The position numbers and the translations under genes were made by a program. Positions 1 through 64,000 of a stretch of DNA of 64,000 nt are shown piece by piece. The DNA comes from Sediminibacterium sp. (GTDB taxonomy: Bacteria; Bacteroidota; Bacteroidia; Chitinophagales; Chitinophagaceae). The stretch covers positions 124,001-188,000 of the forward strand of contig QYPL01000014.1 in NCBI GenBank assembly GCA_007280515.1. The letters are read 5' to 3'. The notes under the pieces were generated by a model that was given only the letters and a program-made list of their open reading frames with translations, did no database searches and was not told the DNA's origin. Within the stretch, counting starts at the first letter, position 1; each line of letters opens with the position of its first letter.

Positions 1-1687
1 TGTCAGTTAATTTGTAAGTTACAAAAGCACTTGGGAAAAGTGAAATAGGGAATGATTTTTTAAAATGTAAAGAATCCATTCCTTTATTGTTTTGAACATC
101 TACAGTATAAGACCTATTCTCTGCCCTTAAGCCAAATTGATAACTTAATTTATTCTTTTTTCCATTTAAGTTTACATAGCCTGCTAAAATATTTTCACCA
201 TAGTTATATTTTGTACTAATACTACTTAAGTAAATATCATTTCTAAATTGGTCCCTGCTATTAAATTCATCTCTAATATTATATCGAAGACCTGTTTCAA
301 ATTTTACCGCATTTTTAAATTCACGCGTGTAGTCGATATTAGTCGTATAGTTTTTATTATTACCTACACCATTACTTCTTTGATTTAAGTAGCTTGAATT
401 TATAATAGACCAATTATCATTTGTAGCATTATTGTAGTTAAAATCGGCAGTTAATTCGTGACCCTGTTCTGCAAATAAATGTTTAAAACTTATTTGTGCC
501 CCTTTATTCATATAGGCAAAATTTGAACTATTATCGTAGGACACAGATTTTCTATAGCTTTGTTTCAAAGAATCAATGATTTGATTTCCACTCGATAAGG
601 ACCCTCCCTCTGAGATATTACCATAAAATGAAAAACTATTTCTATTATCGGGTAAATAATCTAAGCCTGCGCGGTAAAAATTAAAAGATCCATTGCTTGT
701 GCTATTATTACTTGTATTTACAAAACTTGGAAGAGCGTTTCCTAGAATTTCTCTATTACTTATATTATTAGATATTGATTTACGTCCAAACATATTGGCA
801 CTTAGTGAAAAGTTAATTTTATTATCTCTAACATTTAAATCTCCACCGCCATTGAATTTCCCACGCATATCAATACCAGTTCTAATACCACCATTATAAC
901 CATTCTTTTTATTCTTTTTTAGGACAATATTTAAAATACCTGCATTACCACCCGATGCATCATACTTAGCAGAAGGGTTGGTGATAATTTCAACTCTATC
1001 AATAATGTCTGCTGGAATTTGATCCATGGTTAAAGTAGTAGGTCGATTGTCTATAAGTAAAGTGGGTGTTGCATTTCTCAATGTTACATTACCATCAATA
1101 TCAACATTTAAATTAGGAATATTCTTCATCACTTCCACTGCAGTTTGACCTGCGCTGACTAAGTTTTTATCTACATTAAATATTTTACGGTCAATACCCA
1201 TTTCAAATTGCGGCTTGGCGGTGGAAGTAACAGTTACACTTTGTAAATCGGTAGGGGACTCTTCTAATCTAATATTGCCTAAGTCTTTATCTACTAAGGC
1301 CATCATTTCTTGCATGCTTTGTCCGCCTCCCATTTTAATGCCAAAGCTTAATTGCTTTTCTAATTTTTTATAACCCACACTTGAAATACTTAGCTTAAAA
1401 TTCCCCATCACTGGTAAGCTTTCAAAACTAAAATCACCATTGGTGGCTGTTAACATAGTACCTAAAATAGCCTCTGTATTTTTTTTGGTAGCAGGGTCAA
1501 ATTTGCTTCCTTTTATTTGTAGCGTAACGCCTTCAATTCCTTTTTTATTGGCATCAATTATTTTACCATAAAAATGTCCCTGATTCATATTAGCACCACC
1601 TGCTCTGGCTCCTGCCGCAGCAGGATATTGTGCGTTGGAGTTAATTTGAATGAGTAAAAAAGAAATAACGATATAAATATTTTTCAT
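1..1687 (-). CDS. TonB-dependent receptor / outer membrane beta-barrel family protein with N-terminal carboxypeptidase-regulatory-like domain (C-terminus runs off the window edge)
   Basis: Minus-strand open frame from ATG at 1687. It reads MKNIYIVISFLLIQINSNAQ (signal peptide), ...HFYGKIIDANKKGIEGVTLQIKGS..., then a plug-like ...GQTAVEVMKNIPNLNVDIDGNVTLRNATPTLLIDNRPT...DIIDRVEIITNPSAKYDASGGNAGILNIVLKK... No stop in window, so it is absent from the ORF track. Confidence 0.85.
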   Translation of the reverse strand, partial: MKNIYIVISFLLIQINSNAQYPAAAGARAGGANMNQGHFYGKIIDANKKGIEGVTLQIKGSKFDPATKKNTEAILGTMLTATNGDFSFESLPVMGNFKLSISSVGYKKLEKQLSFGIKMGGGQSMQEMMALVDKDLGNIRLEESPTDLQSVTVTSTAKPQFEMGIDRKIFNVDKNLVSAGQTAVEVMKNIPNLNVDIDGNVTLRNATPTLLIDNRPTTLTMDQIPADIIDRVEIITNPSAKYDASGGNAGILNIVLKKNKKNGYNGGIRTGIDMRGKFNGGGDLNVRDNKINFSLSANMFGRKSISNNISNREILGNALPSFVNTSNNSTSNGSFNFYRAGLDYLPDNRNSFSFYGNISEGGSLSSGNQIIDSLKQSYRKSVSYDNSSNFAYMNKGAQISFKHLFAEQGHELTADFNYNNATNDNWSIINSSYLNQRSNGVGNNKNYTTNIDYTREFKNAVKFETGLRYNIRDEFNSRDQFRNDIYLSSISTKYNYGENILAGYVNLNGKKNKLSYQFGLRAENRSYTVDVQNNKGMDSLHFKKSFPISLFPSAFVTYKLTD

Positions 1688-1782
1688 ATTATTTGGATGC
1701 GATTTTATGCTGAGGGTTTATTTAATTTGCAAATATCTTACATAATCTCTAAGGATGGCCGCTAGAATGTATAAACGGCAAT

Positions 1783-2310
1783 TTAGATAGCAGTTAAAAT
1801 AAACTGTATAATGAGCCCTGCCATAAAACCAAGGAAGAAAGCGATAATTCTTAATTTTTGGGTGGCTTTTAGCAAGTATGTTTCAAGTTCTTTAGACCAT
1901 TTGGCCTCTATATTCAACAAAAATTGTTCCTTGGCTATTTGACTAAATTGACTAATGAGTGCAGGGAATAGTTTTTCTAATTCTTCTAGAAATACTTCTT
2001 TTAATTGGATAATAGTTTTATCTCCAATAAACATAGAAATGACCGGCATTTTTTGGACCAGCCTTTCTTTAAAAAAATCATCCAATTGGGCATCAATAAA
2101 AGGAAGTAAAGCTTTAAAACTATCACCCTTGGTTAACTTAGGTAAAAAATCCTCTAAAGATATTTTGGAAGCTATTTTGACAAAAGGACTTTGCCAATGC
2201 ATACCGAAAACTAGCATACTTCTATGAGGAAAGAATAGGAGTTTAATAAAAACCCAGCCAATAAGCCAAGCAAGGCCAGCGACTAATAAAGGCAATAAAA
2301 GCAGTTGCAT
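1783..2310 (-). CDS. Membrane protein, DUF445-like
   Basis: 175 aa ORF with N- and C-terminal TM segments and an amphipathic middle resembling the DUF445 family. Confidence 0.55.
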   Translation of the reverse strand: MQLLLLPLLVAGLAWLIGWVFIKLLFFPHRSMLVFGMHWQSPFVKIASKISLEDFLPKLTKGDSFKALLPFIDAQLDDFFKERLVQKMPVISMFIGDKTIIQLKEVFLEELEKLFPALISQFSQIAKEQFLLNIEAKWSKELETYLLKATQKLRIIAFFLGFMAGLIIQFILTAI

Positions 2311-2327
2311 ACAAAACTGGTTTACAT

Positions 2328-2372
2328 AAAAAAACCTATCCTCTAACCGAATGCTCGGAAAGGATAGGTTTT
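2328..2372 (-). terminator. Rho-independent terminator downstream of tRNA-His
   Basis: AAACCTATCC...GGATAGGTTT inverted repeat flanked by an A-run on the + strand (T-run on minus), just 3' of the tRNA. Confidence 0.75.
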
Positions 2373-2449
2373 GGGGAGAACGATGGGTCTCGAACCCACG
2401 ACCTACAGATCCACAAACTGTCGCTCTAACCTACTGAGCTACGCCCTCC
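2372..2449 (-). tRNA. tRNA-His(GTG)
   Basis: Reverse complement GGAGGGCGTAGCTCAGTAGGTTAGAGCGACAGTTTGTGGATCTGTAGGTCGTGGGTTCGAGACCCATCGTTCTCCCCA. D-loop, T-loop GTTCGAGAC, anticodon GTG in loop TTGTGGA, G-1:C73 His identity element, and encoded CCA. Confidence 0.93.
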
Positions 2450-2577
2450 ATTTAGGGTCGCAAAAATACGTTAAATAAGGAACCAAAGAAAGAAGTTTTC
2501 GATGTTTTTATAAATTTGTCACAAAAATGCTGGCTTTATTTCAATTATAGTCCTATGATAGGCATTTTACACTATTT

Positions 2578-4797
2578 TTGAAATACTTCATGCGTAATAT
2601 TATGACATACATAAAACAAAATAAGTGGAAATTCTTTGCCACTTTAGTACTGGTAGGTGGGTTGTTTTTTGCTTTTAACACCTTTAATAATGCTAATTCT
2701 GAAACTTCAGAAATAAGACATAGAAAACTATTATCTACAGTGGGCCGCTTATTAGAAAGCGAACATTATAGTCCAAGAACTATTGACGATAAATTTTCAA
2801 AAGAAGTTTTTGATGCTTATTTAAAAACCTTAGATCCTGAAAAAAATATTTTACTTCAATCAGATATTGATTCTTTAAAAGTTTTTGCCACCACTATTGA
2901 CGATGAAATTCATGGAGCAGCCATTCAATTTGAACCAGCTGCTAATGCTATTTATGAAAGAAGGGCTAAAGAAATAAAAGCCATTTTTGAATCCATTATT
3001 GATAAATCATTCAACTTTACTACAGATGATTCTTTAATGGTAGATGCAGATAAAATGACTTATGCTTTGAACGAAGCAGAAAGAGTAAAAAGATGGAACC
3101 AGGCTATTAGGTATAAAGTATTAGATAGGTATGTGAATTTATTAGAAGACAGGGAAAAACATGCCAAGGCAAAAGCTGAAAAAGCATTGGCCGATACTAG
3201 TAAAATAAAAGATACTGCAAAAGATAATTTCATAGTTAAAACAGACATGGAATTAGAAGCAGATGCGCGCGCCTCTATCAAAAAAACTTATCTAAAAAGA
3301 TTTAGCCTTTTAGAAAAAACTTTTGATAAAGAAAAAAGGTTTGAATCTTTTTTAAATACCATTACAGGTTTAATGGACCCACACACCGATTATTTTGCGC
3401 CCGTTGAAAAAAGATCTTTCACCGAACAAATGAGTGGTACTTTTTATGGCATTGGTGCTCAATTAACGCAAGACGATAATGGAGTGAAAATTGCAAGCAT
3501 TCAGCCAGGTGGGGCTGCATGGAAGTCAGGGCTTTTAGTGGTGAACGATGTTATTGTAAAAATTGCACAAGGCGCTGAAGAGCCAGTGGACGTATCAGGA
3601 TATGAAACCACAGATGCCGTAAAATTAATAAGAGGAGACCTAGGTACTGAAGTAAGATTAACAGTAAGAAAGCCAGATGGTACCAATAAAGTGGTGGTAT
3701 TAATAAGAGAGAAAATTGTACTTGATGAAGGTTTTGCAAGAAGTGCAATTATTCAAAATGGTAATGAAAAAATTGGCTATATATTACTACCCGATTTTTA
3801 TGCCGACTTTGAAAGAGAAGATGGTGCAAGATGTTCAAAAGATATTGCGAAGGAAGTAGAAAAATTAAAAGCAGAAAAAGTAAAAGGTATTATTATTGAT
3901 GTTAGGTATAATGGGGGTGGTTCTTTATATGAAGTTGTTCAAATGGTGGGCCTATTTATTGATAAAGGACCCATTGTTCAAATTAGAAGTAAAGAAGGAA
4001 GGTCTCAGATACTAGCCGATGAAACACCTGGCATTTTATACGATGGTCCACTAGTGGTAATGGTGAATGAGTTCAGTGCTTCTGCTAGTGAAATTTTTGC
4101 AGCGGCTATTCAAGATTACAAAAGAGGTTTAATTGTAGGAAGTACTTCCACATATGGTAAGGGTACCGTTCAAAGAAATGTGGCCTTCGGAAAACCACTA
4201 GATGCGATGGGTATTCAAACAGAATATGGTGCAGTGAAATTAACCTTCCAAAAGTTTTATAGAGTGACTGGTAGTTCAACGCAAAGAAAAGGCGTAGTGC
4301 CAGATGTGGTATTCCCAGATGATTACGAGTTCTTGAAGTACCGTGAAAAAGATAATCCTGCTGCCTTGCCTTGGGATGAGATGGAGCGAGCTAAGTTTTC
4401 TCCTTGGACAAGTTCAAACGAAATTGCCAGCATTGCCACTAAAGCAAATAATAAAATTAAGAACGATACTGCCAATATTCGATTTAAGAAAAATTTACAA
4501 TGGGTTTCTACTCAGGTGGATAAGCCTGTTGCATTAGAGCTCAATAAATACAGATTGTATAAAAAAGAAATTCAAAATGTCATTCAACAAAACGAAGGCA
4601 TATTGAAATTAAAGACACCTATGACTGTGACTGCTTTAAAAGCAGATTATGAAAAATTTTATAATAATCCAGATAAAACAAAACAAGATAGGTATCAGGC
4701 TTGGTTGAAGATGGTCGCTAAAGACATTCAAGTAAGTGAGTCTAGTAAATTATTGACAGAGTTTGCTAAACCTAATTTAATCGCTAAAAAAGGATAG
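2578..4797 (+). CDS. Carboxy-terminal processing peptidase (S41 family, Prc/Tsp-like, PDZ domain)
   Basis: 739 aa. TM anchor, PDZ-like region (GIGAQLTQDDNGVKIASIQPGGAAWKSGL), S41 core (IIIDVRYNGGGSL, NEFSASASEIFAAAIQDY, TYGKGTVQ). True start may be an internal ATG such as 2602. Confidence 0.9.
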   Translation: MKYFMRNIMTYIKQNKWKFFATLVLVGGLFFAFNTFNNANSETSEIRHRKLLSTVGRLLESEHYSPRTIDDKFSKEVFDAYLKTLDPEKNILLQSDIDSLKVFATTIDDEIHGAAIQFEPAANAIYERRAKEIKAIFESIIDKSFNFTTDDSLMVDADKMTYALNEAERVKRWNQAIRYKVLDRYVNLLEDREKHAKAKAEKALADTSKIKDTAKDNFIVKTDMELEADARASIKKTYLKRFSLLEKTFDKEKRFESFLNTITGLMDPHTDYFAPVEKRSFTEQMSGTFYGIGAQLTQDDNGVKIASIQPGGAAWKSGLLVVNDVIVKIAQGAEEPVDVSGYETTDAVKLIRGDLGTEVRLTVRKPDGTNKVVVLIREKIVLDEGFARSAIIQNGNEKIGYILLPDFYADFEREDGARCSKDIAKEVEKLKAEKVKGIIIDVRYNGGGSLYEVVQMVGLFIDKGPIVQIRSKEGRSQILADETPGILYDGPLVVMVNEFSASASEIFAAAIQDYKRGLIVGSTSTYGKGTVQRNVAFGKPLDAMGIQTEYGAVKLTFQKFYRVTGSSTQRKGVVPDVVFPDDYEFLKYREKDNPAALPWDEMERAKFSPWTSSNEIASIATKANNKIKNDTANIRFKKNLQWVSTQVDKPVALELNKYRLYKKEIQNVIQQNEGILKLKTPMTVTALKADYEKFYNNPDKTKQDRYQAWLKMVAKDIQVSESSKLLTEFAKPNLIAKKG

Positions 4798-4803
4798 AGA
4801 GGT

Positions 4804-5322
4804 ATGAAAGTAGAAACTGGAGCCAATGTTAAAACTTGGCATGTCATATATACAAAGTCTAAATGGGAGAAAAAGGTAGACGGCTTATTAACCAAGAATG
4901 GTTTTGAAAGCTGGTGCCCGGTTCAAAAAAGAGAAAGGCAATGGTCAGATAGAAAAAAGATTATCGAAGAGCCTTTGTTTAGATCTTATGTTTTTATCAA
5001 AGCAAGCAAAGAAGACCATATTAAAATTTTATCAACCATAGGAGTCGTTAATTTTTTATATTTTTTAAGAAAACCTGCCATTATAAGAGATAATGAAATT
5101 GAGGCTATTCGTAAATACTTAGGACAATCGGATGCGCGTATAGAAGTGGTAGATATGACATCGATTCTTGCACAAACTAAAGTAGCTATTAATCAGGGCT
5201 TATTTATGGGACAGAAGGGGGAGGTAGTGAAAACAAGTAAAAAAACGGTTTATGTGAAGTTGGAAAGTATTAATATGATGATGATTATTGAGTTTAAAGC
5301 TTCCGAAGTTTCGCTGCAATAA
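4804..5322 (+). CDS. UpxY-family transcription antiterminator (NusG/RfaH-like)
   Basis: 172 aa; WHVIYTKSKWEKKVDGLLTKNGFESWCPVQKRERQWSDRKK...EEPLFRSYVFIKA is a NusG N-terminal domain, with a C-terminal KOW-like GQKGEVVKTSKKTVYVKL. Confidence 0.85.
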   Translation: MKVETGANVKTWHVIYTKSKWEKKVDGLLTKNGFESWCPVQKRERQWSDRKKIIEEPLFRSYVFIKASKEDHIKILSTIGVVNFLYFLRKPAIIRDNEIEAIRKYLGQSDARIEVVDMTSILAQTKVAINQGLFMGQKGEVVKTSKKTVYVKLESINMMMIIEFKASEVSLQ

Positions 5323-5341
5323 TTTCTATACAATAATTTTT

Positions 5342-6637
5342 TCACACTAAGTTCCAATCAATAATTTGATTACTCCACTCAGAACGATAAGGTGTTTCTA
5401 TTTTAATATAGTTATCGGTGTATCCTTCTAACATTATCATTGCTTCATTTTCTTTGTTCACTTTAGGTGACTCAAATAAAACTTTTCTCTTTGAACCTAA
5501 TTGTGATGCAGTAAAGTATTGTAATTTTTGATAAGATAAATTTCTAAGTATTTTATTTCTTTCATGACGATCTTGCATAGGCACAATGGGCTTAATAGTC
5601 AAGGCTTTTGTAGCGGCTCTTTCTGAATAAGTAAACACATGTAAATAAGCAATATCTAATGCATGAATAAAATTTAGACTTTCTTTAAAATATTCTTCTG
5701 TCTCTCCAGGAGAACCCACAATCACATCCACGCCAATACAAGCATGGGGCATTAATTTTTTAATAAAGTCAACACGCTCTTGGTATAAATCACGGGTATA
5801 TCTTCTTTGCATTAATTTTAATACCGCATCGGATCCGCTTTGTAATGGAATATGAAAATGAGGCATGATGCGTTTACTATTAGCAACAAATTCAATGATT
5901 TCATTGGTGAGTAAATTAGGTTCAATAGAGGAGATACGGTATCTCGGCATGGTGGTGTCTTTTTCAAGTGCCTTCAATAAATCAAAGAAGTTTTCTGTAT
6001 GTTTTTTACCGCCCTCTTCACTTTTTCCAAAGTCTCCTAAATTAATACCCGTTAATACAATTTCTTTTACGCCCTTGCTAGCAAGTGATTGTGCATCTGC
6101 TACCACATTTTCAATACGGTCGCTTCTGCTTTTACCGCGGGCCATGGGAATGGTACAAAAAGTACAACTGTAATCGCAGCCATCCTGTACTTTTAAAAAT
6201 GTACGGGTTCTATCATTGACTGAATAAGAACTTTTAAAATCGGTAACGGTTTCAATATCGCAACTGCATATTTTAGTGGTATCGCCCTTGGTTAAATTAG
6301 CTAAATGGGGAACAAGATTAAATTTTTCAGAAGCGCCTAGGACTAGATCCACACCAGGAATTTCAGCAATTTCCTTGGGCTTTAATTGCGCATAACATCC
6401 AGTAATGACCACAAAGCTTTCTGGGGCCAATCTCTGAATTCTTCTCACTAACTGGCGACATTCCTTATCTGCATTTTCAGTGACTGAGCAGGTATTAATC
6501 ACATAAATATCGGCCTTCTCCGTAAATGCTTTTTTTTCAAAGCCTTCCTTTTCTAATTGTCTCGAAAGGGTGGATGTCTCTGAAAAATTGAGTTTACAGC
6601 CTAAAGTATGAAAAGCGACCGATTGGTTTTTCTGCAT
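5342..6637 (-). CDS. mtaB: tRNA N6-threonylcarbamoyladenosine 2-methylthiotransferase MtaB (radical SAM)
   Basis: 431 aa. N-terminal MTTase domain (FHTLGCKLNFSET, NTCSVTENADKECRQ), radical SAM motif CDYSCTFCTIPMARGKSRS, TRAM-like end. Confidence 0.92.
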   Translation of the reverse strand: MQKNQSVAFHTLGCKLNFSETSTLSRQLEKEGFEKKAFTEKADIYVINTCSVTENADKECRQLVRRIQRLAPESFVVITGCYAQLKPKEIAEIPGVDLVLGASEKFNLVPHLANLTKGDTTKICSCDIETVTDFKSSYSVNDRTRTFLKVQDGCDYSCTFCTIPMARGKSRSDRIENVVADAQSLASKGVKEIVLTGINLGDFGKSEEGGKKHTENFFDLLKALEKDTTMPRYRISSIEPNLLTNEIIEFVANSKRIMPHFHIPLQSGSDAVLKLMQRRYTRDLYQERVDFIKKLMPHACIGVDVIVGSPGETEEYFKESLNFIHALDIAYLHVFTYSERAATKALTIKPIVPMQDRHERNKILRNLSYQKLQYFTASQLGSKRKVLFESPKVNKENEAMIMLEGYTDNYIKIETPYRSEWSNQIIDWNLV

Positions 6638-6768
6638 GAGGGCTCAAAGATAAAAAACCTAGGGGGAACGGGGAAATCTTAAAATATACTTAAAGCGACC
6701 ATTATGGGCCTATTAATTTCCCATTTTGGCTAGTTTCAATTAAGTTTGCAACTAATAAAACGCTAAAA

Positions 6769-9700
6769 ATGGACTTTAAGAAAATTAATAATTGGACGGG
6801 TTGGATAGTCACTTTAATTGCATGTACAGTGTATGTTATGACAATTGAGGCAACAGGTAGTTTTTGGGACTGCGGAGAGTTTATAAGCAGTGCCTATAAA
6901 TTACAAATTCCGCATCCTCCGGGAGCGCCTATGTTTGTTTTATTAGGCCGTGTATTTATTATCTTTTTTGGAGACAATCCTTTAACAGCAGCTAAGGCAG
7001 TCAATACGATGAGTGCACTTGCCAGTGGCTTTACCATTCTATTTTTATTTTGGACCATTACGCATTTTGCCAAAAGAATGGTGGAGGCAGGCAAAGAGGT
7101 AGCCTTAACCACTCAGCAGATTATTTTAATCATGGGTACTGGTATAGTAGGTGCCTTGGGGTATGCCTTTAGTGATACAGCTTGGTATAGTGCCGTAGAA
7201 GGGGAAGTATATGCGCTTAGTTCATTTTTCACCGCCTTGGTTTTTTGGGCCATTTTAAAATGGGAGCATAAAGCAGATGAAGCAGGTGCCGACAAATGGA
7301 TCATTTTCATTTTCTACATCATGGGTGTATCTATTGGAGTACATTTATTAAACTTATTAACCATTCCTGCTATTGTAATGGTGTATTATTTCAGACAATA
7401 TAAGCCAAGTTTAAAAGGCGGTTTTTTAGCATTTTTAATTGGAATTATCATTACAGGTTTTATACAAGTAGTTTTAATTCAGTATACCATTAAATGGGCA
7501 GGTGCCTTTGACGTGAATTTTGTCAACTCAATGGGCCTACCTTTCTTTACTGGTTTTATTTTCTTCTTTGTTTTAGTAGCCGTTATTTTAGCCCTAGGTA
7601 TTCGATATGCAAATAAAAAAGGTTTTTACTTTTTAAAATTAGGCATCTGGTGTACCACTTTTTTCTTATTAGGCTATACAAGTTATTTAACAACCATGGT
7701 ACGTTCTAATGCAGATCCTTCGGTGGATATGTACAATGTCGATAATCCTGTTACCTTAATGGGGTATTTAGGAAGAGAGCAGTATGGCGATTGGCCTATT
7801 TTATTTGGACCAGACTATGTAGATAAAGTAGAGAATGTAGAAAATGGAGATCAATATGTGAAAGCAAAAACTACTTATGAGATTGCAGGTAAAAACTATA
7901 AAAGAGATTGGGCATCTGCGCCTTCAGCACATTTATTCCCAAGAATGTGGGACTCCGAAAATGACAGAGGACAGATGGATAGCTTTAAAGCCTTTGCGGG
8001 CGTGGAAGACGGAACGCCTCCCACCTTAAGAGATAATATCAAGTACTTTACTAATTACCAATTTGGGTTTATGTATCTGCGTTATTTCTTATGGAATTTT
8101 GCAGGCAAGCAAAACGATTTACAAGGTTTTGGAAATGTAAGAGATGGTAATTTTAGTACAGGTATTTCTTTTATTGATAATTTCATTTTTGGCGACCAAT
8201 CTAAATTGCCAGATTCCATCAAGAATAATAATAAAGCACATAACTCTTTATTTATGCTGCCTTTTATTTTAGGTATACTTGGATTTATTTTTCAATATCA
8301 AAAAAATAAAAAAGATTTTATAGTCACTGGACTTCTTTTCTTCTTTACCGGCATTGCCATTGTAATTTATTTGAACCAACAAAGTTTACAACCCCGTGAG
8401 CGTGATTATGCTTATGTAGGTTCTTTCTATGCGTTTGCTATTTGGATAGGTTTAGGCGTATTACAAGTAGCCATTTGGTTAGAGAAATTCTTAACTAAAA
8501 AAATAGCGGCTATTGCGGCCACCGTTATTTCGTTTTTAGCGGTACCGGCATTAATGGCGCAACAAGAATGGGATGACCATGATAGAAGTCAAAAAACATT
8601 ACCACGCGATTTAGCACGTAATTATTTAGAAAGCTGTCCTCCGAATGCCATTTTATTTTCTTTTGGTGATAATGATACCTACCCTTTATGGTATGCGCAA
8701 GAGGTAGAAGGCATTAGACCTGACGTGCGTGTGGTGGTAAATAGTTTATTAGGCTCTGATTGGTATATGAAAGAGCTTAGATATAAAGTAAACAAGAGTG
8801 AAAAATTTGATCTCATATTTACAGAAGAACAAGTATCGGGTAGTAAGTTAAATGTAGCCTATTACAATGCTGTACCTGGTTTTGGGGAGGCTACTTACCA
8901 TGATTTAGATTCTGTATTTAGAAATGTAATTGCTGATCCTTCAGGAAAGTTCCAAGCTTCTACCCAAGAAGGTCCAGTGAATATATTTCCTACCCATAAG
9001 TTCAAAGTACCCGTTAATAAGGCCAATGCATTGGCATCAGGTATTGCAAAACCTACCGATAACATAGTAGATGAATTATTGATTGACTTTAATCCTAATA
9101 GACAATACTTACTTAAAAATGAAATGGCTATTTATGCCATTATTGCTACTTCACAATTTAAAAGGCCTATTTGCTTTACTTCTACTCAGGAGTTAAAAGA
9201 AATGGGCTTAGATAAATATGTGCGTCAAACAGGTATGTCTTATCAATTGGTTCCGTCCATTGGACAAGCTATTGATGCCGATGTTTCTTATAAAAACATT
9301 ATGACGAAGTTTACTTATGGCAATGCAAAAAACCCGAATGTTTATTATGATGAAGAAAATCGTAGACATTTAAATTCCATTCGTTTAACGGTTGCACAAA
9401 TAGCCCAGGCTTTAGTGAGCGAAGGTAAATTAGATAGTGCTAGACAAATTATTAGAAAATTAGATAGCGAGACAAACGAAAAGAGTTTCCCTTATGGTAT
9501 GACTTCTAATAGAGGTAATCAACATAACTATTTCTCTTATATATTTTTACAATCATGTTATGCTGCTGGAGAAATGAATGTTGCTAAGAAGGTATCTAGT
9601 TCAGTGCTTAAGGACTTAAATCAAGAAATTGCTTATTATAAGTCACTGGGCGATCCCATGTCTGAAGATCAGTTTATGCAAAACCTTGAGAATGCTTATC

Positions 9701-9819
9701 AGAGTAAGCCTAATAGTTTAAGCAATAAGCAAATTGTATTTGTACAAGACGCCTTAACTACTTATCAATTAATTGCAGCTGTCAATAAAATGAGTCAAGA
9801 CTTTGCGGTAAAAAAATAG
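6769..9819 (+). CDS. DUF2723 multi-TM protein (GT117 / protein O-mannosyltransferase-like)
   Basis: 1016 aa. N-terminal SFWDCGEFISSAYKLQIPHPPGAPMFVLLGRVF and multiple TM helices, then a soluble C-terminal part, typical of Bacteroidota DUF2723 proteins. Confidence 0.88.
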   Translation: MDFKKINNWTGWIVTLIACTVYVMTIEATGSFWDCGEFISSAYKLQIPHPPGAPMFVLLGRVFIIFFGDNPLTAAKAVNTMSALASGFTILFLFWTITHFAKRMVEAGKEVALTTQQIILIMGTGIVGALGYAFSDTAWYSAVEGEVYALSSFFTALVFWAILKWEHKADEAGADKWIIFIFYIMGVSIGVHLLNLLTIPAIVMVYYFRQYKPSLKGGFLAFLIGIIITGFIQVVLIQYTIKWAGAFDVNFVNSMGLPFFTGFIFFFVLVAVILALGIRYANKKGFYFLKLGIWCTTFFLLGYTSYLTTMVRSNADPSVDMYNVDNPVTLMGYLGREQYGDWPILFGPDYVDKVENVENGDQYVKAKTTYEIAGKNYKRDWASAPSAHLFPRMWDSENDRGQMDSFKAFAGVEDGTPPTLRDNIKYFTNYQFGFMYLRYFLWNFAGKQNDLQGFGNVRDGNFSTGISFIDNFIFGDQSKLPDSIKNNNKAHNSLFMLPFILGILGFIFQYQKNKKDFIVTGLLFFFTGIAIVIYLNQQSLQPRERDYAYVGSFYAFAIWIGLGVLQVAIWLEKFLTKKIAAIAATVISFLAVPALMAQQEWDDHDRSQKTLPRDLARNYLESCPPNAILFSFGDNDTYPLWYAQEVEGIRPDVRVVVNSLLGSDWYMKELRYKVNKSEKFDLIFTEEQVSGSKLNVAYYNAVPGFGEATYHDLDSVFRNVIADPSGKFQASTQEGPVNIFPTHKFKVPVNKANALASGIAKPTDNIVDELLIDFNPNRQYLLKNEMAIYAIIATSQFKRPICFTSTQELKEMGLDKYVRQTGMSYQLVPSIGQAIDADVSYKNIMTKFTYGNAKNPNVYYDEENRRHLNSIRLTVAQIAQALVSEGKLDSARQIIRKLDSETNEKSFPYGMTSNRGNQHNYFSYIFLQSCYAAGEMNVAKKVSSSVLKDLNQEIAYYKSLGDPMSEDQFMQNLENAYQSKPNSLSNKQIVFVQDALTTYQLIAAVNKMSQDFAVKK

Positions 9820-9889
9820 TACTGAATGCACTAATGTTGAATAGTTAATTGCAAAAGAGTAAAATTTAACTTTCACTTAGTCTAATAAT

Positions 9890-9926
9890 AAAAAAAGTCC
9901 TCCATAAATCGGAGGACTTTTTTTTA
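9890..9926. terminator. Bidirectional intrinsic terminator
   Basis: AAAAAAAGTCCTCCataaatcGGAGGACTTTTTTTT between convergent genes. Confidence 0.85.
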
Positions 9927-9948
9927 TAGGGTAGGTAAACTAGTCTGC

Positions 9949-11076
9949 TTATAAAATAGTTAATAGGGTAGCTATTAATTTATCAATTTCTGCTTTTGTA
10001 TTGTGCTTAGAGAGAGAAAAACGAACAGTAACCTCATTACTTCCTTTGTGTAGCGTATGAATTACATGAGAACCGGTTTGCGCTCCACTTGAGCAGGCGC
10101 TGCCCCCACTTGCGCAAATATGTTGAATGTCTAAATTAAATAAAATCATTTCTGTTCTTTCCGATTTAGGAAAATTAACGCTTAAAGTAGTGTAAAGGCT
10201 TGTGCCAAAAGGGTCGCCATTAAAATTCACCCCAGGCACTTTATCAACCATTTCATCGTGCATGTATTTTTTTAAACCAGCAATGGTAGCACTGTCTTTT
10301 TCAAAATTTTCAGTAGCTATTTCTAACGCTTTTGCTAAGCCAACAATGCCATATAAATTTTCAGTACCCGCGCGCATATTTCTTTCTTGTGCACCACCAT
10401 GTAATAAAGGGTTAATCTTTATATTTTCACTAATGTATAATATGCCTACTCCTTTAGGGCCATGAAATTTATGTCCTGCTCCTGTGATAAAATCTACAGG
10501 GGTATTCGCTAAGTCAAAAGGGAAATGGCCTACTGTCTGCACCGTATCGCTATGGAAATAAGCATTATACTTTTTACAAATGCCACCTACTTCCACAAGG
10601 TCAATCATATTGCCAATTTCATTATTAGCATGCATAATACTTACAATGGTTTTCTCGGTACTGGCTGCAAGTATTTGTTCTAAATGGTCAGTATCTATAT
10701 GTCCATTGGGAAGAATAGTAACCAGGCTAAGCTTTGCATTATGTTTTTTAGCCAAATGGTTTACTGTATGAAGGGTAGCATGGTGTTCGATAGCAGAGCT
10801 GATAATATGCTTGCACTCTAAGTTTTCCATGGCTGCATGTAAAACTGTATTGCTGCTTTCAGTGCCCCCACTTGTAAAAAATATTTCAGCAGGACGGGCG
10901 CCTAAAATTTTAGCAACTTGCTTTCTTGCTTGTTCAATGGCCATTCTTGTCTCACGTCCATAACTATATATAGAAGAAGGGTTGCCAAATTTCTCGGTCA
11001 TATAAGGCATCATGGCTTCTAAGACCAAGGGGTCTAGTGAAGTAGTAGCCGCATTATCAAAATAAATTCTTTCCAT
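9949..11076 (-). CDS. Cysteine desulfurase (IscS/NifS family)
   Basis: 375 aa; MERIYFDNAATTSLDPLV, GHKFHGPKGVGILY (PLP Lys), CASGGSACSSGAQTGSHV (catalytic Cys loop). Confidence 0.92.
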   Translation of the reverse strand: MERIYFDNAATTSLDPLVLEAMMPYMTEKFGNPSSIYSYGRETRMAIEQARKQVAKILGARPAEIFFTSGGTESSNTVLHAAMENLECKHIISSAIEHHATLHTVNHLAKKHNAKLSLVTILPNGHIDTDHLEQILAASTEKTIVSIMHANNEIGNMIDLVEVGGICKKYNAYFHSDTVQTVGHFPFDLANTPVDFITGAGHKFHGPKGVGILYISENIKINPLLHGGAQERNMRAGTENLYGIVGLAKALEIATENFEKDSATIAGLKKYMHDEMVDKVPGVNFNGDPFGTSLYTTLSVNFPKSERTEMILFNLDIQHICASGGSACSSGAQTGSHVIHTLHKGSNEVTVRFSLSKHNTKAEIDKLIATLLTIL

Positions 11077-11125
11077 GGGTCTATATATAACTAGTCTATA
11101 ATGTAGTTTCTAAACTTTTTCTAAG

Positions 11126-12508
11126 TTAGTTAATTGTTCCAATAATTGAAATAATCTCGTCCGCTAATTTATCAGCAGCTACCTGTGAGGTGGCTTCTGT
11201 ATAAATACGAATAATAGGTTCCGTATTACTTGATCTAAGGTGTACCCATTCGTTTTCAAAATCAATTTTAAAGCCATCTTCTTTATTAATAGGGAAGGCG
11301 GCAAATTTTGTAGCTAGCAACTCAAATATTTTACTAAGTGAAATAGAGGCGTCTAGATCCATTTTTTTCTTACTCATAAAATAAGCAGGATAACTGGCTC
11401 TTAAAGCAGAAGCGCTCATTTTACTTTTCGCTAAATGTGTTAAAAACAACGCAATACCCATTAGCGCGTCTCTTCCATAATGTAAATAAGGTACAATAAT
11501 ACCACCGTTACCTTCACCACCTATAACGGCTTTTTCTTTTTTCATTTTATTCACCACATTCACTTCACCTACAGTACTTGCGAAATAACTACAGCCGTAT
11601 TTTTCAGTGACATCTCTTAAAGCACGGGTAGAAGATAAATTACTAACAGTTGCGCCCTTTTTATTTTGTAAAATATAATCGGCTACGGCTACAAGTGTAT
11701 ATTCTTCTCCAAATAATTCTCCGTTTTCACTTACAAAACATAAGCGGTCTACATCGGGGTCTACAGCAATACCTATACTTGCTTTTTTAGAAAGCACTGT
11801 ATCACAAAGTGCTGTAAGGTTTTCTTTTAAAGGCTCTGGGTTATGTGCAAAATTGCCATGCATGTCCCCATTCAAAATAGTAATATCATTTACGCCAATG
11901 GCTTTTAATAAGGCAGGTACTGTGAAGGCCCCAGAACTATTAATGGCGTCCACTACCACAATAAATTGAGCTGCTTTTATAGCATTCACATCTACTAATG
12001 GATAAGCTACAATGGCTTGAATATGTTTTTCAAGACTATCCTTATTTGTAATTATTTTTCCTAAATCGTCTATGCTTGCATAATTAAAATCTTCATTGGC
12101 GGCTAATGTTAAAATAGTTTTTCCTTCTTCGCCACTTACAAACTCTCCTTTTTCATTTAATAATTTTAAAGCATTCCACTGTTTAGGATTATGGCTAGCC
12201 GTTAAAATAATACCACCATCCGCTTTTTCAAAAACAACCGTCATTTCAACGGTAGGCGTAGTACTTAATCCCAAATGTATTACATCTATGCCTAAGGCTA
12301 AAAGGCTCTGTTCTACCAATACTTCTACCATTTCCCCACTCATTCTTCCGTCTCTACCCACCACCACTTTTTTCTTGCCAGGCGCTTTATGTAGCAGCCA
12401 GCTGCCATAGGCAGAGGCAAACTTAACAATATCGATAGGAGTGAGGTTATCATTGGGTTTACCCCCAATGGTGCCCCTAAATCCTGAAATACTTTTAATA
12501 AGTGCCAT
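11126..12508 (-). CDS. glmM: Phosphoglucosamine mutase
   Basis: 460 aa; GFRGTIGG, VVGRDGRMSGEM, ILTASHNPKQWNALK (active-site Ser), VDPDVDRL, EGNGG and C-terminal RSSNTEPIIRIYTEA. Confidence 0.88.
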   Translation of the reverse strand: MALIKSISGFRGTIGGKPNDNLTPIDIVKFASAYGSWLLHKAPGKKKVVVGRDGRMSGEMVEVLVEQSLLALGIDVIHLGLSTTPTVEMTVVFEKADGGIILTASHNPKQWNALKLLNEKGEFVSGEEGKTILTLAANEDFNYASIDDLGKIITNKDSLEKHIQAIVAYPLVDVNAIKAAQFIVVVDAINSSGAFTVPALLKAIGVNDITILNGDMHGNFAHNPEPLKENLTALCDTVLSKKASIGIAVDPDVDRLCFVSENGELFGEEYTLVAVADYILQNKKGATVSNLSSTRALRDVTEKYGCSYFASTVGEVNVVNKMKKEKAVIGGEGNGGIIVPYLHYGRDALMGIALFLTHLAKSKMSASALRASYPAYFMSKKKMDLDASISLSKIFELLATKFAAFPINKEDGFKIDFENEWVHLRSSNTEPIIRIYTEATSQVAADKLADEIISIIGTIN

Positions 12509-12568
12509 AGCTGCTCTTTTTACTTTAAAAATTGGTTCTGCAAATTTACTTTATTTTTTTACACTTCC

Positions 12569-13171
12569 TTGTATCTTTATGGCATGATATTAGACATTTG
12601 GACATCTTTAGAGAAGGCAGATATAGCTTTATTTGAGCTTATCAATGGTCAATGGACAATGCCCTACTTTGATGTAATGATGCCTTGGATGCGAACTTCT
12701 GAACATTGGATCCCCTTTTACCTGGCGCTAGTAGGCTATGTATTCTATCGTTGGGGCTGGAAGGCTTGGAAATGGCTATTAGCAGTTGCCATCACTATTG
12801 CACTGACCGACCAAGTAAGTAGTTTTATATTCAAACCTTTTATTCATCGTTTAAGACCCTGTGCCGACCCTGCGATGCTAACGCAAGTAAAGTTATTAAT
12901 TCCTGCCTGTCCTAGTAGTTTCAGTTTCACCTCTTCTCATGCGGCTAATCATTTTAGTTTGGCCATATTTATATTTATGACTTTACAACCACTCTTTAAA
13001 AAATATACTTATTTATTTTTTCTATGGGCAGGTCTTATTTCTTATGCGCAAATTTATGTGGGGGTGCATTATCCATTAGATGTATTTGCAGGAACCTTCA
13101 TAGGGCTTGTTATGGGCTATGCTGGGACAAAACTATATTCAAAGTGGTTGTCCATTTCGAATAAACATTAA
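12569..13171 (+). CDS. PAP2-family phosphatase
   Basis: 200 aa multi-TM; KPFIHRLRPC (KxxxxxxRP), SFSFTSSHAANHF (PSGH-like), YVGVHYPLDVFAG (SRxxxxxHxxxD-like). More likely start is ATG 12584. Confidence 0.85.
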   Translation: MYLYGMILDIWTSLEKADIALFELINGQWTMPYFDVMMPWMRTSEHWIPFYLALVGYVFYRWGWKAWKWLLAVAITIALTDQVSSFIFKPFIHRLRPCADPAMLTQVKLLIPACPSSFSFTSSHAANHFSLAIFIFMTLQPLFKKYTYLFFLWAGLISYAQIYVGVHYPLDVFAGTFIGLVMGYAGTKLYSKWLSISNKH

Positions 13172-13192
13172 TTAAAATAATTAAGTGCTGTC

Positions 13193-13681
13193 TTAAAAAT
13201 TAAATTGTGTCGAATTTTTAGGGTAGATGAGTTCGTAACTTTTTCTAACACCTTTTGCATTTACATGAAAAATATTTATTTGCTGATCGTTGACGCCAAA
13301 TAAAATCTCGCAAAAAACATTAAGTTGACTTAGCTGCTTTATATTCTTTATTTCAAAATAGGTCCAAGTACTTTCTTTTTGGATTTCAAATCCAACATAT
13401 TCTAAAGTAGATTTATTGCCATTTACAGACAAACTTAATTTTTTGGTTAAATAAGCTTTAAGGAGTGCATCTGCTTTAATTTTTTGATTAGCCTGTGATA
13501 AATCAATGGTGGTTTTAGTATCGGCAGTGATCATTTTTTCAAGGTCGCTGGTGAAGCAGCGCACACTAATTTCAATGGTGGCCTCTTTTTCATTATGATT
13601 AATATCAATCACGGATACGAAAAAAGGGTGCAGTAAACTAAGCATTGCGGTAAAAAGGGTATTCCATCCAACTAAAAGCAT
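13193..13681 (-). CDS. DUF6702-like hypothetical protein
   Basis: 162 aa; HPFFVSVIDINHNEKEATIEISVRCFTSDLEKMI is typical of this Bacteroidota family. Confidence 0.6.
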   Translation of the reverse strand: MLLVGWNTLFTAMLSLLHPFFVSVIDINHNEKEATIEISVRCFTSDLEKMITADTKTTIDLSQANQKIKADALLKAYLTKKLSLSVNGNKSTLEYVGFEIQKESTWTYFEIKNIKQLSQLNVFCEILFGVNDQQINIFHVNAKGVRKSYELIYPKNSTQFNF

Positions 13682-13743
13682 ATAAATTTATTTGTATCTT
13701 ACAAATGTCTTGATTAATTTACCATTTTAAAAATTTTCATTAA

Positions 13744-14337
13744 ATGAATGATGTATTTATTTTTGTGCATCTTGGATTTAGGCATATTATAGATATCAAT
13801 GGGTCTGATCATATGATGTTTATACTAGCCCTGGTGATTCGATATTTGGTGACAGATTGGAAAAAGATACTCATTTTAGTGACTTCGTTTACCATTGGCC
13901 ATTCTATTACCTTGGCTTTAAGTACTTTAGAATGGATTTATTTTCCCATGCATCTGATTGAACTACTTATCCCCATTACCATCTTATTAACAGCGATTTC
14001 AAATCTTTTTGTAAAAGATTTTAGTTTTTCTTCCAAGTATCATATTATATATTATTTCGCTTTGTTTTTTGGCCTTATTCATGGTTTGGGTTTTAGTAAT
14101 TACCTCAAAAGCTTACTCGGTAAAGAGGAAAGCATTGTACTGCCTCTATTTTCATTCAATATAGGGCTGGAACTAGGTCAGCTATTGATTGTGGGCTGTA
14201 TTTTAGTTTTTTCTTTTATCTTCATAAATTACCTCAAAATAAACCGAAAATCGTATATTCGAATTGGATCTATTATTACCATTGGACTTTCTTTAATGAT
14301 GATAATAGATCGTATTAACCCTTTTTTAAATAAATAG
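13744..14337 (+). CDS. HupE/UreJ-family membrane protein
   Basis: 197 aa; GFRHIIDINGSDHMMFILALVI, FTIGHSITLALSTL, FALFFGLIHGLGFSNYL. Confidence 0.82.
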   Translation: MNDVFIFVHLGFRHIIDINGSDHMMFILALVIRYLVTDWKKILILVTSFTIGHSITLALSTLEWIYFPMHLIELLIPITILLTAISNLFVKDFSFSSKYHIIYYFALFFGLIHGLGFSNYLKSLLGKEESIVLPLFSFNIGLELGQLLIVGCILVFSFIFINYLKINRKSYIRIGSIITIGLSLMMIIDRINPFLNK

Positions 14338-14342
14338 ATTTT

Positions 14343-16748
14343 ATGCAAATCAAAAAATTATTTTCTTTGAGTTTTGTTTTCTTAACAAGCCTGACTTGTT
14401 TATTGGCACAAGACATTCACAACAATCCAACCTCTAATCATGGTAATAAATTTGAACAGTTGGGTACCATCTTAGCTACACCTAATGAGTACCGAACAGC
14501 AAGTGGTGCTCCAGGCCCTAAGTATTGGCAACAAAGAGCAGACTATGATATCAAAGCTACATTGGATGAAAAAAAGTTAATGCTATCTGGTGCTGAAACA
14601 GTTACTTACTATAACAACTCACCCGATGTACTTACTTATTTATGGTTGCAATTAGATGAAAATCAACATAGTTCAGTTAACAATGCAGACTTCCCAGATG
14701 AAACTCGTTTAGGAAGAGGTATAACTACTGCCACTATTGATAAATTAACAGAACAAAAAACCGATAATGGTCTTGGGCATATTATATCCTCTTTAACAGA
14801 TGCGATGGGGGCGAAATTAAAATATACTATTAATGGTACCATGATGCGTATTGAAACGCCTAGCCCATTAAAGCCTGGTCAAAAAATTGTTTTTAAGTTA
14901 AATTGGACTTATAAAATTACCGATCGTTTAACCTATGCAGGAAGAGGTGGGTATGAATATTTTCCAGAGGACGGCAACTATTTATTTACCATGGCACAAT
15001 GGTACCCTCGTTTATGTGTGTACTCCGATTTCCAAGGATGGCAAAATCATCAATTTACAAACCGTGGAGAATTTGCTTTAGTGTTTGGTAATTATAAAGT
15101 GGCTATCACAGTTCCGGGTGACCACGTCGTGATGGCTACTGGTCAAGCACAAAATTATCCTGCAGTACTTTCTGCAGCACAGTTAGCTAGATGGAATAAA
15201 GCGCAAACGGCTACTGAGCCAGTGGAAGTGGTTACTTTAGAAGAAGCAAAAAATGCAGAAAAAAATAAAGCTACTTCACAAAAGACTTGGGTATTTAATG
15301 CTGAGAATGTACGTGACTTTGCTTTTGGAAGCAGTCGTAAATTTATATGGGATGCAATGGCTGCTAATGTAGAAGGAAAAAAAGTAATGTGCATGAGTGC
15401 TTATGGTAAAGAAGCTTATGGTTTATACCGTAAGTTTTCAACGAAGGCCGTTGCGCATACTATTAAATCATATTCTAAGTTTAGTATTGCATATCCTTAC
15501 CCAGTAGCACAAAGTATTGAAGCCGCTAATGGAATGGAGTATCCTATGATATGTTTTAATTATGGACGTACCGAAAAAGATGGTACTTATACAGAAGCTA
15601 CTAAAAATGGAATGCTAGGTGTGGTAATTCATGAAGTAGGGCATAACTTTTTCCCAATGATTGTTAATAGCGATGAGCGCCAATGGTCATGGATGGATGA
15701 AGGCTTAAATTCATTCGTTGAATATTTAACAGAAGAATTATACGATAACAAATTTCCTACAAGAGGAGGTCCGGCCTGGACCATTGCAGATTACATGCGT
15801 TTACCAAAGGATCAATTGGAACCTATTATGACCAATAGCGAAAATATTATTCAGTTTGGACCCAATGCTTACACAAAACCTGCAACAGCTTTAAATATTT
15901 TAAGAGAAACCGTTATGGGGCGTGCGTTATTTGATTATTCTTTTAAAGAATATGCACGTCGTTGGGCTTTTAAACATCCCACCCCTGCCGATTTATTCAG
16001 AACCATGGAAGATGCAAGTGCGGTAGATCTAGATTGGTATTGGAGAGGATGGTTTTATGGTATTGACCCTGTAGATATTGCCATAGATACGGTTAGACAT
16101 GCTGTCTATGACCCAAATTCAACAGCTGCGCCAGCAATGGGTGGTCGTGGTGGTAGAAATATGTCAGGTAGTAACGGACCAAGAGGCTTAGATAAACCTA
16201 TATTACCTGGTTTTGATGATATTTCAAAAGTTAGAAATAGAGCCGATAAGTCAATTGTTTTTTTAACAGATGCCGATACAAGTTTGCGTGATTTTTATTG
16301 GAGATATGATAGAGGTTTGGAGCCTTATGATACAGTAACTAAGCAGCCCGCAATGAGTTATGGTGCGATGGAACCATTGACAGATGCCGAAAAAGTAAAA
16401 TATGCCAATGTCAATTTATATGAAATTACTTTTTTAAATAAAGGCGGTTTGGTGATGCCAATAATTGTTGAGTTTACATTTGAAGACGGCAGTAAAGAAT
16501 TAAAAAAGTTATCTGCTCAAATTTGGAGACATAATGAAAATAAAGTAGTGAGTACTTTTTTAACCAATAAAAAAGCAGTCTCTATTCAATTAGATCCAAT
16601 GCGTGAAACAGCCGATATTAATGAGAACAATAATAGCTGGCCAAAAGTAGCGGCAGCTTCTAATTTTTCGTTATTCAAAATGAAAGGTATGGGACGTGGA
16701 CAATCGATGGGAGTATCACCTATGCAAAATGCACAAAATAAAAAATAA
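14343..16748 (+). CDS. M1-family metallopeptidase (secreted)
   Basis: 801 aa; signal peptide, GVVIHEVGHNFFPMIVNSDERQWSWMDEGLNSFVEYL gives the HExxH and downstream Glu zinc site. Confidence 0.9.
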   Translation: MQIKKLFSLSFVFLTSLTCLLAQDIHNNPTSNHGNKFEQLGTILATPNEYRTASGAPGPKYWQQRADYDIKATLDEKKLMLSGAETVTYYNNSPDVLTYLWLQLDENQHSSVNNADFPDETRLGRGITTATIDKLTEQKTDNGLGHIISSLTDAMGAKLKYTINGTMMRIETPSPLKPGQKIVFKLNWTYKITDRLTYAGRGGYEYFPEDGNYLFTMAQWYPRLCVYSDFQGWQNHQFTNRGEFALVFGNYKVAITVPGDHVVMATGQAQNYPAVLSAAQLARWNKAQTATEPVEVVTLEEAKNAEKNKATSQKTWVFNAENVRDFAFGSSRKFIWDAMAANVEGKKVMCMSAYGKEAYGLYRKFSTKAVAHTIKSYSKFSIAYPYPVAQSIEAANGMEYPMICFNYGRTEKDGTYTEATKNGMLGVVIHEVGHNFFPMIVNSDERQWSWMDEGLNSFVEYLTEELYDNKFPTRGGPAWTIADYMRLPKDQLEPIMTNSENIIQFGPNAYTKPATALNILRETVMGRALFDYSFKEYARRWAFKHPTPADLFRTMEDASAVDLDWYWRGWFYGIDPVDIAIDTVRHAVYDPNSTAAPAMGGRGGRNMSGSNGPRGLDKPILPGFDDISKVRNRADKSIVFLTDADTSLRDFYWRYDRGLEPYDTVTKQPAMSYGAMEPLTDAEKVKYANVNLYEITFLNKGGLVMPIIVEFTFEDGSKELKKLSAQIWRHNENKVVSTFLTNKKAVSIQLDPMRETADINENNNSWPKVAAASNFSLFKMKGMGRGQSMGVSPMQNAQNKK

Positions 16749-16780
16749 AAAACTAGATACTACTAATTAACCGTAGATAT

Positions 16781-16817
16781 AAAAAAGGCGCTCCGAAAAT
16801 GGAAGCGCCTTTTTTTA
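16781..16817. terminator. Bidirectional intrinsic terminator
   Basis: AAAAAAGGCGCTccgaaaatggaAGCGCCTTTTTTT between convergent genes. Confidence 0.8.
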
Positions 16818-17861
16818 TTGATGAGCCGAAGCTTTATAATATTTCCATTTTTCAATCACTGCTTGCATATCGGAAGGCAGTGGGCTGTCAAAACTAATTT
16901 TCTTTTCAGTGGTAGGGTGAATAAAGCCAAGGGTTTGCGCATGTAAAGCACATCTAGGACAGGCCTCAAAGCAATTATCTACAAACTGTTTGTATTTTGT
17001 ATAAATGGTACCTTTTAAAATTCTATCGCCACCATATTCAAAATCGTTGAAAAGGGTATGGCCAATATGTTTCATGTGTACTCTAATTTGATGTGTTCTT
17101 CCTGTCTCCAAAATACAAGACACTAGGGTTACATAATTATAACGCTCTATAACTTTATAGTGTGTAATAGCATGCTTCCCAATTTCTTCATCGGGGTAAG
17201 CATCAAACATTTTTCTATTCGACTTATGACGTGCAATATTAGCTACAATTGTTCCTTCTTCTTGTTCCATATCTCCCCAAACAACTGCAACGTATTTTCT
17301 TTCTACGGTATGATTAAAAAATTGTTTGGCTAAATGACTCGCTGCTTCAGGTGTTTTAGCAAGTACAATTAAACCTGTGGTATTTTTATCAATGCGATGC
17401 ACTAATCCAAAACGGGGAAGTACTTCTTCATTTAAATCGGGATTTTGGGAAAGTAAATGATGTGCTACGCCGTTAAGTAATGTGCCCGTATAATTTCCAA
17501 TACCCGGATGCACCACCATATTGGAAGGCTTATTAATTACCATGACAGCTTCATCTTCATAGACAATATCTAAGTTCATGGCCTCCGGCTTCAGGTCGGT
17601 GTATTCTGGATTGATAATACTTAAATACACCACTTCGTCACCGGGTCTTGTTTTGTAATTACTCTTTACTACTTTACCATTCACGGTTAAAAAACCGCCG
17701 TCAATGCCGTTTTGTAATTTGTTTCTGGTAATACCTTCAATTCTTGCTTGCACCCATTTATCAATACGCATAGGGGCTTGTCCTTTATCTACAGTAAAGG
17801 AAACTTTTTCATAAAGGGACTCACTATTTTCTTCCGCTATGGGCTCTAATTCTTCTGACAT
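16815..17861 (-). CDS. RluA-family 23S rRNA pseudouridine synthase (RluD-like)
   Basis: 348 aa; N-terminal S4 domain, FGLVHRIDKNTTGLIVLAKT catalytic Asp motif, ETGRTHQIRVHMKHIGHTLFND. Confidence 0.92.
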   Translation of the reverse strand: MSEELEPIAEENSESLYEKVSFTVDKGQAPMRIDKWVQARIEGITRNKLQNGIDGGFLTVNGKVVKSNYKTRPGDEVVYLSIINPEYTDLKPEAMNLDIVYEDEAVMVINKPSNMVVHPGIGNYTGTLLNGVAHHLLSQNPDLNEEVLPRFGLVHRIDKNTTGLIVLAKTPEAASHLAKQFFNHTVERKYVAVVWGDMEQEEGTIVANIARHKSNRKMFDAYPDEEIGKHAITHYKVIERYNYVTLVSCILETGRTHQIRVHMKHIGHTLFNDFEYGGDRILKGTIYTKYKQFVDNCFEACPRCALHAQTLGFIHPTTEKKISFDSPLPSDMQAVIEKWKYYKASAHQ

Positions 17862-17905
17862 GATGCAAAAGTAGGATATTGCTGCTTAGTTTGTAACTTT
17901 GCTTT

Positions 17906-18613
17906 ATGCGTCAAAAAGTTTTTTTCGAAGATATGGGTATTCGTTCCTATCAGCCCAGCTGGGATTATCAGGAGGCATTATTGCTAAAAAATACGCAAAT
18001 CAAGTGGGCCGCAAGGCAAAATGAACAGGATGTAAAAACTACCCACACAGAACATAGATTATTAATGGTGGAGCATAATCCTGTATTTACTTTAGGGAAA
18101 AGTGGTAAAAGAGAGCATGTTTTAGTGTCGGAGGAACAATTGAAGAATTTAGGTATTGAGTTTTTTCAAATCAATAGAGGGGGCGATGTGACTTACCATG
18201 GTTTGCAGCAAATTGTTGGCTATCCCATTTTGGATTTAGATAAATTTAAAACCGATCTTGGTTGGTATTTAAGAAGTCTAGAACAAGTTATCATTGATGT
18301 CATTGCTGAATATGGATTGAAAGGAGAAAGAAGTGCTGGTGAAACAGGCGTTTGGTTAGAACCTAATGACCCGTTTATGGCTAGAAAAATTTGTGCCATG
18401 GGTATTAAATGTAGCAGATGGATTACCATGCATGGCTTTGCCCTCAATGTAAATACCGATTTATCTCATTTTGAATTTATAGTGCCTTGTGGTATACAAG
18501 GGAAAACAGTTACTTCCTTAGAAAAAGAATTAGGGTATAAAGTAAATTACGAAGCCGTAAAAGAAAAAGTAAAAAAACATTTTCAATTAATATTTGATTG
18601 CGAACTAGTTTAA
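17906..18613 (+). CDS. lipB: Lipoyl(octanoyl) transferase LipB
   Basis: 235 aa; HNPVFTLGKSG, FQINRGGDVTYHGLQQIVGYPILDL, GETGVWL, KICAMGIKCSRWITMHGFALNV, IVPCGIQGKTVTSL. Confidence 0.94.
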   Translation: MRQKVFFEDMGIRSYQPSWDYQEALLLKNTQIKWAARQNEQDVKTTHTEHRLLMVEHNPVFTLGKSGKREHVLVSEEQLKNLGIEFFQINRGGDVTYHGLQQIVGYPILDLDKFKTDLGWYLRSLEQVIIDVIAEYGLKGERSAGETGVWLEPNDPFMARKICAMGIKCSRWITMHGFALNVNTDLSHFEFIVPCGIQGKTVTSLEKELGYKVNYEAVKEKVKKHFQLIFDCELV

Positions 18614-18681
18614 TGGAAGAGTGCTGGTTTATCAAAACAGTATTAGTTGTGTAAACTACAATAGTTACAAGGGTTCGAGTT

Positions 18682-19587
18682 TTAATAAAGTAAAGTCCCT
18701 AAGGGCAATGATCTATTGCCTTGTAGGCCCCCACTATGTATTACTAATAATTTAGTTCCTTCTTGGAAATAATTTTCTTTCAATAAATTTTCAACCGCGA
18801 ATAATAGTTTTCCTGTATACACAATATCAGTAGGTATTTTTTCTGAAGTCCAAAGCTGGTTCATAAAAGCAAAAAGTGCAGGATTTGTTTTGGCATAGCC
18901 TCCCTGCTGGTAAGTATGTAATAAGGTAAATGGCTTATCGCTATTTGTTAATAATGATTTTATTTCTGCTTCAATACTATTTTCATTTTTTAAAATGGGA
19001 ATACCTATTATTTTTTGGTTTGCTGCTGCCGCATTAATTAATCCAGCTAGCATAGTTCCTGTACCCACTGCTGCAATAATAGTTGTATAGTCTCTGCAGC
19101 GCTCGTTTAAAATAGTAGCCGCTCCTTTAGCGCCTATGGTTCCATAGCCGCCTTCATTAATGAAGTAGGTAGAACTGTTATCAATACTACTGTGCTGATT
19201 CGTTTTTAGTAAATCATTTTTTATTTCTTGAAAATGAGTTCTTCCAATAAATTCTAATTGCATTCCATAGCCAAGGGCTTCTTGTAAACTTGCGGTAATT
19301 CTATCTTCCTTAGTAGCTCTTACATACCCTATACTTTTTATATTATTTTCTTTTGCAGCATAGGCCAAGGCTACTAAATGATTAGAATAGGGCCCGCCGA
19401 AACTAGCGATGGTTTTGCAAGATTGACTAATAGCTTCTTCTATATAATACCTTAGCTTAAACCATTTATTGCCACTTACAATAGGGTGCAATTTATCTAA
19501 TCTTAAAATACTAGATTCAATGGTTGGACTACTAAAGCTAGCAATAGGATCAATGGATATAGGATCTAATGTAATGGTAGCTTTCAA
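18682..19587 (-). CDS. PLP-dependent 1-aminocyclopropane-1-carboxylate deaminase / D-cysteine desulfhydrase-like protein
   Basis: 301 aa; LDKLHPIVSGNKWFKLRYYIEEA (PLP Lys), SFGGPYSNHLVALAYAA, GTGTMLAGLI, HSGGLQGNRSL. Confidence 0.85.
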   Translation of the reverse strand: MKATITLDPISIDPIASFSSPTIESSILRLDKLHPIVSGNKWFKLRYYIEEAISQSCKTIASFGGPYSNHLVALAYAAKENNIKSIGYVRATKEDRITASLQEALGYGMQLEFIGRTHFQEIKNDLLKTNQHSSIDNSSTYFINEGGYGTIGAKGAATILNERCRDYTTIIAAVGTGTMLAGLINAAAANQKIIGIPILKNENSIEAEIKSLLTNSDKPFTLLHTYQQGGYAKTNPALFAFMNQLWTSEKIPTDIVYTGKLLFAVENLLKENYFQEGTKLLVIHSGGLQGNRSLPLGTLLY

Positions 19588-19702
19588 TGTTTTTTTATTT
19601 AAGGGAAATCAGTTATTTTTACCTGCTGAATTTGGATCAATGTTCAGTAGTTCTCTACCCCAAAAATAGGACTTAATTACATTTTTAATTAATTGAAAAA
19701 AT

Positions 19703-20602
19703 ATGGCACCCACATTAGTAATTTTGGCAGCAGGTATGGCGAGTAGGTATGGCAGTATGAAACAAACCGAGGGTTTTGGTCCAGCTGGAGAAACTATTAT
19801 GGAGTATTCAATTTATGATGCCATTCGAGCAGGTTTTGGAAAAGTGGTATTTATAATTCGTGCCGATTTTGCAGAAGCCTTTAAGCAAGCCTTAGAACCA
19901 AAATTGAAAGGCAAAATAGAAATAGAATATGTTTATCAATCCTTAGATAAATTTACGGAAGGGTATGCCATTGCAACTGATAGGGTGAAGCCTTGGGGCA
20001 CAGCGCATGCTTTATTATGTTGCAAAGAAGTAGTGAAAGAAGCATTTGCTGTTATTAATGCCGATGATTATTATGGTAAAGAGGCATTTGAGCTAGCCCA
20101 TACTTTTTTAACTAAAGAGTGCAACGAAAAAACGAACTGTATACTAGGGTATGAGTTATCAAATACTTTAAGCGAGAATGGTACAGTGAGTAGAGGAGTT
20201 TGTTCTATTGATGCAGAAGGTTATTTGAATCAAATTAATGAACGCACTACTATATTTCGTAGAGCAGATGGTCAAATCGTATTTGAAGAAAATAAGGTAG
20301 AAACGCCTTTGCAAGAAGATACAAGAGTAAGTATGAACTTTATGTGCTTTGGTCCTGGTTTCATTGACTTATGTGAAAAGGAATTTGACTTATTTTTAAA
20401 AGCTAAGGGGCAAGAATTAAAATCGGAGTTTTATATACCCTATGTCGCGGGCAGGTTCCATGAATTAGGCCTAGGAAAAGTAAAACTTATTCCAACGAAT
20501 GCAAAATGGTTTGGAGTCACTTATAAAGAAGATGCACCTGGTGTGAAAGCAAGTATTAATGCACTACTAGATACTAAAGTGTATCCTTCTAATTTGTGGT
20601 AG
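19703..20602 (+). CDS. Nucleotidyltransferase / sugar-phosphate NTP transferase-like protein
   Basis: 299 aa; LVILAAGMASRYGSMKQTEGFGPAGE, KPWGTAHALLCCKEVV, INADDYYG. Confidence 0.82.
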   Translation: MAPTLVILAAGMASRYGSMKQTEGFGPAGETIMEYSIYDAIRAGFGKVVFIIRADFAEAFKQALEPKLKGKIEIEYVYQSLDKFTEGYAIATDRVKPWGTAHALLCCKEVVKEAFAVINADDYYGKEAFELAHTFLTKECNEKTNCILGYELSNTLSENGTVSRGVCSIDAEGYLNQINERTTIFRRADGQIVFEENKVETPLQEDTRVSMNFMCFGPGFIDLCEKEFDLFLKAKGQELKSEFYIPYVAGRFHELGLGKVKLIPTNAKWFGVTYKEDAPGVKASINALLDTKVYPSNLW

Positions 20603-20634
20603 GATATTGATGAAAGAAAAGAGAGGGGGGAAAA

Positions 20635-21747
20635 CTAATTGTAAGACCTAATACTGTAGATGTAATTTTTCAAATTACTTATTTGATCTTTTCTATTATT
20701 TAAATTGGCTGTATTACTTTTAGGCAATTTAATTTTATCTACCTTTTTACTTTCGGTTTCATTTACAGACTCAATTAAATCAAATATTTTATTAGACTTT
20801 ACTGCAAAGGCAACACCTTCAGCTTGTTTTTGTCTGGTATTAATAATGCCAATAATTTCTCCCTTGTCATTGAATAAAGGTGCGCCAGAATAGCCAGGAT
20901 TAGCACTTATTTGAATTTGGTAAGAATTGCTATCTCCATTATATCCTGTTTGTGCACTTAGGTATCCCTTGCCGTATACAATATCATTATCGTTTCTTGG
21001 ATAACCTAAAGTAAAAATTTCTTCTCCAAGGTCTGTCATTTTTTTACGAATAACAAAGGGGATATTTTTCGGAGCTTTAAAATCTTCATCGTCTATTTTA
21101 AGTAAAGCAAGATCGGAATTTATATCGCTGTAAATAATATTGGCATGTAATTCTTGACCAAGATTATTTATAACAATGGCGCCATTACCTTTTAATACAT
21201 GGGTATTGGTGATAATAAAACCCTTGGTATCAATTAAAAATCCAGAGCCTCCGCTTAACATTTTTGCGTTTTCTGGTACCTTAGACTTTACTTCATTAAT
21301 TAAATGCCCTTGTACTTGTTGGTTTTTCTTAATCACCTCAATGGCCTTACTTAATTGTAGTAATTGATTGCCATTTAAACTTGGTGACAAAGACATCACT
21401 AATACAGTAGTCGTTAATGCAATGAAACCTGCCACAGAAGCAGCAATAGCAGTGACTCTTTTATATCTATTCCAAAGTTGGATGACCTTGGTTTTAGTGC
21501 TAATAGTATCATCGGTCATCCATTCACCTGCGGCCATTAATTTATTGAATGTCTGGCTAGTTAATTTAGCAAAGCTGCGTCTAATAGCATAAGACTGCAT
21601 ATGGTCCAAGAATAATTTATGCTCCACCACCATCTGATCAATTTCAGGTGTATTTTTTCTTAGGGCCTCAAATTCAGTCCTTTCTTGACTAGACATTGCG
21701 CCTGTCAAGTAATTTTCAATCGTTTCTAGTAATTCTTTGTCTTCCAT
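20635..21747 (-). CDS. Membrane-anchored trypsin-like (HtrA/S1C-type) serine protease with N-terminal anti-sigma-like cytoplasmic region
   Basis: 370 aa. N-term MEDKELLETIENYLTGAMSSQERTEFEALRKNTPEIDQMV resembles Bacteroidota anti-sigma N-termini. One TM (VTAIAASVAGFIALTTTVLVM), then a protease domain with TNTHVL (His), SDLALLKI (Asp), ANPGYSGAPLFN (Ser). Confidence 0.82.
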   Translation of the reverse strand: MEDKELLETIENYLTGAMSSQERTEFEALRKNTPEIDQMVVEHKLFLDHMQSYAIRRSFAKLTSQTFNKLMAAGEWMTDDTISTKTKVIQLWNRYKRVTAIAASVAGFIALTTTVLVMSLSPSLNGNQLLQLSKAIEVIKKNQQVQGHLINEVKSKVPENAKMLSGGSGFLIDTKGFIITNTHVLKGNGAIVINNLGQELHANIIYSDINSDLALLKIDDEDFKAPKNIPFVIRKKMTDLGEEIFTLGYPRNDNDIVYGKGYLSAQTGYNGDSNSYQIQISANPGYSGAPLFNDKGEIIGIINTRQKQAEGVAFAVKSNKIFDLIESVNETESKKVDKIKLPKSNTANLNNRKDQISNLKNYIYSIRSYN

Positions 21748-21774
21748 TTTGCTTTTTTTCTTTCTCCTCTATTT

Positions 21775-22365
21775 TTATTCTCCTATATTATATTGCGCAA
21801 AAAATAATTTTTTCAAACGCATCAAACATTTGTATTTCTGGTTCTTTGCATTGTCGGCGTTGGTGTATCCAAAATCAGCGGCTAATTCCTGCATTCCTTT
21901 TTTATTCAAATAATAACCTTCTAATAAACTTTTACAGGGTTCCCCTAAACTATTTAAGGCCCGATGCATTATTTCAAAAGAAGCCTCTTTCTTATCAAAC
22001 TCTCTAATATCTTGGTCAATAGATATGGTTTCTTCCTGACTACTTAATGGGCCACTATACTTTCCTAATTGATGCAAGCGTTTTAACCATAAATGTTTAC
22101 AAATGGAGAAAAGATAGGTTTTGATTTGGCAGGTAAGTACAAATGAATTGGATTGAACCTTTTCATATAAAGTAATCATTGCTTCCTGAAATACATCCCT
22201 TGCGTCATCAAAAGAGCCATTGTTGTTTAGAACAAAGTGCTGAATAGAACTAAAATGACTTTTATAGAGGGTTTCCACCGCCTTGGAGTCATTATTCGCT
22301 AGTCCTTTTAAAAGGGCTTGTTCGTTCAGTTCAGCTTTCAAGAGATTAATACTTAAGTTGAGCAA
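21775..22365 (-). CDS. RNA polymerase sigma-70-family (ECF-type) sigma factor
   Basis: 196 aa; FDDARDVFQEAMITLYEKVQ (region 2), CKHLWLKRLHQLGK, LLEGYYLNKKGMQELAADFGYTNADNAKNQKYKCLMRLKKL (region 4). No ATG near the N-terminus; TTG starts (22365 or 22341) are likely. Confidence 0.85.
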   Translation of the reverse strand: MLNLSINLLKAELNEQALLKGLANNDSKAVETLYKSHFSSIQHFVLNNNGSFDDARDVFQEAMITLYEKVQSNSFVLTCQIKTYLFSICKHLWLKRLHQLGKYSGPLSSQEETISIDQDIREFDKKEASFEIMHRALNSLGEPCKSLLEGYYLNKKGMQELAADFGYTNADNAKNQKYKCLMRLKKLFFAQYNIGE

Positions 22366-22470
22366 AAGTAACCCAAAATGGGTTCTTTTTTATTTTTTTC
22401 AGGTTTAGGGGGTTACCTTTTGTCAGTTGGGGTATTAAAAGTATTAATTAATTAATAAAATCAAACTCAA

Positions 22471-22632
22471 ATGAAAAAAGTAATCGCAATTTTCGCTATC
22501 GCTGCATTAGCTGCTTGTGGTGGTGCTGCAACTGAAGCTAAAACTGACACTGCTGCTGCAACAGTTGATACAACTGCTGCAACAATGGATACAACTGCTG
22601 CTGCAATGGATACTACTGCTAAAGCAAAATAA
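22471..22632 (+). CDS. Small lipoprotein with Asp-Thr-Thr-Ala repeats
   Basis: 53 aa, absent from the ORF track: MKKVIAIFAIAALAACGGAATEAKTDTAAATVDTTAATMDTTAAAMDTTAKAK*. Signal peptide with lipobox LAAC. Confidence 0.75.
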   Translation: MKKVIAIFAIAALAACGGAATEAKTDTAAATVDTTAATMDTTAAAMDTTAKAK

Positions 22633-22703
22633 ATTATTGCGCTACCCACTAGAAGGCTATACTATTAATAGCTTAACTTTTTAGATAGGAAAGCAAAATT
22701 TCT

Positions 22704-22734
22704 GAGCCCTTGGTTACGACCAGGGGCTTTTTTT
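22704..22734 (+). terminator. Intrinsic terminator after small lipoprotein gene
   Basis: GAGCCCTTGGTtacgACCAGGGGCTTTTTTT: GC-rich hairpin plus T-run. Confidence 0.8.
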
Positions 22735-22798
22735 GCGTGAACTGTAAACCTTCAAAAACGAATATCTGTTAGTTTTTAGGTCTGAAAAGGGAAAGATT

Positions 22799-22830
22799 TT
22801 TGACAAATAAGCTATAAAAGCCTATCTTTG
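22799..22830 (+). promoter_or_regulatory. Bacteroidota-type promoter of the aromatic amino acid operon
   Basis: TTTG (22799-22802), 20-nt spacer, TATCTTTG (22823-22830), matching the TTTG...TAnnTTTG consensus. Confidence 0.7.
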
Positions 22831-22836
22831 GACCCG

Positions 22837-22923
22837 ATGAAAGCAAATATTAACAATTGGTTTTACTTTTTCTTTTATTTCTACTTTAACCAAAGTAGCC
22901 GGGTAGTATTTGTAAAAGCGTAA
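22837..22923 (+). CDS. Attenuator leader peptide MKANINNWFYFFFYFYFNQSSRVVFVKA
   Basis: 28-codon ORF directly after the promoter; codons 8-17 read W F Y F F F Y F Y F. Followed by a terminator hairpin and aromatic amino acid biosynthesis genes. Confidence 0.85.
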   Translation: MKANINNWFYFFFYFYFNQSSRVVFVKA

Positions 22924-22974
22924 ACGAAAAAACTAAATATACAATCCCGGCCCAAAAAGCCGGGATTTTTGTTT
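22881..22974 (+). promoter_or_regulatory. Transcription attenuator with alternative 1:2, 2:3 and 3:4 hairpins
   Basis: 1:2 = CTACTTT (22881-22887) / AAAGTAG (22892-22898). 2:3 antiterminator = GCCGGG (22898-22903) / CCCGGC (22946-22951). 3:4 terminator = AATCCCGGC (22943-22951) / GCCGGGATT (22959-22967) then TTTGTTT. Confidence 0.82.
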
Positions 22975-22997
22975 AAAAAATAATAGGGTCAAAAAGA

Positions 22998-23834
22998 ATG
23001 AATAAAAAAGTAGCCATACAAGGGTACGAAGGAAGTTTCCACCAAGTGGCAGCTAGGCATTTTTTTGGTAAAGATGTGGAAGTGATTACTTGCGACACAT
23101 TTCGACAAGTAGTTCAATTGGGAGCCGACGCCGCATTATCTGATGGAGCGGTGATGGCTATTGAAAACTCTATTGCAGGCAGCATACTGCCTAATTACAA
23201 TTTATTACAAAAAAGCAAGTTGCAAGTTACCGGTGAAGTGTATTTGTCTATCAGCCAAAACCTATTAACTTACCCGGGGGTGAAATTAGAAGATATTAAA
23301 GAAGTGCATAGTCATCCCATGGCTATCTTACAATGTTTAGATTATTTAGAAAAGTATAATTGGAAATTAGTAGAATCAGAAGATACTGCCTTAAGCGCCA
23401 AAATAGTGCATCAACATAAAAGTAAGCATACAGCAGCCATTGCAAGTAAGCTAGCTGCACAAATGTTTGATTTAAATATTATCAGTCCAGATATTCATAC
23501 TTTAAAAAATAATATTACTCGTTTCTTAATAGTAAGTCCAGCATGTACTAAAACTATGGTAGACCAAGCTAATAAGGCCTCTATCTATTTCCAAACCGAT
23601 CATTCTAAAGGCATACTCTCTAAGGTACTAGCCAAAATTGCCAATGGAAATGTGAATTTGAGTAAGCTACAAAGCATGCCTATTCCTGGTAGTACTTTTA
23701 AATATGGGTTTTATGCCGATTTAGAATTTGATAATAAAAAACAAATTGAAAAAGTATTAGAAGCATTGAAAGGGCTTACCAATAGTATAAGAATATTTGG
23801 CATGTATCAAAAAGGTAAAGTTGTAAAAGGATAA
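22998..23834 (+). CDS. pheA: Prephenate dehydratase with C-terminal ACT domain
   Basis: 278 aa; VAIQGYEGSFHQVAARHFFG, AIENSIAGSILPNYNLL, NNITRFLIVS, ACT region GILSKVLAKIANGNVNLSKLQSMPIPG. Confidence 0.92.
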   Translation: MNKKVAIQGYEGSFHQVAARHFFGKDVEVITCDTFRQVVQLGADAALSDGAVMAIENSIAGSILPNYNLLQKSKLQVTGEVYLSISQNLLTYPGVKLEDIKEVHSHPMAILQCLDYLEKYNWKLVESEDTALSAKIVHQHKSKHTAAIASKLAAQMFDLNIISPDIHTLKNNITRFLIVSPACTKTMVDQANKASIYFQTDHSKGILSKVLAKIANGNVNLSKLQSMPIPGSTFKYGFYADLEFDNKKQIEKVLEALKGLTNSIRIFGMYQKGKVVKG

Positions 23835-23836
23835 AC

Positions 23837-25000
23837 ATGAATTGGACTGTATCACATAGATTAGAGGGTATTGGAGAATATTATTTTTCTACCAAACTGC
23901 GCGAAATTGATGAGCTCAATAAAGCCGGTAAGGGCATTATTAATTTAGGTATTGGTAGTCCCGATTTACCTCCACACCCAGAGGTGGTTAAAGTGCTACA
24001 AGTCGAAGCAAGCAAAGACAATCAACATTCTTACCAATCCTATAAAGGCGTTCCGGTATTAAGAGAAGCGGTAGCAGGTTGGTATAAAAAATATTTCAAG
24101 GTAGCGGATTTAAATCCTGCTACTGAAATACTTCCTTTATTAGGAAGTAAAGAAGGAATCATGCATATATGCATGACCTATTTGAATGAAGGTGATCAGG
24201 TATTAATTCCTAATCCTGGTTATCCTACATATACAAGTGCAGTTAAATTAGCGGGTGGGACCCCGTTATACTATGAGTTGACTGCCGATAACAGTTGGGC
24301 GCCTGACTTTGAAAATTTAGAAAAATCAGATTTATCAAAAGTCAAGTTAATGTGGGTGAACTATCCACATATGCCAACAGGCCAAAGGCCTACGAAAGAA
24401 CTATTTGAAAAAATAGTCGCCTTTGGAATTAAGCATCAAATATTGATTTGTCATGATAATCCTTATGCCTTCATTTTAAATGATAAGCCTGAAAGCTTAT
24501 TGTCTATTGATAGGGCCAAAGAGGTAGTGATAGAATTAAACTCTCTAAGTAAAAGTCAGAATATGGCAGGATGGAGGGTAGGCATGTTAATTGCTGCCGA
24601 AGACAGAATCAATGAAATACTTAGGTTTAAATCCAACATGGACAGTGGTATGTTTTTACCCGTGCAATTAGCAGCTGCTAAAGCATTAAGTCTTGATCAA
24701 AGTTGGTATGACTCCGTGAATAAAATATATACAGCACGACGCGAAAAAGTATTCGAGTTATTAGATGTTTTAAAATGTGTCTACACTAAACAACAAGTAG
24801 GCATGTTTGTATGGGCCAAAATTCCCGCAACTTACAAAGATGCATATGCATTAAGTGATAAAGTATTATACGATGCGAACGTTTTTATTACCCCAGGAGG
24901 CATTTTTGGTTCCGCAGGCAATGACTACATCAGAGTGAGTTTATGTGGTTCCATAGAAAAATTTAGTGAAGCCATTAAAAGAATTGAAGCATGCGTTTAA
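23837..25000 (+). CDS. Class I/II PLP-dependent aminotransferase (probably aromatic/prephenate)
   Basis: 387 aa; INLGIGSPDLPPHPEVV, NPGYPTYTSAVKLAGG, ELNSLSKSQNMAGWRVGML (PLP Lys). Confidence 0.9.
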   Translation: MNWTVSHRLEGIGEYYFSTKLREIDELNKAGKGIINLGIGSPDLPPHPEVVKVLQVEASKDNQHSYQSYKGVPVLREAVAGWYKKYFKVADLNPATEILPLLGSKEGIMHICMTYLNEGDQVLIPNPGYPTYTSAVKLAGGTPLYYELTADNSWAPDFENLEKSDLSKVKLMWVNYPHMPTGQRPTKELFEKIVAFGIKHQILICHDNPYAFILNDKPESLLSIDRAKEVVIELNSLSKSQNMAGWRVGMLIAAEDRINEILRFKSNMDSGMFLPVQLAAAKALSLDQSWYDSVNKIYTARREKVFELLDVLKCVYTKQQVGMFVWAKIPATYKDAYALSDKVLYDANVFITPGGIFGSAGNDYIRVSLCGSIEKFSEAIKRIEACV

Positions 25001-25830
25001 CAGTCATTGGAATTGGTTTAATGGGAGGTTCACTGGCTTTGTCTTTGAAAAAGAAAGGCATGGTATCCAATGTCATTGGAGTGGATCAAAACATGGAACA
25101 CCAAAAACTGGCTTTGCAATTAGGCATTGTGGATGAAATCATGTCTTTAGAAGATGCGATAGCAGCTTCTGATTTGATTGCCATTGCAACACCTATTAAC
25201 GTAGCTGAAAATTTATTGCCCACTATTTTAAACTTAGTGAACAAGCAAGTTGTTTTTGATTTAGGTTCTACTAAAGAAAGTATTGTAAACATTGCCAAAG
25301 CGCATATTAACAAAGGTCGTTTTGTTCCTACCCATCCAATGTGGGGAACAGAATTCAGTGGTCCAGCAGCCGCACAAGATGATGCTTTTGCTGAAAAAGC
25401 CACCATCATTTGTAATAAAGAGCAGGTGGATGCAGACGCTTTACAATTGGTAGAAAAAATGTATCAAGCTTTAGGTATGCACATGCTTTATATGGATGCC
25501 ATTAAACATGACATACATGTAGCGTATGTGAGTCATATCTCACATATCACTTCTTTTGCACTAGCCAATACTGTGTTAGAGAAGGAAAAAGAGTCTGATG
25601 CTATTTTTGAGTTAGCAAGTAGTGGTTTTGAAAGCACCGTTCGTTTGGCTAAGTCCAATGCGGAAATGTGGGTGCCCATTTTCATGCAAAATAAAGAAAA
25701 TGTATTAGATGTTTTGAATGAGCATATTAGTCAATTAAAAAAATTCAAGGCAAGTTTGGAAAAAGAAAATCCAGACTATCTCTTGGAATTGATTCAAAAT
25801 GCAAATCAAATAAAAAGAATTTTAAAATAA
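24991..25830 (+). CDS. tyrA: Prephenate dehydrogenase
   Basis: 279 aa; Rossmann GIGLMGGSLALSL, DLGSTKESIV, PTHPMWGTEFSGP, HDIHVAYVSHISHITSFALA. Overlaps the upstream aminotransferase by 10 bp. Confidence 0.9.
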   Translation: MRLTVIGIGLMGGSLALSLKKKGMVSNVIGVDQNMEHQKLALQLGIVDEIMSLEDAIAASDLIAIATPINVAENLLPTILNLVNKQVVFDLGSTKESIVNIAKAHINKGRFVPTHPMWGTEFSGPAAAQDDAFAEKATIICNKEQVDADALQLVEKMYQALGMHMLYMDAIKHDIHVAYVSHISHITSFALANTVLEKEKESDAIFELASSGFESTVRLAKSNAEMWVPIFMQNKENVLDVLNEHISQLKKFKASLEKENPDYLLELIQNANQIKRILK

Positions 25831-25852
25831 TTAAAAAAGCAAAGCACTTTAA

Positions 25853-27697
25853 GTGACTAAGCAAAAAATAGAAAAAATGAAGAAGAAAGAAGAAGTAGAA
25901 ATAAAAAATGATTTAATAGAAGCCGTAAAGTCGAAAAAAACATTTACTGAAATTGGTATTAATGATCAATTGGTTAAGGCCGTTACAGAATTAGGCTATA
26001 CGCATGCCACTGAAATTCAAGAGCGTTCTATTCCGGTTTTAATAAGTGGAACCAAGGATTTTATTGGTTTAGCACAAACAGGTACTGGAAAAACAGCCGC
26101 CTTTGGTTTGCCCTTATTACAATTAATTAAAACGGCAGATAAATTCCCCCAAGCCTTAGTGGTTTGTCCAACTAGAGAATTATGTATGCAAATTGTAAAC
26201 GAAATGAATTTGTTTAAAAAGCATATTCCAGGTTTGCAAGTATTAGCAGTTTATGGCGGAACTTCTATTGGACTACAAATTAAAGATTTAAAAAGAGGTG
26301 TACAAGTAGTAGTAGCCACTCCTGGTAGGTTAATTGATTTAATAGAAAGAAAGGCTATTAATTTAGAAAAGATTGAATACGTTGTTTTAGATGAGGCCGA
26401 TGAAATGTTAAATATGGGTTTCCAAGACGATATTGAATTTATCTTAAAAAATACACCTAATAGAGAAAGTATCTGGTTATTTAGTGCGACTATGCCTGCT
26501 GAAATTAGAAAAGTAAGTAAGCGTTACATGAAAGAGCCAGTGGAAGTAACTATTGGTAAGGTTAATGCGACGAACAAAAGTATTGACCATCAGTACTATT
26601 TAACTTCTGCACAACATCGTTATGAGACTTTAAAAAGAATCATCGATTTTAATCCAGGCATTTATGGTATCATCTTTACTAGAACCAAGGCCGATGCGCA
26701 AGAAGTAGCGCAGCGTTTAACGCGTGAGGGTTATGATATTGATGCCATCCATGGCGATTTAACACAACAACAACGTGATAGAGTCATGGGTCAATTCCGT
26801 GAAAAGAGTTTACAATTATTAATTGCCACCGATGTAGCTGCAAGAGGTATTGACGTAAAGGGTATTACCCACGTTATCAATTTTGAATTACCGGATGATG
26901 TAGAAGTGTATACCCATAGAAGTGGAAGAACTGGTCGTGCAGGTAGTGAAGGTATTTGTATATCTATTGTACATGCGCGTGAGTCTTACCGTTTGCGTCA
27001 GATTGAAAACATGAACAAGTGTACTTTCCATAAATTAGATATTCCTAGTGGTAAGGATGTTTGTAGAAAACAATTTTTCCATGTAATGGATAAATTAATG
27101 TCTACCGATGTAAGCCATGGCGATTATGAAACTTATGTTCCAATGCTAGCAGAGAAATTTGCTGATATGAGTAAGGAAGAAATTTTAAAGCGTGTCGCTG
27201 CTTTAGAGTTCAACCGTTTTTTAAGTTATTATGAGAATGCACAGGATTTAAATATTCGTGCAGCCGATAAAGGACGTCGTGAGCCGATGCAACAACAAGA
27301 TCGTAACCGTGATAGAGGTCGTCAAGAATTTGGTGGCGCCGATCGTGGTCGCAAAAGAAGTAATGATCGTGGAATGGAGCGTAGTTCATCAGATCGAGGA
27401 AGTCGCGGTGCAGAAAGAGGCGCTAGCGGTTACACTCGTTTATTTGTGAACTTAGGTACCAAGGATGGTTTTTACAAGGCTAGTTTTTTACAATTTATTT
27501 TAGACATGAGCGATTTAAGAAAAGAAGCTTTAGGAAAAATAGATATGCGTGATATGAATAGCTGGGTAGAAATTGAGTCAGGTGCTGCTATGCAAATGAT
27601 TAATGCCCTAGATGGTAAAAACTATAAAGGGCGTCGTATTAGAATGAATGATGCAGATAGTGGTGGACCTAAAGGCTTTTCTAAAAGAGAGGGTTAA
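25853..27697 (+). CDS. DEAD-box RNA helicase with RG-rich linker and DbpA-type RNA-binding C-terminus
   Basis: 614 aa; AQTGTGKTAAFGLP, PTRELCMQ, LDEADEMLNMGF, FSATMP, HRSGRTGRAG, basic RNRDRGRQEFGGADRGRKRS linker, GYTRLFVNLGTKDGFYKASFLQFI domain. Confidence 0.93.
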   Translation: MTKQKIEKMKKKEEVEIKNDLIEAVKSKKTFTEIGINDQLVKAVTELGYTHATEIQERSIPVLISGTKDFIGLAQTGTGKTAAFGLPLLQLIKTADKFPQALVVCPTRELCMQIVNEMNLFKKHIPGLQVLAVYGGTSIGLQIKDLKRGVQVVVATPGRLIDLIERKAINLEKIEYVVLDEADEMLNMGFQDDIEFILKNTPNRESIWLFSATMPAEIRKVSKRYMKEPVEVTIGKVNATNKSIDHQYYLTSAQHRYETLKRIIDFNPGIYGIIFTRTKADAQEVAQRLTREGYDIDAIHGDLTQQQRDRVMGQFREKSLQLLIATDVAARGIDVKGITHVINFELPDDVEVYTHRSGRTGRAGSEGICISIVHARESYRLRQIENMNKCTFHKLDIPSGKDVCRKQFFHVMDKLMSTDVSHGDYETYVPMLAEKFADMSKEEILKRVAALEFNRFLSYYENAQDLNIRAADKGRREPMQQQDRNRDRGRQEFGGADRGRKRSNDRGMERSSSDRGSRGAERGASGYTRLFVNLGTKDGFYKASFLQFILDMSDLRKEALGKIDMRDMNSWVEIESGAAMQMINALDGKNYKGRRIRMNDADSGGPKGFSKREG

Positions 27698-27789
27698 TTA
27701 GAAAAATCAATAGTATAGTTAAAAAAGAGAGATCAAAAAACAGGTTGGAAAAAGTAAAATAAAATATTCAAATATTAAAATTCGGAAAA

Positions 27790-28875
27790 ATGGGAGACTT
27801 AACAGAACAACAAGAAAAAGTAAGCATTTTATTAAAAAAATCGCCCTTGATTATTTCTGGTCCTTGTAGTGCGGAGACCGAAGAACAAGTGATGCAAACA
27901 GCGATTCGTTTAGCTGCTACTGGTAAAGTAGATATTATGCGTGCAGGCATATGGAAGCCAAGAACCAGACCCGGAAGTTTTGAAGGTATTGGAACAAAAG
28001 GTTTGCCATGGATGCAACAAGCTAAAAAAGAAACAGGTTTGCCTATTGCTATAGAAGTAGCGACTGCTAAGCAAGTAGAAGATGCTTTACATTTTGGTGT
28101 GGATGTATTATGGATAGGTGCACGTACCACTGTGAACCCTTTTAGTGTGCAAGAAATTGCAGACTCATTAAAAGGAGTGAAAGTGCCTGTACTTATTAAA
28201 AATCCCATTAATCCAGATTTAGAATTATGGATTGGTGGCATGGAACGTATTGCCAAAGCAGGTATTGAAGAATTAGGTCTCATTCACCGTGGATTTAGTT
28301 CTTATGGAAATACTGAATACCGTAATGCACCTATGTGGCATTTGGCCATTGAAATGAAACGTCGTTATCCAGGTATTCCTATGATCAATGACCCTTCACA
28401 TATTTGTGGACGCCGCGATATTTTACAAGAAGTAGCACAACAAGCCATTGACTTAGACTTTGATGGTTTAATTATTGAATCGCATATCGACCCAGACAAT
28501 GCTTGGAGTGACGCGAAACAACAAATTACCCCTGAGGTATTGAAAACAATGTTGGAAGCCATTCGTTGGAGAAAAGAAGACGTTGCTTCTGCTGAATATC
28601 ATGCAGCGCTAGAAAAATTACGTCAACAAATTAATCAATTAGATGATGAGTTGTTACAAGTTTTATCAACGCGTATGAAAGTGGCTGAAAAAATTGGCGA
28701 GTATAAGAAAAATAATGATATCACTATTTTACAAACCAATCGTTGGAATGAAATTTTAGAGCGTGCGGTAGGTAAAGGAAGTAAAGTAGGCTTAAGTGAA
28801 GACTTTATCACTAAGTACATGGACGCCGTGCATATGGAAAGTATCAATCATCAAAATAAAATAATGAATAGCTAG
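27790..28875 (+). CDS. Bifunctional DAHP synthase / chorismate mutase (type II)
   Basis: 361 aa; ISGPCSAETEEQVMQTA, MRAGIWKPRTRPGSFEG, C-terminal LRQQINQLDDELLQVLSTRMKVAEKIGEYKKNNDI chorismate mutase helix. Confidence 0.93.
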   Translation: MGDLTEQQEKVSILLKKSPLIISGPCSAETEEQVMQTAIRLAATGKVDIMRAGIWKPRTRPGSFEGIGTKGLPWMQQAKKETGLPIAIEVATAKQVEDALHFGVDVLWIGARTTVNPFSVQEIADSLKGVKVPVLIKNPINPDLELWIGGMERIAKAGIEELGLIHRGFSSYGNTEYRNAPMWHLAIEMKRRYPGIPMINDPSHICGRRDILQEVAQQAIDLDFDGLIIESHIDPDNAWSDAKQQITPEVLKTMLEAIRWRKEDVASAEYHAALEKLRQQINQLDDELLQVLSTRMKVAEKIGEYKKNNDITILQTNRWNEILERAVGKGSKVGLSEDFITKYMDAVHMESINHQNKIMNS

Positions 28876-28973
28876 TTTGTACTTATAATTTTGTACATAC
28901 AATATATTACAATTATAAAGTCTGTACTTCTCATTCAAGCTAATAGTCATTACTTTTTGTAAAGTATATATAA

Positions 28974-29996
28974 ATGAAAAACTGGAAAGTAAAATTTTCG
29001 TCTCAGACAGTATCTTTTTTTTTAGAGGGTAAGTTTGCTGCTATTGATAAAATGGTAGACAAGTCTAATGCTTTTTACATTACAGATGAAAATGTATATG
29101 CCTTACATCAAAAAAAATTCAAAGGAAAGAAAACTATTGTCATTCCTGCTGGGGAAGAGCATAAGCATCAAGCTACCACTGACTTTATTATTGAAGCCTT
29201 ACTTAATCTAGGCGCCACAAGAGAGGCGGTATTAATTGGTGTGGGCGGTGGTGTGGTCACTGATATGGTAGGTTATGTGGCAGGTATTTACATGCGTGGA
29301 GTAGCGGTAGGTTTTGTGCCTACTACTATTTTAGCCATGGTAGACGCTTCTATTGGTGGAAAAAATGGAATTGATGTTGGATTGTATAAAAATATGGTAG
29401 GCTTAATAAGACAACCCTCTTTTTTAGTATACGACATTGATTTTTTAAAAACCTTACCCAAACATCAGTGGGAAAACGGGTTTGCAGAAATAATTAAACA
29501 CGCTGCCATTAAAGATGCGGCTATGATGAAGGCTTTAGCAAGTCATGACTTGTCTTATTATCAGAAAAATAAAAAAGCCTTACAGCTTTTAATAGAAAAG
29601 AATGTACATATTAAAGTGAAAGTAGTTCAACAAGATGAGTTTGAAAAAGGCGCTCGCAAGTTACTGAACTTTGGACATACCCTTGGACATGCCATTGAAA
29701 ACCAACATGCTTTATTACATGGCCATGCTATTAGTATTGGTATGGTGTATGCTGCTAAAATTTCTCAAGTAATAGAAGGTTTTAATGATACGGGTTTATT
29801 AGTAGATACTTTGAAAAAATATGGGCTACCCACTAGTATGCGTTTTGATATAGACCAAGCCATGCAAATTATGCAGAAGGATAAGAAAAAGACAGGGGCA
29901 TCGATGCAATATGTACTACTGAAAAAAATGGGAAAGGCAGTGTATCAAACTGTACCAATGAAATCATTAGAAAAATTAATAAAATTGTATTCTTAA
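28974..29996 (+). CDS. aroB: 3-dehydroquinate synthase
   Basis: 340 aa; VIPAGEEHKHQATTDFI, IGVGGGVVTDMVGYVAGIYMRGV, TTILAMVDASIGGKNGID, LNFGHTLGHAIE. Confidence 0.95.
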   Translation: MKNWKVKFSSQTVSFFLEGKFAAIDKMVDKSNAFYITDENVYALHQKKFKGKKTIVIPAGEEHKHQATTDFIIEALLNLGATREAVLIGVGGGVVTDMVGYVAGIYMRGVAVGFVPTTILAMVDASIGGKNGIDVGLYKNMVGLIRQPSFLVYDIDFLKTLPKHQWENGFAEIIKHAAIKDAAMMKALASHDLSYYQKNKKALQLLIEKNVHIKVKVVQQDEFEKGARKLLNFGHTLGHAIENQHALLHGHAISIGMVYAAKISQVIEGFNDTGLLVDTLKKYGLPTSMRFDIDQAMQIMQKDKKKTGASMQYVLLKKMGKAVYQTVPMKSLEKLIKLYS

Positions 29997-29997
29997 A

Positions 29998-31359
29998 ATG
30001 CGCGCGATAGTTCATCCAAGTAAACTAAGTGGTTCGCAAACAGCACCAGCGAGTAAAAGCTCTATGCAAAGGGCATGTGCTGCAGCTTTACTACATATTG
30101 GAAAAACTATTATCCATAATCCGGGTCATTCAAATGATGATATATCCGCCTTGGAAGTGATTCAAAAATTAGGGGCTGTTGTTGAAATAGAGAAACTATC
30201 TACTGAAAAAATAAATACTAGCACTATAGCCGTAAACTCTAATGGGGTAAAGCCCGTTGGTCCTGCAATGAACTGTGGTGAAAGTGGCTTAGGTATTAGA
30301 ATGTTTACACCTATTGCAGCATTAAGCGATCAATTGATAAACATAGAAGGCAGAGGAAGCCTGGTGAAAAGACCCATGCATTTTTTTGATGAGATATTAC
30401 CATTAGTGGGTGTAAAAGTACAGTCACAGAAAGGTTTTTTACCCATAGAAATTCAAGGTCCCTTAGTGCCAGCGAATATTACGATTGACGGTTCATTAAG
30501 TTCTCAATTCTTAACGGGTATGTTAATGGCTTATGCGGCTAGCGAAAAGCATAACGTTGAAATTAAAGTCATAGACTTAAAAAGTAAACCCTATATCGAT
30601 TTAACTTTATCGGTTTTAAATGCATTTGGTTGGAAGGTAGAACATACGAATTATGAAAGCTTTCGTTTTTTAGCGCATGCGCCATTAAAACCTTTGATAG
30701 AATATACGGTGGAAGGAGACTGGAGTGGCGCTGCTTTTTTATTAGTAGCAGGTGCTATTGCAGGTCCCATAAAAGTAAAAGGGTTGCAATTAAATTCTAC
30801 ACAGGCCGATAAAAAAATAATGGAAGCGCTTCAAACAGCAAAGGCAAATATGAAGCTAGAGGAAGATGGAATTTTGATAGGCCCTGCAGAGAATATTACA
30901 AGTAATAACTCTAAAAATAACTTTAAAGATAATTCTAATGATAATTCTATTAATTCAATTGGGTTAACGGCTTTTGAATTTGATGCCACAGATTGCCCCG
31001 ATTTATTTCCTCCACTTGTTGCATTAGCAATTGTTTGTAATGGTATTACCAAAATAAAGGGAGTGAGCAGGCTTGCACATAAAGAAAGTGATAGAGGGCT
31101 TAGTTTGCAAACAGAATTTGCAAAAATGGGCATTCAAATAGATTTACAGGGAGACGAAATGCTTATTCATGGGGGAGCTGTCATTCAATCAGCTACTGTT
31201 TTCTCTCAACACGATCATAGAATTGCCATGGCATGTGGGGTGGCGGCTTTAGTGGCTAATGGTCCTATTGAAATTACAGAAGCGGAAGCGATCAATAAAT
31301 CTTATACCGATTTCTTTACCCATTTGCAAGAATTGGGGGCGAAAGTAGATATACAATAA
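29998..31359 (+). CDS. aroA: 3-phosphoshikimate 1-carboxyvinyltransferase (EPSP synthase)
   Basis: 453 aa; ASKSSMQRACAAALL, NCGESGLGIRMFTPIAAL, GSLSSQFLTGMLMAYA, DHRIAMACGVAAL. Confidence 0.93.
   Translation: MRAIVHPSKLSGSQTAPASKSSMQRACAAALLHIGKTIIHNPGHSNDDISALEVIQKLGAVVEIEKLSTEKINTSTIAVNSNGVKPVGPAMNCGESGLGIRMFTPIAALSDQLINIEGRGSLVKRPMHFFDEILPLVGVKVQSQKGFLPIEIQGPLVPANITIDGSLSSQFLTGMLMAYAASEKHNVEIKVIDLKSKPYIDLTLSVLNAFGWKVEHTNYESFRFLAHAPLKPLIEYTVEGDWSGAAFLLVAGAIAGPIKVKGLQLNSTQADKKIMEALQTAKANMKLEEDGILIGPAENITSNNSKNNFKDNSNDNSINSIGLTAFEFDATDCPDLFPPLVALAIVCNGITKIKGVSRLAHKESDRGLSLQTEFAKMGIQIDLQGDEMLIHGGAVIQSATVFSQHDHRIAMACGVAALVANGPIEITEAEAINKSYTDFFTHLQELGAKVDIQ
30901..30960 (+). repeat. Five degenerate 12-bp tandem units inside aroA
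   Basis: agtaataactct / aaaaataacttt / aaagataattct / aatgataattct / attaattcaatt, encoding SNNS-KNNF-KDNS-NDNS-INSI. Confidence 0.8.
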
Positions 31360-31390
31360 ATTTCTTACCTTGTATTAACGAAATAAAAAT

Positions 31391-32404
31391 ATGAACAAAT
31401 TCGGGACCTTATTTACAGTACAAATTTTTGGCGAGTCGCATGGTGCTTGTGTGGGTATTACTATTGATGGTTGCCCAGCGGGTTTACCATTACAAGTAGC
31501 AGATTTTGAAGAAGATATGGAGCGCCGTAAAGGGGGTAAGCAGAAAGGAACAACACCACGTCAAGAAGATGATATACCTATTTTTAAAGCAGGTTTATTT
31601 AATAATATTAGTACAGGAGCACCTATCATGATGCTTTTCGAAAATAATAATACTAGAAGTGGTGATTATGAAAAACAACGTGCTGTGCCAAGACCTGGTC
31701 ATGCCGATTTTACAGCGCACCATAAATTTGGCGGCTTTGAAGATTATAGAGGGGGAGGACATTTCAGTGGAAGGTTAACAGCTGCCTTGGTGGGTGCCGG
31801 TGTAGTGGCAAAGAAATTATTAAATGCAGGAAAAATAGAAGAAATAATTAAAGTAGAAGCTACTATTAAAAGTATTGGCGGAGAATCAGATGTAGAAAAA
31901 GGAATACAGAAAGCTATTGAACAAAAAGATAGTGTAGGCGGTATTGTTGAATGTGTGGTGAAAGGATTGCCCATAGGATTAGGAGAACATTTTTTTAATT
32001 CAGTGGAGTCTTTAATTAGCCATGCAGTTTTTGCTATTCCTGCTATTCGTGGTATTGAATTTGGAACTGGCTTTGCTGCGGCTAACATGTTTGGTGCGGA
32101 TCATAATGATGCTATTATAGACGCTTCAGGAAAAACAAAAACCAATCATGCAGGTGGCGTGGTAGGGGGTTATACGAATGGCAATGACCTAGTATTTAGA
32201 ATTGCGGTGAAACCAACTTCTTCTACCCCCAAAGAACAAGTAACGCTAAATTGGGAAACCAATGAAACAGCGCCCTTTTCAGTAAAAGGAAGACACGATT
32301 TATGTATAGCCCTAAGAGTGCCTGTCGTTTTAGAAGCAGTCACTGCCATTGTGCTTGCAGACTTAATGTTAATAGATCAAAAAATTCCAAGAATCATTAA
32401 ATAA
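31391..32404 (+). CDS. aroC: Chorismate synthase
   Basis: 337 aa; GESHGACVGITIDGCPAGLPL, RRKGGKQKGTTPRQEDD, RPGHADFTAHHKFGGFEDYRGGGHFSGR. Confidence 0.96.
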   Translation: MNKFGTLFTVQIFGESHGACVGITIDGCPAGLPLQVADFEEDMERRKGGKQKGTTPRQEDDIPIFKAGLFNNISTGAPIMMLFENNNTRSGDYEKQRAVPRPGHADFTAHHKFGGFEDYRGGGHFSGRLTAALVGAGVVAKKLLNAGKIEEIIKVEATIKSIGGESDVEKGIQKAIEQKDSVGGIVECVVKGLPIGLGEHFFNSVESLISHAVFAIPAIRGIEFGTGFAAANMFGADHNDAIIDASGKTKTNHAGGVVGGYTNGNDLVFRIAVKPTSSTPKEQVTLNWETNETAPFSVKGRHDLCIALRVPVVLEAVTAIVLADLMLIDQKIPRIIK

Positions 32405-32413
32405 TAATTATTT

Positions 32414-32722
32414 ATGGAAAGCGAATATATATACCACATAACTACTTTAAAAGAGTGGGAAGCTGCTAAATTAAAGAACGAGTACACGCCTGTTACCTAT
32501 GAGCAGGATGGTTTTATACACTGTTCTGTTGAAAAACAAATTCCAGGTGTACTAGATCGCTTTTATAAAGGTCAAATAGGATTGGTAAAATTAAAAATTG
32601 AAAAAGAAAAAGTGCAAAGACCCGTACTATTTGAATTAGCACTGGATTTAGATGAATTATTCCCCCATATTTATGGGCCATTAAACCTAGACAGTGTAGT
32701 GGAAGTAATTACAATTAACTAA
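32414..32722 (+). CDS. DUF952-family protein
   Basis: 102 aa; YIYHITTLKEWEAAK...YTPVTYEQDGFIHCSVEKQIPGVLDRFYKG...HIYGPLNLDSVVEV. Confidence 0.82.
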   Translation: MESEYIYHITTLKEWEAAKLKNEYTPVTYEQDGFIHCSVEKQIPGVLDRFYKGQIGLVKLKIEKEKVQRPVLFELALDLDELFPHIYGPLNLDSVVEVITIN

Positions 32723-32800
32723 TTATTTATATAAAGCTAATTACTTAATTAAATTACATATAAAGCTTAGTTTTTTTAAAGTTTATATAAAGAATACTCT

Positions 32801-33313
32801 ATGAATATTAAATTAAACTTCTTTTTTATTTTAGTATTCCCTCTACTATGTGCTATTCAGCTTCTTGCTCAAAATAATACCCAAAAAATTTATCCTACTA
32901 GTTTAACTACCATTAACTTTTTGGACAGTGCTGCTGTAAAAAAGTACCATAAAAAAATTGATACCCACCGAATCAAGATAGAATTAAATCACATTACGGG
33001 TATTGCTAGTTTTTATAGTGCCAATTTAGATGGTACCTTAACGGCTACTGGTGAAATTTTTAAAAATAGTAAATATACAGCGGCTTGTAATTTGTATAAG
33101 TTAAATACTTTAGTGTGCGTAACTAATATGAGAAATGGGAGGTCTGTACTTGTTAGAATTAATGACCGTATGCATCCTAGTATGTTAAAATTGGGCAGGG
33201 TAGTAGACCTAAGCTCTACGGCTGCCAAAAAATTACATTTAAGTACTAAAGGAATTGTCAAAGTAGCACTTGATGCTGTGGGGTATTCTAAAATCAACCC
33301 TAAAAAGCAGTAG
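32801..33313 (+). CDS. RlpA-family septal ring lytic transglycosylase-like protein
   Basis: 170 aa; signal peptide, GIASFYSANLDGTLTATGEIFKNSKYTAACNLYKLNTLVCVTNMRNGRSVLVRINDRMHP (double-psi beta-barrel). Confidence 0.82.
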   Translation: MNIKLNFFFILVFPLLCAIQLLAQNNTQKIYPTSLTTINFLDSAAVKKYHKKIDTHRIKIELNHITGIASFYSANLDGTLTATGEIFKNSKYTAACNLYKLNTLVCVTNMRNGRSVLVRINDRMHPSMLKLGRVVDLSSTAAKKLHLSTKGIVKVALDAVGYSKINPKKQ

Positions 33314-33363
33314 ACTATTCAAGGATAATCTTTAATTTACACTTAATAAAAATTTGTTCAAGC

Positions 33364-33435
33364 AAAATAAACCTACATAGTAAAATATACCTTCTTGGTA
33401 TAATAAACCTTCTTGGTAAAATACTCCTTCTTCTT
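33364..33435 (+). repeat. Four imperfect 18-bp tandem repeats upstream of OmpA-family gene
   Basis: aaaataaacctacatagt / aaaatataccttcttggt / ataataaaccttcttggt / aaaatactccttcttctt. Confidence 0.75.
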
Positions 33436-33456
33436 AAAAGAAATAATTTTAGAAAA

Positions 33457-34758
33457 ATGCACAATAGTATGAAAAAAATAATCGTAATTATCTTAGCCTC
33501 TAGCTTTGCGCTAACAGTTATGGGTCAAGATACAGCAAATATTAAACCCGCTTCTATTGCTTTTAAAATAGGCGTATTTAATTTTAAAAAAACGCCTATT
33601 ACCGATAACGCCAGTGAAACAGTACTACAAGGAGGTTTACAATATCTTAAAGGTATTACACAGCATCTTGATTTAATGATGAACTTAGACTTTGCTAGTT
33701 TGAAATATCCTTTTTATACTTCTTCAAAAATTGGCATTCCTAAAACCAATGAAATGTATACAGCATTAGATGCTAGTTTAAATTACAAGTTGTTGACAGA
33801 TGAGCATAAATTAGTTCCTTATATTAGTGCAGGTTTGGGGTTGGCTTCTATTAAAAATAACTATTATACTGCCTATGCACCTCTAGGTTTGGGGCTTCAA
33901 ATTAAAGCCAAACAAGGTTCCTTTATAAACATTCTTAGTACTTATAGGGCAGAAGCTTCGGCGCTTACCAAAATGCATTATAATCATTCTATAAGTTATA
34001 CCTTGCCTTTAAAACTAAGAGAGAAAAAGCCAGTATTGCTTCCACCAGCGCCTGTTGTTTCTGATGATGACGGTGATGGAGTAGTGGGCAGTGAAGATGA
34101 TTGTCCTAATAAGGCTGGTTTAGCAAAATATCATGGATGTCCTATTCCAGATTCTGATAATGATGGAATCGATGATGAAAATGATAAATGTCCAAATGTA
34201 GAAGGAGATATTAAATATAAAGGATGCCCTATTCCAGATTCGGATAAAGATGGTATCAATGATGAGGCAGATAAATGCCCTGATATATCAGGATTATCAA
34301 GATATGAAGGTTGCCCTATACCCGATACAGATAAAGATGGCATTAATGATGAAGAAGATAAATGTCCAACCATTGTAGGAATTATAGGTAATCATGGTTG
34401 TGCCGATTTACAACCTATGATCAATGAGCTCGCTTCCTATTTAAAATTTGAATCTGGTAAAGTAGTAGTCAATAAAAAAGGATATGCTGGGCTTGATGCT
34501 TTAGTGGTTTTATTACAAAATAATGCAACTATTTCATTAATTATTAATGGGCATACCGATAATACGGGCACTACTAAAATTAATGAAAAATTATCTTTAA
34601 AAAGAGCCTCCGTGGTGGCTACTTATTTAGTGAAAAAAGGAATTGATATGAAGAGAATTAGCCAAAAAGGCTATGCAGATACAAAACCATTGGCAGATAA
34701 TAAAACTTTAAAAGGAAGGGCTCAAAATAGAAGAGTAGATGTAGAAGTTATTTATTAA
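33457..34758 (+). CDS. OmpA-family outer membrane protein with thrombospondin type-3-like calcium-binding repeats
   Basis: 433 aa; signal peptide, repeats DSDNDGIDDENDKCPNVEGDIKYKGCPIP (29-aa period), C-terminal INGHTDNTGTTKINEKLSLKRASVVATYLVKKGI. Likely start ATG 33469. Confidence 0.92.
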   Translation: MHNSMKKIIVIILASSFALTVMGQDTANIKPASIAFKIGVFNFKKTPITDNASETVLQGGLQYLKGITQHLDLMMNLDFASLKYPFYTSSKIGIPKTNEMYTALDASLNYKLLTDEHKLVPYISAGLGLASIKNNYYTAYAPLGLGLQIKAKQGSFINILSTYRAEASALTKMHYNHSISYTLPLKLREKKPVLLPPAPVVSDDDGDGVVGSEDDCPNKAGLAKYHGCPIPDSDNDGIDDENDKCPNVEGDIKYKGCPIPDSDKDGINDEADKCPDISGLSRYEGCPIPDTDKDGINDEEDKCPTIVGIIGNHGCADLQPMINELASYLKFESGKVVVNKKGYAGLDALVVLLQNNATISLIINGHTDNTGTTKINEKLSLKRASVVATYLVKKGIDMKRISQKGYADTKPLADNKTLKGRAQNRRVDVEVIY

Positions 34759-34785
34759 TTGATATAATTTAATTTAATAAAAAAC

Positions 34786-35799
34786 TTAATAAATAATAAC
34801 TTCTCTTTCTAGCAAAATATCGAATTGCTTTAGTACCGATTGAATAATTTCCTCGGAGAAATTATATATTTCAATGCCTGGCCCATTATTGTAATGCACA
34901 ATAACTAATGACTGCTTTTCATAACAACCTACATTGCCTTTTTGTATACCCTTCCAACCGCAAGCTTCAATTAACCAGCCCGCCGCTATTTTATATATGT
35001 CATCTGTGATAGGGTAAGCAATAAGTTTAGGATATTTTGCAATCAGTACTTCATAAAAGTCCTTGGTGATGGTAGGATTTTTGAAAAAGCTTCCCGCATT
35101 ACCTATTTTTTTAGGATCGGGTAGTTTCTCTGTCCTTATTTGAATCACTGCATTAGCAATAGCTTCTACACTAGGCTGTTTGTTATTTTTTTGATGTAGT
35201 ACTTCTTTAATGGCGCCGTATTCCGTTCTAAAAATGGGTTGTTTTTGTAAAATAAATTGAACGGAGCTTATTATATATCTAGTTTTCTCCATTTTAAATA
35301 AGCTAGTCCTGTATCCAAACTTACAATCGGCATTGTTAAGTGTAATGAATTGGCTAGTTTGGGTATCATAGGCTGTAACTAATTCTATACAATCTTTAGC
35401 TTCTACTCCATAGGCTCCAATATTTTGAATGGGAGCAGCGCCCACCGTGCCTGGGATTAAACTTAAATTTTCAATACCACCCCAACCTTTTTGAACACAG
35501 TAAATTACAAAATAGTGCCAGTTTTCACCCGCACCTACTTCTAAAAAAACCTCGGAGGCGGTTTCTTTTAATTTTTTAATGCCCATTATTTCCATCTTTA
35601 GTACTAAGCCTTCAAAAGGTTTCGTAAAAAGTATATTAGAGCCTGATCCTAGTATTAAATAAGGGGTATTTTTTTCTTTGGCCCATTGAATACTTTTTTC
35701 AATAGCCTCTACTGAATCAATTTTAGTAAAATAACTTGCTTTTTCATTGCAGCCAAAACTATGCAAAGCTTGAAGAGATATATTTTCGCTTATTTCCAT
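34786..35799 (-). CDS. murB: UDP-N-acetylmuramate dehydrogenase
   Basis: 337 aa; YLILGSGSNILFT, IENLSLIPGTVGAAPIQNIGAYG, FGYRTSLFK, GNAGSFFKNP. Confidence 0.94.
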   Translation of the reverse strand: MEISENISLQALHSFGCNEKASYFTKIDSVEAIEKSIQWAKEKNTPYLILGSGSNILFTKPFEGLVLKMEIMGIKKLKETASEVFLEVGAGENWHYFVIYCVQKGWGGIENLSLIPGTVGAAPIQNIGAYGVEAKDCIELVTAYDTQTSQFITLNNADCKFGYRTSLFKMEKTRYIISSVQFILQKQPIFRTEYGAIKEVLHQKNNKQPSVEAIANAVIQIRTEKLPDPKKIGNAGSFFKNPTITKDFYEVLIAKYPKLIAYPITDDIYKIAAGWLIEACGWKGIQKGNVGCYEKQSLVIVHYNNGPGIEIYNFSEEIIQSVLKQFDILLEREVIIY

Positions 35800-35839
35800 A
35801 ATTATTTAATTCATACTGGGGATTGATCTTGGTTTAATA

Positions 35840-38290
35840 CTAATTAGGGTCGATATCAATAATAATGCTAACCGATTTATACCTAGGGTGTACTTGCAGT
35901 AATCGTATATAATGTAATAGTTGTTTTTTAGCCAACTGTAATTGCTGTGGTTGTTTTGAAATTTTAATAGCTAGTTCCCAAATATATTTATTGCGCACCC
36001 TGTTTACAATGGGTTGTGCTGGGCCTAATACTGTTTTTTGAATCTCAGGGGTAAGTGAATGTAAAAAATGGTTAGCAGCCTCTTCTGCAATATTATTTTC
36101 TTTATGTTTAAATAGCAAGCTCATAAGCCTACTAAAGGGAGGGTAGGAAAATTGTTTTCTATTTTGAATTTCAAATTTATAAAATCCAAAATAATCATGT
36201 TGTTGAACGAGTTGCACAATAGGATGCTGTAGTTGACTTACTTGTATAATTACAGTTCCATTATCGTTTTTTCGGCCTGCTCTGCCACTTACTTGTTCCA
36301 TCATTTGAAAAGCTCTTTCATTGACTCTATAATGATTAAAGTTAAGTAAGCTGTCAGCATCTACAATACCCACTAAGTCTACGTTTTCAAAATCAAGTCC
36401 TTTTACTACCATTTGGGTACCTACTAAAATATCAATTTGCCTTTGTTCAAATTTTTGAATGAGTTGGTCGTGCTCGTTTTTGCCTTTAACATTATCTAAA
36501 TCCATTCTAGCAACGGTCACTCCTGGCAAAGATTGATTTAATTTTTCTTCAATTTGTTCTGTGCCAAAACTTTTCTGTTTAAAATTTTGTTTACCACAAG
36601 CTTTACAAGTATTGACGATTGGATAAGAGGCGCCGCAATAATGACAAGAAAGTAAGTTTTTAGCTTTATGATAAGTAAGAGTTACATCACAATGTTCGCA
36701 ATGCGGAATCCAACCGCAGGTTTCGCAAATTAAATAAGGGGCGTAGCCTCTTCTATTTTGAAATAAAATAACCTGCTTTTTATTAGCAATGGTTTTTGAA
36801 ATAGAAGCCAAAAGCTGAGGGGTAAGAATGGCAGTGCCTGCAGGTTGTTTCTTAGTGTCAATTAATTCAATTTTTGGAAGGGCACCCGTACTAAACCTTT
36901 CATTTAAATAAGTGTACCCAAATTTCTTAGATATAGCATTATAATAGGTTTCCACCGAAGGGGTAGCAGAACCTAATACCACTTTTGCCTTTAATTGGTT
37001 GGCATAGTATATAGCGGTATCTCTTGCCTGATACCTAGGGGCTGGTTCTTGTTGCTTATAAGAGGGGTCATGCTCTTCGTCAATGACAATGAGCGATAAA
37101 TTTTTATAAGGCAAGAAAAGTGCTGAACGGGCACCTAATACAATTTTAATTTCACCAGATTTTACTTTATTCCAAATCTCTACTCTTTCATTAGGGTTGA
37201 ACTTGGAATGATATATAGCAATAGATCCACCAAAATATTGCTTCAGCCTTCTTATCATTTGTGCAGTAAGTGCAATTTCTGGTAGCATATACAAGGCCTG
37301 CTTATTTTCCTTTATCACTTCATTAATAAGTGAAACATATATTTGTGTTTTTCCACTGCCTGTAATCCCATGCAATAGTCCTACGGGATGTGTAAGAAGT
37401 TGTGCTTTAACAGAGGCAAAGGCTTCTTTTTGTTTTTCGGATAAGCTATGCAGTGCGGTATTACCTGTATTTGGATCGGTGGCTAACCTGTCTATTTTTC
37501 TTTTCTCAGCCACTAATATACCTTTATCAATTAAGGCTTTCAATTGTGCATGGGTAGCATTGGCTTTCTCTAAAATAGATTTTTGTTGAACACTGCCTTC
37601 TGTTTTTTCAAAATGTAAAAAAGCCAATAATAAATCTAATTGTTTAGGAGCCCTTGTCCATTCGTTCAATAGTTTTTCTAAGGCGGCCTCGTGTTTATAT
37701 TCAGCATGTAAGCTTAAAAATATTTCTACCTTACTAGAATATTTATCTTTCATATTTTCCTGCACAAAACAAATTCCTTTTTGAATGAGTTTATTAATAA
37801 CAGGGTAGACCGATTTTTTATCTAATAGTTTTTGAATTTCTAATAAGCTTAAAGTTTTTTTAATTTCCAAAGCTTCCGAAATAATATATTCAGCGTCGCT
37901 TAAATTCTTAATATCTTCTTCTTGCTGTTCATTTAAAACAAAAACACTTTCGCTAGATATTTTTAAATGACTAGGAATAGCAGCTTGCATCACTTCTCCT
38001 TCGGTGCACATATAATATTCGGCCATCCACTGCCAAAGGGCCAATTGATGTTCGTAAACGATAGGGGCATCATCTAATACGGAAAGTATGGGCTTAGGCG
38101 TAAAGCCTTCAGGCGCTTTGCTACTCCTGTTTTTTACAATACCTGCGTATCTTTTATTGGCGCCTAACATTACTTCTACGCGCATGCCAATAGCTACTTC
38201 CTCCTGCATGGAAGCGGGAATCATCCAAGTATAATTTTTGGGAAGCGCTAAGGGTATGATTATTTCTGCGTACATGATATTGGGTTGCAA
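35840..38290 (-). CDS. priA: Primosomal protein N' (PriA helicase)
   Basis: 816 aa; LLHGITGSGKTQIYVSLI, DEEHDPSYKQQ, zinc motifs CETCGWIPHCEHCDVTLTYHK...CHYCGASYPIVNTCKACG, VSGRAGR. Confidence 0.95.
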   Translation of the reverse strand: MQPNIMYAEIIIPLALPKNYTWMIPASMQEEVAIGMRVEVMLGANKRYAGIVKNRSSKAPEGFTPKPILSVLDDAPIVYEHQLALWQWMAEYYMCTEGEVMQAAIPSHLKISSESVFVLNEQQEEDIKNLSDAEYIISEALEIKKTLSLLEIQKLLDKKSVYPVINKLIQKGICFVQENMKDKYSSKVEIFLSLHAEYKHEAALEKLLNEWTRAPKQLDLLLAFLHFEKTEGSVQQKSILEKANATHAQLKALIDKGILVAEKRKIDRLATDPNTGNTALHSLSEKQKEAFASVKAQLLTHPVGLLHGITGSGKTQIYVSLINEVIKENKQALYMLPEIALTAQMIRRLKQYFGGSIAIYHSKFNPNERVEIWNKVKSGEIKIVLGARSALFLPYKNLSLIVIDEEHDPSYKQQEPAPRYQARDTAIYYANQLKAKVVLGSATPSVETYYNAISKKFGYTYLNERFSTGALPKIELIDTKKQPAGTAILTPQLLASISKTIANKKQVILFQNRRGYAPYLICETCGWIPHCEHCDVTLTYHKAKNLLSCHYCGASYPIVNTCKACGKQNFKQKSFGTEQIEEKLNQSLPGVTVARMDLDNVKGKNEHDQLIQKFEQRQIDILVGTQMVVKGLDFENVDLVGIVDADSLLNFNHYRVNERAFQMMEQVSGRAGRKNDNGTVIIQVSQLQHPIVQLVQQHDYFGFYKFEIQNRKQFSYPPFSRLMSLLFKHKENNIAEEAANHFLHSLTPEIQKTVLGPAQPIVNRVRNKYIWELAIKISKQPQQLQLAKKQLLHYIRLLQVHPRYKSVSIIIDIDPN

Positions 38291-38297
38291 AAATACA

Positions 38298-39059
38298 TTA
38301 TGAATTTGGATACTTTCTATATCTTCTCATGCCTTCATCCATTTTTTTAAAAACAAGGTCTTTTAGGGTATCCACTTGATCCAGCGTATAGTCACTTACT
38401 TCCACCGTTTCTAAATACACCACTCTATGCTTGCCCGGGGTGAGAGTAAGGGCACTACTAAAATGCATGCGATCAACGGAATCTACCAATAGCATTGGTT
38501 GAATAGGAATATTCATTTCAATAGCTAATTTAAAAGCACCATTGAAAAAAGATTTTAAGGGATATTCTTCGGTCATGCTGAAAGTACCTTCGGGGAATAT
38601 AAAAATAGAGATATGCTTTTCTAAAGCCATTTTTAAATTGCGTAAACTTTGGGCTCTTTTTTCTGGGTCGCTTCTGTCTACCATAACTACCGCATTTCGA
38701 TAAATTAAACCAAACAAAGGAATTTTAGAAGATTCAAATTTAGCTAATGGCCGAATGGGTTGATGTTTAAGTTGAACAATGGAGGGAATGTCCATATAGG
38801 AATTATGGTTACCTACAATAATATGAGCTCGATTAAAGTCATGTGTTGATTCAAAAATTTCGCTGTGTCGAACGCCCATAAATATATATAAAATCTTACC
38901 CCAATAACGGCAGATAAAATAAACATGCTCGCTTATTTTTTCTTTACCGAAGGGAAGGACTAAAAACATGGCTGTCACCGATAGGATAGTGAGTATTGAA
39001 AACAATACAATAGCATAGAGACAGTATAGTAGCTGAAGGGCTCTTTTAAGGATTTTCAT
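38298..39059 (-). CDS. 1-acyl-sn-glycerol-3-phosphate acyltransferase (PlsC-like)
   Basis: 253 aa; VGNHNSYMDIPSI (HxxxxD-like NHNSYMD), FIFPEGTFS. Confidence 0.88.
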   Translation of the reverse strand: MKILKRALQLLYCLYAIVLFSILTILSVTAMFLVLPFGKEKISEHVYFICRYWGKILYIFMGVRHSEIFESTHDFNRAHIIVGNHNSYMDIPSIVQLKHQPIRPLAKFESSKIPLFGLIYRNAVVMVDRSDPEKRAQSLRNLKMALEKHISIFIFPEGTFSMTEEYPLKSFFNGAFKLAIEMNIPIQPMLLVDSVDRMHFSSALTLTPGKHRVVYLETVEVSDYTLDQVDTLKDLVFKKMDEGMRRYRKYPNS

Positions 39060-39076
39060 CTGTCTGCTAATATAAT

Positions 39077-39105
39077 AAAAAAGGCCCGAAATTTCATTCG
39101 GGCCT
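39077..39105 (-). terminator. Intrinsic terminator downstream of amt
   Basis: On minus: AAGGCCCGAAtgaaatTTCGGGCCTTTTTTATT; perfect GC-rich stem and T-run. Confidence 0.85.
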
Positions 39106-39142
39106 TCACCTTGTTTTTCAATAACCAGAAAACCTTTATAAA

Positions 39143-40501
39143 CTAAGCCTTTAGGGGGTTTCTACCATATTTTTCATCATGTTGTGTTGCATCTAATCCT
39201 AATTCTTCATCTTCTTCAGTTACACGAAGTGGCATAATAATACTAATAAATTTGAATATTAAAAATGATACTGTGAAACTATACGCAACTACAATGAGCA
39301 TTGCTTTTAATTGTATTAAAAAAAATGCTGGGTTGCCATAAAATAAACCATCATTGCCCGCTGCATTTACTCCTTTTGATGCAAAAATACCAGTCATTAA
39401 CATACCCACCATTCCGCCAATACCATGACAAGGAAATACATCTAAAGTATCATCTACTCTTGATAATTTAAATGCATGGCTGGCGGCATTGGAAATGATA
39501 GCGGCTACCAAACCAATAAATATACTTTGAGGAATACCTACGAAACCAGCTGCTGGCGTAATGGCTACTAAACCTACTACTGCACCAATACAGAATCCAA
39601 GTACAGATGGTTTTTTCCCTCTCATTACATCAAAGAACATCCAAGCTAAACCCGCTGCTGCAGCTGCAGTGTTAGTAGTGGCGAATGCATTAATGGCTAA
39701 GTTATTGGCGCCTAATGCAGAACCTGCATTAAATCCAAACCAACCAAACCAAAGTAAACCCGTACCAATTAATACATAAGGAATATTGGCTGGAGGAATT
39801 TCATGTTGTTCTAATTTAGAACGACGAGATTTTAATACAATGGCACCCGCTAGGGCAGCACAACCCGCACTAATGTGTACGACTGTTCCACCCGCGAAAT
39901 CGAGTGCGCCCATTTTTAATAAAAACCCGTTAGGATGCCAAGACCAATGTGCTAATGGAGCATATACTAATATAATAAACAGCACAATAAATAAAATATA
40001 AGCAGTGAATTTAATACGCTCTGCCACCGCACCTACTACAAGACCTGGTGTGATAATGGCAAACATTAATTGAAAGAGTGCAAACAATAATAAAGGAATG
40101 GTCATAGGGGTGCCGCCTTGTAAACTAGGCGCGCCATTCACCACACCTTTAAAGAATAAATGGGTCATTGGATTTCCTATAATACCATTGATGCTTTCAC
40201 CAAAGCTTAAGCTATAGCCAAAGCTTATCCAAATAACTGAAACCACCCCTGCCGATACCATGCTTTTGATCATGGTAGAGATAATGTTCTTACGGTGTAC
40301 CATTCCCCCATAGAAAAAGGCAAGACCTGGGGTCATGATAAATACAAGTGCTGTTGCTACTAAAATCCAAGCTATATCGGCTCCACTGTAAGTAGAGGCC
40401 TCTCCCTGAAAACTGGGAAGTTGAGGTACAAACAAAGCGAGTACTGCTACTAGTAATAAAACCACAAAAGGAGCGAATTTTTGTACAACTTGATTTTTCA
40501 T
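39143..40501 (-). CDS. amt: Ammonium transporter
   Basis: 452 aa; ADIAWILVATALVFIMTPGLAFFYGGMVHRKN, DFAGGTVVHISAG, GLLWFGWFGFNAGSAL, DTLDVFPCHGIGGMVGMLMTGIFA. Confidence 0.95.
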   Translation of the reverse strand: MKNQVVQKFAPFVVLLLVAVLALFVPQLPSFQGEASTYSGADIAWILVATALVFIMTPGLAFFYGGMVHRKNIISTMIKSMVSAGVVSVIWISFGYSLSFGESINGIIGNPMTHLFFKGVVNGAPSLQGGTPMTIPLLLFALFQLMFAIITPGLVVGAVAERIKFTAYILFIVLFIILVYAPLAHWSWHPNGFLLKMGALDFAGGTVVHISAGCAALAGAIVLKSRRSKLEQHEIPPANIPYVLIGTGLLWFGWFGFNAGSALGANNLAINAFATTNTAAAAAGLAWMFFDVMRGKKPSVLGFCIGAVVGLVAITPAAGFVGIPQSIFIGLVAAIISNAASHAFKLSRVDDTLDVFPCHGIGGMVGMLMTGIFASKGVNAAGNDGLFYGNPAFFLIQLKAMLIVVAYSFTVSFLIFKFISIIMPLRVTEEDEELGLDATQHDEKYGRNPLKA

Positions 40502-40732
40502 TGATAAGGGGTTTAGTATTATAAAATAATATATATGTTAATTAAGATGTAAAAATACTTAAAAAATAGATATTTTAGATATTAATATTAATATATAAAT
40601 AATTATAATATAATATGAAAAAGCATGAATTTTATGTAAAGCCTTACTAGCATTCACTTATAGATAACTATCTTAGCTTGATTAAAAAGGGAGATGTGGA
40701 AAAAAACTGAATATCTTCAGTAATATCTTCAG

Positions 40733-42208
40733 TTATTCTTGCTGAAAAAACAGACTGCTATCCTTGGATTCTAATAAAGAGGAGCCAGTTAAGAAGATAT
40801 CTACTTTACGGGCACATTCACGGCCTTCACTGATAGCCCAAACAACTAATGATTGTCCTCGACGCATATCACCAGCGGTAAATACCTTGGCTATATTGGT
40901 TTGATATTGTTGTTCTGTTGCTTTTACATTTCCTCTTTCGTCTAATTGAACGCCTAATTCATCAATGATGCCAGTTGGGTCGGGATGTAAAAACCCCATG
41001 GCAAGTAAAGCGAGTTCACAAGGAATTTCTCTTTCACTTCCTATTTTTTGTATAAATTTTGAAGGTCTACCATCGGCACTAGCGCTCCACTCTAAGTCTA
41101 CAATTTGTAGTGCTTTTAAATTTCCTTTATCATCACCAATGAAAGCCTTAGTAGCAACGCCCCAAATTCTTTCTGCCCCTTCTTCATGCGAAGTAGTTGT
41201 TTTTAATAACATGGGGTAGGTAGGCCAAGGCATATAGTCGGCTCTTGCGTCAGGAGGCTTAGGTAATAATTCAAATTGAGTCACCGATTTTGCATTATGT
41301 CTGTTAGAAGTTCCTACACAATCACTTCCCGTATCACCACCACCAATTACAATTACATTTTTTGAAGTAGCCAATAAATCTTCTTCCTCTAATGGAATTG
41401 TGCTTACTCTTTGGTTTTGTTGCTTTAAAAATTCCATGGCATAATGAATGCCTTTTAAATTTCTTCCTGGAATGGTTAAATCTCTTGGAATGGTTGAACC
41501 ACCTGCTAGAACCACGGCATGATAATCACGCATAATATCATTCACTCTTATATTCACCCCCACATTGGCATTACAAATAAAACGAACGCCTTCTTCTTCT
41601 AATAAACTAATACGTCTTTCAACAACTGTTTTTTCTAATTTAAAATCTGGTATGCCAAAGCGTAATAAACCCCCTGGTTTTGGATCACGCTCATACACTG
41701 TTACTTCATGGCCTGCATAATTTAATTGTGCAGCAGTGGCCAGTCCTGCAGGGCCAGAGCCAATGACCGCTACTTTTTTATCAGAACGAAGTTTAGGTTT
41801 ACGAGGCGTTACAAAACCTTTTTCAAAAGCTATTTCAATAATATGTTTTTCAATTTCTTCAATGGTTACGGCTGGCTGATTAATACCTAATACGCAGGCG
41901 CTCTCGCAAGGGGCTGGGCAAATTCTTCCAGTGAACTCAGGAAAATTATTGGTAGATATTAAAATCTCATAAGCATCTTTCCATTCTTTATGGTACACCG
42001 CATCATTGAATTCAGGAATAATATTACCTAAAGGACATCCATTATGACAGAAGGGTACACCGCAATTCATACAACGCGCCGACTGTTCATTTAACTTTTG
42101 CTCAGGTAATAAGTTAATAAACTCGTTGTAATTATTTTTGCGCTCCGCTACTGAAATTTTAGTAGGGAGTTCTCTTGTAAATTCTTTAAATCCTGTTGGT
42201 TTGCCCAT
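40733..42208 (-). CDS. gltD: Glutamate synthase small subunit
   Basis: 491 aa; ARCMNCGVPFCHNGCPLGNIIPEFNDAVY, GRICPAPCESACVLGINQPAVTIEEIE, VIGSGPAGLATAAQL, VIGGGDTGSDCVGTSNRH. Confidence 0.95.
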   Translation of the reverse strand: MGKPTGFKEFTRELPTKISVAERKNNYNEFINLLPEQKLNEQSARCMNCGVPFCHNGCPLGNIIPEFNDAVYHKEWKDAYEILISTNNFPEFTGRICPAPCESACVLGINQPAVTIEEIEKHIIEIAFEKGFVTPRKPKLRSDKKVAVIGSGPAGLATAAQLNYAGHEVTVYERDPKPGGLLRFGIPDFKLEKTVVERRISLLEEEGVRFICNANVGVNIRVNDIMRDYHAVVLAGGSTIPRDLTIPGRNLKGIHYAMEFLKQQNQRVSTIPLEEEDLLATSKNVIVIGGGDTGSDCVGTSNRHNAKSVTQFELLPKPPDARADYMPWPTYPMLLKTTTSHEEGAERIWGVATKAFIGDDKGNLKALQIVDLEWSASADGRPSKFIQKIGSEREIPCELALLAMGFLHPDPTGIIDELGVQLDERGNVKATEQQYQTNIAKVFTAGDMRRGQSLVVWAISEGRECARKVDIFLTGSSLLESKDSSLFFQQE

Positions 42209-42236
42209 ATACTTTATACTTGTCCTTTATTATTTT

Positions 42237-45200
42237 TTATTTACTTGCTACTAATTTTGATTTTTGTTCTGCTAATGCTTTTTTATAATCAGAAGGAAAC
42301 ACTTTCACAAACTGTTTTAATTGATTGTCAAAATCGGCTATAATAAATTTAGCAATGGTACTTCCTGTTTTGTCAAAATGCGCTTGAATTAATTTTTTAA
42401 GCAAAACTTCATCCTCTTTATCTGCTAATTCTAATTCTACCATTTCTTTATTACACAATACTTCAAAATTATTTTCTACATCATATACAAATGCAATACC
42501 ACCGCTCATGCCTGCTGCAAAATTTCTACCTGTCTTACCTAATATTATGGCTACACCTCCTGTCATATACTCACAACCATGATCACCAATTCCTTCTACT
42601 ACCACGGTGGCGCCAGAATTACGCACAGCAAACCTTTCGCCTGCCTTTCCTCTTATATAGGCAATACCACTAGTGGCACCGTATAGAGCAACATTGCCAA
42701 TAATAATATTTTCTTCTGGTACAAAACTTGCTTTTTTATCGGGGTATACAATTAACTGCGCACCACTTAATCCTTTTCCAAAATAATCATTAGCATCGCC
42801 TTCTAATTCTAAGGTTACACCCTTGGTATTAAAGGCGCCAAAGCTTTGTCCTGCGGTTCCTTTAAAATTAAAGTGAATGGTATCTTCTGGTAAACCTTCT
42901 GCTTTGTAAATTTTCGTTATTTCATTAGAAACAATGGTACCAGTAGTACGATCGGTATTTTTAATAGGGAATGAAGCTTTTACTTTTTCTTTCTTTTCAA
43001 TAGCAGGTTTCGCAGCTGCTAGTAACTGCCAATCCAAGACTTCACTCATTAAATGATCCTGTGTTTCTGTTTGATATAAACCCACACCTGCTTCAGCAGG
43101 CTCTTTATATAATACATCGCTTAAATCTAAATTCTTATACTTCCAATGATGTATATTTTCACGCATAGTTAAGGCGTCTACCTGACCTACCATTTCATTA
43201 ATAGTACGGTAGCCTAATTCTGCCATAATTTCACGCAGCTCTTGCGTAATAAATTCAAAGAAACGTACCACATGGTCGGGGTCTCCCGTAAAACGTTTAC
43301 GTAATTCAGGGTCTTGCGTAGCCACACCCACTGGACAAGTATTCATATGACATTTACGCATCATAATACATCCTTCTACAATTAATGCAGCGGTTGCTAC
43401 GCCCCATTCTTCTGCACCTAATAAAGTAGCAATAGCAATATCTCGTCCTGTTTTCATTTGACCATCGGCTTGCACTACCACACGACTACGCAATTTATTT
43501 TTCACCAATGTTTGATGTGTTTCTGCTAATCCTAATTCCCATGGCAAACCTGCATGCTTAATAGAACTTAATGGAGAAGCGCCTGTACCTCCATCAAAAC
43601 CTGCAATTAAAACTACATCAGCTTTTGCCTTAGTTACCCCTGCAGCAATGGTGCCCACACCAGCTTTAGAAACTAATTTTACATTAATTCTGGCAGCACG
43701 GTTGGCATTTTTTAAATCAAATATGAGTTGTGATAAATCTTCAATCGAATAAATATCGTGATGCGGCGGAGGAGAAATTAAACCCACACCTGGAGTGGCA
43801 TGTCTTGTTTTGCCAATCCAATCATCTACTTTATATCCTGGCAATTGACCACCTTCACCGGGCTTTGCACCCTGTGCCATTTTTATTTGTAATTCATCTG
43901 CTTCAGATAAATAATAACTTGTAACCCCAAATCTTGCACTGGCTACTTGTTTAATGGAGCTTCGCATAGAATCACCGTTCGGTAATTTTTCATAACGAAT
44001 TTCATCTTCACCACCTTCACCTGTGTTAGATTTTCCACCCAATCGGTTCATGGCAATAGCAAGGGTAGTATGCGCCTCCCATGATATAGATCCAAAAGAC
44101 ATAGCCCCTGTTGCAAAACGTCTGTAAATTGCGCTAGCCGGTTCTACTTCGTCAATAGAAATTGATGGGCGACTAGGTTTAAAATCAAATAAGCCTCTTA
44201 GGGTACAAGCTTTCTCTGTTTGATCATTGACTAGCTTTGAATATTTTTTAAAGCTAGGATAATCATTCATTTTAGTAGACTGCTGTAATAAATGAATAGT
44301 TTGTGGATTGAATAAATGAAATTCACCACGACGCTTCCATTGATAAACTCCACCTTCAGTAAGCCTGTCCACTGGAGAAGATTTTTTAGCAAAGGCTAGT
44401 TCATGCTTGGCTAAAATTTCTTTTGCAATTTCATCTAAGCCCATTCCATCTATACGAGAAGTAGCGCCTGTAAAATGACGGTTCACTACCTCTTTATTAA
44501 TTCCAATAATTTCAAAAATTTGTGCTCCTTGATAAGATTGTAAAGTAGAGATACCCATTTTAGAGAATACTTTATACAATCCTTCATTCACCGCTTTAAT
44601 ATAATTTTTCTTTAATTTCTCGGAGTCGTGGTCTGATTTAATTTTATCGTGCAATTTCATATCCCGAATAGTAGAGAGTGCCATGTAGGGGTTAATAGCT
44701 GTGGCACCAAAGCCAATCAAACATGCATAATGGTGTACTTCCCAAACATCGCCTGCCTCTACAATTATACCTACTTTGCCTCTTAATCCTTTTCTAATTA
44801 AATGGTGATGCACACTTGCGCAAGCAAGCAGTGTTGGAATAGCAGCATGTTCAGAATCGATGGAGCGGTCTGTTAAAATAATAACTTCAAATCCGTCTTC
44901 TACTGCGTCCACTGCATAACGGCATAAACGATCTAATCCTTTTTTCAAAGAACCTTCTTGGCCATCTGCTCTAAAATAACATTGTAATGTTTTGGCTTGG
45001 AACACACCTGTATCAATACTTCTAATTTTCTCTAATTCGTGGTTGTTTAAAATAGGATGTTTTAAAGCAACGCAGTGACTAGCCATTGGGTCTTCTGTCA
45101 ATAAATTTCCTTGGCTTCCCACAAAAGTAGCAAGTGACATGACCATTCTTTCACGAATAGGATCAATGGGTGGGTTGGTTACTTGTGCAAATAATTGCTT

Positions 45201-46760
45201 AAAGTAACTAGTAATATGTTGAGGTTGGTCGCTCAATACTGCTAATGGCGTATCGGTACCCATTGAACCAATAGGTTCTTTGCCATCAGTGGCCATGGGT
45301 GTAATGATATTTTCTAAATCCTCTTTGGTATAACCAAATGCTTTTTGGTATTTAAAAATTTGATCGTGTTCTAAATGGGTGAATTGAATTCTGGGTTCAG
45401 GTAATTCTTCTAAACGAATTTTATATTTATTCAACCAATCTGCGTAAGGTTGTTGCGCGCAAATATTTTGTTTTAAATCGGTATCGCTAATAATTTTACC
45501 TGCTTCCATATCTACTACAAACATTTTACCAGGCTGTAAACGACCTTTTTCAATAATAGTAGAAGGGTCAATAGGTAGAACACCTGTTTCTGATGCCATA
45601 ATAACACGGTCGTCATTGGTGACGCAGTAGCGTGAAGGCCTTAAACCATTTCTATCTAAAGTGGCACCAATCATTTTTCCATCAGTGAAGGAAATAGAAG
45701 CAGGGCCGTCCCAAGGTTCCATAAACGCTGCATGAAATTCGTAGAAAGCTTTTTTCACAGGATCCATTAATTCATTGCCATCCCAAGCTTCAGGAATGAG
45801 CATCATCATTACATGGGGTAAAGAGCGGCCCGATAAAGTAAGTAGCTCAATAACATTGTCTAAACAAGCAGAGTCTGATTGGCCATTGTTGACAACGGGT
45901 AAAATCATTTCTAATTCTTCCTTAGAAAAATAGGGAGAGAAAAAACTAGACTCATTGGATCTTAACCAATTTAAATTTCCTTGTAAGGTGTTAATTTCTC
46001 CGTTGTGTGCAATATATCTGAAGGGTTGTGCTAATTTCCAGGAAGGAAAAGTATTAGTGGCAAAACGAGAATGCACTAAACCAAAAGCAGAGACCACTCG
46101 CTTGTCGCTTAAATCGGGGAAATATTCTCTTACTTGATGACTTGTTAATTGTCCTTTGTATACTATTACTCTTTGAGATAAAGAGGCCATATAAAAACCA
46201 ATGGCTTCCTTTTTGATAGAATTATTTATGGTATGAGAGGCGTAATTTTTTAAAACAAAAAGTTTTCTTTCAAAATCTTCTGGGTTGCTGATATGATCGG
46301 GTTTTTTTAAAAATACTTGTTCCATTGCAGGCTCTACCGATAAAGCAGAAGGGCCAATGGTAGCTCTGTTAACGGGTACTTTTCTATAACCAATAATTTC
46401 AATACCTAATTTTTCAGCAGCCCTTGCAAAAATTTCTTTACACTCAGTAACAATTGATTTATGGGAAGGGAAAAATATAAATCCAACACCATATTCATTT
46501 AAGTCGGGCAGGTGAATGCCTTGTTGTAATAATTCATCAAAGAAAAATTCATGCGGAATTTGAATCATGATACCTGCACCATCCCCGGTATTAATTTCAC
46601 AACCGCAGGCTCCACGGTGTTCCATATTTTCTAAAATAGTTAGACCATCAATTACATGCTGATGTGATTTTACACCTTTGATATTAGCAACAAATCCAAT
46701 ACCACATGCGTCGTGTTCATAAGCAGGATCGTATAATCCTAATTGTTCTTTTTTCGTCAT
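42237..46760 (-). CDS. gltB: Glutamate synthase large subunit
   Basis: 1507 aa; N-terminal [11 protein letters not shown] amidotransferase Cys, [27 protein letters not shown]-type FMN region, [27 protein letters not shown], C-terminal GXGXG repeat domain. Confidence 0.96.
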   Translation of the reverse strand: [1507 protein letters not shown]

Positions 46761-46972
46761 TTACAACTAGTTGTTTTTAGGGAAACCCTATTCGATTAGC
46801 GGTTCGTTTGAAATTACGAAAAAACAAGTATTTTTTATAGCAGAATCTCAAAAAATTTATTAACCATTTAATACTGTTTAAAGAATTAAACCAATTAGTT
46901 GAAATTTATATAATAACGAACGTTAGCAATTATTTTTTGGAATGAAATCTAAAATCAAATCAGTAAGTGAAA

Positions 46973-47782
46973 TCAAATATGATCGACTCTTAATGAAGCC
47001 GCATCTGTTGGAGATTCTATCTTGGTTCCCTTGGGGAAGATGCCAAATAATGAACTGCCCGAACCACTCATGCTTGCATAAATGGCTCCTTGCCTGTATA
47101 AATTATTTTTGAATGTTTCTAATGAGGGATGTGCTTTGAAAACAGGGGCTTCGAAATCATTGATTAACTCAGCCTTCCAAGTTTCAATGGGTTGCTTAAT
47201 AATAGTTGCAATAGATTTTTCTTTTACAGAAGGGTTTAATTGTTGAAATGCCCAAGACGTAGCAATATGAATGCCAGGATGTATTAAAGCAATAGTATAA
47301 TTACTTAAATCAATGGCGATGGGCTCCAGTATTTCGCCTCTTCCAGTGGCATGACAGGCTTTGTTGAAAATAAAAAAAGGACAATCGCTTCCAAGTTGTG
47401 CAGCGTAGTTCAGTAGCTGTTCTTTAGATAAATTTAAATTAAATAAAGTATTGAGTATTTTTAAAACAGTCGTTCCATCGCCAGAGCCGCCGCCTAAACC
47501 CGCACCCATGGGTATGTTTTTGTGTAAGTGTATTTGAACATTACTCATTTGGGGAAAATCGGCTTTTAATAATTGGTAGGCTTTAACGCATAAATTATTA
47601 GAAGTATCACCTGGAATAGAAATACCTGTATGGAAAAAGGCAAATGATTTTGCTGGAACGAGTTCTACAATATCATGAAGGGCTACAGGATAAAAAACAG
47701 TTTCTAATGCATGAAAACCATCTGCTCTTTTTTCTAAGATAGATAAGCCTATATTAATTTTGCAAGGAGAAAATTGAATCAT
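46973..47782 (-). CDS. ispE: 4-diphosphocytidyl-2-C-methyl-D-erythritol kinase
   Basis: 269 aa; PCKINIGLSILEKRADGFHALETVFYPV, NIPMGAGLGGGSGDGTTVL, SMSGSGSSLFGIF. Confidence 0.93.
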   Translation of the reverse strand: MIQFSPCKINIGLSILEKRADGFHALETVFYPVALHDIVELVPAKSFAFFHTGISIPGDTSNNLCVKAYQLLKADFPQMSNVQIHLHKNIPMGAGLGGGSGDGTTVLKILNTLFNLNLSKEQLLNYAAQLGSDCPFFIFNKACHATGRGEILEPIAIDLSNYTIALIHPGIHIATSWAFQQLNPSVKEKSIATIIKQPIETWKAELINDFEAPVFKAHPSLETFKNNLYRQGAIYASMSGSGSSLFGIFPKGTKIESPTDAASLRVDHI

Positions 47783-47785
47783 TAG

Positions 47786-48397
47786 CTATGATTTCTTTTG
47801 CGCAGTTTTCTTATTGATTTCATCGCGAATATCAATAGCGCGGATATAGTCTTCTTGTTCTAAAACTTCTTGTAATAATTTATTTAATTCAACCAAAGAC
47901 ATATTTGTTAAGTCGTTAGCTACTGGATCGGCAGTAATTGTAGTGGGCGTAATATTTTTCTCTGCGTTTTCGTTTTCTAAACCTGCTTGTTCCAAAATAT
48001 TGGAGTACACATAGATAGGACAACCAAAACGAACTGCCAAGGCAAGTGCATCACTAGTTCTGCTATCAATTTCAATAGTGTCATTGGCGGTAAAGCAAAC
48101 TAATTTGGAATAAAAAATACCTTCTTGTAAATCACATATATATACTTCCTGTAATTGAATATCAAAGGCAGTCATAAAATTTTTCATTAAGTCGTGTGTG
48201 AGTGGGCGAGAAGGGTGCATATTCTCTAGAGCAACCGCAATGGCCTGGGCTTCGAAGCCACCAATAACAATGGGCAGTCGGCGCAGCCCGTTCACCTCTC
48301 CTAAAATAACTGCATAGGAGTTAGATTGGGTGATGCTATGTGATAAAGCCACTATTTCAAGTTCAATTTTCTGCATAGGTTTACTTTGCTCCCCCAA
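47786..48397 (-). CDS. Bifunctional nuclease-family protein (DUF151) with C-terminal UvrB/UvrC-like motif
   Basis: 203 aa; LPIVIGGFEAQAIAVALENMHPSRPLTHDLM, SRTSDALALAVRFGCPIYV, LLQEVLEQEDYIRAIDIRDEI. Likely start ATG 48376. Confidence 0.88.
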   Translation of the reverse strand: MGEQSKPMQKIELEIVALSHSITQSNSYAVILGEVNGLRRLPIVIGGFEAQAIAVALENMHPSRPLTHDLMKNFMTAFDIQLQEVYICDLQEGIFYSKLVCFTANDTIEIDSRTSDALALAVRFGCPIYVYSNILEQAGLENENAEKNITPTTITADPVANDLTNMSLVELNKLLQEVLEQEDYIRAIDIRDEINKKTAQKKS

Positions 48398-48412
48398 AGT
48401 TAAATAATTATG

Positions 48413-49375
48413 CTATGCGGTTGACTTCATTTTTAAAATAGCTGAAGTGAGGGCTGGTACCACTTCAAAGGCGTCTCCAACAACTCCATAATCGGCCGCT
48501 TTAAAAAATGGTGCTTCGGGGTCTTTGTTAATTACCACAATAGTTTTACTTCTATTCACCCCGGCCAAATGTTGAATGGCGCCTGAAATACCAATAGCTA
48601 TATATAAGTTTGGGGCAATTTGAATTCCCGTTTGACCCACATGTTCATGGTGAGGTCTCCAATCTGAGTCTGATACAGGGCGGCTACAAGCGGTAGAGGC
48701 ACCAAGAGCCTTGGCAAGATCTAATAAAATATTCCAATGCTCAGGTCCTTTTAAACCACGACCTCCACTTACCACTAGGTTAGCTTCTGTTAATGGAATC
48801 TCACCTTCTATTTTATCTACTTTAGTAATTTTAATAGAAGGGGCAGGTACTGAAATATTTATTTCTTCTATAGTGGCGCTAGTATCATAATCAACTAGGC
48901 CAAAACTATTTTGATTAATGGCAATAACTTTTATAGCTGTTTCAATTTGAATAGAGGCAAAGGCCTTGCCTGAAAAAACAGTTTTAGTGACTACAAAACC
49001 ATTTTCTGTATTGGGTAAACTAGAAGCACCCGTTACTATACCTGCCTCTAATTTTACAGCTACTGCTGGCGCAATGGCCTTACCATTTATATTATGTGCA
49101 AAAACAACTACTGTGGCATTTGCATTTTTAGCAGCAGTCGCAATTAAGGTAGAATGTAATTTCACATCTAAACTATTAAGGCTTTCATTTTTTAGATGAT
49201 ACACTTTTTGGGCACCATGCTTTCCTAAGTCTGCAAGGTTATTTTGCACCGTGCCTAAAATTAAAGCAGTTACATCGCAGCCTAATTGTTTTGCAAGCGC
49301 TGCGCCGTAAGACATGGCTTCTAAGGAAGACTTTTTTATTTGTTGATCGGCCTGATCTATATATACTAGTACCAT
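48413..49375 (-). CDS. etfA: Electron transfer flavoprotein subunit alpha
   Basis: 320 aa; VVSGGRGLKGPEHWNILLDLAKALGASTACSRPVSDSDWRPHHEHVGQTGIQIAPNLYIAIGISGAIQHLAG. Confidence 0.95.
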   Translation of the reverse strand: MVLVYIDQADQQIKKSSLEAMSYGAALAKQLGCDVTALILGTVQNNLADLGKHGAQKVYHLKNESLNSLDVKLHSTLIATAAKNANATVVVFAHNINGKAIAPAVAVKLEAGIVTGASSLPNTENGFVVTKTVFSGKAFASIQIETAIKVIAINQNSFGLVDYDTSATIEEINISVPAPSIKITKVDKIEGEIPLTEANLVVSGGRGLKGPEHWNILLDLAKALGASTACSRPVSDSDWRPHHEHVGQTGIQIAPNLYIAIGISGAIQHLAGVNRSKTIVVINKDPEAPFFKAADYGVVGDAFEVVPALTSAILKMKSTA

Positions 49376-49395
49376 AGAATATTTTTTTAATGCTG

Positions 49396-50139
49396 TTAAA
49401 TAACTTTTGCTTCTTCTTTTAATAATTTTACTAATTCATCCATATTCGTAGGGTCTACTAATTTCACGCCTGACTTTGCTAATGGACTTTCAAATTTTTT
49501 GATACTTGTTCTGGCGATAGTTTCAATAGGTTCAACTACTTTTAAAGGTTTAGTGCGGGCTGCCATAATGCCTCTCATATTCGGAATTCTTTGTTCAGCC
49601 ATTCCTTTTTGACAACTTATCACTAAGGGTAAATTCACTTCGCAGGTTTCTTCTCCGCCTTCAATTTCTCTTCTCACAGTGGCTGTGTTTCCATTCAAAT
49701 CCAATTGATTGGCTAAGGAAACAAAAGGAAAATCTAAAATTGCCGATAACATCGATCCAATAGAAGCGCTATTGTAATCAATGGTTTCTTTTCCTGTAAA
49801 AATTAGTTCATAACTACCTTCTTTGGCAATGGTAGCAATTTGTTTGGCTACATAAAAAGAGTCATTACTATTACTATTCACTCTAATGGCTTCGTCACCA
49901 CCTAATGCTAATGCTTTTCTAATAATAGGCTCAGCATCTGCTAAGCCCACTGTTACTAAATGAATAATAGTACTTGCGTCTTTTTCTTTTAATTCAATGG
50001 CTTTTACTAAAGCATACCATTCGTCATAAGGGTTGATAATCCACTGCACTCCATTTTCATCGAACTTTGTATTACCTTCGGTGAAGGCAATTTTAGCAGT
50101 CGTATCGGGTGTTTTACTAATACAAACTAAGATTTTCAT
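49396..50139 (-). CDS. etfB: Electron transfer flavoprotein subunit beta
   Basis: 247 aa; MKILVCISKTPDTTAKIAF, NPYDEWYALVKAIELKE, FTGKETIDYNSASIGSMLSAILDFPFVS, MRGIMAARTKPLKVVEP. Confidence 0.95.
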   Translation of the reverse strand: MKILVCISKTPDTTAKIAFTEGNTKFDENGVQWIINPYDEWYALVKAIELKEKDASTIIHLVTVGLADAEPIIRKALALGGDEAIRVNSNSNDSFYVAKQIATIAKEGSYELIFTGKETIDYNSASIGSMLSAILDFPFVSLANQLDLNGNTATVRREIEGGEETCEVNLPLVISCQKGMAEQRIPNMRGIMAARTKPLKVVEPIETIARTSIKKFESPLAKSGVKLVDPTNMDELVKLLKEEAKVI

Positions 50140-50198
50140 GATCGCTAATTTTGTTAAATTGTTAGTTGTCTATGCAACTAATGCAAATATAAGTCAAG

Positions 50199-50510
50199 AT
50201 GCAACGAATAGAAAGAATTATTGAGTTTTTAAATCAACAACCTAAGGATAACTTTTTAAGACATGCCTTGGCCATGGAATATATTAAATTAGGGGAGGAC
50301 CCCAAGGCCCATGATTTACTGCTAGCCGTACTTACAGATTCCCCCGATTATATTGGGTCCTACTATCATTTTGCCAAATGTCTTGAGCGAATGGGTCAAA
50401 GGGAGCAGGCTATTATTTGGTATGAAAAAGGGATGGCGGCGGCTACATTAGCCAAGGACAATCATGCCTATAGTGAGTTACAGGGCGCTTACGACGAATT
50501 AATATATTAA
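50199..50510 (+). CDS. Small TPR-like protein
   Basis: 103 aa; FLRHALAMEYIKLGEDPKAHDLLLAVLTDSPDYIGSYYHFAKCLERMGQREQAIIWYEKGMAAA. Confidence 0.75.
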   Translation: MQRIERIIEFLNQQPKDNFLRHALAMEYIKLGEDPKAHDLLLAVLTDSPDYIGSYYHFAKCLERMGQREQAIIWYEKGMAAATLAKDNHAYSELQGAYDELIY

Positions 50511-50586
50511 AATATTATATTATAATTGTCTCTTATAATAGTTACTTATAATAATTGTCCCTTCTTAGCATCATTCTATAATAATC

Positions 50587-51150
50587 CTATAATAATCTTT
50601 GAGAAATTTTGTCATCAATGAGTTGGAAAAAATCCTCGGGCTTAAATGTTCTCCAAGCAGGTATTTCCATTAGTTCAATGTAGCGGTTTAATTTTCTGAG
50701 TAAAAAATCGTGTTGGGCACCTTGGTGAAAATTAATTAAGACTGCCCAGCCATTTTCATCTGCTACTTCATCGTATAATTCCTCGTAATAGTCTTTGTCG
50801 CCACTATGAAAGTTGAAAACGCTTTCGGCAATCAAAATAAATTTATAAATACCTTCTTCCATTAATTTATCTAAGACTTCTCTTTTTAATTCCATGATAT
50901 CGTTCTCAATAGCATCGTTCCACTCGCCAATCATTTCAATAATAGCAAATTTTGCATCGTAGTCTGCAAAAAGAATTTTCAGGTATAAAGTTTTACTGCC
51001 GAACTCATCCCATTGAGGATGTATAAAATAATTATACACGGCTTGAGAAAATTCAAACTCGCTGTAAGTACGCCCAAAAAAAATAGATCTTGGATCTTCT
51101 TCTGCCATATATAAATGGCGCCAATGATAATGAGGTTCTATATCATGCAT
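50587..51150 (-). CDS. Hypothetical protein
   Basis: 187 aa continuous ORF between annotated genes; acidic, no recognised motif. Confidence 0.65.
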   Translation of the reverse strand: MHDIEPHYHWRHLYMAEEDPRSIFFGRTYSEFEFSQAVYNYFIHPQWDEFGSKTLYLKILFADYDAKFAIIEMIGEWNDAIENDIMELKREVLDKLMEEGIYKFILIAESVFNFHSGDKDYYEELYDEVADENGWAVLINFHQGAQHDFLLRKLNRYIELMEIPAWRTFKPEDFFQLIDDKISQRLL

Positions 51151-51176
51151 ATACTTAGCCAGCTGTAATTAAAAAG

Positions 51177-52097
51177 CTATTTATTTTTTTGATGATAGGT
51201 GATAAGGCCTTGCATGGGAGATTTAATAATATTACCCAGTTCAATTTCGTAGCTTAAAGCTAGTTGCTTGATGATATCCTTAAAGCCATAGGCCACACTG
51301 CCTACAAAATGAATAGGATACAACCAGGCCTCATTCATTTTATTAATATGGGCATAGAAAAAATCGTTCAAGCCATCTTCGATAATATTTTCAATCATAT
51401 AATGTCCTCTATTCTCTACTAAGAATTCGGTGAACTTAGCAAGGTATCTGTTTGGCGTAGCTTCTTTGTATACATTGTTTAAAATTTCATCCTTAGTAGT
51501 AGCAAATTTCTTCTCAAACCCGGACATTAAATCCTCGTCAAAGGTTTTATATAAATAATATTGAATCACTTTTTTTCCTAAATAAGCGCCACTGCCTTCG
51601 TCGCCTAATACATAGCCTAGGCCAGGACTATTTTTGGTAATTTTTTTCCCATTATAAAAACCTGTATTAGAACCCGTACCTAAAATACAGGCAACCCCTT
51701 TTGCATGCTGACAAGTAGCCCTTGCAGCAGCTACTAAATCGGTTTGAATATCTAGTTTTGCTTTGGTGAAAACAGCTTTCAATGCTTTTTTAAGTTCTGT
51801 AACGTTTCGAGGATTGCTTAAGCCCGTGCCATAAAAATAAACTGCATCAACTGCGTCTAGTTTAATTTTATTTCTAAAAGTTTTTTCTACTATTGCTTGA
51901 ATTTGAACAGCGCTCAGAAAATAGGGGCTGATGCCTATACTTTGCACAGTGGTTTTCTTATTAGTTTGTACAATGGTCCATTGGCATTTGGTAGCTCCGC
52001 TGTCTGCAATAATATAATTCTTCGCCATAGGTAATAATCTTGTGTGTGAAAATAGCCTTTTTAGTGTAATTTTAGCCCGAATAAAACTAGCATGCAA
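51177..52097 (-). CDS. BadF/BadG-type ATPase, N-acetylglucosamine kinase-like
   Basis: 306 aa; IIADSGATKCQWTIV, GTGSNTGFYNG, PGLGYVLGDEGSGAYLGKK. Likely start ATG 52028 (MAKNYIIADSG). Confidence 0.87.
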   Translation of the reverse strand: MHASFIRAKITLKRLFSHTRLLPMAKNYIIADSGATKCQWTIVQTNKKTTVQSIGISPYFLSAVQIQAIVEKTFRNKIKLDAVDAVYFYGTGLSNPRNVTELKKALKAVFTKAKLDIQTDLVAAARATCQHAKGVACILGTGSNTGFYNGKKITKNSPGLGYVLGDEGSGAYLGKKVIQYYLYKTFDEDLMSGFEKKFATTKDEILNNVYKEATPNRYLAKFTEFLVENRGHYMIENIIEDGLNDFFYAHINKMNEAWLYPIHFVGSVAYGFKDIIKQLALSYEIELGNIIKSPMQGLITYHQKNK

Positions 52098-53666
52098 GAA
52101 AAAAATAAATCAAATTGGGTCACCCCACTTTTTTATGCCTTTTTGGTAATAATAGGAGTGTTGATAGGGGTGTTTTTTAAAGGAAGTTTACCCTTAAATG
52201 TTTTTAGATCAGGACCGAAAGATCCTATGCAAGAAATTTTGCAGTTAATTCAATCTAAGTATGTCGAAAAGTTAGATACGGATAGTGCAAGTAATCGTTT
52301 GGCTAATTATTATTTATCTCAATTAGACCCGCACTCTGTGTATATACCGCCTACTGATTTAGTAGAAGTGAATGAACAATTGCAACCTAATTTTAAAGGT
52401 ATTGGTATTGAATTTATGCAGTTCAGAGATAGCATCTTTGTTTCTTATGTGATGAAGGAAGGGCCCGCCGCTAAAGCAGGGTTGCAAATTGGGGATATAT
52501 TGTTAAAAGCAGACGATAGCATACAATTATCGGGTAAAAAATGGGCATCAGAAGAAATTAGAAAAAAAATTAAAGGACCTTCTAATACAAGCGTAAAATT
52601 ATTAATAGACAGTGAGGGTAAACAAATTTCCATAACCATTCCAAGAGACAATGTACCGGTTTCTTCAGTAGATGCTTTTTATTTAATTAACCCCACGATG
52701 GGCTATATTAGAATTGACAAATTTGCAGATAGAACCTATGAATCCTTCATGCAGGCCTTAGATACTTTGGTGCAAAAAGGAATTAAATCATTGGTGATTG
52801 ACTTAAGAGGTAATGGAGGCGGACTACTTTCAGAAGCAGTAGCTATTGCGGATGAAGTTTTAAGTGGTAATAAATTAATTGTTTATACGCAAGGAGCTAA
52901 TTCTCCTAGGGTAGATTATTTTAGTAAAAGAGAAGGGCTTTTTGAAGAAGGTCCCTTGACTATTTTAATGGATGAAACTTCCGCATCGGCCAGCGAAGTA
53001 TTAGCAGGTGCATTACAGGATTGGGACCGCGCCACCATTGTAGGACAGCGTTCTTTTGGTAAAGGCTTAGTGCAACAACAATACAATTTATCCAATGGGG
53101 GTGCACTTCGTTTAACCACTGCAAAATATTATACGCCACTTGGTAGAAATATTCAACGCCCTTATGAAAAAGGAAAGCAGGCTTATGAAGATGATTTTAT
53201 AACAAGAATGCATGAGGATGCGATGGGTATGCAAGATTCAAGTTATAAAGGAGAAAAGTATAAGACCCCTAAAGGGCATTTAGTGTATGGTGGGGGAGGA
53301 ATTTACCCAGATAAATGGGTAAGTGAAAAAAATGTTCTCATGGATACGAGCTTTGCCATATTATGGAAGCAAAGTTTATTGAACGATTTTGTATTTCAGT
53401 GGTATTTGAAAAATAAAGCTGCTATGAATACTATAGCAACGCCTTCCGATTTTTTAAAGCAATATCAAAATTATGATTATTGGACGGTGCTGAATGGGTT
53501 TGCAAATAGCCAGGATAAGCAAAGCTTAAAAGCCATAGAAAAAAACAAGGCCTTGGTTCAAAGACAAATATTAGCCTTAGTGGCCCGCCTTAAGTGGTAT
53601 AAGCAAGGTTATTATGAAGTGCAGAATAGCTTGGACCCGCTATTTGCTACCATGCTTCCTAAATAG
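52092..53666 (+). CDS. S41-family peptidase (CtpA-like, PDZ)
   Basis: 524 aa; TM, PDZ VMKEGPAAKAGLQIGDILLKAD, SLVIDLRGNGGGLLSEAV, DETSASASEVLAGALQDWDRATIVGQRSFGKGLVQ. Confidence 0.92.
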   Translation: MQEKNKSNWVTPLFYAFLVIIGVLIGVFFKGSLPLNVFRSGPKDPMQEILQLIQSKYVEKLDTDSASNRLANYYLSQLDPHSVYIPPTDLVEVNEQLQPNFKGIGIEFMQFRDSIFVSYVMKEGPAAKAGLQIGDILLKADDSIQLSGKKWASEEIRKKIKGPSNTSVKLLIDSEGKQISITIPRDNVPVSSVDAFYLINPTMGYIRIDKFADRTYESFMQALDTLVQKGIKSLVIDLRGNGGGLLSEAVAIADEVLSGNKLIVYTQGANSPRVDYFSKREGLFEEGPLTILMDETSASASEVLAGALQDWDRATIVGQRSFGKGLVQQQYNLSNGGALRLTTAKYYTPLGRNIQRPYEKGKQAYEDDFITRMHEDAMGMQDSSYKGEKYKTPKGHLVYGGGGIYPDKWVSEKNVLMDTSFAILWKQSLLNDFVFQWYLKNKAAMNTIATPSDFLKQYQNYDYWTVLNGFANSQDKQSLKAIEKNKALVQRQILALVARLKWYKQGYYEVQNSLDPLFATMLPK

Positions 53667-53853
53667 TATTATTTTTTATCATTTGTGTAATTTCTGTTCT
53701 AGAAATTAGGGGCACAGCTTTTATATATATTTTTATTAACATTATAATTATAAATATGTATATATAATTATAAAAATTTATCAAAAAATATATAATTTAG
53801 CATATTATATAACGTATATAATTAAATATAATATATTAAAACCCTCTAAAATT

Positions 53854-54864
53854 ATGAAATCAAAGATCCTCTTACCCGTTTTTCTACTTCTTAGCCATAT
53901 TTCTAAGGCTCAAACAGATTCTACTGCCAAGGCAGCGCAGGCAAGCAATAGTTATACCATTTATTTTGATGGGTATTATAAGAGTGATTTTTCTAAAAAG
54001 GCTACTAATAATAAAACCAGCTTTACCAATTCGAATCAATCATTACAATTAGGTATGGCTTCTATTAAGATAGATCATACCAAAGGAAATTTTGCAAGTA
54101 CTCTCGATATAGGTTTAGGAAAAAGAGCCCAAGAGTTTTCTTATAATGATAATGGAGTATTGCAGGCCATTAAACAAGCTTATATAAGTTATGCTCCTAT
54201 GAATGGACTGAAGATAACAGTTGGTAAATGGGCTACACATATTGGCTATGAATTATTAGATGCTTATTCCAATAGAAACTATAGTATGAGTTATGCATTT
54301 TCATATGGTCCCTTTTTTCATACAGGTATTAGAGCAGATATTGCTTTAGGTGGAAAATCGGCCATGATGATTGGTTTTGTCCAGCCCACCGATTTTACTT
54401 TTTCATCAAGTCCCGATAAAATACTTATTGCTCAGTTCAGTACTAGCTCAAAGAATGATTTATTAAAAGCTTTTTTGAATTATCAAGGAGGTTATGATAA
54501 ATCTCAATTTGATTTAGTATTGAATGGAGTAGTGAATAATCAAATAGGTATTAACTATGATGGTACTATTGCCAATATTAGTGGAAACAATTGGACAAGC
54601 AATGCAGTATATGTAAACTATGACCCTTCTGCTAAGTTTGGATTTATTTTAAGATCAGAATATTTTAATGATAGTAAAAATGCAGTAGGGGTAGGTAGTT
54701 CCATTTTTCAAAACACAATCTCTGCGAATATTCATTTTTCCAAGCTAACCCTAATTCCAGAAATAAGATTTGATAATGCGAAAGACAAAATTTTCTTTAA
54801 TTCAAATAATAATTTAAATAAGTATGCAGGCAGTTTCTTAATAGCAGCTGTATATAAATTTTAA
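53854..54864 (+). CDS. Putative outer membrane beta-barrel porin (OmpL/Bbp2-like)
   Basis: 336 aa; signal peptide, YFDGYYKSDF...IKQAYISYAPMNGLKITVGKWATHIGYELLDAYSNRNYSMSYAFSYGPFFHTG, C-terminal aromatic strand AAVYKF. Confidence 0.78.
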   Translation: MKSKILLPVFLLLSHISKAQTDSTAKAAQASNSYTIYFDGYYKSDFSKKATNNKTSFTNSNQSLQLGMASIKIDHTKGNFASTLDIGLGKRAQEFSYNDNGVLQAIKQAYISYAPMNGLKITVGKWATHIGYELLDAYSNRNYSMSYAFSYGPFFHTGIRADIALGGKSAMMIGFVQPTDFTFSSSPDKILIAQFSTSSKNDLLKAFLNYQGGYDKSQFDLVLNGVVNNQIGINYDGTIANISGNNWTSNAVYVNYDPSAKFGFILRSEYFNDSKNAVGVGSSIFQNTISANIHFSKLTLIPEIRFDNAKDKIFFNSNNNLNKYAGSFLIAAVYKF

Positions 54865-54939
54865 TGGTGTAGCATTGAATAAGTAGTAAAAAATTTTTAA
54901 TAGTCCAGTTTTATTGTTTTAAGTAAGCAATCGTTAATC

Positions 54940-54968
54940 GGGCCCCATTTCTATGGGGCCCTCTTTTT
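54940..54968. terminator. Intrinsic terminator after porin gene
   Basis: GGGCCCCATttctATGGGGCCCTCTTTTT. Confidence 0.82.
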
Positions 54969-56961
54969 ATAATTTAATAAGCTTAATTAAGAAACCTCCA
55001 CCAGGTGCAAGTGAAATACTAAGATTTGATGTATTATTTATGACTTGATGGGTTATGCTATAGTCTGCAGCATATTTATCGGCATTTATTCCGTCTTTAC
55101 AAATAGTGGCTTTATAATTTCCTTTTTCTAAGAAAGAAAAATCAATGCTTTGTTCTTTGGCTGTCCAATTATTCATACCTGCTATATACCAATCCTTGTT
55201 TTTATTTCTAGCAGTCACAATATATTCACCCACTTTGGCATCTAGTATTTTGGTATCGTCCCAGCCTGTTGGAATATGACCTAATAAATTCATAAAATCT
55301 GGTTCTAAATAGGCTTGAGAAGGGTTGCCTGAAAAAATTTGCATGGGACTATCAAATACTACAAACATGGCTAGTTGATGAGACCTTGTGCCGTAACTCA
55401 TAGGGGCACCTTCTATATTTCTAAAACTATTTTTTGTCGCATTGTTTAAAAAGCCTGGTTCATAATCAAAAGAACCCGCTAACATTCTTGTAAAAGGCAA
55501 AACTAAATCATGACTAGGGGTGACTTTATCACTCCAAATATTATATTCAGAACCTAATACGCCTTCTCTTGTAATAGCATTAGGATAAGTTCGATTAAAT
55601 CCTTTGGGTGCATAAGCGCCATGGTACATAATCATAATTTTATGTGCAGCGCAGGCCTTGGCAATACGTTCGTAAAACTGAACTGTTTTTTGATCGTCTC
55701 TATCAATAAAGTCGGTCATAATAAAATCTACACCCCATTTATTAAATTGTGTAAGTGCAGGTTCTAATTGTTTATCTAATGTGGCCGCAATAGTCCACAT
55801 GCTTAATTTAATATTTCTCAATTTGGCATAGGCTACCAAACTATCCATATTAATTTCAGGAATGACTTTAAATAAATTTTTATAATCGCTCCAGCCTGCA
55901 TCCATCATAATTCTATCAAAACCAAATCGCGCTGCAAAATCAATATAGTATTTATAAGTAGCTGTGTTTAGCCCAGCTTTAAAAGGAATATTGAATAAAT
56001 TAATATTAATAATCCATTCATCAGTGGCCTTGCCTGGGTGCACCCAACTTGCATCTTGAATAGTAGAAGGGCTTGCTAATTGATATACCATATCATTATT
56101 AGGTAGGTCTTTATCCTCAGGTGCAATCATTATAATTCTCCAAGGAAGGGTTCTAGTTCCTTTAGTATGGGCAATGTAGTTGGCTCTTTTAGTAACCACT
56201 ACCTCTGGATATAATTCATTGGTTGTTTTTTCTTCTGCAGGATAGGGAGCGAATTGGGCTTGTATTGAATTTGTATTCGTGCCTTTTAAAAACATGCCAG
56301 GGTAGTCTAATAAATCCGATTCTGTAATAGCTATCTTTGGAGCTTGTTCAGGAACAACTAAAATGGGGTTATAGGCAATACTGCTAGTAGAAAAACTATA
56401 TAAGGGGGTTAGCGGATAAGTTTCTTCAAAACTTGTATGATAGATATCCTCATTTTCTCTTGGGTGCACAATGGGTAAATAAGCACTTGTCTTATTATTA
56501 AAATTGAATTCAGCTATTTCATTATGAATGTAGATACTGTCTTTGAATAAAGTTTGTATTTGATAAGCGAGTCCATTATTAAAAACTCTAAATAAAACTT
56601 TATAGGGTTGTTTGAGTTGAATGCTTAGTTCGGTATACTTATCTATTATTTTTTTTCTTCTTTCAGCAACGGGTACTTGAATAATAGTATTTACCTCTTT
56701 ACTACTTGTACTTACAATTTTGTTATCATGTGAAAGGCTGGTTTGGTCTTTTACTACTAAATCAATTCTATTATTAGTAAGTATTTGTTCATTTAGGTAT
56801 TGAACACTGTATTGTAATTGGGTATCCATCCAAATGGCTAGTGTAAGTTTCCCATTGGGCGATTGTACATGTAATGTATCAATATTAGCTCTAAGCGTTT
56901 GAAAAGATAAGCAGCCTAAAACAAAAATGGTGGCCTTGATATATAGTGGGAATACTTTCAT
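54967..56961 (-). CDS. Glycoside hydrolase family 97 protein
   Basis: 664 aa; signal peptide, YKYYIDFAARFGFDRIMMDAGWSDY, LSMWTIAATLDKQLEPALTQFNKWGVDFIMTDFIDRDDQ, YPNAITREGVLGSEYN, GGGFLIKL. Confidence 0.92.
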   Translation of the reverse strand: MKVFPLYIKATIFVLGCLSFQTLRANIDTLHVQSPNGKLTLAIWMDTQLQYSVQYLNEQILTNNRIDLVVKDQTSLSHDNKIVSTSSKEVNTIIQVPVAERRKKIIDKYTELSIQLKQPYKVLFRVFNNGLAYQIQTLFKDSIYIHNEIAEFNFNNKTSAYLPIVHPRENEDIYHTSFEETYPLTPLYSFSTSSIAYNPILVVPEQAPKIAITESDLLDYPGMFLKGTNTNSIQAQFAPYPAEEKTTNELYPEVVVTKRANYIAHTKGTRTLPWRIIMIAPEDKDLPNNDMVYQLASPSTIQDASWVHPGKATDEWIININLFNIPFKAGLNTATYKYYIDFAARFGFDRIMMDAGWSDYKNLFKVIPEINMDSLVAYAKLRNIKLSMWTIAATLDKQLEPALTQFNKWGVDFIMTDFIDRDDQKTVQFYERIAKACAAHKIMIMYHGAYAPKGFNRTYPNAITREGVLGSEYNIWSDKVTPSHDLVLPFTRMLAGSFDYEPGFLNNATKNSFRNIEGAPMSYGTRSHQLAMFVVFDSPMQIFSGNPSQAYLEPDFMNLLGHIPTGWDDTKILDAKVGEYIVTARNKNKDWYIAGMNNWTAKEQSIDFSFLEKGNYKATICKDGINADKYAADYSITHQVINNTSNLSISLAPGGGFLIKLIKL

Positions 56962-57101
56962 ATTCTAAAGTTAGGGATAGGGCGTCAATTAATTTAAATG
57001 ATTTTTCCCAATTTATTTGACGGGTGGGACTATTTTTAATCTTAAAAACATTAAATTCAATAACTGAATGAAGGCTAGAATTAACACATAAAAATAATAC
57101 T

Positions 57102-58217
57102 ATGAAAATGAAATCTTTAGTTTTTTTAACCCTACTAAGTTTGTTTTGTATAACAAATAATTTGGAGGCGCAAACGGGTAAAACAGGTGCGGTGAGGGTA
57201 GTGGTAGCAGGAATTACACATGGCCATGTATCTTGGATTTTAAATAAGTCTAAATCTGATGTGGTTGAGATTGTAGGTATTTACGAACCTAATAAAGCCA
57301 TCGCTGAAAAAAATGCTCTAAAATTTAATTTAAGTAAAGATTTATTCTACACTAATTTAGAAACAGCGCTTGATAAAACAAAACCAGAAGCGGTTGTCGC
57401 ATTTGGTTCTATTCATGAACATTTAAAAGTAGCCCAAGCAGCAGCTCCAAGGGGTATACATATTATGGTGGAAAAACCACTTGCTTCTAATTTAAAAGAA
57501 GCCTTAGCTATGCAGGCAGTAGCTAAAAAGAATAAGGTGATGCTACTTACCAATTACGAGACTTCATGGTATCCTTCCACTTATGAAACTTTTAGACTTA
57601 TTAAAGAAGAAAACTATGTTGGACAAATACGAAAAGTAGTATTTCATCATGGACATCAAGGGCCTAAAGAAATTGGGGTGAGCCCAGAATTTTTTAATTG
57701 GTTAACCGATCCAATTGAAAATGGAGGAGGTTCTATTGTAGACTTTGGATGTTATGGGGCAAATTTAATTACCTATTTAATGCATGGGGAAATGCCTATT
57801 TCTGTAACAGCTGTAACCAATCAGTTTAAGCCTTCCATTTATCCTAAGGTAGATGACAACGCAACCATTATTGTGAACTATGCTAAGACACAGGCTGTAT
57901 TGCAACCTTCATGGGCCTGGACTTTTGCAAGAAAGGATATGGAAGTATATGGCGACTCTGCTTATATTATAGCCGTGAATGCGCAAAAAATGCGATTGAG
58001 AAATAAAGAAGCAGCGCCAGAAACAGAAAAAACAGTCACTGATAAAGATATTCATGTATTCACCGACCCCTTCTCTTATTTACATGCGGTACTTAGAGGT
58101 AAGGAGAAAATAGAACCCTATGGTTTATATTCTACAGAAAATAATGTGATGGTAAATCGTATTTTAGAAGCGGCTATTCAATCGGCTAAAACGGGTAAGA
58201 CTATTTACATGAAATAA
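57102..58217 (+). CDS. Gfo/Idh/MocA-family oxidoreductase with signal peptide
   Basis: 371 aa; N-term MKMKSLVFLTLLSLFCITNNLEAQ, RVVVAGITHGHVSW, VEKPLASNLKEALAM, GGSIVDFGCYGANLITYLM. Confidence 0.9.
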   Translation: MKMKSLVFLTLLSLFCITNNLEAQTGKTGAVRVVVAGITHGHVSWILNKSKSDVVEIVGIYEPNKAIAEKNALKFNLSKDLFYTNLETALDKTKPEAVVAFGSIHEHLKVAQAAAPRGIHIMVEKPLASNLKEALAMQAVAKKNKVMLLTNYETSWYPSTYETFRLIKEENYVGQIRKVVFHHGHQGPKEIGVSPEFFNWLTDPIENGGGSIVDFGCYGANLITYLMHGEMPISVTAVTNQFKPSIYPKVDDNATIIVNYAKTQAVLQPSWAWTFARKDMEVYGDSAYIIAVNAQKMRLRNKEAAPETEKTVTDKDIHVFTDPFSYLHAVLRGKEKIEPYGLYSTENNVMVNRILEAAIQSAKTGKTIYMK

Positions 58218-58268
58218 ATGGGCAGAAGACTTTAAAATGTTAAAATATAATAATCTAAATATACAATT

Positions 58269-60665
58269 ATGAATAGTAGTATGCCTCATCGAATCAAATT
58301 ATTATTTTTTATATTCTTTTTTTCAGCCTCTACTTTATTGGCTCAAAATACAAAACTTATTAATCCTGCTTTATTAAAAAGTAATTGGTCGGCGAATTGG
58401 ATAGCTGCACCCAATAGCCCCTCTAAGGAATACGGGGTATATCATTTTAGAAAAAGTTTTTCAGTGAATGTAATTCCTAATTCATTTGTGGTGAATGTAT
58501 CTGCCGATAACCGTTACAGGTTATTTGTAAATGGCAAAGCAGTATGTAGTGGCCCAGCTAGAGGAGACTTATATAATTGGTATTATGAAACCATCGATAT
58601 TGCGCCTTTTTTAGTGGAGGGTAATAATACCATTGCAGCCCTGGTATGGAACATGGGGGTGTTGGCGCCAGTGGCGCAAATTTCCAATCAAACTGCTTTT
58701 TTATTAGAAGGTAATGGAGATGCAGAAAAAACTGTTAATAGTAATAAGAGCTGGAAAGTATTTAAAGACGAAGCTTATTTACCTTGTTCCACCAATAATG
58801 CAGAGAAGCTAAGAACCTATATGGTAGTGGGTCCTGGTGATAGTGTAATGGCCAGTAAATATCCTTGGGGTTGGGAGCAAACCAATTACAACGATGCTGC
58901 TTGGTTAAATGCTAAAGTAATTGCAAGTCCGGCATCTGTGGGATATGGTACCGATAATTTATGGACATTAAAGCCTAGTATAATTCCACAAATGTTTGAA
59001 AGAAAACAATCTATTAATTTACTTCGAAAAATAAATGGTGAATTAGTCAATACTAGTTTTGCCGCAGGCAATGCGGCTATTAAAAAAGCAGGTACGCATT
59101 CTACCATTAGTTTATTATTCGATCAAAGCTTTAATACAGTGGCTTATCCCACTTTAGTGGTAAGTGGTGGTAAGGATGCTGAAATAAAAATTACTTATGC
59201 GGAAGCCTTATTTGATAAAAATGGAACGAAGGGTAATAGATCAGTGATTGAAGGGAAAAATATTATGGGCAACTATGATGTATTTGTAGCAGATGGTTCC
59301 AGTAATAGAACTTTTAGACCTCTTTGGTTTAGAACTTATCGATATATTCAAATAGATATTACTGTAAAAGAAGATCCCATAGAGATTAATGATTTTTATG
59401 GTATGGCCACAGGCTATCCTTTCGAAGTGAAAGCCAACTTTACTAGCAATGACGCTTCTCTGAAAGAAATTTGGGATATAGGTTGGCGCACTGCACAGTC
59501 TTGTGCGGGTGAAACTTATTTCGATTGTCCTTATTACGAGCAGTTACAATATGAAGGCGATACAAGAATTCAATCCTTGATATCTTTATATGTGACAGGT
59601 GATGACAGGTTAATGCGTAAAGCCATTTTAGATTTTTATCATTCAAGAGTGCCTGAAGGTTTAACACAGGGAAGATATCCTAGTAGTCGATTACAAGTAA
59701 TACCTACTTTCTCTTTGTTTTGGGTATCGATGGTCTATGATTATTGGATGCATAGAAAAGACGATGCCTTTATTGAAGAGTTTATAGTGCCTATAACAGG
59801 CGTGTTAGATTGGTACGAGAAAAAAATAGACCAAGAAAAAAAGATGTTGGGCCCTATGAAGTGGTGGAGTTTTGTGGACTGGAATTTGTCTTTTGAAAAT
59901 GGAGTAGCCGATGGTGCCACCGATGGTAATTCTGCTGTTATTACTTTACAGTATGTTGCCACTTTAGAACAAGCGGCTAAACTATTTAAACAATTTGGAA
60001 AATTAGAACAAGCCAAACATTATCAAGCATTAGCTAGTCAATTAAAAGCAGCTACTTATGCGCAGTGTTTTGATGCCCGTAAAAATTTAATGGCCAATAC
60101 GCCTGAGAAAAAAGCGTACAGCCAACACGCCAGTATAATGGGTGTTTTAACTGGGGCAGTACCTACAAGCCAAGAAAAAATGGTTATGCAAAATGTTTTA
60201 AAAGATACTAGCTTAAGTCAGGCAACTTTTTATTACCGTTTTTATTTAAACCAAGCTTTGAAAAAAGCAGGTATGGCAAATAGTTATTATGCAGAATTAA
60301 AACCTTGGAGAGATATGATTGCCAATGGGCTTACCACTTTTGCAGAAAATCCAGATCCTACCAGATCGGATTGTCATGCATGGAGTGCTAGTCCTAATTA
60401 TGATTATTTTGCAACCATTTGTGGTATTATTCCCACTCAGCCTGGTTTTGCTGCAGTAAAAATAGAGCCAGCCTTAGGCGAATTAACACATGTTAAAGCA
60501 AGTATGCCACATCCTAGTGGAACTATTGCAGTTGAATTTACCAAGACAAACAATAATGGAGTAGAAGCTTCCATAGAACTTCCTACTAAAGTGGGAGGTG
60601 TATTTATTTGGAATGGTAAAACATTTATTCTACATGCAGGAGCACAGAAAATAAAAGTTGGTTAA
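58269..60665 (+). CDS. Alpha-L-rhamnosidase-like glycoside hydrolase (GH78 type)
   Basis: 798 aa; WSANWIAAPNSPSKEYGVYHFRKSF, CAGETYFDCPYYEQLQYEGDTRIQSLISLYVTGD, WWSFVDWNLSFENGVADGATDGNSAVITLQY, SDCHAWSASPNYDYFATICGI. Confidence 0.88.
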   Translation: MNSSMPHRIKLLFFIFFFSASTLLAQNTKLINPALLKSNWSANWIAAPNSPSKEYGVYHFRKSFSVNVIPNSFVVNVSADNRYRLFVNGKAVCSGPARGDLYNWYYETIDIAPFLVEGNNTIAALVWNMGVLAPVAQISNQTAFLLEGNGDAEKTVNSNKSWKVFKDEAYLPCSTNNAEKLRTYMVVGPGDSVMASKYPWGWEQTNYNDAAWLNAKVIASPASVGYGTDNLWTLKPSIIPQMFERKQSINLLRKINGELVNTSFAAGNAAIKKAGTHSTISLLFDQSFNTVAYPTLVVSGGKDAEIKITYAEALFDKNGTKGNRSVIEGKNIMGNYDVFVADGSSNRTFRPLWFRTYRYIQIDITVKEDPIEINDFYGMATGYPFEVKANFTSNDASLKEIWDIGWRTAQSCAGETYFDCPYYEQLQYEGDTRIQSLISLYVTGDDRLMRKAILDFYHSRVPEGLTQGRYPSSRLQVIPTFSLFWVSMVYDYWMHRKDDAFIEEFIVPITGVLDWYEKKIDQEKKMLGPMKWWSFVDWNLSFENGVADGATDGNSAVITLQYVATLEQAAKLFKQFGKLEQAKHYQALASQLKAATYAQCFDARKNLMANTPEKKAYSQHASIMGVLTGAVPTSQEKMVMQNVLKDTSLSQATFYYRFYLNQALKKAGMANSYYAELKPWRDMIANGLTTFAENPDPTRSDCHAWSASPNYDYFATICGIIPTQPGFAAVKIEPALGELTHVKASMPHPSGTIAVEFTKTNNNGVEASIELPTKVGGVFIWNGKTFILHAGAQKIKVG

Positions 60666-62131
60666 TCTTTCCAGCGCCATTCGCCTGCAATTTGTAATGG
60701 CTCTTTTAAATTATTTTTGATTAAGAATGCTTTTGTTTCAGCATCTGTAAAATGTTTTGATTTTATTTCTTCCGCATCTGCCACACCATATAATAACATC
60801 GATCCAAAACGAACTGTGTTTTTCATGCCTTGTTCTTCTACTAAACTAAATACATCACAATCGGCATGGTAACAAGGTCCTGCATTTTTTGGAAGCCCTC
60901 CACCAGCGCCACCTCCCGTAGGAACGCCTTGCAACATGAAGGGTTGATGATCGCTATGAAGTCCAGCACCTGCTCTAAATAAATTAGTAAAAGAAGTATC
61001 AATAGAATTTGCAATAGCACCAATGCCTGTAAATAAATCTTTACTATCTTCTGCACTAGTGGAATAGCCCTTGATATCATTACTCATATCATAATTCATC
61101 ATGTATCTAATTTGATCAATGCTTCTATTTTTAATCGCATCATCTACATAGGCTCTTGAACCTAATAAACCTTCCTCTTCTCCCATGAACATTACAAAGT
61201 CAATACTGCGAGCAGGATGAAGATTTAATTTTTTAAATGTTCTAGCCATATCTAAAACAGAAAAAGAACCTATGCCATTGTCAATAGCACCTGTTGCTAA
61301 ATCCCAGCTATCTAAGTGACCACCAATAACAATTTTTTCATTCGGCAACGTTCTGCCTTTTAAAGTAGCTACTACATTACGCGCTTTAATCATTCCAGAG
61401 AAATTAGTCATTTTAATATGACTATATAATTTACCTGTAACTAATTGTTCTTTTAAAAGAAGTCCATCTTCTTTACCCACACAAACAGCAGGAATAGGAA
61501 TTAGTTTTCCGGTAACTGAAGCAGTACCTGTAAGAAGCACTCCATTAGGAGGCGTATTAATAACTATAATTCCTTTCGCACCATATTTAGTAGCAATAGC
61601 TGTTTTTTCAGAACGGTGTAAACCTGGAGTACCTGGTTTTGAACCTGGCAAAACACCTAAATACACTAAGGCAATTTTACCTTTTACTTTGTCAGGGTTG
61701 GCTGCATAATCTTCTTCTACACCATTACCCATGTCAACTACTTCAAGGGCAAGGTCTACTTTCACGGGTGAATGCGCTAAGGAAACCGATTTAATGGTTT
61801 TCAAATTATCCATAGCACCACCAATGGTTACCTCTAAGCTACCGCGACTCCAGCTTTCCACTTCAAAAGGTTGAAAACGAAGGTTGGTAAAGCCATAAGA
61901 CTTTAATAAGTCATAAGCATATTGCTCGGCTTTTTTACCGTTCTCGGAACCTGTTAGACGATGTCCGATGGTTTCAGAGGAAATTTTAAGTGAAGTATAG
62001 GCATTTGAATTTGCTTGTACTTCTTTATTAATGCTAGCAAAAATACTGTTCCAAGCAGGCCTGGTCTGCGCCATTAGAGATAGGCTAGAAGCCGATACTA
62101 GAAAGGCAAAAAATAGGCTAATTTTTTTCAT
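60662..62131 (-). CDS. M28-family (aminopeptidase-type) metallopeptidase
   Basis: 489 aa; PA domain-like insert, IVIGGHLDSWDLATGAIDNGIGSFSVLDMARTF, FVMFMGEEEGLLGSRAYV, HSDHQPFM. Confidence 0.9.
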   Translation of the reverse strand: MKKISLFFAFLVSASSLSLMAQTRPAWNSIFASINKEVQANSNAYTSLKISSETIGHRLTGSENGKKAEQYAYDLLKSYGFTNLRFQPFEVESWSRGSLEVTIGGAMDNLKTIKSVSLAHSPVKVDLALEVVDMGNGVEEDYAANPDKVKGKIALVYLGVLPGSKPGTPGLHRSEKTAIATKYGAKGIIVINTPPNGVLLTGTASVTGKLIPIPAVCVGKEDGLLLKEQLVTGKLYSHIKMTNFSGMIKARNVVATLKGRTLPNEKIVIGGHLDSWDLATGAIDNGIGSFSVLDMARTFKKLNLHPARSIDFVMFMGEEEGLLGSRAYVDDAIKNRSIDQIRYMMNYDMSNDIKGYSTSAEDSKDLFTGIGAIANSIDTSFTNLFRAGAGLHSDHQPFMLQGVPTGGGAGGGLPKNAGPCYHADCDVFSLVEEQGMKNTVRFGSMLLYGVADAEEIKSKHFTDAETKAFLIKNNLKEPLQIAGEWRWKD

Positions 62132-62300
62132 ATTTTTTATAGGATGAATGGTTTGAAATTTGATTAGAATGCTAATTTATTCAAATTAGACGATATTCTA
62201 GTAATCTTTTTAATAGCGGCAAAATTAAATATTGTAATTTTAGGTAGACAAAATTGTCAATCCTTAGACGCTATTTAAGCGCTTAATTAAATTTAATTGT

Positions 62301-63209
62301 ATGTTATTTATTTTAATCGGAATTGCACTATTTTTTGCAGCAGGCGCTGTTGAAAATTTTAATTTACCTGCTAATATTAGTAAAGGCAGTATTCGTACTA
62401 TAGGAATAGTGGTTATAGTAATTGGTGTATTCACTTCATGCATTAAACAAATTGACGCTGGACAAATTGGAGTACAGTCATTGTTTGGTAAAGTACAAGA
62501 TGAAGTGATTACAAGTGGTTTGAATTTTGTGAGTCCCTTGATGACAATAAATACAATTGATGTAAGAACACAAAATTATACCATGAGTGGTGTGCATACT
62601 GAAGGTGAAATGGCAGGAGATGATGCCATTCGCGTTTTAACAGCAGATGGTTTAGAAGTAGTAATTGATTTAACGGTACTATATCGTGTACAATCTACTG
62701 AAGCGCCAAAAATTGTAAGAGAGATAGGCTATGATTTTAAAAATGTGATTGTTCGCCCTATTACTAGAACTAAAATTAGAGACAACGCTGTTTATTATAC
62801 AGCCGTTGATTTATATTCTGTAAAAAGAGATGAGTTTCAAAGCAGAATTTTCAAAACCATTGAAGAGAACTTAAAAATTCGTGGTTTAGTGCTTGAGCAA
62901 TTATTAGTGCGCAATATTGTTTTACCAACTACAGTAAAAGCATCTATTGAAGATAAAATTAAGGCCGAGCAAGATGCGCAAAAAATGCAGTTCGTCTTAC
63001 AAAAAGAAAAGCAGGAGGCAGAGCGTAAAAGAGTGGAGGCCCAAGGTATTGCCGATTATCAAAAAATTATTAGCTCAGGTTTAGGCGATAAACAATTACA
63101 GTATGAGCAAATACAAATAATGAAAGGACTTATCACTTCTCCGAATGCTAAAGTAATAATTATGGGTGGTGGAAAAACACCAGTTATTTTAGATGCTAAG
63201 AATAATTAA
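62301..63209 (+). CDS. SPFH-domain / prohibitin-family protein
   Basis: 302 aa; two N-terminal TMs, QIDAGQIGVQSLFGKVQDEVITSGLNFVSPLMTINTIDVRTQ, coiled-coil KIKAEQDAQKMQFVLQKEKQEAERKRVEAQGIADYQKI. Confidence 0.92.
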   Translation: MLFILIGIALFFAAGAVENFNLPANISKGSIRTIGIVVIVIGVFTSCIKQIDAGQIGVQSLFGKVQDEVITSGLNFVSPLMTINTIDVRTQNYTMSGVHTEGEMAGDDAIRVLTADGLEVVIDLTVLYRVQSTEAPKIVREIGYDFKNVIVRPITRTKIRDNAVYYTAVDLYSVKRDEFQSRIFKTIEENLKIRGLVLEQLLVRNIVLPTTVKASIEDKIKAEQDAQKMQFVLQKEKQEAERKRVEAQGIADYQKIISSGLGDKQLQYEQIQIMKGLITSPNAKVIIMGGGKTPVILDAKNN

Positions 63210-63251
63210 TACCTATTTTAGCAGCATTATTTTATTGGGCATAAGATAGAT

Positions 63252-63605
63252 ATGGTTAAACAAATACTTTTTTCTTTATTCCTTATTTCACTGCTCTCTA
63301 GCTGTGGCTATACTACGCGCAAGGGTTTAGCTTCTTACTATGCCGATAGTTATGAAGGGAAAACCACTGCGAATGGTGAAATCTATAGACAAGGTAAAAT
63401 AACGGCTGCGCATAAAACACTTCCCTTCGGTACCAGGGTGGAAGTGACGAATCTTTCCAATAATAAAATGGTGGTGGTGCGTATTAATGATAGAGGCCCT
63501 TATATTAGAGGAAGAATTATAGATTTAACCAAGGCGGCTGCCAAAGAAATTGATATGGCGGGTGCCGGAGTGGCAAAGGTTAAAATAAGATATAAGAAGA
63601 AGTAG
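63252..63605 (+). CDS. RlpA-family lipoprotein
   Basis: 117 aa; lipobox LLSSCGY, GLASYYADSYEGKTTANGEIYRQGKITAAHKTLPFGTRVEVTNLSNNKMVVVRINDRGPYIRGRIIDLTKAAAKEI. Confidence 0.93.
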   Translation: MVKQILFSLFLISLLSSCGYTTRKGLASYYADSYEGKTTANGEIYRQGKITAAHKTLPFGTRVEVTNLSNNKMVVVRINDRGPYIRGRIIDLTKAAAKEIDMAGAGVAKVKIRYKKK

Positions 63606-63667
63606 GAAATTTTAAAAATGAGAGGTTAAAAAATTTAATAATAAAAATTTATTCTAAACAATAAAAT

Positions 63668-64000
63668 ATGAAGTACAAAATTATTTTTTTAGTAGTTTTC
63701 TTATTCGCTGCGGAAGCGAATTCCTTTTCTCAACAAATCATTAAAAAAGATGCAGAGATAGATGCGATGGTAAAAGAAATAAGTACCGATAGTTTAGCGC
63801 AGAATTTGAATAAGCTAGTTAGTTTTGGTACTAGGGCTACACTTAGTAATCAAACCAGTACTACAAAAGGTATTGGCGCTGCAAGAGCTTGGATATTAAG
63901 TAGGTTTAATGAATATGCAAAGGCAAGTAATGGAAGGTTGTCTGCTTTTATAGATACCACTACTTATAATGCCGATAAAAAAAGAGTTGACAGGCCCATT
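63668..64000 (+). CDS. M28-family peptidase-like secreted protein, N-terminal part (truncated by window end)
   Basis: Open to window end: MKYKIIFLVVFLFAAEANSFSQQIIKKDAEIDAMVKEISTDSLAQNLNKLVSFGTRATLSNQTSTTKGIGAARAWILSRF... Confidence 0.65.
   Translation, partial: MKYKIIFLVVFLFAAEANSFSQQIIKKDAEIDAMVKEISTDSLAQNLNKLVSFGTRATLSNQTSTTKGIGAARAWILSRFNEYAKASNGRLSAFIDTTTYNADKKRVDRPI

Follow-up and report, generated by a model that had tools for sequence, protein, structure and literature searches.

A predicted phenylalanine/tyrosine leader-peptide attenuator upstream of pheA in Sediminibacterium and other Chitinophagaceae

In the genome of a Sediminibacterium sp., the prephenate dehydratase gene pheA is preceded by a short open reading frame with an unbroken series of aromatic codons and by a putative intrinsic terminator. 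This locus raises the question whether the genes for phenylalanine and tyrosine biosynthesis are controlled by transcription attenuation and, if so, which amino acids are sensed and how the pairing of the leader RNA depends on its translation.

The leader ORF and the downstream gene cluster

The window analyzed, i.e., the whole stretch of DNA under study, comprises 64,000 nucleotides (nt) and contains the following features relevant to this question. By PheA identity (up to 95%), its nearest named records are Sediminibacterium and freshwater MAGs related to it.

22799..22802, plus strand: TTTG, candidate -33 element (sequence and family pattern)
22823..22830, plus strand: TATCTTTG, candidate Bacteroidota sigma-A -7 box (TAnnTTTG), predicted transcript start at about 22835
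22837..22923, plus strand: leader peptide ORF of 28 codons, product MKANINNWFYFFFYFYFNQSSRVVFVKA
22858..22887, plus strand: putative sensor, leader codons 8-17 (W F Y F F F Y F Y F), based on sequence, codon statistics, and chance and folding tests
22881..22887, plus strand: region 1, CTACTTT, the final codons of the aromatic run (cognate-partner test for 1:2)
22892..22903, plus strand: region 2, with AAAGTAG at 22892-22898 (partner: region 1) and GCCGGG at 22898-22903 (partner: region 3)
22943..22951, plus strand: region 3, AATCCCGGC, 5' arm of the terminator and 3' arm of the antiterminator
22959..22971, plus strand: region 4, GCCGGGATT, and T-run of the intrinsic terminator (region 4 itself 22959-22967)
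22998..23834, plus strand: pheA, prephenate dehydratase (Pfam PF00800, PDT, 1.1e-53)
23837..25000, plus strand: class I/II aminotransferase (Pfam PF00155)
24991..25830, plus strand: tyrA, prephenate dehydrogenase (Pfam PF02153, PF20463)
25853..27697, plus strand: DEAD-box RNA helicase with DbpA domain (Pfam PF00270, PF00271, PF03880)
27790..28875, plus strand: DAHP synthase fused to chorismate mutase (Pfam PF00793, PF01817)
28974..32404, plus strand: aroB (28974-29996), aroA (29998-31359) and aroC (31391-32404) (Pfam matches)

The sequence-only reading of this DNA had described a 28-codon ORF with ten aromatic codons, a terminator 19 nt past its stop codon and then prephenate dehydratase, and all of these were borne out. 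Codons 8-17 read TGG TTT TAC TTT TTC TTT TAT TTC TAC TTT, and the intrinsic terminator (22943-22967) consists of nine pairs, six of them G-C, and a loop of 7, followed by the T-run. No other stretch of at least eight aromatic codons is present in the whole window. When 200 windows were simulated with a Markov-1 model, runs of at least eight aromatic codons appeared at a rate of 0.01 per window and runs of at least ten did not appear in any of them, so a ten-codon run would not be anticipated by chance. The locus thus shows an arrangement typical of attenuators, a short ORF rich in codons for the product amino acids upstream of a biosynthetic operon. A strong terminator at 22704-22729 belongs to the preceding Ala/Thr-rich reading frame and parts that frame from the leader transcript. 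Between aroB, aroA and aroC no convincing terminator was found. The helicase gene between tyrA and the DAHP synthase gene stands out in a cluster that otherwise belongs purely to the aromatic pathway.

Conservation of the aromatic run, the pairings and the promoter box

The upstream regions of pheA orthologues were compared, as the sequence-only reading had proposed. The 104 loci came from 149 Chitinophagaceae genomes, and 600 nt upstream of each were scanned. A Phe/Tyr-rich leader, nearly always accompanied by a terminator, precedes pheA at 101 of the 104 loci: 99 are ATG-started ORFs with a dense aromatic run, one starts with GTG (L083) and one is degenerate (L087). An intrinsic terminator lies between leader and pheA for 95 of the 99. 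In genome G050, where pheA is located on a separate contig, the leader instead precedes the aminotransferase-tyrA pair, and in G042 and G076, which possess pheA, no leader was detectable. A covariance model (R1) gave a single strong match in the window's own genome (E 2.8e-13; next match 0.02), the weak matches being dropped for want of an aromatic leader. It also detected this leader arrangement ahead of pheA in several further families of Bacteroidia; one additional match (L190) was false. Aromatic leaders of the same kind precede a DAHP synthase gene in L192, which belongs to another family of the class, and tyrA in a member of the Chitinophagaceae (L168), the latter with a YYYWYY run. Two public MAGs labelled Comamonas and Ignavibacteriaceae (L220, L281) carry a Chitinophagaceae-type pheA locus with leader and are likely to contain mis-binned contigs.

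Within the runs of the 99 leaders, 887 of 972 in-frame codons specify Phe, Tyr or Trp, compared to 27-29% in the other two frames. The counts are 376 for TTT, 175 for TAC, 167 for TTC, 155 for TAT and 14 for TGG. Phe and Tyr codons interchange freely, with synonymous variation in addition, which indicates that the constraint is on "a Phe or Tyr codon" rather than on a particular RNA or peptide.

The leader had been proposed to combine Trp, Phe and Tyr. For Phe (99/99 runs) and Tyr (98/99) this holds across the family, but Trp occurs in only 14 of the 99 runs, and trpE, located on the same contig about 39 kb upstream of pheA, possesses a WWW leader of its own, MKQTNNIWWWHTKSFRVL, with a terminator (L195:1320-1376, G000:C30, outside the window) and a TAGATTTG box about 15 nt before its ATG. 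This trpE leader is present with terminator in 8 of 11 relatives from the genus, the other three adjoining contig ends; it matched no Rfam family, Bacteroid-trp (RF01692) included. We therefore refer to a Phe/Tyr leader, in which a Trp codon is optional. A truly tri-aromatic attenuator, in which the Trp codon that opens the run serves as a functional third sensor, given that chorismate for Trp is also a product of the cluster, appears unlikely to us. In its favor, all leaders of the freshwater Sediminibacterium clade to which the window belongs (40 leaders, 18 distinct) have the Trp codon, some other genera have one in the same position, and in the folds described below 2:3 can also form while a ribosome waits at codon 8. 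Against this reading stand, besides the separate trpE leader and the low frequency in the family, the ratio of a single Trp codon to nine Phe/Tyr codons and the absence of Trp from other members of the genus, namely the leaders of S. magnilacihabitans and S. soli. The Trp codon may have a minor role limited to the freshwater Sediminibacterium clade.

The three pairings named earlier, 1:2, 2:3 and 3:4, were examined by alignment-free partner swapping, for 2:3 because MAFFT applied to whole leaders misregistered region 2 between two sub-families. Cognate partners paired better than swapped ones for 1:2 (z -7.5), 2:3 (z -13.5) and 3:4 (z -19.8). Since the sequences share ancestry, the swaps were repeated in two ways. 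With the partner of the nearest relative, 1:2 (p 0.002) and 3:4 (p 0.0003) became worse, while the change for 2:3 was not significant (p 0.12) because its core is nearly invariant within Chitinophagaceae. With 18 divergent class-wide sequences, 0 of 20000 permutations equalled the cognate pairing for each of 1:2, 2:3 and 3:4. In the family alignment the 3:4 terminator helix shows two-sided changes at 6 of 9 pairs, and 97.5% of its cells are paired. Regions 2, 3 and 4 also change in a matched manner, being GCCGGGA/TCCCGGC/GCCGGGA in most of the Chitinophagaceae, AGCGGGA/TCCCGCT/GCGGGA in L183, GGCAGGA/TCCTGCC/GGTGGGA in L186 and GATCGGGT/ACCCGATC/GATCGGGT in L081; such three-way compensatory changes in the compared sequences support a role for all three regions. 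The nucleotides just 3' of the aromatic run (AGxxGCCGGG...) are read in different frames among relatives, giving SSRVVFVKA, RPGMLLLK or PGCFC, which indicates that in region 2 the RNA and not the peptide is conserved. Aromatic run and pairings proposed for this locus are thus both conserved features of the family.

A TAnnTTTG box starts 12-18 nt before the leader ATG, most often 15, in 71 of the 99 leaders (0.17 expected), and in most Chitinophagaceae leaders a TTTG or TTGG element is found 22-24 nt upstream of the start of this -7 box. In the remaining families of the class, leaders that have the box carry it at a greater distance, about 24-39 nt before the ATG. The rules for predicting the start were taken from other bacteria: in Flavobacterium psychrophilum, the TAnnTTTG box occupies positions -12 to -5 of the start site (PMC9723704). 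From this position and the spacing between box and ATG, a 5' UTR of 0-6 nt is predicted, and of 2 nt in the window. UTRs this short are rare in the phylum. Leaderless mRNAs make up 5.5% in F. psychrophilum (PMC9723704), and about 3.7% of the 5' UTRs of Bacteroides thetaiotaomicron are shorter than 10 nt (PMC7366714).

Dependence of the predicted folds on ribosome position

For the folding predictions, the ribosome was assumed to cover 12 nt past the A-site codon, a footprint length taken from other bacteria, and the RNA 3' of it was treated as free. In the full-length leader, the terminator won at equilibrium at every ribosome position. An equilibrium switch in the complete leader RNA was therefore rejected, and if a switch exists it must work kinetically; it was seen only in truncated nascent RNA. 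When the nascent RNA of the window ended at or just after region 3, the predicted probability of the antiterminator was near 1 as long as one of codons 8-16 occupied the A site. At codon 17 it was 0.7-0.98, and it fell to 0 once the ribosome had reached codon 18, with which the aromatic run is over, or a later codon. Among the 95 terminator-bearing relatives, 2:3 remained possible up to the last aromatic codon of the run in 34 and up to the second-last in 55 (89/95), and with the ribosome at the leader stop codon 2:3 was gone in 94 of the 95. The distance between region 2 and the aromatic run is conserved among the relatives. To our mind, this match in the modelled folds between the end of the run and the loss of the antiterminator constitutes the strongest evidence for an attenuation mechanism. 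By computation, then, an antiterminator rivals the terminator in a manner that depends on the position of the ribosome.

In E. coli attenuators, untranslated leader RNA terminates, since helix 1:2 excludes 2:3. This logic, which had been assumed for the locus, did not hold in the folds. The 1:2 and 2:3 helices overlap in a single base (22898), and in nascent folds without a ribosome they formed together in the window and in 67 of 95 relatives, 2:3 as such being present in 85 of 95. The three named pairings thus all exist, but they are not all mutually exclusive; according to the folding model, only 2:3 and 3:4 compete. As a consequence of the co-formation, untranslated leader RNA should read through.

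We estimate at about 0.92 the probability that the leader acts as a ribosome-mediated transcription attenuator which senses the charging of Phe-tRNA and Tyr-tRNA and controls the pheA-aminotransferase-tyrA cluster, possibly also the aro genes behind it. The comparison shows the leader, the promoter box, the terminator, conserved 2:3 and 3:4 pairing and a conserved geometry; sequence and position are likewise kept across Chitinophagaceae, and the arrangement also occurs outside the family, in accordance with the earlier proposal of an amino-acid leader-peptide attenuator ahead of a Phe/Tyr operon. Termination, stalling of the ribosome, the near-leaderless start and the identity of the acting amino acids are predicted from these features. 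Transcription would begin some 2 nt upstream of the leader ATG, with a ribosome following closely on RNA polymerase. With ample Phe and Tyr, it would leave the aromatic run, cover region 2 (GCCGGG) and reach the stop codon; regions 3 and 4 would then pair and transcription would end near 22970. A ribosome waiting at any of the aromatic codons would leave region 2 free to pair with region 3 ahead of the synthesis of region 4, so that the terminator would not form and pheA would be transcribed. Helix 1:2 may represent a pause hairpin by which polymerase and ribosome remain synchronized.

More tentatively, and at somewhat less than even odds, we consider a Bacteroidota-specific, leaderless or near-leaderless Phe and Tyr sensor in which untranslated RNA reads through by default, termination requires a ribosome past the aromatic codons, and 1:2 serves as a pause or coupling signal and not as an anti-antiterminator. 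If true, this would imply tight coupling of transcription and translation from the first bases of the transcript in a phylum without Shine-Dalgarno-driven initiation. Ribosome recruitment in Bacteroidota differs from that in E. coli, and the predicted near-leaderless start would allow initiation to be tested directly.

The preference of the full-length RNA for the terminator might also suggest that the terminator is constitutive and simply follows an upstream ORF that is translated; readthrough would then be set by polarity or Rho instead of alternative pairing, and the leader would only feed ribosomes to the operon. This is very improbable, because region 2 is kept regardless of frame, its complementarity to region 3 extends across families, and its spacing to the run is conserved, none of which polarity needs. 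Even less probable is a trans-acting function, of the conserved leader peptide or of the terminated RNA, in place of attenuation, as known for peTrpL and rnTrpL of another attenuator, that of Sinorhizobium meliloti (PMC7298713), since the part following the run differs in frame and sequence among relatives and hence the only property of the peptide that is conserved is its being aromatic; attenuation may nonetheless be accompanied by a trans role.

Relation to known attenuators

The predicted Phe/Tyr attenuator shares with the E. coli pheA and pheST attenuators and with Phe_leader (Rfam RF01859) a Phe-rich leader, overlapping pairings, an intrinsic terminator and pheA downstream. It differs from them by the mixed run of Phe and Tyr codons, the wide aromatic gene cluster behind it, a Bacteroidota promoter box a few nt from the ATG, and a 1:2 helix compatible with 2:3. 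The covariance model of RF01859 scored 39.2 bits (E 1.9e-5), below the Rfam gathering score of 55, and at the Rfam cut-offs no family matched the pheA leader. The model of Bacteroid-trp (RF01692), a proposed leader of an aromatic amino-acid (trp) operon, gave no match to the pheA leader. The two have in common that a cis-regulatory leader in Bacteroidetes is proposed; Bacteroid-trp is listed as cis-regulatory and for this taxon in the table of Weinberg 2010 (PMC2864571).

In the same phylum, leader-peptide attenuation 5' of amino-acid biosynthesis operons has been reported in general terms for F. psychrophilum (PMC9723704); the likeness to our case rests on this general description, which in the passages considered gives neither leader sequences nor a list of operons. 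In S. meliloti, the attenuator transcript of trpL starts at the leader start codon or right beside it (PMC7298713), which is a Trp system of Alphaproteobacteria, whereas the near-leaderless start described here is predicted from the promoter box. A described Phe/Tyr leader in Bacteroidota was not found in the openly accessible literature searched, in which a 2010 comparative study by Lopatovskaya and colleagues is cited (PMC4833913). The novelty suggested for this locus consequently stands with respect to Rfam, but not with respect to leader-peptide attenuation in the phylum, given the outline report for F. psychrophilum (PMC9723704). The mechanism as such is already known; what we predict to be new are the pheA leader family, the mixture of Phe and Tyr, the near-leaderless start and the non-exclusive 1:2 helix.

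These leaders would add a widespread, uncatalogued attenuator family to Bacteroidota, for which the cultured genera Sediminibacterium, Lacibacter and Segetibacter offer testable models. As attenuation needs a ribosome close behind RNA polymerase, its family-wide conservation argues for coupled transcription and translation in Bacteroidota.

In two other loci (L132 and L128, about 1470-1640), an Ile/Val-rich frame (IINIIILMAIVIIIPALNGGCAI in L132) and a terminator precede a gene for a branched-chain aminotransferase (ilvE-like), which is followed by an ilvD-like gene. This is probably an Ile/Val attenuator of the same type.
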